36,364 nt of DNA, taken from positions 1 to 36,364 of IMG/VR virus record IMGVR_UViG_3300012210_000015; one strand, written 5' to 3'. The notes beneath the pieces were generated by a model that worked only from the letters and a program-made list of their open reading frames with translations, was not told the origin of the DNA and did not search any database. Positions 1 through 36,364 of this stretch are shown piece after piece (the stretch's first letter is position 1; every line of letters begins with the position of its first letter). The stretch is from a virus. A program made the translations under genes and the position numbers.

Positions 1-252
1 ATGGCTGACCCGGACGCCCCGCTGCTGCCGCCGTGCCTGGGCTGCGGCTCGCGCACGCCGGAGCACCGGCCGGACTGCGTGTGGGCGGAGGAGGAGGACC
101 CGTGCTCATGGTGCGGCGGCGAGATCACGGAGGAGTGCGTGAACCCGCTGGAGTGCATGCTGCCCGCGTCGGTGTGCGACGGGGATGCGCACTGGGGGTG
201 GTGCTCGGCGTGCCAGGGTGCCGGGGTGGCGTCAAGGCAGGTGATCTGGTGA
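1..252 (+). CDS. Small Cys-rich (zinc-binding-like) protein
   Basis: An 83-residue protein with an ATG at the first base of the window, so an upstream start or a truncated N-terminus cannot be excluded. It holds several cysteine pairs (CLGC near residue 12, CSWC near 35, CSAC near 68), which suggests one or two zinc ribbons. No catalytic motif is visible and no family is recognised. Its stop overlaps the GTG start of the next gene (GTGA), the usual coupling in this genome. It opens a run of short co-directional genes. Its role is unknown; zinc binding is inferred from Cys spacing only. Confidence 0.7.
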   Translation: MADPDAPLLPPCLGCGSRTPEHRPDCVWAEEEDPCSWCGGEITEECVNPLECMLPASVCDGDAHWGWCSACQGAGVASRQVIW

Positions 253-524
253 GCGGCGGCATGCACTGCTTCCTCGTCACCGCGCCGATAGGGCTGCGGA
301 TGGACCTGTGGGCCGCCGCGGCGACGTTCACGAACTGGATCGAGGGCCGCGGCCCGGCAGTGCGCGAGACGTGGCTTGTGATGTGCCCCGGCGAGTATGG
401 AGAGGGCTTTCTGGACATCGCGCGCACCATCGGAGTCACGGTCGAGCGCGTCGAGGGTGCCGGCGATGACGAGCGGTACGTGATGCTCGTCGGCGAACCC
501 GGCACCGGCTGGAAGGCGCCGTGA
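249..524 (+). CDS. Hypothetical 91-residue protein
   Basis: The GTG start overlaps the preceding stop (GTGA), and an ATG four codons later is an alternative start. The protein mixes aromatic and acidic residues (WAAAATFTNW, YGEGFLDIARTIGVTVERVEG) in the pattern of a small alpha/beta fold. It has no Cys pairs, signal peptide or membrane segment. Its stop overlaps the next GTG start by four bases, so it belongs to the same transcript. Function not recognised. Confidence 0.65.
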   Translation: MSGGMHCFLVTAPIGLRMDLWAAAATFTNWIEGRGPAVRETWLVMCPGEYGEGFLDIARTIGVTVERVEGAGDDERYVMLVGEPGTGWKAP

Positions 525-1108
525 CCGCCGACCTGTCCGGGTCCTGCGCGGACCTGGCCCGGTGGCTCCCCGTCGCCGCCGCGCTCATGGCCGAGCCCGA
601 CATCGAGGACGGCACCGACGCCATGCCCGGCGTCCCGTCGCCGTACAGCCGCCCGCCCTGGAATCCCGCCGCCGCCAACGCCGCCCTGGACGCCCACGAG
701 GGCCTGCGCCGCCTGGAGGCCTCCCTGCGCCTGGCCGTCAACGGGCACCCCGGGCCCAGGCGCGGCGGCTCCACGGTGAACACGTTCAGGGCACTCGACG
801 CCATCGGGGACCTCGGCGCCGGCGTCACCGCCGGGGCCGCGGCGAGGGCGGCGCGGTACCTCGACGGGCTCACCCGGCCCGTCGAGCAGCTCCCCGCCGT
901 CGACCGGGCCGAGCGGCCGCAGCGGCTCACCTTCCCGTGCCCTTACTGTAAGATTGGCATGCTGCGGGCCTTCCCGAGGGCAGGCATCGTGACCTGCCTG
1001 CGCTACGGCGCCTGCTGGGACGGCAACGGCCAGCATCCGAAAGGGATGATGGAGGTCGGGCGGCTCGGCCCGCAGGTGCGCTGGGCAGATGGGCTCGTAG
1101 CGCCATGA
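521..1108 (+). CDS. Phage protein with C-terminal zinc ribbon
   Basis: A 195-residue protein starting with GTG coupled to the previous stop. The N-terminal two-thirds is helical and Ala/Arg-rich (residues about 50-135). The C-terminal third carries CPYC near residue 142 followed by a CLRYGAC segment and a conserved-looking WADG end. From memory, this layout (helical region, CPYC, 'RAG.VTCLRYGAC', Asn-rich turn) recurs in actinobacteriophage proteins of unknown function. The zinc ribbon is inferred from the Cys spacing. It sits in an overlapping run (GTGA upstream, ATGA downstream). Confidence 0.8.
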   Translation: MTADLSGSCADLARWLPVAAALMAEPDIEDGTDAMPGVPSPYSRPPWNPAAANAALDAHEGLRRLEASLRLAVNGHPGPRRGGSTVNTFRALDAIGDLGAGVTAGAAARAARYLDGLTRPVEQLPAVDRAERPQRLTFPCPYCKIGMLRAFPRAGIVTCLRYGACWDGNGQHPKGMMEVGRLGPQVRWADGLVAP

Positions 1109-1359
1109 CCGAGAGTTTCACCTGCGCTTGCTGCGGTGAGGCCTTCGGGAAAGCCCGCAGCGACGAGGAGGCAGCCGCTGAAGCGCGGGACCTGTTCTCG
1201 CCGGCCGAGCTCGAGGCCGTCGAGGTCGTGTGCGATGACTGCTGGCGGAAGATCATGGCCGACGTGCCCCGTATCCGTGCTGAGCTGGCCCGGGAGGCTA
1301 CGGCGGCGGGGGTCAGCTTCGAGGAGTACGTGCGTCGCGAGGGCGGCCTGGCGCCATGA
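1105..1359 (+). CDS. Small zinc-finger-like protein
   Basis: An 84-residue acidic protein whose ATG overlaps the preceding stop (ATGA). It carries CACC at residues 7-10 and CDDC near residue 48, a plausible four-Cys zinc site bracketing a Glu-rich helix. The C-terminal half is a second amphipathic helix ending near EEYVRREGG. It could be a regulator or an adaptor for another protein. Nothing in the sequence assigns a function beyond probable metal binding. Confidence 0.75.
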   Translation: MTESFTCACCGEAFGKARSDEEAAAEARDLFSPAELEAVEVVCDDCWRKIMADVPRIRAELAREATAAGVSFEEYVRREGGLAP

Positions 1360-1514
1360 GGCTGTCGTGGCCGTTCGGCCCGCCCGCGATGGTCGCCCCG
1401 CAGCCAGGCGCCGAGGTGCGCCGCCCGTGCGGGTGCCTCATCGACCCGCTGGTATTCGGGCACCTGTGCCAGGGTGAGACGCTCAGCAGGACATACGGCC
1501 GCCCGCAGCCGTGA
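1356..1514 (+). CDS. Short 52-residue hypothetical protein
   Basis: A short reading frame starting with ATG in an ATGA overlap with the previous gene, which is the main argument that it is translated. It contains a CGC motif near residue 25 and another Cys near residue 38, embedded in Pro- and Gly-rich sequence. It has no membrane segment. Function unknown; it could be another minimal metal-binding protein. Confidence 0.55.
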   Translation: MRLSWPFGPPAMVAPQPGAEVRRPCGCLIDPLVFGHLCQGETLSRTYGRPQP

Positions 1515-1539
1515 GCCGCCTGCCAGTGTGAGGAGCACC

Positions 1540-1671
1540 ATGAACCGTCATCAGCAGACCGCGCTCGGCTGGCACTGCCGCCTGTCCGTCGAGACTATGC
1601 ACCCGAGATTCGCCCGCCGTCTGCCCAGCGGCCTGACCGTGGTGCTCACGGTCAACAGCGGCTATGAATGA
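1540..1671 (+). CDS. Short 43-residue hypothetical protein
   Basis: The ATG lies a few bases after a clear Shine-Dalgarno-like GAGGAG. The product is about 43 residues, basic, with a hydrophobic beta-like stretch near the end (LTVVLTVNSG). It ends immediately before the ATG of the next gene. No motif is recognised. Translation is supported by ribosome-site quality and tight spacing rather than homology. Confidence 0.55.
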   Translation: MNRHQQTALGWHCRLSVETMHPRFARRLPSGLTVVLTVNSGYE

Positions 1672-1992
1672 ATGGAGATGAACCTGGGCGGGCCGGTCTG
1701 GCACGCGAGCACGGCGGGAAGCCTCATCAAGGCTGTCCTGGAGCGGGAAGCTGAGCGCCAGCTTCATGGTGTCGGTGACGCTGGCCTCGGCGAGTGGCGG
1801 GAATGGAGCGGGAAGGCGTTCCACATCCGCCGGCGCCTGTCTGAGACTGAGCAGCAGCGCGCCGGCCTGGCGGTGGCGGACATCCGGCGCACCCCGGAAG
1901 CCGCCATGCGCGCGGCGGCGCTCGGGGGCATGCTGAGGTTCGCGCCGCCTGAAGTGCTGGCCGCTGAGATCGGGACGATTCCCGTCTCGTGA
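1672..1992 (+). CDS. Hypothetical actinophage small protein
   Basis: A 106-residue protein starting directly after the preceding TGA. It begins with a VWHAS segment, then helices (SLIKAVLEREAERQL) and a central GEWREWSGKAFHIRRRL block. From memory this block resembles proteins often seen in actinobacteriophage accessory regions. No enzymatic motif or membrane segment is seen. It probably shares a transcript with its neighbours. Function unknown. Confidence 0.7.
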   Translation: MEMNLGGPVWHASTAGSLIKAVLEREAERQLHGVGDAGLGEWREWSGKAFHIRRRLSETEQQRAGLAVADIRRTPEAAMRAAALGGMLRFAPPEVLAAEIGTIPVS

Positions 1993-2016
1993 GCCGCCTG
2001 CGGCACCATAGGCGTC

Positions 2017-2226
2017 ATGCCCGCGGCGGTCACCCTCACCCTGAGCGAGGCCGCGCAGGTGCTCGACCCGCCGATGACCGAGCGGCAGCTGCGGCAGATC
2101 ATCACCGCGCTGGGCTGGCAGCCCGGGGAATGGCGCCGCACCGGGCGCATCGGCCACCCGTTCCCCGCTTATCCCGCAGCCGACCTGATGCGACTTCACG
2201 CCGCCCTGGTGCCATTCCTGCACTAG
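2017..2226 (+). CDS. Small helix-turn-helix DNA-binding protein
   Basis: A 69-residue protein with the pattern of a MerR/excisionase-like winged helix. It has an LTLSEAAQVL opening helix, a recognition-helix region (MTERQLRQIITALGW), a wing-like RTGRIGHPFPAY loop and a closing helix. Such domains bind short DNA sites in phage regulators and excisionases. Its size fits a stand-alone binding domain. It sits mid-way in the early small-gene run. The fold is inferred from sequence pattern only; the target is unknown, and it could be a transcription regulator or a recombination directionality factor. Confidence 0.6.
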   Translation: MPAAVTLTLSEAAQVLDPPMTERQLRQIITALGWQPGEWRRTGRIGHPFPAYPAADLMRLHAALVPFLH

Positions 2227-2288
2227 AGGTCTTACTATGTGGCTGATACCTCATGCCCTCAAACGGAGACAAGCGGAGAGGACTGACC

Positions 2289-2507
2289 ATGGACGTCATG
2301 ATCCTCAGTGAGCACGGCGTCCGGCTGATGTGCGAGACCGAAGGCTGCGCGTCCCCCGCATCCACCGTCTGGTACGGCGCCTGGCACGGCAAGCCGGTCC
2401 ACGCCTGCGACCGGCACAACCCCATGGCCGGCACCGTGGCGCTCCCGGCGGGCTTCACCAGCCACCCGCTCTGCCATGCGTGCGGCCAGCCGGTACGCCT
2501 GGGCTGA
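2289..2507 (+). CDS. Small Cys/His-rich protein
   Basis: The ATG at 2289 is chosen because GGAGAGGA lies at good distance upstream; an ATG at 2253 is an alternative. The roughly 72-residue product has a CETEGC pair, an ACDRH segment and a C-terminal CHACG, giving a likely zinc-binding site. The 62-bp gap upstream contains TACTAT (about 2233), a possible -10 element without a clear -35. It is followed two bases later by the next ATG. Function unknown. Confidence 0.65.
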   Translation: MDVMILSEHGVRLMCETEGCASPASTVWYGAWHGKPVHACDRHNPMAGTVALPAGFTSHPLCHACGQPVRLG

Positions 2508-2509
2508 CC

Positions 2510-2665
2510 ATGGCTGAGCCGCCCCGCGAACCCGGCTGGTACCGGCCCGGCGAGCACGGCTGGGAACGCGTCCCCGACGCTGAGGCCATGGCTGACTTCG
2601 CCGCGATGGCCCCCGGCTACGAGGACCTCGTCTACGTCGGCACCATGGCGGCTGACCGTGGCTGA
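2510..2665 (+). CDS. Short acidic 51-residue protein
   Basis: This gene starts in the junction TGACCATGGCTGA, which recurs at several gene starts in this cluster. The product is short and acidic, with a WYRPGEHGWE segment reminiscent of small beta-hairpin proteins of actinophages. It overlaps the next GTG start by eight bases. No catalytic or metal motif is visible. Confidence 0.6.
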   Translation: MAEPPREPGWYRPGEHGWERVPDAEAMADFAAMAPGYEDLVYVGTMAADRG

Positions 2666-3023
2666 GCTGAAGGACCTCGCCGACGCCGCATTCGCCGTGG
2701 ACCGCATGGACATGCGTTACCGCTGGGTAATGGACCGCGCCTCGTACGACCGCCTCCGCGCGGAGACCGTGACCGAAGACCAGGAGACGGCCCGCGCGCA
2801 GGCGCACGCCACCGCCTGGGTCAAGACTGAGCCGCCGTATGCGTGCCCGGCCTGCCCGGCGGGACCCTTCGGCAGCACCAGGGAGCTGACCGACCACGTG
2901 ATCGCCATGGCTGACCCGGCGAACCGGGAGCCGGACGACCATGACTGCCTGTTCGGCATCTACATCGAGGTCCGTGAGGGCGGCGGCGAGCCGCACCTGG
3001 GGGCACCATGCCGCGCTGGCTGA
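2658..3023 (+). CDS. Protein with C2H2-like zinc segment
   Basis: A 121-residue protein starting at GTG within the previous gene. The N-terminal half is a charged helix. Residues about 55-85 hold CPAC followed by a Gly/Phe turn and TDHV, resembling a C2H2-type finger with one His visible. The C-terminus contains GIYIEVREGGGEPHLG, closely matching GIPIEIREGGGPPHLE at the end of the reverse-strand protein at 7179-7436, so the two share a tail module. Function unknown. Confidence 0.7.
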   Translation: MAELKDLADAAFAVDRMDMRYRWVMDRASYDRLRAETVTEDQETARAQAHATAWVKTEPPYACPACPAGPFGSTRELTDHVIAMADPANREPDDHDCLFGIYIEVREGGGEPHLGAPCRAG

Positions 3024-3238
3024 CCAAGGCCGGGGAAGCCGCCATCCAGCAGGAGATCATCATGGACGAGGCCATGGCGCTGCCCGCCGGCGTCCGCGCC
3101 GCCGCCGAGGCAATCGAGGCCAGCCTCATGTTCCGCTCGAACTTCACGCCCGCTCACCCGCTCGGCCGCCTGCACCCGGCGGCCGTGGAGTTCGCCCGCC
3201 TCGCGCTCTCGGCCGGAACCGGCCGTCAGGAGGCCTGA
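3008..3238 (+). CDS. Hypothetical 76-residue protein
   Basis: Overlaps the end of the previous gene by 16 bases and starts ATGCCGCGCTGGCTGA. The same 16 bases begin the gene at 3242, so the two gene starts are duplicated. The product is helical (EAAIQQEIIMDEAMAL) with a Pro/His turn and no membrane segment. Function unknown. The duplicated start suggests that one of the pair arose by recombination at gene boundaries. Confidence 0.65.
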   Translation: MPRWLTKAGEAAIQQEIIMDEAMALPAGVRAAAEAIEASLMFRSNFTPAHPLGRLHPAAVEFARLALSAGTGRQEA

Positions 3239-3241
3239 CCC

Positions 3242-3334
3242 ATGCCGCGCTGGCTGATCCTGCTCATCGCCGTGCTCGTCATCCTGGGCATCGCCATCCT
3301 GTGGGCCGGGCACGTCCACGTCGGGGTGCACTGA
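3242..3334 (+). CDS. 30-residue single-span membrane peptide
   Basis: A very short frame beginning MPRWL, followed by about 17 hydrophobic residues (ILLIAVLVILGIAILWA) and a polar His-containing tail, typical of a single-pass membrane micropeptide. Its first 16 bases repeat those of the gene at 3008. Spacing to neighbours is tight (the stop is followed two bases later by ATG). The role is unknown. Confidence 0.6.
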   Translation: MPRWLILLIAVLVILGIAILWAGHVHVGVH

Positions 3335-3336
3335 CC

Positions 3337-3585
3337 ATGGCTGACCGGTGCCCGGCTACGACGCGGGTCACGCCTCCCCGCTCCGTCGAGGTGTTCGGCC
3401 TGCAATGCCAGTTCACCAGGGGCCATGACGGCGACCACTGCGCGACCGCGACCTGGTCCTTCGCCCAGGGCGACATTTTCTGGCCGCAGGCGACAGAATC
3501 TGACGCCGCACCCTCCGGTGAGGACCGGATCCGCGAGGCCATGGCCGAGGCGCAGGACCACCCCGGCCGCGTCGTCACCAGGTGA
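3337..3585 (+). CDS. Hypothetical 82-residue protein
   Basis: Starts in another copy of the TGACCATGGCTGA junction. It contains LQCQFTRGHDGDHCA, a Cys/His arrangement (C-x5-GH-x2-DHC) common in small actinophage proteins and compatible with zinc binding. The C-terminal part is an acidic helix. Function unknown; metal binding is inferred. Confidence 0.65.
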   Translation: MADRCPATTRVTPPRSVEVFGLQCQFTRGHDGDHCATATWSFAQGDIFWPQATESDAAPSGEDRIREAMAEAQDHPGRVVTR

Positions 3586-3587
3586 CC

Positions 3588-3761
3588 ATGCCCGCCCCGC
3601 GCTGCTACGACTGCCTGACCGGGGACGTCGCGGTCAAGGTCACCGACGAACTCGGCTTCGGGCACTGGTTCTGCGCCGCCGACTGGGCGGCCCAGCAGGA
3701 CCTCCGCGAGAAGGTCATGGCGATGCTCGGGGATGCGGCGCGGGCACTGGAGCAGGGCTGA
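3588..3761 (+). CDS. 57-residue zinc-finger-like protein
   Basis: ATG two bases after the previous stop. It carries CYDC at residues 6-9 and a GHWFC segment near residues 25-29, a Cys2-His-Cys set consistent with a small zinc knuckle, followed by a long helix (QDLREKVMAMLGDAARAL). Tight spacing and high third-position GC support translation. Function unknown. Confidence 0.6.
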   Translation: MPAPRCYDCLTGDVAVKVTDELGFGHWFCAADWAAQQDLREKVMAMLGDAARALEQG

Positions 3762-3763
3762 CC

Positions 3764-3961
3764 ATGGCTGAGGCTGAGCTTGACCCGCGCTGGGAGTGGC
3801 ACCTGACCCAGCCGCTCGGCATGGCTGAGAGATACGTCCGCGGGCGCTGCCTGCACACCGAGGTCGTCCCGGTCAGGTCCGTGACGGGCGCGGTGGTCGC
3901 GCAGCTGTGCCGGACGTGCGACAGCCAGCTTCCGGCACCGGGCGGGGTGACCCATGGCTGA
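3764..3961 (+). CDS. 65-residue zinc-ribbon-like protein
   Basis: Starts in the repeated TGACCATGGCTGA context. The pattern RGRCLHTEVVPV, then VTGAVVAQLCRTCDSQLP, gives a Cys/His plus CxxC zinc ribbon. From memory this arrangement is very common in small actinophage proteins of unknown role. The stop overlaps the next ATG by eight bases. Confidence 0.7.
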   Translation: MAEAELDPRWEWHLTQPLGMAERYVRGRCLHTEVVPVRSVTGAVVAQLCRTCDSQLPAPGGVTHG

Positions 3962-4307
3962 GCTCGCCGTCACTGACGGGATGCCGCCGCCGGCGGACCT
4001 GCCCCGCGGCGAGTGCATCTGCACCCGGCTGGACGACGGCACCATCCGCATCGACCAGGCCGACCCGCGCATCCTGATCAGCGGCGAGCTGCTGGACGCC
4101 ATCGCCCGGCACGGCGTCATCGCCGACGGCACGGAGGCTCTCGCGCTGAACGCATGGCTGGACACGACCGGATGCATGCCGCCTCCCTGGCGCGCTACCT
4201 ACCGGGGCGCGGTCCTGAAGATCTGCGGCGTCAACCGCACCGTCATCTACCGCATCGGCGAGTACGTGCCCCGCGTGGACGGCTACGCCGCCGAGTGGCC
4301 GGACTGA
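3954..4307 (+). CDS. Hypothetical 117-residue protein
   Basis: Starts ATGGCTGAG, overlapping the preceding gene. It is acidic, with a beta-rich middle (CTRLDDGTIRIDQADPRILIS) and a C-terminal YRIGEYVPRVDGY stretch. There are scattered Cys but no CxxC. No family is recognised, and no signal peptide or membrane segment is present. Confidence 0.65.
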   Translation: MAELAVTDGMPPPADLPRGECICTRLDDGTIRIDQADPRILISGELLDAIARHGVIADGTEALALNAWLDTTGCMPPPWRATYRGAVLKICGVNRTVIYRIGEYVPRVDGYAAEWPD

Positions 4308-4309
4308 CC

Positions 4310-4546
4310 ATGGGTGCACGGCCAGCGCCACCCCCGTTCACTGCCTACGAAGGCCAGCCCGAGGCCACCATCGAGCGCCATGGCCGCTGCTCGTACTGGG
4401 TGGACATCCAGTGGGGCATGATGGGCCTGAGCACGGCTCCATGGTGGCGATGGAGCCGCAAGAGCGCCGAGCGTAAGGCACTCCGGGAGATACGCCGGTG
4501 GAAGGCGAGGGCCGCACGCGAGTCATGGCCGGTCAGCGCACCATGA
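4310..4546 (+). CDS. Hypothetical 78-residue basic protein
   Basis: Starts two bases after the previous stop. The second half is rich in Trp and Arg (APWWRWSRKSAERKAL), giving a basic amphipathic helix that could bind nucleic acid or membrane surface. No recognised motif. It overlaps the HNH gene that follows (ATGA). Confidence 0.6.
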   Translation: MGARPAPPPFTAYEGQPEATIERHGRCSYWVDIQWGMMGLSTAPWWRWSRKSAERKALREIRRWKARAARESWPVSAP

Positions 4547-4887
4547 CTACGGCCGCCCGCACCCGCCGGGACTACCAGCGGTGGGCGCGCAGAGGGTCAA
4601 CTGCCGCTAGGGGCTACGATCACCGGCACCAGGCCGAACGGGAACGGCGCCTCGCCCTCTACCGGCCTGGTGACCCGTGCGCCCACTGCGGCCAGCCCAT
4701 GCTCTGGTGGCCGCTGCCCGTGGCGCGCCGGTTCATCGACCTGCCGCACGCACCGGGCAAGACTGGCTACCTGCCCGGTCTCGCCTGCCGCCGGTGCAAC
4801 CGCAGCGACGGCCAGCGCATGACCACGGCCATCCTGCGCGCCAGGCGCGGCCAGGGCCGGGCGTGGCAGGCGGCGCGGCGGTGGTGA
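4543..4887 (+). CDS. HNH endonuclease
   Basis: A 114-residue protein (ATG at 4543 in an ATGA overlap; a GTG at 4498 is an alternative). It has a basic N-terminus with RGYDHRHQAERERRL, then CAHC near residue 48, DLPHAP with the central His, and a LACRRCNRSDG end. This is the usual HNH layout with two zinc-holding CxxC pairs. HNH nucleases beside terminase genes act in DNA packaging in several phages (HK97 gp74 is the known case) and probably do so here. Position just upstream of the terminase genes supports that role. Confidence 0.85.
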   Translation: MTTAARTRRDYQRWARRGSTAARGYDHRHQAERERRLALYRPGDPCAHCGQPMLWWPLPVARRFIDLPHAPGKTGYLPGLACRRCNRSDGQRMTTAILRARRGQGRAWQAARRW

Positions 4888-5102
4888 GCGCGCGGCCACC
4901 CTCCAGGTGCAGCGAGCCCGGCTGCCCGGTGCGGTGGCGGTCAGGCCCGGACCGGCCGTGCGCCCAGCACCAGGACGACGGCGGCCTGGCTGAGCGGATG
5001 GCAGCGTACGGCGCGGCGATGACGGCGGCACCGGGCGAGCGCGACGGCCACGCCAGCACGGAGGGTAGCAGGCGAGCAGAGGGTAGCCTTCACGCACAGT
5101 GA
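4884..5102 (+). CDS. Small Cys-rich protein
   Basis: GTG start overlapping the HNH stop (GTGA). The roughly 72-residue product has C-x4-C and CAQH elements in its first 30 residues, compatible with a zinc knuckle. The remainder is disordered and Gly/Ala/Arg-rich. It is the last gene before a 210-bp gap preceding the terminase genes. Function unknown. Confidence 0.55.
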   Translation: MSARPPSRCSEPGCPVRWRSGPDRPCAQHQDDGGLAERMAAYGAAMTAAPGERDGHASTEGSRRAEGSLHAQ

Positions 5103-5313
5103 CCACCCGCTGAGCGACCACCCCGCCGCCCGGTCACCACCCTGGCCCTCCGGCCACCCTGCAAGGCTCTGACCTGCAAGGATGGATCGCCCAGCTCAGC
5201 GGCAGCGTGGCCATGACTCCGCAGCCGCCTGCACATACACGGAGGGTGACGCGCCACGTGGCGAGCACTCAGCGTAGCCCGGAACCTGGTCACTGCGGGT
5301 AAGGAGGCTGACG
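5103..5313 (+). other. Intergenic gap upstream of terminase genes
   Basis: About 210 bp without a convincing gene; a 31-codon frame from 5182 has no good ribosome site. It contains short direct repeats (CTGCAAGG twice near 5159-5182), several GGAGGGT/AGAGGGT motifs from 5060 onward, and the palindrome at 5252-5263. A strong TAAGGAGG ribosome site for the next gene lies near 5300. Position before the small terminase gene is where packaging (cos or pac) sites commonly lie, so this is the best candidate region; no specific site can be proven. Confidence 0.4.
5252..5263. promoter_or_regulatory. 12-bp perfect palindrome, possible packaging or operator site
   Basis: CGCCACGTGGCG reads the same on both strands and lies about 50 bp before the small terminase start. 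It could be recognised by a dimeric protein such as the small terminase subunit or a regulator. CACGTG cores also occur by chance elsewhere in this GC-rich window, so confidence is low. Confidence 0.3.
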
Positions 5314-5646
5314 GTGGCGGACAGCGAGGCGGTGCGGTCGCGCCGCAAGCGCGCCCACGCAGCTGGCGATCACCGGCTCTGCCGCCGCTGCGCGGCCGTC
5401 CGGGGTCCTTCGTCAGGGCCTCCGATGATGGCGATGCCACCGGCCGCGCCGCCGCCCGCCCGGGTGGATGACCCGGTGGCCGAGCTGCGCCAGCTGGCCG
5501 CCCAGCTCGCCGGGGCGTACCGGGCCGACCCGGGGAACGCCCTGCTGGCCCGCGAGCTGCGGATGACGCTGCAGGCGCTGATGCCGCAGAAGGCCGGGAA
5601 CTCGGACGATGACCTTGATGACCTCTTCGGAGCGCTGCAGGCCTAG
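5314..5646 (+). CDS. Terminase small subunit-like protein
   Basis: A 110-residue protein with a GTG start behind a strong TAAGGAGG site. The N-terminus is basic (RSRRKRAHAAGDHRLC) and resembles the DNA-binding start of actinophage small terminases. A Pro/Ala linker follows, then a helical C-terminus (ELRQLAAQLAGAY, LARELRMTLQAL) of oligomerisation type. The stop overlaps the large terminase start region. Small subunits recognise the packaging site and feed DNA to the large subunit. The call rests on pattern and position; sequence alone is not decisive. Confidence 0.6.
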   Translation: MADSEAVRSRRKRAHAAGDHRLCRRCAAVRGPSSGPPMMAMPPAAPPPARVDDPVAELRQLAAQLAGAYRADPGNALLARELRMTLQALMPQKAGNSDDDLDDLFGALQA

Positions 5647-6538
5647 GTGGGCCACCCCGGCCACGCCGGGCAGGAAGAACCTGGCCGCGGGGATCGGCAA
5701 GACGGCGGTGCTGCTCGGCTTCGGGACGCGGCTGGGCCCGGGGCTGATGCCGTGGCAGCACGAGGTGAACGCGGTCGCCACCGAGCTCGACCCGCTCGGC
5801 CGGCTCGCGTTCCGGCAGGTCGTGCTCGAGGTCATGAGGCAACAGGGAAAATCTGTAGACCTGCTGTCCATGATGATCGCGCGGGGCCTGCGCCGCCCGG
5901 GTACGCAGATTGCCTACACGGCGCAGACCCGGCTTGATGCGCGTCACCGGCTGCTGGACGTGTGGTGGCCGCTGATCGAGCGGTCCAAGCTGCGGCGGTT
6001 CATCGACGTGCGCCGCGGGTCGGGCTCTGAGGCGCTGGTCTTTAAGAACGGGTCGATGCTGGGGCTGGTCAGCAGCACGCAGACGTCCGGGCATGGCGAC
6101 GTGGTGGACCTGGGCGTGATCGATGAGGCGTGGGCGCAGGAGGATGACCGCCTGGAGCAGGCGATGCGCCCGGCGATGATGACGCGGGACGCGCAGCTGT
6201 GGGTGGTGTCCGCGGCGGGGACGGAGAGGTCGGCGTATTTCCGCGGGAAGGTGGAGGACGGCCGCGGCCGCGCGGAGATGGGCCTGACGGACCGGGGCGC
6301 GTACTTCGGGTACGGCGCCCCGGATGACGCGGACCCGGGGGATCCGGCGGTGTGGCGGGCGTGCATGCCGGCGCTGGGGATCACGGTGTCGGAGGAGGTG
6401 GTGGCGGCGGACTACGATCTCATGGAGCTCAGTGAGTTCCGCCGATTACGTGCGTACCTTTGCCAATGGCCCGAGGTGGCAAAACCCGGTTGGGAAGTAA
6501 TCTCCCAGCAGACATGGGAGACACTAGGTTATGGCTGA
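5609..6538 (+). CDS. terL: Terminase large subunit, ATPase part (split gene)
   Basis: About 309 residues covering only the packaging ATPase domain. RQQGKS at residues 77-82 is the Walker A loop, VIDEAWAQ with D172-E173 is Walker B, and the segment around SSTQTSGHGDVVDLG matches phage terminases. The frame stops after a GWEVISQQTWETLGYG end, which corresponds to the linker where the nuclease domain normally begins. The nuclease domain appears as a separate frame at 6682. Start codons at 5609 or 5618 both overlap the small terminase gene. The last 100 bases are less GC-rich than their surroundings and include a hairpin at 6501-6521. Confidence 0.9.
   Translation: MTLMTSSERCRPRWATPATPGRKNLAAGIGKTAVLLGFGTRLGPGLMPWQHEVNAVATELDPLGRLAFRQVVLEVMRQQGKSVDLLSMMIARGLRRPGTQIAYTAQTRLDARHRLLDVWWPLIERSKLRRFIDVRRGSGSEALVFKNGSMLGLVSSTQTSGHGDVVDLGVIDEAWAQEDDRLEQAMRPAMMTRDAQLWVVSAAGTERSAYFRGKVEDGRGRAEMGLTDRGAYFGYGAPDDADPGDPAVWRACMPALGITVSEEVVAADYDLMELSEFRRLRAYLCQWPEVAKPGWEVISQQTWETLGYG
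6501..6521 (+). other. Hairpin at the terminase break
   Basis: TCTCCCA and TGGGAGA form a perfect 7-bp stem around a 7-base loop, about ten bases before the ATG of the inserted small gene. It could affect translation of the downstream frames or mark an insertion boundary. No U-tract follows, so it is not a typical terminator. Confidence 0.4.
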
Positions 6539-6689
6539 CAGGGATACTTGCCCGTCCTGCGGGGAGACGCTGCCCGATCCGGCTCTGATCGCTGACGCTG
6601 CGGGGCGGCGCATGATCCTCCCGGCGCACGAGCAGATTCACATGTGCCCGTTTTCCCTGCTAGTCCCGGCGGACGGCGGCCGTGGCTGA
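6531..6689 (+). CDS. Small zinc-finger-like protein inserted between terminase halves
   Basis: A 52-residue protein starting ATGGCTGAC inside the end of the ATPase gene (8-bp overlap) and ending 8 bp inside the nuclease gene. CPSC at residues 7-10 plus H-x3-H-x-C near residues 33-39 could hold zinc. Both its start and the nuclease start read TGGCTGA, a short direct repeat flanking the small gene. The tight overlaps suggest one coupled translation unit of three proteins. It resembles the many zinc mini-genes in the first 5 kb, so a similar cassette may have inserted here. Function unknown; it may bridge the two terminase parts. Confidence 0.65.
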   Translation: MADRDTCPSCGETLPDPALIADAAGRRMILPAHEQIHMCPFSLLVPADGGRG

Positions 6690-7182
6690 GTGCGCGTTCG
6701 GGATGGAGATCTCCGAGGACCGGTCGAGGTGCGCGGTCGCGAAGGCGTGGCGTGAGGCCCCGGGCCGGATGGCGGTGAAGGTGGTGTGGCACGGCCCCCC
6801 GCCGGTCGCGCCGACGGTCATGGACGCGCTGTACACCGCGGATGACCCGGTGGAGGTGGCGCTGGACCCGCGCTCGCAGTCATCGACGCTGTGCCATCAG
6901 CTGGCCGAGCTGGGGATCGTGGCGAAGCGGCTCGGCCCGGAGGACGTGGCGGTCGCCCACGGCGAGTTCATGGACCTGGCCGCGACGGGGCACCTGCGGC
7001 ATTTCAGCCAGCCGGGGCTGACGGCGGCGGTGCGGGGGGCGCAGCAGCGGCCTCTGGCGGGCGCGCGGGCGCTGGAGCGGCGGGTGGTGACGGATCAGTC
7101 GCCGCTGACGGCGGCCGAGTTCGCGGTGTGGGGTTTCCTCAGGTGGGAAGAGGTCAGCAGCCCCGGCGTGTACGTGGTCTAG
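6682..7182 (+). CDS. terL: Terminase large subunit, nuclease part (split gene)
   Basis: A 166-residue protein with GTG start whose sequence fits the RNase H-fold nuclease domain of large terminases. GMEISEDRS matches the usual G-D-x-S-x-D opening strand, with Glu in place of the first Asp. VALDPRSQSSTL supplies the second acidic strand, and RHFSQPGLTAAVRGAQQRPL and DQSPLTAAEFAVWG match the end of the domain. The ATPase lies in a separate frame upstream. The two proteins may assemble as a split motor, or the gene may be broken. The Asp-to-Glu change keeps a carboxylate, so activity is plausible. Confidence 0.85.
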   Translation: MAECAFGMEISEDRSRCAVAKAWREAPGRMAVKVVWHGPPPVAPTVMDALYTADDPVEVALDPRSQSSTLCHQLAELGIVAKRLGPEDVAVAHGEFMDLAATGHLRHFSQPGLTAAVRGAQQRPLAGARALERRVVTDQSPLTAAEFAVWGFLRWEEVSSPGVYVV

Positions 7183-7436
7183 CGCTCCAGGTGCGGCGGC
7201 CCGCCGCCCTCGCGGATCTCGATCGGGATGCCGAGCAGGAACTCCGGCGCGGAGATCGCCGGGCCGGGCCGATGGAGGCCGCCTCTGCTGTCGTCCAGCT
7301 TGCGGACCTCGTTGAGCCATTCCAGGCTCATCACCCAGCGTGAGGTGAGTTCGTCAGTTGGGGTGTTCGCGTAGGTGCGGAAAATGTGCTCCCGGAGATC
7401 ACCAGTGAGGGTGTCGGAGAGCGTGGTGTCGCTCAT
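7179..7436 (-). CDS. Reverse-strand hypothetical protein
   Basis: An 85-residue protein on the opposite strand to the packaging genes, converging on the nuclease stop so that both stop codons share CTAG. It is helical (LREHIFRTYANT, SLEWLNEVRKLDD) and ends GIPIEIREGGGPPHLE, nearly the same tail as the forward protein at 2658-3023. That shared tail argues that it is a real gene. It is the first of several isolated reverse genes in the late region. Function unknown. Confidence 0.65.
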   Translation of the reverse strand: MSDTTLSDTLTGDLREHIFRTYANTPTDELTSRWVMSLEWLNEVRKLDDSRGGLHRPGPAISAPEFLLGIPIEIREGGGPPHLER

Positions 7437-7458
7437 GTCCGTAGCTTAGGAGGTCCCG

Positions 7459-7680
7459 GTGCGCCTGTCCGTGGTCCTGCTGCTGTGCTCGCTGGCCGGG
7501 GTGCTGGGCGGCGCGGCGCTGATCGGCATGGCCGCGCTGGGCGGGGCGGTCATCTTCGACTCGCTGTGCCTGGGCGTGTACGCGCTGGGCCGCGACGACG
7601 GCACGGGCGAGCGGCGGCCGTCGGCGCATGAGGTGCCGACGCTGGCGACCGTGCTGGAAAGGGCCCGGCGGGCGTCGTGA
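7459..7680 (+). CDS. Small two-span membrane protein
   Basis: GTG start behind a good GGAGGT site. The 73-residue product has two adjacent hydrophobic segments (VVLLLCSLAGVLGGAAL and MAALGGAVIFDSLCLGVYAL) and a short charged tail. The stop overlaps the next GTG (GTGA). Role unknown; its place before the portal gene does not suggest lysis. Confidence 0.65.
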   Translation: MRLSVVLLLCSLAGVLGGAALIGMAALGGAVIFDSLCLGVYALGRDDGTGERRPSAHEVPTLATVLERARRAS

Positions 7681-7979
7681 GCATCCCGATGCGCACCACC
7701 GCGCTCGCTCCCGATGGCGGCCTGGTCGAGGTCAGGTTCTACGACGCTGATGGCATCCGGAAATTCACCTGGCAGTGCCCGCTTTGCAGGGGCGTCAACG
7801 AGGGACAGCTCGGCCCGCATCCCATCGGCGGGTTCTACCGGGACACGGGCGTCCATCCCGTCTGGGTGCTGACCGGGACTGAGGAGAAGCCGACGCTCAC
7901 CCCGTCGCTCGGGTGCTGGTCGTGCTACCCGGCGGGACATTACTGGCTGCGTGACGGGGTTCTGGCGAGGGCGGCATGA
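7677..7979 (+). CDS. DUF6527-like protein
   Basis: A 100-residue protein with CPLC near residue 33, HPVWVLTGTEEKPTLTPSLG in the middle and a HYWLRDG end. These elements match the pattern I know from DUF6527 proteins: a Cys pair, a W-x-G segment followed by P-T-L-x-P-S, and a closing H-W/F-x-x-D-G. That family occurs widely in phages with no known function, and metal binding is likely. It is coupled to the portal gene (ATGA overlap). Confidence 0.65.
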   Translation: MSIPMRTTALAPDGGLVEVRFYDADGIRKFTWQCPLCRGVNEGQLGPHPIGGFYRDTGVHPVWVLTGTEEKPTLTPSLGCWSCYPAGHYWLRDGVLARAA

Positions 7980-9397
7980 GGCTGTGGGACCGCCTCATCA
8001 AGCGCGACGGCTACTGGGAGGGGGTGGCCAGCGGGGCGTCGGTCCTGACCACCTCCTACGGCTCGCCGGACCGTGAGCCGGTGATGCCGCAGCTGGCCGG
8101 GTTCGCGCAGCAGGCCAGCGGGTCCTCCTCGCCGGTGTTCTCCGCGCACCTGGTCCGGATGGCGCTCTTCAGCGAAGCGCGGTTCCAGTTCCAGGCGCTC
8201 GACGACCGGCACCTGTTCGGTACCACCGCCCTGGCCAAGCTGGAGGAGCCGTTCGGGCCGGACACGACGACGGGTAACCTGCTGGCCCGGATGGAGCAGG
8301 ACGCGTTCCTGGCCGGCCAGGCGTACATCTGGGATGCGCCGGGTGAGGACCGGCTGGTGCGGCTGCGGCCGGACTGGGTGACGATCGTGTCGGAGAAGGT
8401 GCAGGTCGGCGGGGGCGGCTGGTACCGCCGCCCGGTCGGCTACTGGTGGGAACCCCCCAAGCCGGTCCTGGGTCAGGGTGACGGCTTCCTCGTCCCGGCC
8501 GGGGAGTGCGTCCACTGGGCGCCCGTCTGCGACCCGCAGGCGGACTTCCGCGGTATGTCGCCGCTGACCCCGGTCATCCGGGACATCCAGGGCGACGACG
8601 GGATGGCCCGGTACAAGATCCGGTACCTGCAGCACGACGCGACCCCGAACATCATCATCAAGTACGCGCAGCGGCTGGCCGAGGGCACGATCGACAGGAT
8701 CCGGGAGCGGGTGGACGCCCGGTACGCGGGCCCGGACAACGCGGGCAAGACCCTGATCCTGGACCAGGGCGCCGACCTCACTTTGGCCGGGAACAGCCTG
8801 TCGCAGATGGATTTCGGGAATGTGCAGGCGGTGGGCCAGGAGCGGATCCTGGCGGCGTGCTCGGTGCCGGGGGTGCTGGTGGGCCTGGAGCCGCTGCGCG
8901 GCGCCGGCCGGGGCTACCAAGAATCGATGCAAAAACTAGCCAACATTTGGGCGAGGCCGCAGTGGCGGTCGGCGTGCGGGGCGCTGGGCAAGATCGTGGA
9001 CGTTCCCGTCGGGAACCGCCTCTGGTTCGACGTTTCCGATATCGCGGCGCTGCAGGACGGGGAGATGGAGCGCGGGCAGGCCGCGCTGGTGCGGGCGCAG
9101 GCGCTACTCGCTTTGGTGCAGGCCGGGTACACGCACGAGTCGGCGATCGCGGCGGTGGACGCGATGGACCTGTCGCAGCTGAAGGCGGGCGGCGCGGGCA
9201 CCCCGGCGAGCTCGCAGCCGGTGCAGCACCTGCTGCCGCAGCAGCAGCCGGGCGCGACCGCGGACCCGCTCCCGGCGACGATGCCCAGGCTGCCGGTCGG
9301 GTCCACGTCGCCCGGCGACGGCGGGAACGGGTCCCGGCCGACGCCGCGGCCGTCGAGCGCGCGCCGGGCGCTGGAAGGAGCCAACGGCCATGGCTAA
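7976..9397 (+). CDS. Portal protein (HK97 type)
   Basis: A 473-residue protein of the usual length for HK97-type portals. Features include an SPVFSAHLVRMALFSEARFQFQ opening in split form, a beta-rich wing with LRPDWVTIV, an HWAPVCDPQADFRGMSPLTP segment, then DGMARYKIRYLQHDATPNIIIKY and the clip/stem region with SVPGVLVGLEPLRGAGRGYQE. The C-terminal 80 residues are Pro/Gln-rich and probably disordered. The portal forms the dodecameric ring at one capsid vertex through which the terminase packs DNA. ATG overlaps the preceding stop. Confidence 0.93.
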   Translation: MRLWDRLIKRDGYWEGVASGASVLTTSYGSPDREPVMPQLAGFAQQASGSSSPVFSAHLVRMALFSEARFQFQALDDRHLFGTTALAKLEEPFGPDTTTGNLLARMEQDAFLAGQAYIWDAPGEDRLVRLRPDWVTIVSEKVQVGGGGWYRRPVGYWWEPPKPVLGQGDGFLVPAGECVHWAPVCDPQADFRGMSPLTPVIRDIQGDDGMARYKIRYLQHDATPNIIIKYAQRLAEGTIDRIRERVDARYAGPDNAGKTLILDQGADLTLAGNSLSQMDFGNVQAVGQERILAACSVPGVLVGLEPLRGAGRGYQESMQKLANIWARPQWRSACGALGKIVDVPVGNRLWFDVSDIAALQDGEMERGQAALVRAQALLALVQAGYTHESAIAAVDAMDLSQLKAGGAGTPASSQPVQHLLPQQQPGATADPLPATMPRLPVGSTSPGDGGNGSRPTPRPSSARRALEGANGHG

Positions 9398-9612
9398 ATG
9401 CGCTGGTTGACGAGCGTGCGCAGCCGGGCGAGTTGCTCATCGGTCGGTGGCTCCGCGCTCGCGACGAGTTCGTCAATGCGCACGTCGTTCCGGGAGATCT
9501 CCAGCTCGCGGTAGCACTCCTCGGTGATCTGGTCGAGGTCGTCGCCGGGATGGTGCCGGCGCAGGGCGGCGAGACGGGCGCGGGCGCGGCGGCCTTCCGG
9601 GTTCAGCGGCAT
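9394..9612 (-). CDS. Reverse-strand small protein
   Basis: A 72-residue protein converging on the portal gene. MPLNPEGRRARARLAALRRH and later PPTDEQLARLRTLV follow a pattern common in small actinobacterial and actinophage proteins (basic helix, acidic middle, 'P-x-T-x-E-Q-x-x-x-L' end). GGAGTG lies upstream of the ATG. It is an isolated reverse gene between two head genes. Function unknown; a helical DNA- or protein-binding role is only a guess. Confidence 0.7.
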   Translation of the reverse strand: MPLNPEGRRARARLAALRRHHPGDDLDQITEECYRELEISRNDVRIDELVASAEPPTDEQLARLRTLVNQRI

Positions 9613-9676
9613 CTGGCATCACTCCACGAGAGTCCGGTCGGCCCCGATGCTAACACGCGATAGGACGGTAACGGGC

Positions 9677-10207
9677 ATGGCTGACACCTGGGCCGCCAGC
9701 TGGGCGCAGTCGTGGGCCGCCGAGGCGCAGCGGTTCAACACGACCCACGTCCCGGCCGGGAGCGCCACGGGCGGCCAGTTCGGCACCAGCGGCGGCGGAA
9801 GCAGCGCAGCCGGGGGAACCAAGACCGCCGCCAAACCCCCGGCCAAGGCCGCCCATCCCGCCACCGCGGCCATCAAGGCGCGGCAGGCGCACCTGCGGGC
9901 ACGCGCCGCCGCCGACCGGGCGGAGGCCCGCAAGCTCGAGACCCAGCTGCACGCCCTGCAGGCGCAGCAGGCACACGCCCACGCCGCCGCGGTCAAGGCC
10001 GCCAAGGGCGCCCACGCAGCCCACCACGCCGCCTTGAAGCACCCGGTGTCCGCGAAGGTCGCCGCCGCGCGGAAGGCGGCCGCCGCGCACCGCAAGGCCC
10101 GCGCCCACCACGCCACCGTGAAGACCCGCATCGCCGGGCTGCGGCACCAGATCAGCACGCTCCTTGGGCAGGCGAAGCAGCTCGACGCGCAGGCCGCGGC
10201 GCTCTAG
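9677..10207 (+). CDS. Basic Ala/Lys/His-rich head-associated protein
   Basis: A 176-residue protein. Residues about 22-38 read THVPAGSATGGQFGTSGGG, a motif that recurs in actinophage head-morphogenesis and scaffold-like proteins. The remainder is almost entirely Ala, Lys, His, Arg and Gln in a long helical, coiled-coil-like region (EARKLETQLHALQAQQAHAH). It is strongly basic, recalling histone-H1-like tails. Position between portal and protease suggests a scaffold, internal head or DNA-condensing protein. GGTAACGGG directly precedes the ATG. Function inferred from position and composition. Confidence 0.6.
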   Translation: MADTWAASWAQSWAAEAQRFNTTHVPAGSATGGQFGTSGGGSSAAGGTKTAAKPPAKAAHPATAAIKARQAHLRARAAADRAEARKLETQLHALQAQQAHAHAAAVKAAKGAHAAHHAALKHPVSAKVAAARKAAAAHRKARAHHATVKTRIAGLRHQISTLLGQAKQLDAQAAAL

Positions 10208-10213
10208 ACGGGG

Positions 10214-10306
10214 GGAGCTGGCGGGACTCGAACCCGCAATCGCCCTCATTGACCGTTTACGGGCTCCTCGCGGAGCGGGGCGCGCGACCGCCGCAGCTAC
10301 AGCTCC
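10214..10306 (-). tRNA. tRNA-like element, anticodon not assignable
   Basis: Read on the reverse strand, a 93-base element begins GGAGCTG and ends CAGCTCC; the pairing extends to 10 bp with flanking bases (10211-10220 with 10300-10309). T at position 8, A at 9 and a textbook T arm (stem GCGGG/CCCGC, loop TTCGAGT, at 10221-10237) match a tRNA exactly. The D arm is weak. The anticodon region does not fold normally: CGCCC/GGGCG encloses one hairpin with a GCGA loop and a second with a TAAA loop. It may be a degenerate or atypical tRNA, or a tRNA mimic. No CCA is encoded. Confidence 0.5.
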
Positions 10307-10324
10307 CCCCGGAGGTCAGCATAG

Positions 10325-11686
10325 ATGGCTGGTGACAGCGGCATCCCGGGCGTCCTCCCGCACCAGCTTGCCGAGTGGTGGGAGCGTGGCCCCGGCGCGG
10401 CCAGGATTGGCTGGAAAACGCCCGGGTCGTTCGACCGTTGCGTGCGGCTGGCAATCGACGAGGCGCACATGGACCCGGAGCGGGCCAAGGGGTTCTGCGC
10501 GGAACGGCATCACGCGGCGACCGGGACATGGCCCGGGCAGAAGCACGCGGGAAGGGCAGCGATGACGACACCGGCAGACGGGTACGACGCCGACGGCCTC
10601 GACGGCTCCTGGGACGGCGACCTCACCGACCTGCCCGACCTCACCGGCCTGGGCGTCGGCGACCTCGAGGCCGCCGAGGGCGCGGCCCTGTCGCAGGACC
10701 CGGCGTCCCGCGCCATGCCGAAACTCGGCACCGGGAAGCGGTTCGCCAAGCTCAAGTCCTCCCTGGCCGCCAAGGGCGCCAAGAACCCCGGCGCGCTCGC
10801 CGCCTACATCGGGCGCCGCAAGTTCGGCAAGGCCAGATTCGCCAAGATCGCCGCGAAGGCACGCGGGAAAGGTGGCGCGAGCCGCATGAGTGAAGACCGG
10901 TCGCCGCGGCCCGAGCTGTTCCGCTCCTACCCGCTCGAAGAGGCGCACGTCGTCACCCGCGCCGAGGGCGACGGCTCCGGCCGGCTCGTCGAGGCGTACT
11001 GCGCCGTGTTCGACGAGCCCGCCGAGATCCACGACCACGAAGGCCATTACCAGGAAGACATCGACCGGACGGCGTTCAACAAGCGGATCGCCGACGTGCA
11101 GCGGTCCCGCGCCGGGTTCGGCCAGGTCAAATGCCACTACAATCACGGCCTGACCATCCACGGCACCCCGGCGGAGCGATTCAGCCTGCCCGTCGCCGTC
11201 CCCAAGCACATCAGCGCCGAATCCCGCGGCGTCCTGACCCGCTCGTTCTACCTGGACACGCCGCTCGGCAACGAGGTGCTGGAGATGTGGCGGGAAGGCG
11301 CGATCACCGCCCAGTCGTTCACCGGCGCGATCATCCGGTCCAGCCCCGAGCTGCGCCGCGGCGAGAAGTACCGGCCGCGTGACGGCCGGCTGCCCCGGGT
11401 CACGCGCCTCGAACTCGGGCTGAAGGAGTACGGGCCGACCCCGTTCCCCGCCTATTCCGGCGCGGAGCTGGTCGGTGTCCGCATGTCACCGCTCGGCACC
11501 TGGCAGGCCGCCGGCGGCGACGAGCACGACGAGCAGGCACTTCCCCCCGATGGGGAAGCCGCCCCCGGCGAGCCGCTCACCCGCACCGACGGTGACGGGG
11601 ACGAGCACTCGGCCCGGTATCACCAGAACCGCTTGTACGTCCTGCGCTCCAAGGAGCGCCGGGAGGCGGCGGGGCTGGTCTGGTAA
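10325..11686 (+). CDS. Prohead protease (HK97/U35 family) with N-terminal extension
   Basis: A 453-residue protein starting ATG after GGAGGT. The protease domain spans about residues 195-375. The YNHG segment with His274 and the AQSFTG segment with Ser331 fit the catalytic His and Ser of HK97-type proteases. The first 190 residues form two extra modules: one with FDRCVRLAIDEAHMDPERAK and an ERHHAATG segment, the other with NPGALAAYIGRRKFGKARF. Such modules occur as separate or fused parts in actinophage genomes. The enzyme cleaves the capsid delta-domain during maturation. It directly precedes the capsid gene. Confidence 0.85.
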   Translation: MAGDSGIPGVLPHQLAEWWERGPGAARIGWKTPGSFDRCVRLAIDEAHMDPERAKGFCAERHHAATGTWPGQKHAGRAAMTTPADGYDADGLDGSWDGDLTDLPDLTGLGVGDLEAAEGAALSQDPASRAMPKLGTGKRFAKLKSSLAAKGAKNPGALAAYIGRRKFGKARFAKIAAKARGKGGASRMSEDRSPRPELFRSYPLEEAHVVTRAEGDGSGRLVEAYCAVFDEPAEIHDHEGHYQEDIDRTAFNKRIADVQRSRAGFGQVKCHYNHGLTIHGTPAERFSLPVAVPKHISAESRGVLTRSFYLDTPLGNEVLEMWREGAITAQSFTGAIIRSSPELRRGEKYRPRDGRLPRVTRLELGLKEYGPTPFPAYSGAELVGVRMSPLGTWQAAGGDEHDEQALPPDGEAAPGEPLTRTDGDGDEHSARYHQNRLYVLRSKERREAAGLVW

Positions 11687-11707
11687 CGGCCCGAAAGGAG
11701 CGCGGAT

Positions 11708-13132
11708 ATGGCCGCGCTGCAGGAACTGCTCGACGAGCAGGCCAGGATCAAGAACGAGCTCCAGCGGATGGAAGACTCCGAGGAGACCACCGAGGAAGCC
11801 GACGGCGACCTCCGCGACACCCTCCTGACCCGGTGGGAGGAACTCGACGCCAAGACCAAGCCGCTCATCGAGCGGATGGAGAAGATCCGCAACATCACCC
11901 GGACCGCCGAGGACCCCGCCAACCTCGAACCCCCCTACGGCGCCGAGAAGTACGCCGGCGGACGCGGCCCCGACCTGGTCGTCCGCAACCACCACGACCC
12001 GTACGAGGCCAACGAGCTGATCCGCAACGAGAAGCAGATCATGATGCGGCGCTCCGAACTGCGGGAGCGGGCGCTAGACGCGGTCGAACTGGAAGCCAGG
12101 CGCGCGGATCTCAGTCACGACTACGCCGAGGAAGTCACCCGGAAGATCGCCGACGGCGGCACCTACGTCAACAACAACATCGCCCGGCATGTCCTGATCA
12201 CCGGGTCCGATGAGTACCAGGAGGCGTTCCGCGCGTACCTGGCCGACCCGCAGGGCGAGGCGCAGCGCGCCGCGCTGTCCCTGACCCTGGCCAACGGCGG
12301 GTACCTGCTGCCGTTCGTGCTCGACCCGACGATCATCCTGACGAACTCGTCCAGCGCCAACCCGTGGCGCCGGATCTCCCGCGTCGTGACCACGACCAGT
12401 AACACGTGGAACGGCGTCAACTCCGCTGGTGTCACCGCGCAGATGATCGGTGAGGCGTCGGTGTTCGCCGACGCCACCCCGACGGTCGCGAACATCGTCA
12501 TCACCCCGCAGAAGGCCGACGCGTACATTTTCGGGTCGTACGAGGTTTTGGAGGACACCGACTTCGGCCAGCAGCTCCCCGGCCTGCTCGCAGACGCCAA
12601 GGACAGGCTGGAGGAGTCCCAGTTCGCCACCGGGAACGGCACCCCGCCGAACACGCAGGGCGTCGTCTCCGCGGCCACGACCGTGATCACCACGGCCACG
12701 ACGCTGGTGATCGCGATCGGCGACGTGTACGCCACCCAGGGCGCCCTGCCGCCCCGGTTCCGCAACGCGCCGAAGTGCTCCTGGGTCGCGAACGTCGCGA
12801 TCATCAACGCGTTCCGGCAGCTCGACACCGCCGGCGGCTCGTCCTTCTGGACGAACCTCGGCAAGGGCCAGCCGGAAACCCTGCTGGGCGCCCCGATCCT
12901 CGAGTCGACCACCATGTCCGCCACCAAGGGCGTCGGCTCCCTCGAGGCGATCTTCGGGGACTTCAACCAGTACATCATCTGTGACCGCGTCGGGGTCTCC
13001 ATGATCTATGAGCCCCTCGTCAAGGACACGACCACCGGCAGGCCAACCGGGCAAGCCGCGTGGGCCATGTTTTGGAGATTTGGGGCACAAGTCTCCACGG
13101 CCAACGCTTTCCGTGTCATGAAGGGCGCTTAA
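11708..13132 (+). CDS. Major capsid protein (HK97 fold)
   Basis: A 474-residue protein behind AAAGGAG. Residues 1 to about 115 are highly charged and helical (QARIKNELQRMEDSEETTEE), the usual delta-domain that acts as a built-in scaffold and is removed by the protease. From about residue 195 the HK97 core appears: ANGGYLLPFVLDPTI, AYIFGSYEVLEDTDF, GLLADAKDRLEESQFATGNG, then a closing FRFGAQVSTANAFRVM-like end (read FWRFGAQVSTANAF). It forms the icosahedral shell. An HNH gene is inserted right behind it. Confidence 0.93.
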   Translation: MAALQELLDEQARIKNELQRMEDSEETTEEADGDLRDTLLTRWEELDAKTKPLIERMEKIRNITRTAEDPANLEPPYGAEKYAGGRGPDLVVRNHHDPYEANELIRNEKQIMMRRSELRERALDAVELEARRADLSHDYAEEVTRKIADGGTYVNNNIARHVLITGSDEYQEAFRAYLADPQGEAQRAALSLTLANGGYLLPFVLDPTIILTNSSSANPWRRISRVVTTTSNTWNGVNSAGVTAQMIGEASVFADATPTVANIVITPQKADAYIFGSYEVLEDTDFGQQLPGLLADAKDRLEESQFATGNGTPPNTQGVVSAATTVITTATTLVIAIGDVYATQGALPPRFRNAPKCSWVANVAIINAFRQLDTAGGSSFWTNLGKGQPETLLGAPILESTTMSATKGVGSLEAIFGDFNQYIICDRVGVSMIYEPLVKDTTTGRPTGQAAWAMFWRFGAQVSTANAFRVMKGA

Positions 13133-13157
13133 CTCTAAAACGTGTACACTGTGGGGT

Positions 13158-13832
13158 ATGGAAGAAAACTCCGCAGTATGCAGCGTGGATGGGTGCATGC
13201 GCCTTGTCCGTGCCCGTGGCTGGTGCCATCGCCACTACGCCCGGTGGCAGCGCACGGGAACGGTCGAAGCCAGGGCCTGGACGCGTCAGGGACAATGCAC
13301 GGTGGAAGGCTGCGATCAGCCGAGCTGGTCTGCTGGTCTTTGCCAGATGCACCGCTGGCGCGTCCGGGTCCACGGCGAGCCTGGTTCCGCGGCACAGGTA
13401 AGGCGAGGTCGCAAGAAGACGCTGCTGCCATGCTCAGTGGATGGCTGTGACCGGCCTCGCAAGGGCGCGACCTACTGCCATCTTCACACTGAGCGCTTGC
13501 GTCGCACCGGCGATGTAGGTCCAGCGCAGCCCACTAGGGTCAGAGGTGTCGTCAAGCCGACAAAAGAGGGCTACAGGCGGCTCACGCTGCCGGACGGGCG
13601 CCGGGTCCTCGAGCACGTGCACGTGATGGAACAGCACCTCAGGCGCCGCTTGGTGCCAGGTGAGAACGTGCACCACAAGTACGGCATCAAGGACGACAAC
13701 GCGATCGGCAACCTGGAGTTGTGGTTCGTGATGCAGCCGACTGGCCAGCGGGTCGCGGACCTGATGGAGTACATCGCCGAATATCACGCGGACGCTATGC
13801 AGCGCCTGCTGGATAGCAGGAAGGCAGGCTGA
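13158..13832 (+). CDS. HNH homing-type endonuclease with three zinc knuckles
   Basis: A 224-residue protein. Three repeated knuckles occupy the first 115 residues, each of the form C-x4-C-x7-G-x-C-x2-H (CSVDGCMRLVRARGWCHRH is the first). The HNH core follows near residues 155-195: LEHVHVMEQHL, NVHHKYGIKDDNAIGNLELW. This matches HNH_3 homing nucleases. Insertion directly behind the capsid gene is typical of free-standing homing nucleases that spread by cutting near conserved genes. Upstream sequence TACACT near 13145 could be a private -10 element. Confidence 0.9.
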   Translation: MEENSAVCSVDGCMRLVRARGWCHRHYARWQRTGTVEARAWTRQGQCTVEGCDQPSWSAGLCQMHRWRVRVHGEPGSAAQVRRGRKKTLLPCSVDGCDRPRKGATYCHLHTERLRRTGDVGPAQPTRVRGVVKPTKEGYRRLTLPDGRRVLEHVHVMEQHLRRRLVPGENVHHKYGIKDDNAIGNLELWFVMQPTGQRVADLMEYIAEYHADAMQRLLDSRKAG

Positions 13833-13834
13833 CC

Positions 13835-14257
13835 GTGGCCAACAAGTACGCGATGGCCCCGGCTGTCGTCCAGCTCGCCTCGGGTGCCAGCGTGTTCGTG
13901 GACGCGGGGGCGCTGTGGCCGAGCGCGGGCGCGGTGGTGACGGGCGCCCCGGCGCTGTTCGCCGCGGCGATGACGATCGGCGCGACCGGAGTGGCGGTGG
14001 CGAACCCCAACCCGGTGGCGCAGAGCGTGACCATCTCGGGCGGCACGGTGACCGGGATCAGCATCAGCGGCGTGAGCACCGGGCAGACCACCGGCACGTT
14101 CACGGTCCCCGCCGGCGGGACGATCAGCGTGACGTACAGCGTGGCGCCGTCGTTCACGGTGGCGGATATCCCCCCGGCGGGAGGGACGTACCCGTTCGTG
14201 AGCGGGGTGCTGGCCGGGTACCTGGCGGCCTACCCGAATGGCCCGCAGGTCTCATAG
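13835..14257 (+). CDS. Beta-rich head or decoration-like protein
   Basis: A 140-residue protein with a GTG start two bases after the HNH stop. It is rich in Val, Gly, Ala, Ser and Thr with alternating strands (VAQSVTISGGTVTGISISG, TFTVPAGGTISVTYSV) and almost no charge, typical of a beta-sandwich exposed on virions. Position immediately downstream of the capsid gene suggests a head decoration or fibre. No specific family is recognised. Confidence 0.55.
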   Translation: MANKYAMAPAVVQLASGASVFVDAGALWPSAGAVVTGAPALFAAAMTIGATGVAVANPNPVAQSVTISGGTVTGISISGVSTGQTTGTFTVPAGGTISVTYSVAPSFTVADIPPAGGTYPFVSGVLAGYLAAYPNGPQVS

Positions 14258-14277
14258 GAAAGCGAGGAGGCACTCAT

Positions 14278-14544
14278 ATGGACTGGTTCCGGGCGCGGCA
14301 GCAGTTCAACGCCGACATGCCGGACGGCAGCCAGCGGACCGTGCACATCGGCGAGGTGCTGCCGGGCGGCCATGAGCTCGTGAAGCGCGATCTGGACGGT
14401 GCCACCGCCGCCGCCAGGGCGGGGATCGACCGGGATGCGCTGTTCGAGCCGCTGGACAGCGGGGAGGAAGAGGCGCCTGCTAGAAGCGCTCCCGCGAAGG
14501 CGCCCGCGAAGGCACCTTCGAGGGCGGGGAGGGGGTCGTCGTGA
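14278..14544 (+). CDS. Small virion-module protein
   Basis: An 88-residue protein behind a strong GAGGAGG site. It starts MDWFRARQQFNADMPDGSQ and has an HIGEVLPGGHELV segment, then an Ala/Pro/Lys/Ser-rich tail (APAKAPAKAPSRAGRG) that is probably disordered. Its stop overlaps the next GTG (GTGA). Function unknown; membership in the head module is inferred from position. Confidence 0.6.
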   Translation: MDWFRARQQFNADMPDGSQRTVHIGEVLPGGHELVKRDLDGATAAARAGIDRDALFEPLDSGEEEAPARSAPAKAPAKAPSRAGRGSS

Positions 14545-14849
14545 TCACCCCGGCTGACAGCGCCCCGGCGGCGCCCGCGCAGGTGCCCGCGTCGTCGTGG
14601 GATATCCAGGCCCCGTACTCGGGCGGGGCGCCGTCGGGGATTTACACCGGCGGCGACCAGGACCCGGCCGGCACCGACGACGTGGCGGCGACCGTGGCGG
14701 CGGCGCAGGCGGCCGCGGAGGCGCGGTTCACCTCCCACATGCATGACACGTACGGGCAGGGCAGCCAGATCGGCGACACGGTCAGCCTGCCGCCGCAGGA
14801 CTTCTCCGTCGCCACCGCACACCAGGCCGGATACACCGGGAGCCAGTGA
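14541..14849 (+). CDS. First of two tandem paralogous small proteins
   Basis: A 102-residue acidic, Ala/Gly/Pro-rich protein starting MITPADS. It aligns by eye with the next protein: MITPADS with MITPSDS, an Ala-rich middle, and SLPPQDFSVATAHQAGYTG with LSSPQGFAVDGYDIDAGYH. This points to a tandem duplication. It is probably a virion surface or assembly protein by position. No known domain is recognised. Confidence 0.6.
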   Translation: MITPADSAPAAPAQVPASSWDIQAPYSGGAPSGIYTGGDQDPAGTDDVAATVAAAQAAAEARFTSHMHDTYGQGSQIGDTVSLPPQDFSVATAHQAGYTGSQ

Positions 14850-15151
14850 TGATCACGCCGAGCGATTCGCCGTCGAGCCCCGCGGACTACGCGGGGGTGA
14901 CCCCGCACGGGCAGGGCACCGCCCCGTATGACGTGCAGGCCGCCCAGGATGACCTGTCCGGGGCCGTGGCCGCCGCCGGGGCGCTCGCCGGCGCGGGGGT
15001 CGTCTACCCGCAGGGGCCGCGGCAGTCGATGACCGAGACGCTGCTGTCCTCGCCGCAGGGGTTCGCTGTGGACGGCTACGACATCGACGCCGGATATCAC
15101 GGCGGCGGAGGCGATGAGGGCTGGCCGAACAACGTCGAGCCCGGTGGCTGA
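14849..15151 (+). CDS. Second of two tandem paralogous small proteins
   Basis: A roughly 100-residue paralogue of its upstream neighbour (see the shared MITP start and the matching C-terminal segment). The ATG at 14849 overlaps the previous TGA; a GTG at 14846 is equally possible. The C-terminus is Gly-rich (AGYHGGGGDEGW). It overlaps the glycosyltransferase start by eight bases. The pair may form a heteromer or give a surface substrate for the adjacent glycosyltransferases; that link is inference. Confidence 0.6.
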   Translation: MITPSDSPSSPADYAGVTPHGQGTAPYDVQAAQDDLSGAVAAAGALAGAGVVYPQGPRQSMTETLLSSPQGFAVDGYDIDAGYHGGGGDEGWPNNVEPGG

Positions 15152-15878
15152 CCGGGTGCGCGACCTGCTGGTCATCGTCCCCTCACGGGGACGACCCGCA
15201 GAAGCGGCCGAGCTGTATGACCTGATCGCAGCCACCTCTGCGGCGCAGACAGACATGTTCCTCGCCCGGGACGACGACGACCCGGCCGCGTACCGTTACC
15301 GGTCCCTGGCCCAGAGCGGCTGGCGGACTTCCAGGAGCGGCGAGTGCAGGCTCTGGTCAGTGTCGGGCCCGCGCCAGGGCCTCGCGGCGTGGACCAACCA
15401 GATCGCGGCGGAGAACGCCGGGCAATACCGGGCGCTGGCCTCCCTCGGCGACGACCACCGGCCGCGCACTCCGGGATGGGATGAGAAACTTCTCGCCGCG
15501 CTAGATGAAACGGGCGGTACCGGGATCGCCTACGGCAACGACCTGCTGCAGGGCGGGAAGCTGCCGACCGCCGCCGTGGTCTCCTCCGGCATCGTGGCCG
15601 CGCTCGGGTGGATGTGCCAGCCGTCACTGCGGCACTACTGCGTGGACAACGTGTGGAAAGTCCTCGGCGAGTCCGCCGGGTGCCTTCACTACCTGCCGGA
15701 TGTGGTGATCGAGCACTTGCATTACCTGCGCACAGGCGAGGCGCCGGACAGCACGTACCGGGAGACGGAGACTGCTGAACTTCGCTCGAACGCCGACCGG
15801 GATGCTTACCAGCGGTGGCTGGCCGGGGACATGGCAGCCGACGTGGTGACCGTCAAGAACCTGCTAGGGGAAAGGTGA
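15144..15878 (+). CDS. Glycosyltransferase (GT-A-like, phage type)
   Basis: About 244 residues from the GTG at 15144, which overlaps the previous gene. It opens LLVIVPSRGRP, the usual first strand and sugar-nucleotide loop. ASLGDDHRPRTPGWDEKL near residue 100 holds the acidic metal-binding motif. AYGNDLLQG and GWMCQPSLRHYCVDNVW follow, and an IEHLHYLRTGEAPD segment closes the fold. This set recurs in actinophage glycosyltransferases. Phage-encoded enzymes of this kind have been reported to modify capsid and tail proteins in mycobacteriophages; its position among head genes fits that role. Confidence 0.8.
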   Translation: MADRVRDLLVIVPSRGRPAEAAELYDLIAATSAAQTDMFLARDDDDPAAYRYRSLAQSGWRTSRSGECRLWSVSGPRQGLAAWTNQIAAENAGQYRALASLGDDHRPRTPGWDEKLLAALDETGGTGIAYGNDLLQGGKLPTAAVVSSGIVAALGWMCQPSLRHYCVDNVWKVLGESAGCLHYLPDVVIEHLHYLRTGEAPDSTYRETETAELRSNADRDAYQRWLAGDMAADVVTVKNLLGER

Positions 15879-15887
15879 TCTGAACCA

Positions 15888-16157
15888 GTGAGCGCATATG
15901 AGGTAGTGACCCTTGACATCACGTTCACTGGCGATGCCACGTTCGACGCCTACACGCTGACGGCACCGACAGGCAAGAAACCCATTGCGGGCGGCATTCA
16001 AACGACCGCAGGCGCGTCCTACGGGCATGCTGGACTCATCGAGAGTTATCCCCAGGGGGACGACTGGCACTTCACGGTGATAGCCGGCAACTCCAACATA
16101 ACGGCACGCCTCCACCTGATCTGTCTTCCGGCCTACACGATCACCGCGGATGCCTGA
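15888..16157 (+). CDS. Small beta-rich hypothetical protein
   Basis: An 89-residue protein between the two glycosyltransferase genes. Alternating strands (VVTLDITFTGDATFDAYTLT, WHFTVIAGNSNITARLHLI) suggest a small beta-sandwich. It has no metal site or membrane span. It may be a virion surface protein and possibly a glycosylation substrate, by position only. Codons are somewhat less GC-rich than its neighbours. Confidence 0.55.
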   Translation: MSAYEVVTLDITFTGDATFDAYTLTAPTGKKPIAGGIQTTAGASYGHAGLIESYPQGDDWHFTVIAGNSNITARLHLICLPAYTITADA

Positions 16158-16791
16158 CGCGGTCATCGGCTACCTCACCGGCGGCTGGAACCGCAACGAG
16201 TTCACCGTCTCCCTGCTGGCCGTCTGCATGGAAGGCCAGACGCGGATCCGGACCGTGGCCGCGCTGGAATCCGGGCCGAACCTCTCGACCGGCCGGAACC
16301 TGATCGTCCGCGAGTTCCTCGACGGGAACCTCGCGCCGTGGCTGTTCATGGCCGACACGGACATGAGCTTCGGCGCGGACACGGTCGACCGGCTGATCGC
16401 CGCGGCGGACCCGCAGGAGCGGCCGGTGGTGGGCGGGCTGTGCTTCTCGCTGAGCCAGGGGCGCAAGTACCCGACGATGTACGAGCTCGTCGAGGGCGCC
16501 CCGGGCGGCCTGGCGTTCCGCCGCTACCGCGAATGGCCGGACGACGCGTGCGTGCGGGTGTCGGCGACCGGCGCGGCGTGCCTGCTGATGCACCGCGACG
16601 CGCTGCTGGCGGTGGAGAAACGCGCGGATGACCCGTGCGCCCCGTGGTTCCGGGAGTCGGCGATCGGGGCGCCGATGGCGCTGATGGGCGAGGACCTGAC
16701 GTTCTGCCTGCGGTGCGCCGCCGCCGGGATCCCGGTGCACGTCCACACCGGCGTGAAAATCGGGCACATGAAGACGACGATGCTGATCTGA
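16150..16791 (+). CDS. Glycosyltransferase (GT-A fold)
   Basis: A 213-residue protein. It has IGYLTGGW at the N-terminus, an LSTGRNLIVREFL helix, and FMADTDMSFG with D69-T70-D71 as the DxD metal and nucleotide-sugar site. RPVVGGLCFS and ATGAACLLMHRDAL follow, with GEDLTFCLRCAAAGIPVHV at the end, where Glu-Asp is the likely catalytic-base region. The set is typical of GT2-like phage glycosyltransferases. It overlaps the previous gene by eight bases. Together with the enzyme at 15144 it suggests two-step or two-target glycosylation of virion proteins. Confidence 0.82.
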   Translation: MPDAVIGYLTGGWNRNEFTVSLLAVCMEGQTRIRTVAALESGPNLSTGRNLIVREFLDGNLAPWLFMADTDMSFGADTVDRLIAAADPQERPVVGGLCFSLSQGRKYPTMYELVEGAPGGLAFRRYREWPDDACVRVSATGAACLLMHRDALLAVEKRADDPCAPWFRESAIGAPMALMGEDLTFCLRCAAAGIPVHVHTGVKIGHMKTTMLI

Positions 16792-16798
16792 GGCTGCC

Positions 16799-17518
16799 GT
16801 GGCGATCACCCGGGTCAACTCGGCGTCGATCACTAACACCGTCAGCGGCACGACCAGCTGTACCGCGACGATCCCCTCCGGGACGGGTATCGCGGCCGGT
16901 GACCTGATCATCGTCTGCGCCGGATCCCAGACCGGGCACACCGCGAACGGGATCTCGGCGCAGGATAACGTCAACGCGACGAACTACACGACGATCCTGG
17001 AGACGGAGCTGGGGTCGGCTTCCTCGCGGTGGACGCAGTCGTTCGCGTTCGTCACCCCCGGCGCGATCGCGGACGGCTCGACTATCACGGTCACCGGGTA
17101 CGCAACCGCGGCCAACACTGAGTGCTCGGTCGACGTCTTCCGCGGCGTGACCGCTACGATTTCCCGGGCGGCACTCGGCAACTCGAATGCGTCCGGCACC
17201 TCGAGCGCAGCGCCCGCCCTGGCCAGCGCCCCCCCGGCCGGGGACCTGGTGCTGACCTTCGAGATGGCCGGGTCGGGGACGCTGACGCCAGGCAGCCCGT
17301 TCACCAAGGGCAGCTCGGGTACCACGGGCGCGTCGACGGCGATCGGGTACGTCCTGTCCGCCGACGGGTCGAGCACGTACGGCAGCACGTGGACGCTGGG
17401 CACGGCGAACACCTCCGCGGGCCAGACGGTCTCGTTCGCCGCCGCCGCGGCGGCCGGGAGTACCCCGGTGCCGCTGGTGGTCCCGCAGGCGGCGGTCATG
17501 CAGGCAGCCAACTGGTAA
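16799..17518 (+). CDS. Beta-rich virion surface protein
   Basis: A 239-residue protein, GTG start, rich in Ser, Thr, Ala and Gly with almost no Lys. Repeating strands (TSCTATIPSGTGIAAGDLII, STITVTGYATAANTEC) suggest a beta-sandwich or jelly-roll fold seen in decoration and fibre proteins. An Ala/Pro-rich stretch ends it. The high Ser/Thr content makes it a plausible target for the adjacent glycosyltransferases (inference). Confidence 0.6.
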   Translation: MAITRVNSASITNTVSGTTSCTATIPSGTGIAAGDLIIVCAGSQTGHTANGISAQDNVNATNYTTILETELGSASSRWTQSFAFVTPGAIADGSTITVTGYATAANTECSVDVFRGVTATISRAALGNSNASGTSSAAPALASAPPAGDLVLTFEMAGSGTLTPGSPFTKGSSGTTGASTAIGYVLSADGSSTYGSTWTLGTANTSAGQTVSFAAAAAAGSTPVPLVVPQAAVMQAANW

Positions 17519-17536
17519 CAACGGAAAGGGGCAGCG

Positions 17537-18007
17537 ATGTCCAAGGCCGGATACTCAGCCCCGTCGGGTGCCGCTGTCGCGCTCGCCGCAGGCACCGCGA
17601 AATCGGTCATCGGCGTCGTGGCGCCCGCCCAGTTCGGCGTGGACCTCACCAAGCTGCGGATCTCATTCGACGGGGTTACCGCCAGCGCCATCCCGGTGCT
17701 GGTGGAACTGTGCTACGCGACGTTCGCGACGAACCCGCCGGGGACCGCCTCGACATCGATCACCGTCCAGCAGGAGTACGGCCGGTCGATCGTCGCGGGC
17801 TTCACCGCCGCGTACGCCTGGACGACCGAGCCGACGGTGCTGACCGCGCTGGACAACTGGACGCTGACCCCGAACGGCGGCCTGGTCGTCTACGACATCC
17901 CGCTGGGCTCGACCCCGGACTCGGCGGTCAGCCAGGGGTTCGTGATCCGCTGCACCGCCCCGGCCGCGGTCAACTGCCGGCCGACGCTGAAATTCGAGCG
18001 CTGCTAG
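17537..18007 (+). CDS. Small structural-module protein
   Basis: A 156-residue protein behind GGAAAGGGG. LTKLRISFDGVTASAIPVLV and QEYGRSIVAGFTAAY are beta strands in a compact pattern, ending LKFERC. Proteins of this shape are frequent in actinophage head modules, without assigned role as far as I recall. The stop TAG shares its G with the next GTG start. Confidence 0.6.
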   Translation: MSKAGYSAPSGAAVALAAGTAKSVIGVVAPAQFGVDLTKLRISFDGVTASAIPVLVELCYATFATNPPGTASTSITVQQEYGRSIVAGFTAAYAWTTEPTVLTALDNWTLTPNGGLVVYDIPLGSTPDSAVSQGFVIRCTAPAAVNCRPTLKFERC

Positions 18008-18204
18008 TGGCGCTCAACTTCGGGCAGGTGATGGACCGGACCGGTGTCGCGGCCCGGCACTCGCCGGTCATCGTCGAGGACGACGCAGGCAACCGGTTCG
18101 ACCTCATGGCCGCGGTGACCGAGGTCGACGCCAAGGGCAAGCGCACCGTGCGGCTCACGATCCGGGCGAAGCCGGGCGGCGGGAAAACGGGAACGCCCGG
18201 CTGA
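18007..18204 (+). CDS. 65-residue hypothetical protein
   Basis: Starts GTG overlapping the previous TAG stop by one base. It has an N-terminal ALNFGQVMDRTGVAARHSP segment, then a beta meander (FDLMAAVTEVDAKGKRTVRL) and a Lys/Gly-rich tail. Real translation is supported by the overlap and codon use. Function unknown. Confidence 0.6.
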   Translation: MALNFGQVMDRTGVAARHSPVIVEDDAGNRFDLMAAVTEVDAKGKRTVRLTIRAKPGGGKTGTPG

Positions 18205-18221
18205 CCTGAACCGGAGGCAGC

Positions 18222-19382
18222 GTGGCGCAACTCGGGCGCAGCCAGCCGGTTCCGCCAGTCATCTCCCGGGGCAGCCTCGCCGACGCTCCCGTCCTGACGA
18301 CCCCCGCGCCGGTCATCCTGTCCGGGGCGCGGGACCGGCTGGCGTTCGCGGTCACCGCCGGGCAGGGCATCCCCGTCCCGGCCGTCATCTCCCGGAACAG
18401 CCTCGCGGACGCCCCGGTCACGGCGACGCAGCCGCCGCACGTCATCCAGGCCGCCGTCACGCCAGGGTTCGGGCAGCCGGCCGCCGGCCTGACCGCCCGG
18501 TCGTCGCTGCAGGACTTCGCGACCCCGGTCACCCCGGCTCCCCTGATTGCCGTAGCCGCCCCTACGCCAGGATGGGGGGCGCCGCGCCCGCCGGTCATCA
18601 CCGCCGCGCCGGCCGTCACCGCCGCGGCACCCGCGCAGGCCACCCCGGCACCCGTCGTCGTCTCCGCGCAGCCCCCGGCGGTGCCGCCGCAGCAGGCGAT
18701 CGCCTCGAGGTCGTCGCTGGCCGACGCGCCGGTCCTGACGACGTCCGCGCCGCTGGTCACCGGACCCGCGGCGACACCCGGCTTCGGCAGGCCGGGACCG
18801 CCGCTGGCCTACTCGGCGCCGTTCACCCCCGCCGCGGCACCCGCGGCGGCAACCCCGGCGCCGCTGGTCACCTGGCAGCAGCCACCGCCGGCGCCGCCCG
18901 GCCCGGCGATCATCTCCCGCGGCTTCCTCGCCGACGTCCCGGTCCTGACGACCCCGGCACCCGTAGTGGTCCTGGCCGCGGCGGTCACCGGCTGGGGGAA
19001 ACCGCAGGCCGCGGTCATCTCGGCGAACCCGGCCGCGGCGGCAGCGGCCACGCCGCAGCCGGTGGTGGTCGCCCAGGCGGTCAAGCTCGCCGCGGCGCAG
19101 CCGCCGGTCATCCTGCGGAACACGCTGGCCGACCCGCCGGTGCTGACGACCCCGCGGCCGGTGGTCGTGGCGCAGCCAGTGCGGTGGCCGCCGACGTTCC
19201 CGGTGATCTCCTCGGCGCCGTTCATCCCGCCGCCGCCGCCGTTCACCGTCGGCACGCTGACGGCCGCGGACGCCCCCGGGAGCGTACTTACCGCGGCGGG
19301 AGCCAGTAGCGCGCTGACGGCCGCCACGGCGGCGGCCGGGACGCTCACAGCCACCGACCAGCGGACGGGAGGACCGAGTTGA
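18222..19382 (+). CDS. Pro/Ala-rich tandem-repeat protein
   Basis: A 386-residue protein of low charge made of about six imperfect repeats. One half-unit reads VISRGSLADAPVLTTPAPVI and recurs as ISRNSLADAPVTATQPP, TARSSLQDFATPVTPAPL, ASRSSLADAPVLTTSAPL, ISRGFLADVPVLTTPAPV and ILRNTLADPPVLTTPRPV. These alternate with units around TPGFGQP, TPGWGAP, TPGFGRP and TGWGKP. No cysteines, signal peptide or catalytic motif are seen, and no family is recognised. It probably forms an extended beta or polyproline-like rod, perhaps a head or neck fibre. The final 60 residues are Ala/Thr-rich and different. The gene is coupled to the connector (TTGA). Confidence 0.7.
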   Translation: MAQLGRSQPVPPVISRGSLADAPVLTTPAPVILSGARDRLAFAVTAGQGIPVPAVISRNSLADAPVTATQPPHVIQAAVTPGFGQPAAGLTARSSLQDFATPVTPAPLIAVAAPTPGWGAPRPPVITAAPAVTAAAPAQATPAPVVVSAQPPAVPPQQAIASRSSLADAPVLTTSAPLVTGPAATPGFGRPGPPLAYSAPFTPAAAPAAATPAPLVTWQQPPPAPPGPAIISRGFLADVPVLTTPAPVVVLAAAVTGWGKPQAAVISANPAAAAAATPQPVVVAQAVKLAAAQPPVILRNTLADPPVLTTPRPVVVAQPVRWPPTFPVISSAPFIPPPPPFTVGTLTAADAPGSVLTAAGASSALTAATAAAGTLTATDQRTGGPS

Positions 19383-20278
19383 GCCGGTACCCCCAGGGTC
19401 AGCCAGTCACTATCCCGATCACGGTCAGGCAGCGCAACGCGGACGGCACGTACAGCCTCGTTGACAGCACGCCCGTCACCGTCGTCAAGCTGGCCCAGGC
19501 CGACGGCACCATGCTCACCGCCGGCACCTACAGCGCACCCGCCCATGACGGCCTGGGGCTCTACCACCAGGATGTCCCGGCAGCCGATCTCGCCGTCACC
19601 GGGCACTACCAGTGGGCCGCCACGACCACCGGAACCGGCGCGGGCGTCGCCTTCGGCGACTTCGACGTGTTCGACCCGTTCGAGACCGCCGTCCTGCCCC
19701 TGCAGGACGCCAAGGACGCCCTGAACATCCCGCAGTCCGTCACCAGCAGTGATACAGAGATCCAGAGCTGCATCGCGACGATCGAGTCGAACCTGGAGCG
19801 GGCGACCGGCGGCCCGCTGGTCAACCGCGTCATCACCGCCGAGCGCGCCGAGATGATGTCCGGCCAGACGGTGATCCTGGTGCGGCAGAGGCCCCTCGTC
19901 AGCGTCACCGCCATCGCGTCGGCGTCCGGCGGGGCCATCGACATCTCCGCTGGCCTGGACCTGGACCCGAACGCGGGGACGATCCGCCGGAAGCTGGGCC
20001 TGCCGTTTTTCGGCCCGTTCTTCACCTGGCTGCCTCAGTGCAACGTCACATACGTCGCCGGGTGGGGGACGAGCGTCCCTGCCGCGTTCGGCAGCTTCGC
20101 CCGGATCGTCATCCAGCACCTGTGGACAAGCCAGCACGGCCCGTCGCAGCGCCCGTCCATCGGCGGCGAGGAGATGACGACCATCCCCGGGTTCGGTTTC
20201 GCCGTTCCCAACATGGCCGCCGAGCTGCTCAACGGATCCCAGGGCGGCGTGCCCTTCCTTAGCGAGGCGTACGTGTGA
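19379..20278 (+). CDS. Head-tail connector protein
   Basis: A 299-residue protein starting TTG in a TTGA overlap. The first 110 residues form a beta domain (QPVTIPITVRQRNADGTYSL). From about 115 the connector fold appears: PLQDAKDALNIP, TEIQSCIATIESNLERATGG, RPLVSVTAIASASGG and VTYVAGWGTSVPAAF, the last being the usual mark of HK97 gp6/SPP1 gp15-like adaptors. These rings attach below the portal and prepare tail joining. The extra N-terminal domain is longer than in the family minimum and may carry a decoration role. Confidence 0.8.
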   Translation: MSRYPQGQPVTIPITVRQRNADGTYSLVDSTPVTVVKLAQADGTMLTAGTYSAPAHDGLGLYHQDVPAADLAVTGHYQWAATTTGTGAGVAFGDFDVFDPFETAVLPLQDAKDALNIPQSVTSSDTEIQSCIATIESNLERATGGPLVNRVITAERAEMMSGQTVILVRQRPLVSVTAIASASGGAIDISAGLDLDPNAGTIRRKLGLPFFGPFFTWLPQCNVTYVAGWGTSVPAAFGSFARIVIQHLWTSQHGPSQRPSIGGEEMTTIPGFGFAVPNMAAELLNGSQGGVPFLSEAYV

Positions 20279-20406
20279 TGGCTGAGCTGCCTGGGTCAGG
20301 TTTCCCTTCGCCCGCCGTTTGCCTAGGACAGCTGTCGACCCGCTTGCGCGCCCAGGTAGCTGGAGTCCAGGTTAGCGGCCAGATGACCACGGGACGTGCG
20401 GCCTAA
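20278..20406 (+). CDS. 42-residue peptide between connector and tail terminator
   Basis: ATG shares its A with the previous TGA stop, and its own TAA shares its last A with the next ATG, so both junctions are minimal overlaps. The product starts MAELPGSGFPS and contains a GQLSTRLRAQVAGVQV helix. Perfect coupling on both sides is strong evidence of translation. It may be a head-closure or stopper remnant, since that gene usually sits here, but at 42 residues it is far too short for one. Confidence 0.6.
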   Translation: MAELPGSGFPSPAVCLGQLSTRLRAQVAGVQVSGQMTTGRAA

Positions 20407-20900
20407 TGCCCACAATCACGTCCCGTGTCCCGCCGCTGATCGACTACCTCGTCGCCCTGTTCACCAGCGCCGCCACCCTCGGCGCCGCGACACCGCCCGT
20501 CACCGTGTTCGACGGGCCGCCGACCACCGGCCTGGACGCGCCGCTGAAGCTGTTCGTCGGCCTGTCCGACCCGGACAACCCCAATGCCGAGCCCGCCGCC
20601 GATTCGGTGCAGTCGTGGGCCGCCCTCGGCCGGCAGGCCCGCGATGAGATGATCACCGTCCACTGCTGCGCGGAGGCGTGGGCGGGCACCGATGACCTGA
20701 AGACGGTGCGGGTGGCCGTCACCGGGATCATCGCGGCCGTCGAGGTCCTCATGCAGGCCGACACCACCCAGTTCGGGGGGAACGTGCTGTACCCGGCGCC
20801 GGGGATCACCGGGATCGCGCTGCTGCAGAACAACACGCAGCAGGGCGCGGTCGCCCGGGCGGCGTTCGACCTGGTCTTCAGGGCAAGGATCGGCGGGTGA
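20406..20900 (+). CDS. Tail terminator-like protein
   Basis: A 164-residue protein in the usual position of tail terminators. The N-terminus PPLIDYLVALFTSAATLG resembles their first helix. The middle has DEMITVHCCAEAWAG followed by VTGIIAAVEVL, and the end LQNNTQQGAVARAAFDLVFRA in split form is the closing strand pair. Such proteins cap the tail tube and join it to the head. Assignment is by pattern and synteny. Confidence 0.65.
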   Translation: MPTITSRVPPLIDYLVALFTSAATLGAATPPVTVFDGPPTTGLDAPLKLFVGLSDPDNPNAEPAADSVQSWAALGRQARDEMITVHCCAEAWAGTDDLKTVRVAVTGIIAAVEVLMQADTTQFGGNVLYPAPGITGIALLQNNTQQGAVARAAFDLVFRARIGG

Positions 20901-21075
20901 GGGCGCGCTCGGCGTTCTCCGCCAGGGCGTCCTCCAGCTGGTGCCCCATCGCCCAGCCTTCGCACTCCGGCTCGCCGCAGTCGCATCGCTCGGCGTAGCG
21001 GCCCCAGGCGTGCAGGAAGCCGGCGCTGACCCCTGAGCGGGCAGCGTACGCAGCCTCGAACTCCCCGGCGGTCAC
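20878..21075 (-). CDS. Reverse-strand small Cys protein
   Basis: A 65-residue protein with HAWGRYAERCDCGEPECEGW, then MGHQLED. The CDCG-x3-C-x-G-W plus His arrangement is common in small actinophage proteins and may bind metal. Its ATG overlaps the stop of the reverse gene upstream (ATGA), so the two form an operon antisense to the tail genes. It also overlaps the end of the tail terminator gene. Function unknown. Confidence 0.7.
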   Translation of the reverse strand: MTAGEFEAAYAARSGVSAGFLHAWGRYAERCDCGEPECEGWAMGHQLEDALAENAERALTRRSLP

Positions 21076-21311
21076 GGCCCGTACCTGACGCTCACCGCGC
21101 GCCTGAAGGCATCCTTCTGGCTCCTGCGAGGACCCTGCGCTGCGGCCTTATCGATCGCGGCGTCCAGGGCGGCGAACAGCTCGCGGAGCTCGTGCCGCAG
21201 TTCCCGGCGGCGCTGCCAGCGCCAGGGGCGCAGCATCAGCCGGCCCTGCTCGGCGATCCGCGCGGCGATCTGGCCCTCGATCCCGCGCACCTCAGCCCAC
21301 CTATCGGCCAC
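21072..21311 (-). CDS. Reverse-strand helical protein
   Basis: About 79 residues. The GTG at 21311 is chosen because its leader (ACCTTGGT then GG) matches the leader of the reverse gene starting at 21738; a GTG at 21347 would add 12 residues. The protein is one long basic helical region (EIEGQIAARIAEQG-like, then RRRELRHELRELFAALDAAI). It is coupled to the downstream reverse gene. Function unknown; a coiled-coil or nucleic-acid-binding role is a guess. Confidence 0.6.
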   Translation of the reverse strand: MADRWAEVRGIEGQIAARIAEQGRLMLRPWRWQRRRELRHELRELFAALDAAIDKAAAQGPRRSQKDAFRRAVSVRYGP

Positions 21312-21362
21312 ACCAACCAAGGTAACGGGAGCACACGCGCATGTCACTGAAGAACGGCGGCG
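21312..21362. repeat. Duplicated divergent leader and broken gene start (first copy)
   Basis: ACCAAGGTAACGGGAGCAC, then ATGTCA, AAGAACG and CGGGGG here match ACCAAGGTACGGGAGCACG, then ATGTCC, AAGAACG and CGGGGG at about 21740-21800. In this copy the forward frame stops after nine codons, while the second copy starts a full gene at 21762. Both copies also form the leader of a reverse gene. The arrangement looks like a duplication flanking an inserted cassette (21363-21738). Confidence 0.6.
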
Positions 21363-21366
21363 GGGG

Positions 21367-21738
21367 CTAGGTGCGCGGCCGCACCGTGAAACGCATCTCA
21401 GCTTCTGCGTCCCACTCGGGAAGCGTGCCCCGGTCCACGCGGAACCGGTACCGGCCGCCGAACTCGATGCGGGGCGCGTCCGGCAGCCAGTACCCCCTGG
21501 CCTGCACGGCTTCGATGGCCTGCCGGGCCTGATCGAGCAGGTGCGCCCGGTGCGCCCATTCGCCTAGCGTGCCGTCCGGGCTGCCCTTGAGCATCACGCG
21601 GAGTTCCCACTCCTGGAGCTGCGGCACGGGGCCGCCGAGGAATGTCGGCTGGTACACGGCGATGTCCCCCCAGCCGTACGGCTCCAGCAGCGCATATCAC
21701 TCATCGAGGCTCAGGTCCTGGGCTTTCACGTCGGTCAT
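21367..21738 (-). pseudogene. Reverse gene interrupted by in-frame TGA
   Basis: Reading from ATG at 21738, the frame runs 13 codons, meets TGA at 21699-21697 and continues open in the same frame for 109 more residues. The sequence after the stop (YALLEPYGWGDIAVYQPTF) reads like coding sequence well before the next possible start (GTG at 21657). The 123-residue product would have helices around LLDQARQAIEAVQARGYW and strands RIEFGGRYRFRV. Either the stop is a recent mutation (for instance TGG to TGA), TGA is read through, or translation starts at 21657 giving 96 residues. No family recognised. Confidence 0.6.
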
Positions 21739-21761
21739 CCCACCAAGGTACGGGAGCACGC

Positions 21762-21986
21762 ATGTCCAAGGTCAAGAACGTGTCCGGGGGCCCGCTGGAC
21801 GTGCCGCTCCTGGACCGGCTCGTCGAGGCGGACGAGACCGTCGAGGTCCCCGATTTCCAGCCGGACCACACCGAGGAGGACCCGCTGCCGATCGTGTGGC
21901 CGCCGGACAAGTGGGAGCCCGTGGCCGAACCGAAAGCGAAGGCCAGCGCCAAGACAGCGGATGACACGACCGGGAAGGCGATGTAA
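21762..21986 (+). CDS. Small protein preceding tail tube gene
   Basis: A 74-residue protein with GGGAG upstream of ATG. It has SKVKNVSGGPLDVPLLDRLV then VEVPDFQP and an acidic, Pro-rich middle, with a Lys/Ala-rich disordered tail. Short proteins with an 'N-x-S-G-G-P-L-D-V' start are common just before major tail genes in actinophages (from memory). The TAA stop overlaps the tail tube ATG. The beginning of this gene is duplicated at 21341. Confidence 0.65.
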   Translation: MSKVKNVSGGPLDVPLLDRLVEADETVEVPDFQPDHTEEDPLPIVWPPDKWEPVAEPKAKASAKTADDTTGKAM

Positions 21987-23080
21987 TGCCCACCTACCCC
22001 TCGGGACTGTCCGGCCAGGTAGGGGCCGTCGCAGCGCCCTCCTACGGGGACACCGCCACCGTCGTCACCCACTTCTACGAGTTCCTGAGCGAGAATTTCC
22101 AGTTCGTTCCCGCGTTCCTGGACGGTCAGGGCCTGAAGGCCGGGCAGGCGTACAACCGCGCCACCCGCACCGTCGTGTCGCAATATGACGTCAACGGCGA
22201 CCTGACGATGGAACACACCTCCGGTGAGGCCGCCAACGCCGTCGCCGACAGCATGGGGTTCTGGTGGAAATATGCGCTCGGCTCGGCGCTGACCACGCCG
22301 ACCGTCGTCCTGGGCACCGCGTTCAAGCAGGTCCACACCCCCGGGTCCAAGGCGGGGCAGTACATCGCCTGCCAGGTCGGCCGCCCGCAGATCTCCGGCG
22401 TCACCGTCCAGCCCTTCTACTACGCCGGCGTGAAGTGCACCGATTGGGAGTTCAGCTGCAACGACAATCAGGTCGCGCAGCTCAAGCTGACCTTCGACGG
22501 GCAGACCGAGCTCACCTCCGTCGCGCTCGCCGCCGCGAGTTACCCCACCCCGAACGGCCTCTTCAGTTTCGCGAACGCCTCCGTCATGACCCTCGGCGGC
22601 ACCCCCACCACGGCATCGGGCGAGACCACGATCGCGTCCGGCGTCGCGGTCGCCTCCCGCGTCACCGGCATCGTCCTCACCGGCAGCACCCCGATGAAGA
22701 CCGACCGGTACGGGCTCGGCAACGCCGGCCTGAAGGGCGAGCCGATCGAGAACGCCATCCCCACGATCACCGGCACCCTGAGCACGGAGTTCTTCTCCCG
22801 GACGGAGCTGTACGACGTGTTCCGCGCGAACACCACCCAGCCGTTCCAGCTGGACTTCACCAAGTTCGACTCGGCGGGGAATGACGCCAACGGGGTGGCC
22901 GCCGGGCCGAACCCCTACCGGCTGAGCTTCATCATCCCCGCGTGCCGGTTCAAAAGTGCCAGTGTTAACGTCGGCGGCCCGGACGTTTTGCCGCAGTCTG
23001 TCGGCTTCCAGGCGTACGACAACGGAACCGACCCGGTCATCCAGGTGAAACTCGTTTCGCGCGAGAGCAGCGCTATCTAA
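21986..23080 (+). CDS. Major tail tube protein
   Basis: A 364-residue protein in a TAATG overlap. It is beta-rich with few Lys/Arg: THFYEFLSENFQFVPAFLDG, NGDLTMEHTSGEAANAVADS, AGVKCTDWEFSCNDNQVAQL and RLSFIIPACRF are typical strands of a siphovirus tube subunit. Length and place (before the frameshifted chaperones and the tape measure) match the standard tail order. It polymerises to form the non-contractile tail tube. Confidence 0.82.
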   Translation: MPTYPSGLSGQVGAVAAPSYGDTATVVTHFYEFLSENFQFVPAFLDGQGLKAGQAYNRATRTVVSQYDVNGDLTMEHTSGEAANAVADSMGFWWKYALGSALTTPTVVLGTAFKQVHTPGSKAGQYIACQVGRPQISGVTVQPFYYAGVKCTDWEFSCNDNQVAQLKLTFDGQTELTSVALAAASYPTPNGLFSFANASVMTLGGTPTTASGETTIASGVAVASRVTGIVLTGSTPMKTDRYGLGNAGLKGEPIENAIPTITGTLSTEFFSRTELYDVFRANTTQPFQLDFTKFDSAGNDANGVAAGPNPYRLSFIIPACRFKSASVNVGGPDVLPQSVGFQAYDNGTDPVIQVKLVSRESSAI

Positions 23081-23085
23081 ATGGT

Positions 23086-23625
23086 TCACGGGAACAGTGC
23101 GACTTGTTCGCCTGCCCCGCTTGCTGTCCATCGCCGCCTGAATGCCAGTTGCGCGGCTTCCAGCGCACCGGCCATATGCCGCAGCCGGTCGGGGCTGTCA
23201 CCGGCATAGCCGACAGCGCAATTGCAGCTGTGATGTGCGAGGCCGCGACGGCACGTCCGGCATGATCTGCCCTGGCGGCAGCACGAATGGTCGTGGTCGA
23301 CGTCGATCTTCTCCTGTTCGGGAAGCATCTCCTCGCCGCACAGGTAGCACTTGCCGCCCTGCGCGTCCCACATCGCGGACCAGTCTTCTGCGGCCCAGAG
23401 GCCATGACGCTCCCGCGCGTCCTTCGCGCGATCACGTTTACGAGGCTGATTGCGCTTGTACTCGCGTTCGGATTCGCGAATCCGGTCACCGTCGCGTGCG
23501 CGCAACTCGCGCCGTGCCGCGTTGTATTTGTCGCGGTTTGCGCGTGCGTACTCGCGGTGCTTGCGGCGGTTCTCCTCAAGGTTCGCGTAGTACCGCACCC
23601 GCTGTTCTGCGGCCGTGTAAGTCAT
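23086..23625 (-). CDS. Recombination endonuclease VII-like HNH nuclease
   Basis: A 179-residue protein with a basic helical N-terminus (RRKHREYARANRDKYNAARR). The endonuclease VII core is KCYLCGEEMLP, KIDVDHDHSCC, RSCRTCRRGLAHHSCNCAVG and AGDSPDRLRHMAGALE. DHDH is the catalytic part and the CxxC pairs hold zinc. It lies reverse to the tail genes, converging on the tail tube gene. It is the last gene of a three-gene reverse operon (ATGA overlap with the RHH gene). A homing or branched-DNA-cutting role is possible. Confidence 0.88.
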   Translation of the reverse strand: MTYTAAEQRVRYYANLEENRRKHREYARANRDKYNAARRELRARDGDRIRESEREYKRNQPRKRDRAKDARERHGLWAAEDWSAMWDAQGGKCYLCGEEMLPEQEKIDVDHDHSCCRQGRSCRTCRRGLAHHSCNCAVGYAGDSPDRLRHMAGALEAAQLAFRRRWTASGAGEQVALFP

Positions 23626-23756
23626 GCGTTGTTCTTCAGCGCTTCGTGGAGCAGGATGCGGACGGCGGCGGCGATGCTGATGCCGCGGGCATCGGCGAAC
23701 GTCCGGAGGTCTTTCTCCAGGTCCTCGCCGATAGGCACGTGCAGCTGGTAGGCCAT
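23622..23756 (-). CDS. Ribbon-helix-helix regulator, 44 residues
   Basis: Starts MAYQLHVPIGEDLEKDL: a beta strand (QLHVPI) then two helices (EDLEKDLRTFADARG and IAAAVRILLHEALK), the CopG/Arc-like ribbon-helix-helix pattern at minimal size. Such proteins dimerise and bind short palindromes. Its ATG overlaps the TAA of the upstream membrane peptide (TAATG) and its stop overlaps the nuclease ATG (ATGA). A palindrome at 23893-23907 upstream of this operon is its likely operator. Fold and autoregulation are inferred. Confidence 0.72.
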   Translation of the reverse strand: MAYQLHVPIGEDLEKDLRTFADARGISIAAAVRILLHEALKNNA

Positions 23757-23863
23757 TATGACGATATGTGGCTGAGGATCACGGCGATGACGACGATTAT
23801 GACGGCGGCTAGGGCTAGTTTCCCGAGCACGCCGAGGATCTTTCGCGAGGTTGCGGTGGTCAT
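23756..23863 (-). CDS. 35-residue single-span membrane peptide
   Basis: ATG at 23863 behind AAGAAGGA. The product has a short basic start (MTTATSRKILGVLGK) and about 17 hydrophobic residues (LALAAVIIVVIAVILS) with a polar end. It is the first gene of the reverse operon and is coupled to the RHH gene by TAATG. Toxin-like peptides share this shape, and the neighbouring RHH gene resembles an antitoxin-type regulator; that pairing is inference. It could equally be a simple membrane accessory protein. Confidence 0.65.
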   Translation of the reverse strand: MTTATSRKILGVLGKLALAAVIIVVIAVILSHISS

Positions 23864-23892
23864 GGGGTCCTTCTTTCTCGTTGACCTTCATA

Positions 23893-23907
23893 GTACCGGA
23901 TCGGTAC
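23893..23907. promoter_or_regulatory. Operator candidate and reverse promoter
   Basis: GTACCG-GAT-CGGTAC is a perfect 6-bp inverted repeat with a 3-base spacer, in the gap between the reverse RHH operon and the forward chaperone gene. On the reverse strand the repeat overlaps TACTAT, a good -10 hexamer; no clear -35 is seen. Overlap of operator and -10 is the usual arrangement for an autoregulated repressor. Confidence 0.5.
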
Positions 23908-23920
23908 AAGAGAGGCACCT

Positions 23921-24298
23921 GTGATCATCAGCTACGGCGGCCAGGATTACCCGTTCGACCTGGACAAGGCGACCATCAAGCAGGCCCTGGCCATCGAGGA
24001 GTACATGAAGTGCTCGTTCGACGAGTGGGGCAAGAAGCTGATGGCCGGCGGCGACCTGCGCGCCCGGCAGGCCCTCGGGTGGCTGATCCTGCACCCGGAC
24101 GGCGGCGTGCCGGTCGGGGACACCGACTTCGAGATGATGGCCCTCGGCAAGGCGCTCGACGCCGCCTATGCGGCAGAAGCTCCCGCGGAGCCGGAGGCGG
24201 GCCCTACCGGGGCCGCCGCGGCATCGAACGGCCACCCGTCGCCCGCGGCATCATCTCCCGCGAGCTCGCCGCCATCCTCGGCCGCGATCTCGCCGTAA
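23921..24298 (+). CDS. Tail assembly chaperone, short form (G)
   Basis: A 125-residue protein, GTG start behind AGAGAGG. YPFDLDKATIKQALAIEEYM and ARQALGWLILHPDGG match the first protein of siphovirus tail assembly chaperones. The C-terminal 30 residues past the slippery site are Ala/Pro/Ser-rich, as expected where the zero frame is only a short tail. It sits between tail tube and tape measure genes. It binds the tape measure during tail assembly and is not part of the mature virion. Confidence 0.82.
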   Translation: MIISYGGQDYPFDLDKATIKQALAIEEYMKCSFDEWGKKLMAGGDLRARQALGWLILHPDGGVPVGDTDFEMMALGKALDAAYAAEAPAEPEAGPTGAAAASNGHPSPAASSPASSPPSSAAISP

Positions 24299-24438
24299 CC
24301 CGCGCCCGGCACCTGTTCGACCTCGCGCACCTGTGCTCGGTGACTCCTCCCGAAGTGGACGGGCTGACCGTGGTCGACTTCGCGCAGCTGGTGTCCGGCA
24401 TCAGCGCGCACAAGGCGTCCCATCCCCCTGGAGCGTGA
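23921..24438 (+). CDS. Tail assembly chaperone, -1 frameshift form (G-T)
   Basis: The heptamer GGGCCCT at 24199-24205 is in the exact G GGC CCT phase of the short form, a canonical X-XXY-YYZ slip site. A -1 shift there joins 95 residues of the short form to 77 residues of the next frame (GIISRELAAILGRDLAVTRA and VVDFAQLVSGISAH), giving about 172 residues. The second frame has coding character and a stop just before the next gene, but no start of its own in a useful place. This is the conserved arrangement of tail chaperones. Confidence 0.82.
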
Positions 24439-24442
24439 GGCG

Positions 24443-24928
24443 ATGTCGATCGACGGGCCCGGACGCGAGCAGCTGCGCGAGCTGGCGGCGCGGCTGAAGG
24501 ACGCCGGGGATGAGGGCAAGGGGTTCCGCCGGGAGCTGATGAGCAAGCTCGACGAGGCCGCCCGGCCGCTGGCCCGCGAGATCGCCAGCCTGGAGCACCT
24601 CAGGCCGTACATGCCGGACCGGTACGCCGCGGTCCTGGCCGCCGACATCGCCGTCACCTCCCAGAAGATCTTCGCGGGCAACCCGCGGGTGTCGGTCCGC
24701 TGCCGGACGCTGGGGGAGCGGCGCCGCAAGGTCCGGCTGCTCGACGCCGGGTTCATCAACCACCCCGTCTTCGCGCGGGGGCCGCGGGATGAGTGGGACT
24801 GGTGGAACGGGCAGACCGGCGGGATGGTGCCGGGGTTCTTCACTGACCCGTGCGAGAAGGCCACCCCGCAGATCCGCGAGAAGGTGCTGCAGGCGCTGAC
24901 CGAGACGGCCAGGAAGATCACGTCCTGA
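24443..24928 (+). CDS. HK97 gp10-like tail completion protein
   Basis: A 161-residue protein. It has an N-terminal helix (QLRELAARLKDAGDEGKGF) and RRELMSKLDEAARPLAREI, then VSVRCRTLGERRRKVRLLDAG and HPVFARGPRDEWDWWNGQTG with GFFTDP, which matches gp10-like proteins ('H-P-V-F-G ... W-x-P-G-x-F'). These usually lie before the tail terminator; here it lies between the chaperones and the tape measure, an unusual order. Stop and next ATG overlap (TGATG). Confidence 0.72.
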   Translation: MSIDGPGREQLRELAARLKDAGDEGKGFRRELMSKLDEAARPLAREIASLEHLRPYMPDRYAAVLAADIAVTSQKIFAGNPRVSVRCRTLGERRRKVRLLDAGFINHPVFARGPRDEWDWWNGQTGGMVPGFFTDPCEKATPQIREKVLQALTETARKITS

Positions 24929-27849
24929 TGGCTGACGAGACTCTCCGCTTCGACATTGTCGGCAACGACCATGCGTCCGCTGCGTTCTCCCGGGCCGGGG
25001 AGTCGACCGGGACCCTGAGCCGCAAGATGGACATCGCGGCCAGGTCTGCCAAGGCCCTGGATGCGGCGCTGGAGCGGCAGCGCATCGCGTCCCGGGTGAG
25101 CGTGGATGCGACGCTGGCGCTGGCCAAGGCCGATGACATCCTCGCCGAAGCCGAGCACGGCCTGCGGGACGGGGCGCTGGAGGCCGAGTTCGCGCTGAAG
25201 AAGGAAGCGGAGGCGGCGAGGAAGTCCGGGGACGCGGCGGCGAGGGCCGCCGGGGAGAACCGGGGGCTGGCGGCGTCGCTGGCCAAGATCGCGGACAGCG
25301 CGAAGGGGAAGGGCGGTCCCGGCTGGCTGGGCCCGGCGCTGGTGCTCGCCCCGGCGGCCACCACGCTGGGCGGCGTGGCCGCAGGCGCCGCCGTGGGGCT
25401 GGGCGGCGCGGCCGTCGCCGGGGCGGGCGCCCTGGCCGCGTTCGGCGCCGTCGCCAAGCCCGTCCTGGGCGACGCGCAGAAAGCCGCGCAGGCTGTCGAG
25501 AAGGCGCAGAACAACTACAACATCGCCATCGCCCACGGCACCAAGCAGGCCACCGCGTACAAGGCCGAGCAGGTCGCCATCGCCAAGGCGTATGCGGAGC
25601 TGTCCCCGCAGCAGGTCGCCCTGTCTAAGCAGCTGGGGAACATGGCGCACGCGTGGCAGGACCTCAAGGCCGCCGAGACGCCGGTCGTGGCGGGCGCGCT
25701 GCAGCCGTGGCTGAAGTCCGTCACCGACCTGACCGGCAAACTCGCGCCCGTCATCGCCCACGTGTCCCCGGTCATCCACGATCTCGGCGTCCAGTTCGAC
25801 GGGCTGGTGAACTCCTCCGCGTTCCGGGGGTTCCGGGATTTCGTCGCCAGCACCGGCACGGCGGCGGTCAGCGCCGTCGGCAGCACCCTGATCGACTTCG
25901 TCAAGGGGTTCATCATCCTGCTGCCGAAGTTCGACCCGCTGATCCGCGAGGCAGTCGGCTGGATCTCCCGGCTGGGACCCGCCGTGCTGACGTGGGCCAG
26001 CAGCAAGAAGGCCGCCGATGACATCACCAGGTTCCTGCAGTGGTTCAGCAAGAACGGGCCGGTCGTCGGGCAGCTGCTGAAGAACATCGGCGGGGCGCTG
26101 AAGGCCATGGCGCCCGGCCTGACCTCCGGCGGGATGGCCGAGCTGCAGGCCATGTCGGCGTTCTTCGCGTTCGTCGCGAAGCTGCCGCCGGGCGTGGCCA
26201 AGCCGCTGTTCGAGGTGGCCGGGGCGCTGCTGCTGCTGAATAAGCTCGGCGTGTTCAGCGTCGGGGTGAAGCTGATCGGCATGGACGCCGCGAAGGCCGC
26301 CGCGGCCGGGGGCGCCGCCGGGATGTGGGGCAAGCTCCTGCCGGGCGTCAGGCTCGCCGGCGGGGCGCTCGTCGCCGTCGTCGCCGTCGACATGATCCTG
26401 AAGAACACGCCGTCCGGCGCGCCCGGGTCGGGGAAGAACTGGTGGGAAAACCCGTTCGGGGCCACCTCCTCCCACGACAAGCCCGGCACCAAGGGCACCC
26501 CCAGCGGCCTGTCCTCCTTCGACCAGCTGGGCAAGAACATCGTCAACTGGTGGAACATCACCTGGAACAACACGATCACCCGCACCGCCCAGGGGTTCCA
26601 CGACATCGCGCACTGGTTCGACACCGGCCGCCACTGGATCGCCGGGTCCTGGGGGCAGACCCAGCACGACACCGCGCACATCTGGGACCTGACCTGGAAC
26701 AACACGGTCGGGCGGACGCAGCGCGGCTTCCATGACGTCGCGGGCTGGTTCGACTGGGGGCGCCACTTCGCGACGGGGAGTTTCGACCAGACCCGCCGCC
26801 AGCTCGCCTCAACCTGGGACACCGTGTGGAATAACACGGTCGGCCGGGCCCGGCGCGGCATCGGCGACGTGATGGGGTGGATCGGGACGCTGCCAGGCCG
26901 GGTCACGGGCACCTTCCGGTCGGCCGGGTCGTGGCTGGTGTTCGGCGGCGCCAACATCATCACCGGGCTGTGGAACGGCATCAGGGCGGTCTGGCACGGG
27001 GTCGCCGGCTGGTTCGCCGGGCTGCCGTCGCAGATCCTGCACGCGCTGGGTATCCACTCCCCGCCCGCCTGGGCGATCGACGCCGGGAAGCACGTCATGG
27101 GCGGGCTGCTGAAGGGCCTGGCGCACGGCGCCGCGGACGTCCGCGGGTTCTTCCGGGGCATCGCCATGTCCGTGACCGGCCCGTTCAAGGGCATCTGGTC
27201 CGGGCTGGCGTCGGCGGGCAAGGACGTCTGGCATTTCCTGTTCGGCGGCCCGGCGGGCGGCGCGGGCGGCGGCGTGCAGCGGTGGGCGTCAACTGTCCTG
27301 CAGGCGCTGAAGATGGAGCACCTGCCCGCCGGCCTGCTCGGCGACGTGCTCTACCAGATGCAGACCGAGAGCGGCGGCAACCCGTTCGCCCAGAACAACA
27401 CCGACATCAACGCCCAGATGGGCACGCCGAGCAAGGGCCTCTTGCAGGTCATCGACCCGACGTTCCGGTACTGGCACTGGCCGGGCACGTCGTGGAACAT
27501 CTTCGACCCGCTGGCGAACATCGCGGCGGCCCTGAACTATGCCGCGCACGGCAAGGGATTCGGGTCCGGCAGGGGCCAGATCGGCTCCGGCCACGGGTAC
27601 GCCCTCGGGACGAGCTCGGCAGCAGCGGGGTGGGCGTGGGTCGGGGAGCGCGGAGTGCCGGAGCTGGTCCACTTCGGCGGCGGCGAGCAGGTCGCCCCCG
27701 TCCGCGCCGGGTCCGGCGGCCGCGGCGGGAACACGTACATCATCAACATCGCGCCCACGCCGCTGGCCCGCCCCGCGGACGTCGGCCGCGAGGTGGTCGG
27801 CGCCATCCGCGCGTTCGAGAAGGGCGCAGGGGCCGGGTGGCGGTCGTGA
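24928..27849 (+). CDS. Tape measure protein with lytic transglycosylase domain
   Basis: About 973 residues, starting ATGGCTGAC. Residues 1-120 are coiled-coil, about 135-175 is an Ala/Gly hydrophobic stretch, and 175-500 is helical. Three tandem repeats of 44-45 residues begin near 541, 586 and 630, each with a WNNT motif and a GFHDVAGWFDWGRH-like segment. Near 800-900 lies a soluble lytic transglycosylase-like domain: LYQMQTESGGNPFAQNN with Glu814 as the likely catalytic acid, and PSKGLLQVIDPTF. The end (AGWAWVGERGVPELVHFGGG) is usual for tape measures. It sets tail length and probably cuts peptidoglycan on entry. Confidence 0.9.
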   Translation: MADETLRFDIVGNDHASAAFSRAGESTGTLSRKMDIAARSAKALDAALERQRIASRVSVDATLALAKADDILAEAEHGLRDGALEAEFALKKEAEAARKSGDAAARAAGENRGLAASLAKIADSAKGKGGPGWLGPALVLAPAATTLGGVAAGAAVGLGGAAVAGAGALAAFGAVAKPVLGDAQKAAQAVEKAQNNYNIAIAHGTKQATAYKAEQVAIAKAYAELSPQQVALSKQLGNMAHAWQDLKAAETPVVAGALQPWLKSVTDLTGKLAPVIAHVSPVIHDLGVQFDGLVNSSAFRGFRDFVASTGTAAVSAVGSTLIDFVKGFIILLPKFDPLIREAVGWISRLGPAVLTWASSKKAADDITRFLQWFSKNGPVVGQLLKNIGGALKAMAPGLTSGGMAELQAMSAFFAFVAKLPPGVAKPLFEVAGALLLLNKLGVFSVGVKLIGMDAAKAAAAGGAAGMWGKLLPGVRLAGGALVAVVAVDMILKNTPSGAPGSGKNWWENPFGATSSHDKPGTKGTPSGLSSFDQLGKNIVNWWNITWNNTITRTAQGFHDIAHWFDTGRHWIAGSWGQTQHDTAHIWDLTWNNTVGRTQRGFHDVAGWFDWGRHFATGSFDQTRRQLASTWDTVWNNTVGRARRGIGDVMGWIGTLPGRVTGTFRSAGSWLVFGGANIITGLWNGIRAVWHGVAGWFAGLPSQILHALGIHSPPAWAIDAGKHVMGGLLKGLAHGAADVRGFFRGIAMSVTGPFKGIWSGLASAGKDVWHFLFGGPAGGAGGGVQRWASTVLQALKMEHLPAGLLGDVLYQMQTESGGNPFAQNNTDINAQMGTPSKGLLQVIDPTFRYWHWPGTSWNIFDPLANIAAALNYAAHGKGFGSGRGQIGSGHGYALGTSSAAAGWAWVGERGVPELVHFGGGEQVAPVRAGSGGRGGNTYIINIAPTPLARPADVGREVVGAIRAFEKGAGAGWRS

Positions 27850-29636
27850 GCACGCCGCTGCCTGTCCTGCCGCAGATCACCGTCGAGACCGGCCTGGTCA
27901 CCGGCAGCCCCACCCAGGTCTCCACGGCGCTCCGCCTGGACGACGCGACGTTCGGCAAGCTCGACACGGCCACCCTGGGCACGGGCACCACCTGGTCGGC
28001 CATCCCGCCGCAGCTGGTGCTCGGCTTCACCATCACCCGGCCCAGCACGAGGCTGCAGGGGCCGCTGTGGAATTACCAGGCGGGCACTGTCAACATCCTG
28101 TGCGATAACAGCGATGGTTCGCTGGACCCGGATAATCTGAGTGGCCCGTACGTGCTGGCCGGCGTCACCCAGCTGGCCCCGATGGTCCCCGTCCGGGTCC
28201 GCGCGAGCATCTTCGGGACCGCCTACCCGCTGTACTCGGGGTTCGCCGACGGGTGGCTGCCCGCCCAGGTCACCTACGAGGGCGGCTACGCGGAGCTCAC
28301 CCTGCCGGCGACGGACGCGTTCAAGATCCTCGCCGGGATCACCCTGCCGGCTACGTCAGTTGAGGGGGTGGGCGCGGACACCGGCGCACGGGTCCGCGAC
28401 ATCCTGTCCCGCGCCGGCTGGTACACCAGCGCCGAGCGGCTGGCGATCAGCACCGGGAACTCCACCCTGCAGGGCACCACGCTGGGCGCCGACGCCCTGT
28501 CCCTGATGCAGGTCGCCGTCGACAGCGAGATTGGGCAGCTGTACGTCAGCGGCAGCGGCGCGGTGGTGTTCCGGGCGCGCCGTGACCTGCTCACCGACAC
28601 GCGGTCGAACACGGTGCAGGCGGTGTTCGGGGACCTGCCCGGCACTGTTCACAGCGCGGGGACGGAGCTGGCGGCCGCGTCGCTGACCCGCGCCAATGAC
28701 GACACGACGATCGCCAACGACATCCAGGCCACCCGGGCCGGCAGCACCTCCCTGCAGGAAGCCCAGGACGCCGCCAGCATCGCCAAGTACCAGTTCCCGC
28801 GGACGTACCCGCGGACCGACCTGATCCTGCAGAACGACTCCGACGCGCTGAACTGGGCCCAGTGGGTCCTGTCCGTGTCCAGGGGCGCCGAGGACCGGTT
28901 CGAGACGATAACGATCGACCCGCAGGCGGACCCGGCGAACCTGTGGCCGCAGGTCCTCGGCCGGGAGATCGGCGACCGGATCCAGGTGTGGCACCGGCCC
29001 GCCGGATTCGGCGGGCCGCTCAACGCCAACTCGCTGGCCGCAGGCAGCAGCGCCGGGTGGACAGGGTGGCAGGGCACGTTCAGCGTGACCAGCTCGCCGC
29101 CCGCCGGGGCACCTTATCCCTATGCCGGGCTGTTCACCATCACCAGTGCGGGCGCCGGGGCGGCAGCGGAGGAATCCGGTCAGTCATTCCCCGTCGCGGC
29201 CAGCCGCGGGTACCAGGTCGCCGCCTGGGTTTACACCGCCGCCGGATCGGTCACGATCGGGTTTGACTGGACCGGCGCAGGCGGCGGCTACCTGTCCACC
29301 AGCACCCAGGCGATCACCGTCCCGGCCGGCACCTGGACCCGGGTCAGCACGCCGCTGCTCACCTCCGACCCGGCTGCCGCGTTCGCCTATCCCCGGATCG
29401 CCCCGGCGGACGGCGCCGGCAACAGCATCTACCTGACCGGCGTCGCGGCCGGGTCACCAATCTCGAAGGACTGCTTCATCGCCGGGATCACCCACGCCTT
29501 CGACCCTCGCGCCCAGGGTGAGTCCCCGATGTGGCTGACGACATTTTCGCTACAAGACGCCTCGAAGTACGGCAGCTTCCTGACGCTGGACAACGCCACG
29601 CTGGGGCAGCTCGACAGCAACGCACTCACTTTTTAA
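27846..29636 (+). CDS. Tail hub/minor tail protein with inserted carbohydrate-binding-like domain
   Basis: 596 residues from a GTG overlapping the tape measure stop. Up to about residue 385 it follows actinophage hub proteins (GPLWNYQAGTVNILCDNSDG, YTSAERLAI, RTDLILQNDSDALNWAQWVL, GDRIQVWHRP). Residues about 388-536 form a separate beta domain (FSVTSSPPAGAPYPYAGLF, QVAAWVYTAAGSVTIGFDW, VPAGTWTRVSTPLL) shaped like a CBM4/9-type module. The hub then resumes with KDCFIAGITHAFDP and ends LDNATLGQLDSNAL. That end motif is mirrored near residue 31 (LDDATFGKLDTATLG). A glycan-binding role on the cell wall is inferred. Confidence 0.82.
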   Translation: MSTPLPVLPQITVETGLVTGSPTQVSTALRLDDATFGKLDTATLGTGTTWSAIPPQLVLGFTITRPSTRLQGPLWNYQAGTVNILCDNSDGSLDPDNLSGPYVLAGVTQLAPMVPVRVRASIFGTAYPLYSGFADGWLPAQVTYEGGYAELTLPATDAFKILAGITLPATSVEGVGADTGARVRDILSRAGWYTSAERLAISTGNSTLQGTTLGADALSLMQVAVDSEIGQLYVSGSGAVVFRARRDLLTDTRSNTVQAVFGDLPGTVHSAGTELAAASLTRANDDTTIANDIQATRAGSTSLQEAQDAASIAKYQFPRTYPRTDLILQNDSDALNWAQWVLSVSRGAEDRFETITIDPQADPANLWPQVLGREIGDRIQVWHRPAGFGGPLNANSLAAGSSAGWTGWQGTFSVTSSPPAGAPYPYAGLFTITSAGAGAAAEESGQSFPVAASRGYQVAAWVYTAAGSVTIGFDWTGAGGGYLSTSTQAITVPAGTWTRVSTPLLTSDPAAAFAYPRIAPADGAGNSIYLTGVAAGSPISKDCFIAGITHAFDPRAQGESPMWLTTFSLQDASKYGSFLTLDNATLGQLDSNALTF

Positions 29637-29745
29637 CGGGCGGCGGCGGGCAGAGGTGCGCGGCGAGCATGTTCTCAGCCGCTTCCTCGGTGAACTCGAT
29701 TCCGAAGGAACCGCACTTATTGCAGTTCCAGCGCCAGTACTTCAT
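29626..29745 (-). CDS. 39-residue zinc-finger-like peptide
   Basis: Reverse-strand frame from ATG 29745, starting MKYWRWNCNKCGSFGIEF, with CNKC and a late H-x2-C (AAHLC-type) that together could hold zinc. It overlaps the end of the hub gene by 11 bases. No strong ribosome site is visible, so expression is uncertain. The W-x-C-x2-C-G start resembles other actinophage zinc mini-proteins. Confidence 0.5.
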   Translation of the reverse strand: MKYWRWNCNKCGSFGIEFTEEAAENMLAAHLCPPPPVKK

Positions 29746-29789
29746 CCGCACCGGCCCATCGTCTCACCACGGACAGCGAGGAGCACTGG

Positions 29790-30281
29790 ATGTCACCGCC
29801 CACCTGGATACCCGGGCAGGTCCTCGCCGCCAGCGATGTAAACGCCTGGTTCACCTCGCTGGCCGGGTACAAGACGGCGGACCTGGCGCGGACCAGCACC
29901 ACCCAGTCCGCCGACCCCGACCTCACCATCGCGGTAGCCGCGAGCGGCATCTACTGGGTCGAGGCCATGCTGGGCTACAAGTCGTCCACCACGGGCGCCG
30001 TCCTGCAGTGGGGGTGGTCGTTCCCGGGCGGCGGCGGCGGCCTGTACCACGCCATCTACACCGGCGGCGGCGGCTCCATCGTGTCGGAGACCGAGCTGTG
30101 GTCCGACACGAACCACAACTCCGGGTCCGCCGTCGCCAACACCGTCTACCCGGTCACGTTCCGGGGGAAATTCGTCAATGGCGGCTCCGGCGGGAACCTG
30201 GCCCTGACCTGGGCGGTGCAGACGTCGGGCACCACCACGCTGACCAACCACTCGGTCCTGACGGCCCGCAGGATCGGCTGA
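29790..30281 (+). CDS. Tail fibre or tip protein
   Basis: A 163-residue protein behind GAGGAG. It starts with WIPGQVLAASDVNAWF, the usual opening of small actinophage fibre and tip proteins ('W-x-x-G-x-x-L-x-A-x-x-V-N'). A Gly- and Ser-rich beta domain with aromatic residues follows (WGWSFPGGGGGLYHAIYTGG). It follows the hub gene, as adsorption proteins do. It probably forms a trimeric tip that binds the cell surface. Confidence 0.7.
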   Translation: MSPPTWIPGQVLAASDVNAWFTSLAGYKTADLARTSTTQSADPDLTIAVAASGIYWVEAMLGYKSSTTGAVLQWGWSFPGGGGGLYHAIYTGGGGSIVSETELWSDTNHNSGSAVANTVYPVTFRGKFVNGGSGGNLALTWAVQTSGTTTLTNHSVLTARRIG

Positions 30282-30283
30282 CG

Positions 30284-30547
30284 TCACGGGTACGGGCGTG
30301 CAAGTTCCTCAGTCAGCGCATCGCGGAGCTTAGCTGCCTGCGGCCGGGTGATCCACACCTTGACCATGCCGGTTTCATCTTCGGCCAGGACCTGAATGAG
30401 GCCATCTGCGCCGCCTGGCTCATCTTCCCATCCGGCTATCCCCGGATAGTCGTGTGCAAAGTCCAGGAAGTGACCCTGGGCGGATACGATCGGCTCGCCG
30501 TCTCGGCCGCCGAACGTGCAGAAGCTACCCCAGTAGGTCATGATCAC
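30284..30547 (-). CDS. Reverse-strand hypothetical protein
   Basis: An 87-residue acidic protein. The GTG at 30547 overlaps the stop of the upstream reverse gene (GTGA); an ATG two codons later is an alternative. It has a WGSFCTFGGRDGEP start and a KVWITRPQAAKLRDALTEEL helix end, which resembles small surface-binding or regulatory proteins without a named family. Last gene of a reverse trio. Confidence 0.6.
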   Translation of the reverse strand: MIMTYWGSFCTFGGRDGEPIVSAQGHFLDFAHDYPGIAGWEDEPGGADGLIQVLAEDETGMVKVWITRPQAAKLRDALTEELARPYP

Positions 30548-30750
30548 AGATCGGCAGTTGTGTTGCGGGCATGCCGCTGTCGTCGTCGTACCTCGCCGCT
30601 GGCGATGGTGACCGCCAGGACCGTGGCAACAATCCAGAGATTCCTCGTCAAAATGGCCATAGCTAGCGCTGGCGCGAGAATCCAGCCGAGCATCTTAGCC
30701 AACGATGGCAGCGGCCGCCTGCGGCCATATCTAGATATTGCGGTTTTCAT
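30544..30750 (-). CDS. Small membrane protein
   Basis: A 68-residue basic protein. A hydrophobic region about residues 20-50 (AKMLGWILAPALAMAIL then WIVATVLAVTIA) suggests two short or one long membrane span, with a basic tail (VRRRQRHARN). It lies between an RHH gene and a hypothetical gene in a reverse operon. Codons are less GC-rich than the late genes. Role unknown. Confidence 0.6.
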   Translation of the reverse strand: MKTAISRYGRRRPLPSLAKMLGWILAPALAMAILTRNLWIVATVLAVTIASGEVRRRQRHARNTTADL

Positions 30751-30756
30751 TGTCTA

Positions 30757-30927
30757 TCATCCGCGTGCATCAATGACTTCATCTGCGGGCGCGGGCAACC
30801 CGCGTTCAATCAGCTCGGCGGCTGCGGCGCTCCGTGTCCAGCGGTGCTCTGCCGCGTAGGCGTCCAGTTTCGCCAGCGAGGTCAGCGTGAGGCTGACCGA
30901 GAACCGCTCGCTCCGTAGTTCATCCAT
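30757..30927 (-). CDS. Ribbon-helix-helix regulator
   Basis: About 56 residues from ATG 30927 (ATG 30933 adds two). It shows RSERFSVSLTLTSLAKLDAY, where FSVSLT is the strand, then AYAAEHRW and RSAAAAELIERGL helices: the CopG/MetJ-like RHH pattern. It heads a reverse operon with a membrane protein, the same RHH-plus-membrane-peptide pairing as at 23622-23863. TAGAGT just upstream on the reverse strand may be a -10 element. DNA binding is inferred. Confidence 0.68.
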   Translation of the reverse strand: MDELRSERFSVSLTLTSLAKLDAYAAEHRWTRSAAAAELIERGLPAPADEVIDARG

Positions 30928-30956
30928 ATGCATCACTCTACAGCACAAGAGGCGGA

Positions 30957-31268
30957 ATGACCACGCTCGCGGACCTGACTGCCGGGCAGGCGTTCATGTT
31001 CGTCGCCCAGGTCACCGGCATCGACGCGGCGGGCACCCACCTGTCCCTGTTCGGGCCGGCCAGCGCGGCGGGCGGCACCGCCCTGATGGACCCCGCCGGG
31101 GTGCTGACGGGGCAGCTGACCAGCCCGGCCGCGCAGATCCCGGTGACCGTGGTCACCCAGTTCGCGCAGGTGAGCGCCGGGGACGTGCTGTCGAACGACG
31201 CGACGGGCGAAACCGTGGTGGTCCGCAAGGTCACGGTGACCGCGGACGGGTCCTATCAGTGGTGTTAG
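30957..31268 (+). CDS. Hypothetical beta-rich protein
   Basis: A 103-residue protein with AGAGGCGG before the ATG. It has ADLTAGQAFMFVAQVTGID then TVVTQFAQVSAGDVLSND and ETVVVRKVTVTADGSY, a small beta-barrel or OB-like pattern. It starts the forward block that leads into lysis genes. No family is recognised. Confidence 0.6.
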   Translation: MTTLADLTAGQAFMFVAQVTGIDAAGTHLSLFGPASAAGGTALMDPAGVLTGQLTSPAAQIPVTVVTQFAQVSAGDVLSNDATGETVVVRKVTVTADGSYQWC

Positions 31269-31348
31269 GGCCGAGGTGGTGTACCGCACGGCGGGCTGGA
31301 CGGTCATTGCTCACGTGAGTCTTTGACCCGGGAGAGAGCGGGGGCGGG

Positions 31349-31627
31349 GTGTGCTGGAGCGTGCGATGGGACGTGATCTGGGCGGCGGGCAAGGACGTGC
31401 TGCTGACCGGCACCGGCATCATCCTGATCATCAGCCAGGTGGTTGCGAGTTCTCCTTCCGACGTCCTCCTGGCTACCGGGCTGGCGCTGACGGTCCCGAG
31501 CGTCGCGTCCCACGCCAGGGCCCTCCTGTCTGGCAGCACGCCTGGGCGCGGGCCGTCTTCCTCGCCGCCATCGCCGCCGCCTGGGTCCTCGCCCTCTGGA
31601 TCCTCCTCGGAGGCCGCCGGTGAGTGA
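31349..31627 (+). CDS. Membrane protein with a frame switch (lysis region)
   Basis: The GTG frame encodes two membrane spans (VLLTGTGIILIISQVVA and SDVLLATGLALTVPSVA). After about 31515 this frame becomes Ser/Pro-rich, while the -1 frame encodes a clear third span (ARAVFLAAIAAAWVLALWIL) with better third-position GC. The -1 frame stops exactly in a GTGA overlap with the next gene (31620). A frameshift, programmed or mutational, would join three spans. Holin-like function is possible from position, but unproven. The start codon is uncertain. Confidence 0.55.
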   Translation: MCWSVRWDVIWAAGKDVLLTGTGIILIISQVVASSPSDVLLATGLALTVPSVASHARALLSGSTPGRGPSSSPPSPPPGSSPSGSSSEAAGE

Positions 31628-31967
31628 CCCGCGGCCCGGCCCGTTCAGCCCGATGACCCGCGGCGCCGCCCGCGCATTCGTGGTCCTGTCCGCCGTGACC
31701 ATGGCCATCGCCCTCACCGGCTTCCTGTGGACCGCGGCAGTGGTCAACGCGACCAACGCCCGCGCCCGCGCCCTGTGCCAGTTCGACGCGGACCTGGGGA
31801 CGGCGCCGCTGACCCTGCCGAAGGGGACCAGGCCATCGCGGCTCGGGGTCACGATCATCTCCGACGCGCGGACCGCCTGGCACCGGGCCGGGTGCCCCGG
31901 GCGGATCGGGCCGCCGGACCCGTCGTTCGCGAAGTGGGCCCGGTTCTACCACCTACCGGACAGCTAA
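31620..31967 (+). CDS. Single-span membrane protein
   Basis: A 115-residue protein, GTG start in a GTGA overlap. Residues about 17-42 form one span (AFVVLSAVTMAIALTGFLWT), followed by an outside-type domain with two Cys (ARALCQFDADLG, HRAGCPGRI). This N-in membrane anchor plus small domain is common beside holins in actinophages; it may act as an accessory lysis (spanin- or LysB-helper-like) factor. Role inferred from position. Confidence 0.6.
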   Translation: MSDPRPGPFSPMTRGAARAFVVLSAVTMAIALTGFLWTAAVVNATNARARALCQFDADLGTAPLTLPKGTRPSRLGVTIISDARTAWHRAGCPGRIGPPDPSFAKWARFYHLPDS

Positions 31968-31981
31968 GGAGGGATCGCCTC

Positions 31982-32389
31982 GTGGCCGCTCCCGTAGAGA
32001 CGAAGGTCAGGGCCTCCACCGCCGCGGCCGCCGTATCCGGGCTGGCGCTTTATGCTCTCGGCCGGTACGTATTCAAGGGCGACGTGCCCGACGTGGTGAC
32101 GTCCTGGACCTACGCGATCGTGCCGGGCCTGCTGACGTTCGGCGCGGGCTACCTGGCCAGGCACACGAGCCGGCCGGGCGCGGGCCCGCCCGTCATCACG
32201 GTAAACGCCACAGGCGGCATGAGCGCTGAGGCCTACCGGCAGATCGCCGCGGCCGTCAAGGCGTACGGCGGCGGCATGAGCGGACTCGCAGGAGCGCCCG
32301 CGGGTCCTGAGCCAGGCCCCGCGCCCCCTGAGCCTCCCGCCGCGGCCGCGACGCCACCGCCAGCGGCCGCGGCGGGAGCTGATACCTGA
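31982..32389 (+). CDS. Holin
   Basis: A 135-residue protein, GTG behind AAGGAGGG. VETKVRASTAAAAVSGLALY and ALGRYVFKGDVPDVVTSW then YAIVPGLLTFGAGYLARHT give two spans with a short loop. From memory this matches actinophage holins closely ('ETKVxAxT ... VPDVV ... LTFxAGYxARHT'). A Pro/Ala-rich cytoplasmic tail follows. It opens the membrane at lysis so the wall hydrolases can reach peptidoglycan. Confidence 0.75.
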   Translation: MAAPVETKVRASTAAAAVSGLALYALGRYVFKGDVPDVVTSWTYAIVPGLLTFGAGYLARHTSRPGAGPPVITVNATGGMSAEAYRQIAAAVKAYGGGMSGLAGAPAGPEPGPAPPEPPAAAATPPPAAAAGADT

Positions 32390-32721
32390 TGGCGCTAGTC
32401 AACCTGACCCCGCATCCGATCGCGATCTACCGGGACCGGGCGATCGAGGACGGCCCCGCCGAAGTTATCCCGCCGTCCGGGACGGTCGCCCGGATAGCGA
32501 CTATCGACCTCGGGACGCAACTGGGCAACAGCAGCGCATACGAGCTGGTCCAGTACGGTTACGCGCACGACCTGCCGCAGCCGCGGCCAGACGTCGACTA
32601 CATCGTCTCCCTCGTCGTCGCCCTGGCCTGCCATCGCAATGACCTGCTGGCCCCGTATGTCGAAGTGCGCAACGCCGAGGGCACGATGATCGGCTGCCGG
32701 TTCCTGCAGAAGGTGTGCTGA
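32389..32721 (+). CDS. Hypothetical protein with VNLTPHPI start
   Basis: A 110-residue protein starting MALVNLTPHPIAIYRDRA. This opening is recognisable in many phage and bacterial proteins of unknown role. A beta-rich body (GTVARIATIDLGTQLG) and a DVDYIVSLVVALACHRND helix follow. The ATG shares its A with the holin stop. Function unknown; conserved placement near lysis genes is not known to me. Confidence 0.65.
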   Translation: MALVNLTPHPIAIYRDRAIEDGPAEVIPPSGTVARIATIDLGTQLGNSSAYELVQYGYAHDLPQPRPDVDYIVSLVVALACHRNDLLAPYVEVRNAEGTMIGCRFLQKVC

Positions 32722-32933
32722 TGGCGCTCGACGGCCTGGCCGTCCCCGGCACCAGGCCGGCGGAGGGCGTGAGTTTCTGCTTCGGCCCGGCGTGGGCGCG
32801 GGACACCGGCTGCTGCGGCAAGCCGGAAGGGTGCACGAACACCGGCCCGGCCTGCCTGATGCGGAACCACCCGTGGAAACGCCGCCACGCGCAGCCCGGA
32901 CCCGCGCAGGCGGCACCGGAGGAAGAAAGCTGA
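32721..32933 (+). CDS. Small Cys-rich protein
   Basis: A 70-residue protein with a TGATG start. RDTGCCGKPEGCTNTGPACL gives four to five Cys within 20 residues, suggesting a tight zinc or disulfide cluster. A basic HPWKRRH segment and an acidic tail follow. Function unknown. Confidence 0.6.
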   Translation: MALDGLAVPGTRPAEGVSFCFGPAWARDTGCCGKPEGCTNTGPACLMRNHPWKRRHAQPGPAQAAPEEES

Positions 32934-32940
32934 GGCAAGC

Positions 32941-33705
32941 ATGACGATCGCCACCGTCCCCGTCTACGACGCCGTCCACGCCAACATCGGGCACCTGCCG
33001 CACGGGCAGGCCGCCGGGTACTCCACCGGCACCGGCGTCGTCCCGTGGACCGCCGCAGACTTCAAGGCGCACCCCGGCGCGGTCCGCATCTGCCAGGACC
33101 CGCCCGCGTCCGACACCACCGCCGACGTCCTCGACGTGGAAGCCGGCGCGGCCACCATCGCCGATGTAGCCCGCTGGTCCGAGGCCGCCGCGGCCAACTA
33201 CGCGTCAGGGAAGCGCCCCGGGCAGCGGCACCCCGCCATCTACATGTCCCTGTCCGCCGTCACCACCGTGGTCAACGCCCTGATCGCCGGGGGCATCACC
33301 GAGGGCCCCGGCCTGTGGATCGCCCACTGGGGCATCACCGAAGCCGAGGCCCGCGCCCTGGTCCAGTTCGCGGGCGGCCCGTTCCCCGTCATCGGCGTCC
33401 AGTACCGCGACGCCGTGACCTACGACGTGTCGGTGTTCTCCGTGCCGTGGCTGACCGCGGTCTCCGGTGACCCGGTGACACACCCGCCCGGCAAGTGGCA
33501 GGGCGAGTACGTCACCGCCGGCATGTACTCGCTCGCGCAGCTCGCCGCCAAGCTGGGGGTGCCGCCGGCCGCGCTGCTGCGGATGACGGCGGTACGGTAT
33601 CGCACGTTCGGTGACGACCTCGCCGGGTACCTCAACGCGATCCATTTCGGGACCACGCCCGCGTCCGCGCCGCTGCCCAAGGGCGTCAAGGTCTGGGTCG
33701 ATTGA
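32941..33705 (+). CDS. GH25/DUF1906-like wall hydrolase
   Basis: A 254-residue protein. ANIGHLPHGQAAGYSTGTG, then ADVLDVEAGAATIADV (with Asp-x-Glu as the likely catalytic pair), HPAIYMSLSAVTTVV and GLWIAHWGITEAEA, follow the TIM-barrel order of GH25/DUF1906 glycoside hydrolase-like proteins. The last 60 residues (YSLAQLAAKLGVPPAALLRM) look like a LysM wall-binding module. It may serve as endolysin. No signal peptide is seen, so holin release is implied. Enzyme class is inferred by pattern. Confidence 0.68.
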   Translation: MTIATVPVYDAVHANIGHLPHGQAAGYSTGTGVVPWTAADFKAHPGAVRICQDPPASDTTADVLDVEAGAATIADVARWSEAAAANYASGKRPGQRHPAIYMSLSAVTTVVNALIAGGITEGPGLWIAHWGITEAEARALVQFAGGPFPVIGVQYRDAVTYDVSVFSVPWLTAVSGDPVTHPPGKWQGEYVTAGMYSLAQLAAKLGVPPAALLRMTAVRYRTFGDDLAGYLNAIHFGTTPASAPLPKGVKVWVD

Positions 33706-33732
33706 CGTGGCCGCGCTGTACGGTGGCGTGCC

Positions 33733-34086
33733 ATGAGCGACGAGAGCCTGATGGCAGTGCTGGAGAAGCTGACCAAGTGGCGGAAGTTCTTCGCCTCCTG
33801 GCAGCTCGGCACCCGGTCAGATAGTGACGGGGAATCGAAGGCCGTCCGGCATCACCGCGAGGCGACCATCCTGCTGCGGGCAGAGGTGACCGCGCTGACC
33901 GGCCTGCTGATCCGCAAGGGCCTGATCACGCAAACTGAGTTCCAGGACTCGCTGGAGAAGGAGGCGGCGCAACTCGACCGGGACTACGCCGCCGCTTTCC
34001 CGGGATGGTCCAGCACCCCGGAGGGGCTGTCCATGAAGATGCCCGAGGCTCTGGACACGATGCGCCGGCTGGGATTCCCGCCGTGA
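33733..34086 (+). CDS. Hypothetical phage protein
   Basis: A 117-residue helical protein. EKLTKWRKFFASWQLGTR and RAEVTALTGLLIRKGLIT are helices, and QTEFQDSLEKEAAQLDRDYA with AAFPGWSSTPEGL forms an end that I have seen in many actinophage proteins of unknown role. It precedes a tiny zinc-finger gene and a hydrolase gene, all with stop/start overlaps. Function unknown. Confidence 0.7.
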   Translation: MSDESLMAVLEKLTKWRKFFASWQLGTRSDSDGESKAVRHHREATILLRAEVTALTGLLIRKGLITQTEFQDSLEKEAAQLDRDYAAAFPGWSSTPEGLSMKMPEALDTMRRLGFPP

Positions 34087-34184
34087 GGCGGTGGGCGTGC
34101 TACCGCTGCGGCCGCGGGTTCGCGCACGCGCGTTTCCTGGCCGTGCACCTGATCGTGCTGCATAACGAGCAGGTTGAGCCGTGA
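34083..34184 (+). CDS. 33-residue C2H2 zinc-finger protein
   Basis: The GTG start overlaps the preceding TGA, and its own TGA overlaps the next GTG, so it is bound tightly into the operon. The product contains CYRCGRGFAHARFLAVHLI then VLH: Cys-x2-Cys-x12-His-x4-His, a complete C2H2 finger with the usual Phe and Leu core positions. It is essentially a single finger with a short basic N-terminus. DNA, RNA or protein binding is possible. Confidence 0.72.
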   Translation: MRRWACYRCGRGFAHARFLAVHLIVLHNEQVEP

Positions 34185-34717
34185 GCCCGGGTCCCGCGGT
34201 GCTGCCCGGCGACGTGCTCGCCGTCCGCAGCGGCAGCCTGGCCGCGTGGGCAATCCGGTTCGGGTCGGCATTCCGCGACGGACCCAACCTGTCGAACCAC
34301 ATCGCCGTCGCCAGCCACTACGATGCGCACGGCACCCTGTGGTGCGCCGAGGGCAAGCCCGGCGGCGTCGGCCAGCGGGACGCCCGCGCCTACCTGGCCT
34401 CGCCGTGGACGCTGACGAACGCCGCCCAGCCGAAGACCCGGGCGCAGCGTGACGCGGTGGCCGGGGTGATGACCGCGCTGAACGGCACCGCCTACGACTG
34501 GCAGGCCATCTGCGCGTCAGCCGCCCGGGATCTCGGGTTCACCCTGCCCGGGTGGGATCCCGGCTGGCACGGCCAGGTCCCGGCGCACGTCATCTGCTCG
34601 TCGCTGGCCGCCTACGCCTACGCCAAGGCCGGGCTGGCCTGCCCGCCGGGTGAGCGCGGCTGCCAGCCGTCGGACTGGGACACGTGGATCCTCACCCGCG
34701 GGTGGATCAAGACGTAA
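34181..34717 (+). CDS. Permuted NlpC/P60-like cysteine hydrolase
   Basis: A 178-residue protein. LPGDVLAVRSGSLAAWAIRF opens the domain and SNHIAVASHYD carries His40. EGKPGGVGQRD follows, and HVICSSLAAYAYAKAG carries Cys139. The order His then Cys is that of the circularly permuted (YiiX/peptidase C92-like) papain-fold hydrolases. These cut amide or ester bonds in peptidoglycan or lipids. It ends the late operon just before the terminator, near the holin and GH25-like gene, so a lysis role is likely. The exact substrate is unknown. Confidence 0.72.
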   Translation: MSPGPAVLPGDVLAVRSGSLAAWAIRFGSAFRDGPNLSNHIAVASHYDAHGTLWCAEGKPGGVGQRDARAYLASPWTLTNAAQPKTRAQRDAVAGVMTALNGTAYDWQAICASAARDLGFTLPGWDPGWHGQVPAHVICSSLAAYAYAKAGLACPPGERGCQPSDWDTWILTRGWIKT

Positions 34718-34780
34718 CCCGCCGGGCGCACTGATAACCTGACCCAGGATTTTCCAGGCCGATTGAGGCCAAGGAAAATG

Positions 34781-34817
34781 AAACCGGCCCGGGAGCTTCA
34801 CGCCCCCGGGCCGGTTT
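34781..34817. terminator. Strong intrinsic terminator, bidirectional
   Basis: AAACCGGCCCGGG and CCCGGGCCGGTTT form a perfect 13-bp stem around an 11-base loop. The A-run and T-run ends allow function on both strands. It lies between the forward late operon (ending 34717) and the converging reverse operon (ending 34843), where termination of both is expected. Confidence 0.9.
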
Positions 34818-34842
34818 CCGCATGTCCGGGGCAGCACGGGCA

Positions 34843-35418
34843 TCATCGCGTCGCTAGCCACAGACGCCGGAACCGCACCTCGCGGGCATCGCTGAGCGCA
34901 TTGTGCTCCGTCACGCCCGGCATCGGCGGCAGCTCCGGGTTACCCAGCCGCTCCGCTTCCTGCCTCAGGTCATTCGTCCACATCGGGACACCCTCAGGCA
35001 ACTGCATCATGGTGCCCCACAGCTGGCACAGCACCACGTGGTCATAGGCGGCATACCACGCCCACAGCTGCGGGTCCGGAGTAGCCAGGATGAAGTCGCG
35101 GACCTCGTTCGCGATGACCTGCCGGGGCTTCACCCGGCTATCCGTCAGGTCGGGACCGACAAAATCCACCAGTGGCCTCGGATAGCTGTTCGGATGATTC
35201 TTCAGGTAGGCGTCCAGCGACGTCCTGCCCGTAACCGGCAGCGACGGGAGCACGTTGCGGACGAGCCAGTCATGCTTGCGTATCTGGTCCCACGGGGCGT
35301 CCGACGCGACCGCGTAGTACTCCCGGCCGTCGTCAGCCACCATCCCGATCGAGATCAGGTCAATCGTCCGCCCGTCCTCGAGAAATTCGCAGTCGTAGTA
35401 GTAGTCCACAGGGGCCAT
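34843..35418 (-). CDS. RNase AS-like 3'-5' exoribonuclease
   Basis: A 191-residue protein. YYYDCEFLEDGRTIDLISIG holds Asp9 and Glu11, WAWYAAYDHVVLCQLWG holds the middle Asp, and TEHNALSDAREVRF gives the His and last Asp of a DEDDh exonuclease. These match the mycobacterial Rv2179c family (polyA-specific RNase AS) closely from memory. The enzyme degrades RNA 3' ends. It is the last gene of the reverse operon. Phage copies may alter host or phage RNA turnover; that is inference. AGGAAGG precedes the ATG. Confidence 0.88.
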   Translation of the reverse strand: MAPVDYYYDCEFLEDGRTIDLISIGMVADDGREYYAVASDAPWDQIRKHDWLVRNVLPSLPVTGRTSLDAYLKNHPNSYPRPLVDFVGPDLTDSRVKPRQVIANEVRDFILATPDPQLWAWYAAYDHVVLCQLWGTMMQLPEGVPMWTNDLRQEAERLGNPELPPMPGVTEHNALSDAREVRFRRLWLATR

Positions 35419-35424
35419 CCTTCC

Positions 35425-35592
35425 TCACGCGGCCAGCGGCGTGTCCTGGTCCCCGTCGTCCTCCCCGCCGGGCTGCTCCTGGGCGATCTCGTTCCGCGGC
35501 TCCCGGCCCGCGTCGCCCAGCCACAGCGGCACCCAGATCAGCAGCGGCAGCAGGACCAGGCCGATGATGACCCAGGTGTGGGCGGACAGCAC
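35425..35592 (-). CDS. Small single-span membrane protein
   Basis: About 55 residues from GTG 35592. Residues about 6-28 are hydrophobic (TWVIIGLVLLPLLIWVPLWL), followed by an acidic Gln/Glu/Asp-rich tail (AQEQPGGEDDGDQDTP). It lies between the DUF6221-like gene and the RNase AS gene with short spacing on both sides. The start is uncertain because no strong ribosome site is visible. Role unknown. Confidence 0.55.
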   Translation of the reverse strand: MLSAHTWVIIGLVLLPLLIWVPLWLGDAGREPRNEIAQEQPGGEDDGDQDTPLAA

Positions 35593-35599
35593 AAGGACA

Positions 35600-35968
35600 T
35601 CACCGATCTGGGGTAAGCGGGGCGGGTGGCGGCCGAGCGGCCTGCGGTAATCCTATCGGTGCCCACTCCTGCCGGTAGCCGGGGTGGTCACCCCAGATGG
35701 CAGCGAGGTCGCGCAGGACGCCGAGCAGGATGGCCAGCGCGGCCTCGGTGAGCTCCCGGTCGGCCTTCCACTCCGGCAGTTCACCGGCCGCCCCGCGCTC
35801 GTACCGCCTCACGACCGCCCGCATGGCCGCGACCTCGCGGAGCACGCGGGCCGGGCTCCAGCGCTCCTGATGCGCGCTGTCGGCGTAGTCCTGGTCTGGC
35901 CTCACGGCCTTCGCCGCCGCCTCGTCCTCATCCAGCCGGGCCCGCAGGAACGCGATCAGGTCATCCAT
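35600..35968 (-). CDS. DUF6221-like protein
   Basis: 122 residues from ATG 35968, which follows GGGGATGG. MDDLIAFLRARLDEDEAAAK, then a helix around RVLREVAAMRAVVRRYE, and a closing LAAIWGDHPGYRQEWAP follow the DUF6221 pattern known from many actinobacteria (opening 'DL-x-x-FL-x-ARLDEDE', closing 'Y-x-x-HPDYREEW'). The central Cys pair often seen in the family is absent here. Function unknown. Confidence 0.75.
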   Translation of the reverse strand: MDDLIAFLRARLDEDEAAAKAVRPDQDYADSAHQERWSPARVLREVAAMRAVVRRYERGAAGELPEWKADRELTEAALAILLGVLRDLAAIWGDHPGYRQEWAPIGLPQAARPPPAPLTPDR

Positions 35969-36104
35969 GCTGCCATCCCCTGATGCGGGCGCACCGGCGC
36001 GAGCCACGGCAGAGCACCGTATGGACACGCAGAGCGCACAGCCTGCGCGCCACCCAGCTGCCTAGGCGGTTGTCCGGCAGCCAGATCCTGGCGTCACCGG
36101 CCAC
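35961..36104 (-). CDS. Possible small basic protein
   Basis: A 47-residue frame starting GTG in a short overlap with the upstream reverse gene and ending eight bases inside the DUF6221-like gene. It is Arg- and Cys-rich (ARRLCALRVHTVLCRGSRR). Overlaps on both ends fit the local style, but composition alone could produce it. Low confidence. Confidence 0.3.
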   Translation of the reverse strand: MAGDARIWLPDNRLGSWVARRLCALRVHTVLCRGSRRCARIRGWQHG

Positions 36105-36345
36105 GGCAGAGCCTCCGCAGCCAGACGCGCCAGCGCGGATACCTCTTCCGTGTCACCTTGCGCGCGGCGAGTTCGTCCTCGTCCAGCCGGGCGCTCACGA
36201 ACGCGATCAGGTCAGCGTCATCCTCTCTCTCCGCGCGGGGTCGGCGCAGGCCGCGGAAAGGCCGGACGACGAGATGCCCGTCCGCCCGGCGGATCAGGAC
36301 ATTGCGCGGCCCGCCGCCAGGTCCCCAGCGGACGACCACGGTCAC
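36094..36345 (-). CDS. Short protein with DUF6221-like end
   Basis: An 83-residue protein, GTG start with GGAGCGAGG upstream near the window edge. The first 40 residues are beta-like and basic (VVVRWGPGGGPRNVLIRR). Residues about 45-62 read DLIAFVSARLDEDELAAR, nearly the same as the start of the DUF6221-like protein downstream (DLIAFLRARLDEDEAAAK). It therefore looks like a fusion of an unknown N-terminus with only the first helix of a DUF6221 protein, or a truncated duplicate. Confidence 0.55.
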   Translation of the reverse strand: MTVVVRWGPGGGPRNVLIRRADGHLVVRPFRGLRRPRAEREDDADLIAFVSARLDEDELAARKVTRKRYPRWRVWLRRLCRGR

Positions 36346-36364
36346 CGGGCAGCCTCGCTCCAGG

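What the first reader, a model, noticed from the sequence alone, without database searches (positions are those of the whole stretch)
5609..7182. Large terminase split into ATPase and nuclease genes by a zinc-finger mini-gene
The ATPase frame ends where the linker to the nuclease domain should be, and the nuclease appears as a separate GTG-started frame 140 bp later. Between them is a complete 52-residue Cys/His protein overlapping both by exactly eight bases. Both downstream starts read TGGCTGA, a direct repeat flanking the insert. The overlaps look like an evolved three-gene unit, not random decay. It could be a two-part packaging motor with a zinc protein as bridge, or the scar of an inserted cassette or a lost intein/intron. 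The nuclease also has Glu where the first Asp is usual.
Basis: partly seen in the sequence, partly recalled or inferred. Interest (0 to 1): 0.8.

Follow-up and report, generated by a model that had tools for sequence, protein, structure and literature searches.

The report
Naturally split phage DNA-packaging motor gene
In a large group of soil viruses of bacteria, the DNA-packaging motor protein that is elsewhere one chain with an engine part and a cutting part is encoded as two separate genes, and small unrelated genes, here a putative zinc protein, have repeatedly slipped into the seam between them; this matters because cutting the same protein in two in phage T4 stops its motor.

Summary
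The two large ORFs are the two domains of one HK97-type large terminase: their models match HK97 TerL residues 1-273 (Z 25.7) and 294-483 (Z 13.4). The split is not local. About 115 distinct related soil-virus junctions are split, mostly by a 4- or 8-base stop/start overlap; a second identical contig and low dN/dS rule out error or decay. Stand-alone nucleases form one clade (SH-aLRT 99) against 108 fused ones, yet pair with two very different ATPase families, so the split probably arose once and the nuclease changed partners. The zinc ORF is cargo: relatives show the empty site, other seams hold methyltransferase, endonuclease VII, DUF2283 or HTH genes, and the zinc gene's only homologue sits before a portal gene. 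Glu for Asp is usual in this clade; about 40% of split nucleases are Ala-Asn-Asp, probably without catalysis. Best reading: a working two-polypeptide terminase assembled in trans, with portable genes in the seam. Assembly and function are inferred, not shown.

The parts
5609..6538 (+). Terminase large subunit, ATPase half (309 aa from the first ATG; Walker A RQQGKS, Walker B VIDEA, both invariant in the alignment)
   Evidence: Pfam TerL_ATPase 2.9e-5; phrog_9 5.1e-34; model matches HK97 TerL 1-273 at Z 25.7; invariant motif residues
6531..6538 (+). 8-base overlap ATGGCTGA: ATPase stop and start of the middle ORF
   Evidence: sequence; the same 8 bases join ATPase and nuclease directly in L068, L083, L087, L074
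6531..6689 (+). 52-aa putative zinc-binding ORF (CxxC, HxxxH), cargo gene in the seam
   Evidence: sequence; homologue 75-80% identical in L017 before the portal gene; dN/dS about 0.2-0.3; zinc binding itself not tested
6682..6689 (+). 8-base overlap GTGGCTGA: stop of the middle ORF and start of the nuclease
   Evidence: sequence
6682..7182 (+). Terminase large subunit, nuclease half (166 aa, RNase H fold, E9-D62-D138)
   Evidence: phrog_9 1.9e-6 at profile 481-668; model matches HK97 TerL 294-483 Z 13.4, G20c Z 13.3, T4 gp17 Z 12.6
4498..4887 (+). HNH endonuclease gene upstream of the terminase (possible partner in DNA cleavage)
   Evidence: phrog_1808 HNH endonuclease 5.6e-8; homologues upstream of TerL in most relatives with enough upstream sequence
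7976..9397 (+). Portal protein gene (context)
   Evidence: Pfam Phage_portal 8.8e-25

Best explanation
This is a naturally two-polypeptide large terminase. An ancestral one-chain HK97-type TerL was broken once, in the linker between its ATPase and nuclease domains, by a stop codon overlapping a new start codon (4 or 8 bases). Both halves are made from one mRNA, the second probably by coupled re-initiation, and are expected to meet again non-covalently at the portal: the ATPase drives DNA in, while the separate nuclease (with the neighbouring HNH enzyme) cuts DNA and/or contributes its DNA-handling surface. Once the halves were separate genes, the seam became an ordinary gene boundary: the nuclease moved between different ATPases, and small genes entered the seam. 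The 52-aa zinc ORF is one such passenger, neither the cause of the split nor a conserved part of the motor. Shown: the split, one clade of stand-alone nucleases, partner changes, recurrent cargo, the folds. Inferred: coupled translation, assembly in trans, division of labour with HNH.
For: Both halves tile one TerL. About 115 distinct split junctions, 86 of them with only a 4- or 8-base overlap and 27 with inserts. Stand-alone nucleases are one clade, SH-aLRT 99, with two ATPase families as partners. Outgroup phages and actinomycete prophages are fused. Inserts are mostly whole unrelated genes tiled with 4/8-base overlaps. Zinc-ORF homologue at another junction. dN/dS well below 1 against close relatives. 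Identical second contig. No other terminase found in 13 split records, most of them 36-72 kb.
Against: No expression, binding or packaging data. In T4, splitting gp17 at the linker kept ATPase and nuclease activity but abolished translocation (PMC3012670), so assembly in trans cannot be taken for granted. Many relatives have a nuclease with two of three metal ligands replaced, so the nuclease half may not be a working nuclease in all of them. All split members are metagenomic.
Confidence: 0.72

Rival explanations
1. The ATPase half alone is the motor; the separate nuclease is a free enzyme that only cuts DNA, or an accessory on the way to loss, and the halves need not assemble.
For: The T4 split experiment shows that both activities survive separately. 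About 40% of the stand-alone nucleases in the tree are Ala-Asn-Asp. The nuclease has changed ATPase partners, which is easier without a tight interface.
Against: The nuclease gene is next to the ATPase in every split locus classified, even with cargo between, and is under purifying selection also in the Ala-Asn-Asp group. The C-terminal domain is needed for translocation in T4.
Confidence: 0.2
2. The zinc protein is a functional bridge or third subunit that joins the two halves.
For: It lies between them with exact 8-base overlaps and is conserved at low dN/dS between the window and L017.
Against: 86 relatives are split with nothing between; others carry unrelated genes there; its only homologue outside this phage sits before the portal gene in a phage whose terminase is split without it.
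Confidence: 0.04
3. Scar of an intron or intein: the halves are, or recently were, joined by RNA or protein splicing.
For: terL genes are interrupted by group I introns in other phages, e.g. Jug phages (PMC12363816).
Against: No Rfam match in the window or in 16 relatives. Relatives without insert are still split and out of frame. Inserts are unrelated genes, in L055 on the opposite strand.
Confidence: 0.01
4. A programmed ribosomal frameshift at the overlap makes a fused protein in relatives without insert.
For: The halves overlap by 4 or 8 bases and are in different frames.
Against: The relative frame is not conserved: -1 for the 4-base type, +1 for the 8-base type. In 27 junctions whole genes or non-coding DNA intervene.
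Confidence: 0.02
5. Sequencing error, or a decaying pseudogene.
For: A single metagenomic contig by itself could carry a frameshift.
Against: A second contig is identical over 6122-8691; about 115 distinct split junctions; dN/dS well below 1; no other terminase in long split records.
Confidence: 0.01

Closest known systems
HK97 TerL (PDB 6z6d; cos packaging with the HNH protein gp74)
   Same: Both halves match it best by fold, end to end; an HNH gene is nearby; HK97-type portal, protease and capsid genes follow.
   Different: HK97 TerL is one chain with Asp-Asp-Asp; here there are two chains with Glu-Asp-Asp and a cargo gene between.
T4 gp17 split in the laboratory into ATPase and nuclease domains (PMC3012670)
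   Same: Break at the interdomain linker; each half folds as its own domain.
   Different: The T4 halves keep ATPase and nuclease activity but lose translocation; here the split is natural, old and the only terminase found.
Fused TerL of Arthrobacter, Gordonia and Rhodococcus phages and of actinomycete prophages
   Same: Same ATPase and nuclease families.
   Different: One CDS with a longer linker and mostly Asp-Asp-Asp.
terL genes interrupted by group I introns, e.g. Jug phages (PMC12363816)
   Same: terL is in pieces with other genes between them.
   Different: There, RNA splicing restores one reading frame; here the pieces overlap and there is no intron signal.
phi29-type packaging ATPase with a vestigial nuclease domain (PMC9410871)
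   Same: A nuclease fold kept without catalysis, as predicted for the Ala-Asn-Asp relatives.
   Different: In phi29 the vestigial domain is fused to the ATPase; here it is a separate chain.

Membership tests
HK97-type terminase large subunit | packaging ATPase domain with Walker A and B motifs | tested here: met
   Pfam and PHROG matches, HK97 TerL 1-273 at Z 25.7, invariant motif residues
HK97-type terminase large subunit | RNase H-fold nuclease domain | tested here: met
   model of the nuclease ORF, HK97 TerL 294-483 at Z 13.4, G20c 13.3
HK97-type terminase large subunit | three acidic metal ligands, usually Asp-Asp-Asp | tested here: inconclusive
   window has E9, D62, D138; whether Glu supports catalysis is not known; relatives Glu-Asp-Asp or Ala-Asn-Asp
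HK97-type terminase large subunit | ATPase and nuclease in one polypeptide | tested here: not met
   two ORFs, out of frame, with a gene between; split in about 115 junctions
HK97-type terminase large subunit | next to portal and HNH genes in the packaging module | tested here: met
   portal 7976-9397, HNH 4498-4887
HK97-type terminase large subunit | ATP-driven DNA packaging and cleavage | not testable with these tools
   needs biochemistry
group I/II intron in terL | conserved intron RNA structure | tested here: not met
   no Rfam match at gathering score in the window or 16 relatives
intein in TerL | in-frame insert continuous with both exteins | tested here: not met
   the insert ORF is in another frame than the ATPase, each frame ends in a stop
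zinc-finger protein (52-aa ORF) | match to a zinc-binding family | tested here: inconclusive
   CxxC and HxxxH conserved in two sequences; Pfam only weak sub-threshold hits

The most novel reading that the evidence does not exclude
The detached nuclease has become an exchangeable subunit of the packaging motor that can be combined with different ATPases; in the Ala-Asn-Asp relatives it no longer cuts DNA but still grips or positions it, while the nearby HNH endonuclease makes the cuts. That would be a two-chain viral motor in which power and DNA handling are separate, swappable proteins.
Probability: 0.33. Interest if true: 0.82.

Novelty: new variant of a known kind. Interest (0 to 1): 0.7.

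Why it matters
The one-chain ATPase-nuclease architecture is described as universal in tailed phages (PMC7824862), and models of DNA translocation use the covalent hinge to pass force from the ATPase to the C-terminal domain; splitting T4 gp17 at the hinge kills translocation (PMC3012670). A large natural clade that runs split makes 'is the covalent link needed?' directly testable. It also gives a natural series of terminase nucleases from Asp-Asp-Asp (fused) through Glu-Asp-Asp to Ala-Asn-Asp, shows the two halves exchanging partners, and marks a seam inside a core gene that collects small genes, which matters for annotation and for the use of TerL as a phage marker.

Tried and rejected
Zinc-protein homologues in phage records: no significant tblastn match; in IMG/VR only the same phage and L017. 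Target-site duplication as a sign of a transposon: the 7-base repeat is explained by the overlap itself, since relatives without insert carry the same 8 bases once, and other inserts have unlike ends. Programmed frameshift: the relative frame differs between groups and cargo intervenes. Introns: no Rfam match. The seam as a special hot spot: the nuclease-to-portal interval is at least as variable, 216-1763 bases, so the seam behaves like an ordinary gene boundary. Co-evolution of the ATPase tail with the nuclease: seen in one subset but not robust, so not claimed. Nuclease profile against PDB sequences: no real match; only the fold comparison works. HNH presence does not clearly differ between nuclease types. 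Literature searches found no description of a naturally two-chain TerL, but the library holds open-licence papers only.

Full report
WHAT IS THERE. The three frames are exactly as reported: ATPase 5609-6538, zinc ORF 6531-6689, nuclease 6682-7182, joined by the 8-base overlaps ATGGCTGA and GTGGCTGA. The ATPase ORF hits Pfam TerL_ATPase and phrog_9; the nuclease ORF has no Pfam match but continues phrog_9 where the ATPase leaves it (profile 100-469, then 481-668). AlphaFold2 models made with relatives give an ATPase (pLDDT 80.8) that matches HK97 TerL residues 1-273 at Z 25.7, and a nuclease (pLDDT 84) that matches HK97 TerL residues 294-483 at Z 13.4, G20c at 13.3 and T4 gp17 at 12.6. Together the two ORFs cover a whole large terminase, and the break lies in its linker.

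IT IS NOT LOCAL. Scans of IMG/VR brought relatives, mostly from metagenomic contigs. Classified by profile, 110 of 113 distinct junctions in the first set are split. Over everything fetched, 78 split junctions carry the window's kind of ATPase and 37 a second, very different ATPase family: 76 have a 4-base overlap (nearly all GTGA), 10 the 8-base overlap, 2 a longer overlap and 27 an insert. Cultured actinobacterial phages of the same families are fused (sampled further hits lie in terminase-sized single CDSs), and so are nearly all matches in actinomycete genomes; the exception is one Actinomycetota MAG contig, L106, the only hint at a host. The counts lean towards close relatives, because a scan keeps the best 80 loci, and near-duplicates remain among them.

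ONE CLADE, SEVERAL PARTNERS. In a tree of 188 nuclease sequences the 80 stand-alone ones are one side of a branch (SH-aLRT 99) and the 108 fused ones the other. Within the stand-alone clade the ATPase partner changes between two families 8-9 times by parsimony, at least 3 times by well-supported branches. The simplest reading is that the split was made once and then travelled. The three fused members found inside the split part of the ATPase tree (L057, L059, L067) carry a fused-type nuclease, which suggests replacement. The window itself is mosaic: against L061 its nuclease is 90% but its ATPase 68% identical, against L004 46% and 82%.

THE INSERT IS CARGO. Relatives L068, L083, L087 and L074 show the empty site, where ATPase and nuclease share one ATGGCTGA. 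Other relatives hold other genes at the same seam, and most single inserts are tiled by one ORF that overlaps both neighbours by 4 or 8 bases: N6/N4 methyltransferase (L002, L191), endonuclease VII (L050, L192), DUF2283 (L046 group), and unknown proteins of 29-150 aa; L055 has an HTH gene on the opposite strand. L008 and L032 have a 107-base insert with an inverted repeat and no obvious gene. L064 and L071 are ambiguous, since their nucleases are divergent. On the ATPase tree inserts need at least 11 changes. The zinc gene has one homologue outside this phage, in L017, between a 73-aa gene and the portal gene, again with 4-base overlaps on both sides; in the window that slot holds a DUF6527 gene. 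A conserved bridging role is therefore very unlikely. The seam is not exceptionally attractive: the nuclease-portal interval is just as variable.

IT IS FUNCTIONAL SEQUENCE. L081, a separate contig, is identical to the window over 6122-8691. dN/dS against close relatives is 0.14-0.42 for the nuclease, 0.15-0.33 for the ATPase and about 0.2-0.3 for the zinc ORF. In 13 split records, twelve of 36-72 kb and one of 8 kb, no second terminase was found. Introns are not supported; a frameshift fusion is not supported, because the relative frame differs between groups and some seams hold whole genes.

THE ACTIVE SITE. E9, D62 and D138 line up with the known metal ligands; the offsets place E9 on G20c D294, T4 D401 and HK97 D302 (residue roles: PMC5389553, PMC3012670, PMC9410871). 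Fused relatives are mostly Asp-Asp-Asp, with some Glu-Asp-Asp. Of the 80 stand-alone rows in the tree 41 are Glu-Asp-Asp and 32 are Ala-Asn-Asp; within the stand-alone clade each of the two positions needs only 2 changes. Since D294N and D347N gave the lowest nuclease activity in G20c, the Ala-Asn-Asp group is probably catalytically dead, though still under purifying selection. An HNH endonuclease gene lies upstream of the terminase in most relatives of either kind and in the window (4498-4887); HK97's HNH protein promotes cos cleavage. That HNH has taken over the cutting is a hypothesis.

HOW IT PROBABLY WORKS. One message is read; each stop/start overlap lets the ribosome re-initiate, so that the halves are made in related amounts (inferred). 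The ATPase ring sits at the portal and the nuclease docks on it without a covalent hinge (inferred). This is remarkable because the same cut in T4 gp17 keeps both activities but abolishes translocation. So either this clade has a stable non-covalent interface, or its ATPase alone moves DNA and the nuclease acts separately.

LIMITS. There are no biochemical or expression data, no cultured member and no prediction of the complex, and literature access is partial. I recall, unverified, that annotation vocabularies list ATPase and nuclease domains of terminases as separate terms, so isolated cases may have been annotated before; none turned up here.

Noticed in passing
window 7179-7436 (- strand): 85-aa ORF on the opposite strand that resembles a piece of an HK97-fold major capsid protein (Pfam PF05065 E 0.0066, below cut-off; blastp to the window's own capsid protein E 3e-5 over 39 aa); relatives lie at other places in L023, L054, L012.
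   Followed up: partly
L008:3827-3933 and L032:1226-1332: A 107-base insert without an obvious gene between the two terminase halves, with an inverted repeat (GACCTGCGGTGA...TCACCGCAGGTC in L008) and a near-repeat GCATCGACYAAGT at its ends; it may be a small mobile element.
   Followed up: no
L057, L059, L067: Fused terminases inside the split part of the ATPase tree that carry a nuclease of the fused type: possible re-fusion by domain replacement.
   Followed up: partly
L171:1243-1909: Insert of about 667 bases, the size of the methyltransferase insert of L191, but without an intact long ORF; possibly a broken methyltransferase gene.
   Followed up: no
window 7677-7979: DUF6527 gene with a CxxC motif and 4-base overlaps with both neighbours, in the slot that holds the zinc-ORF homologue in L017.
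   Followed up: partly
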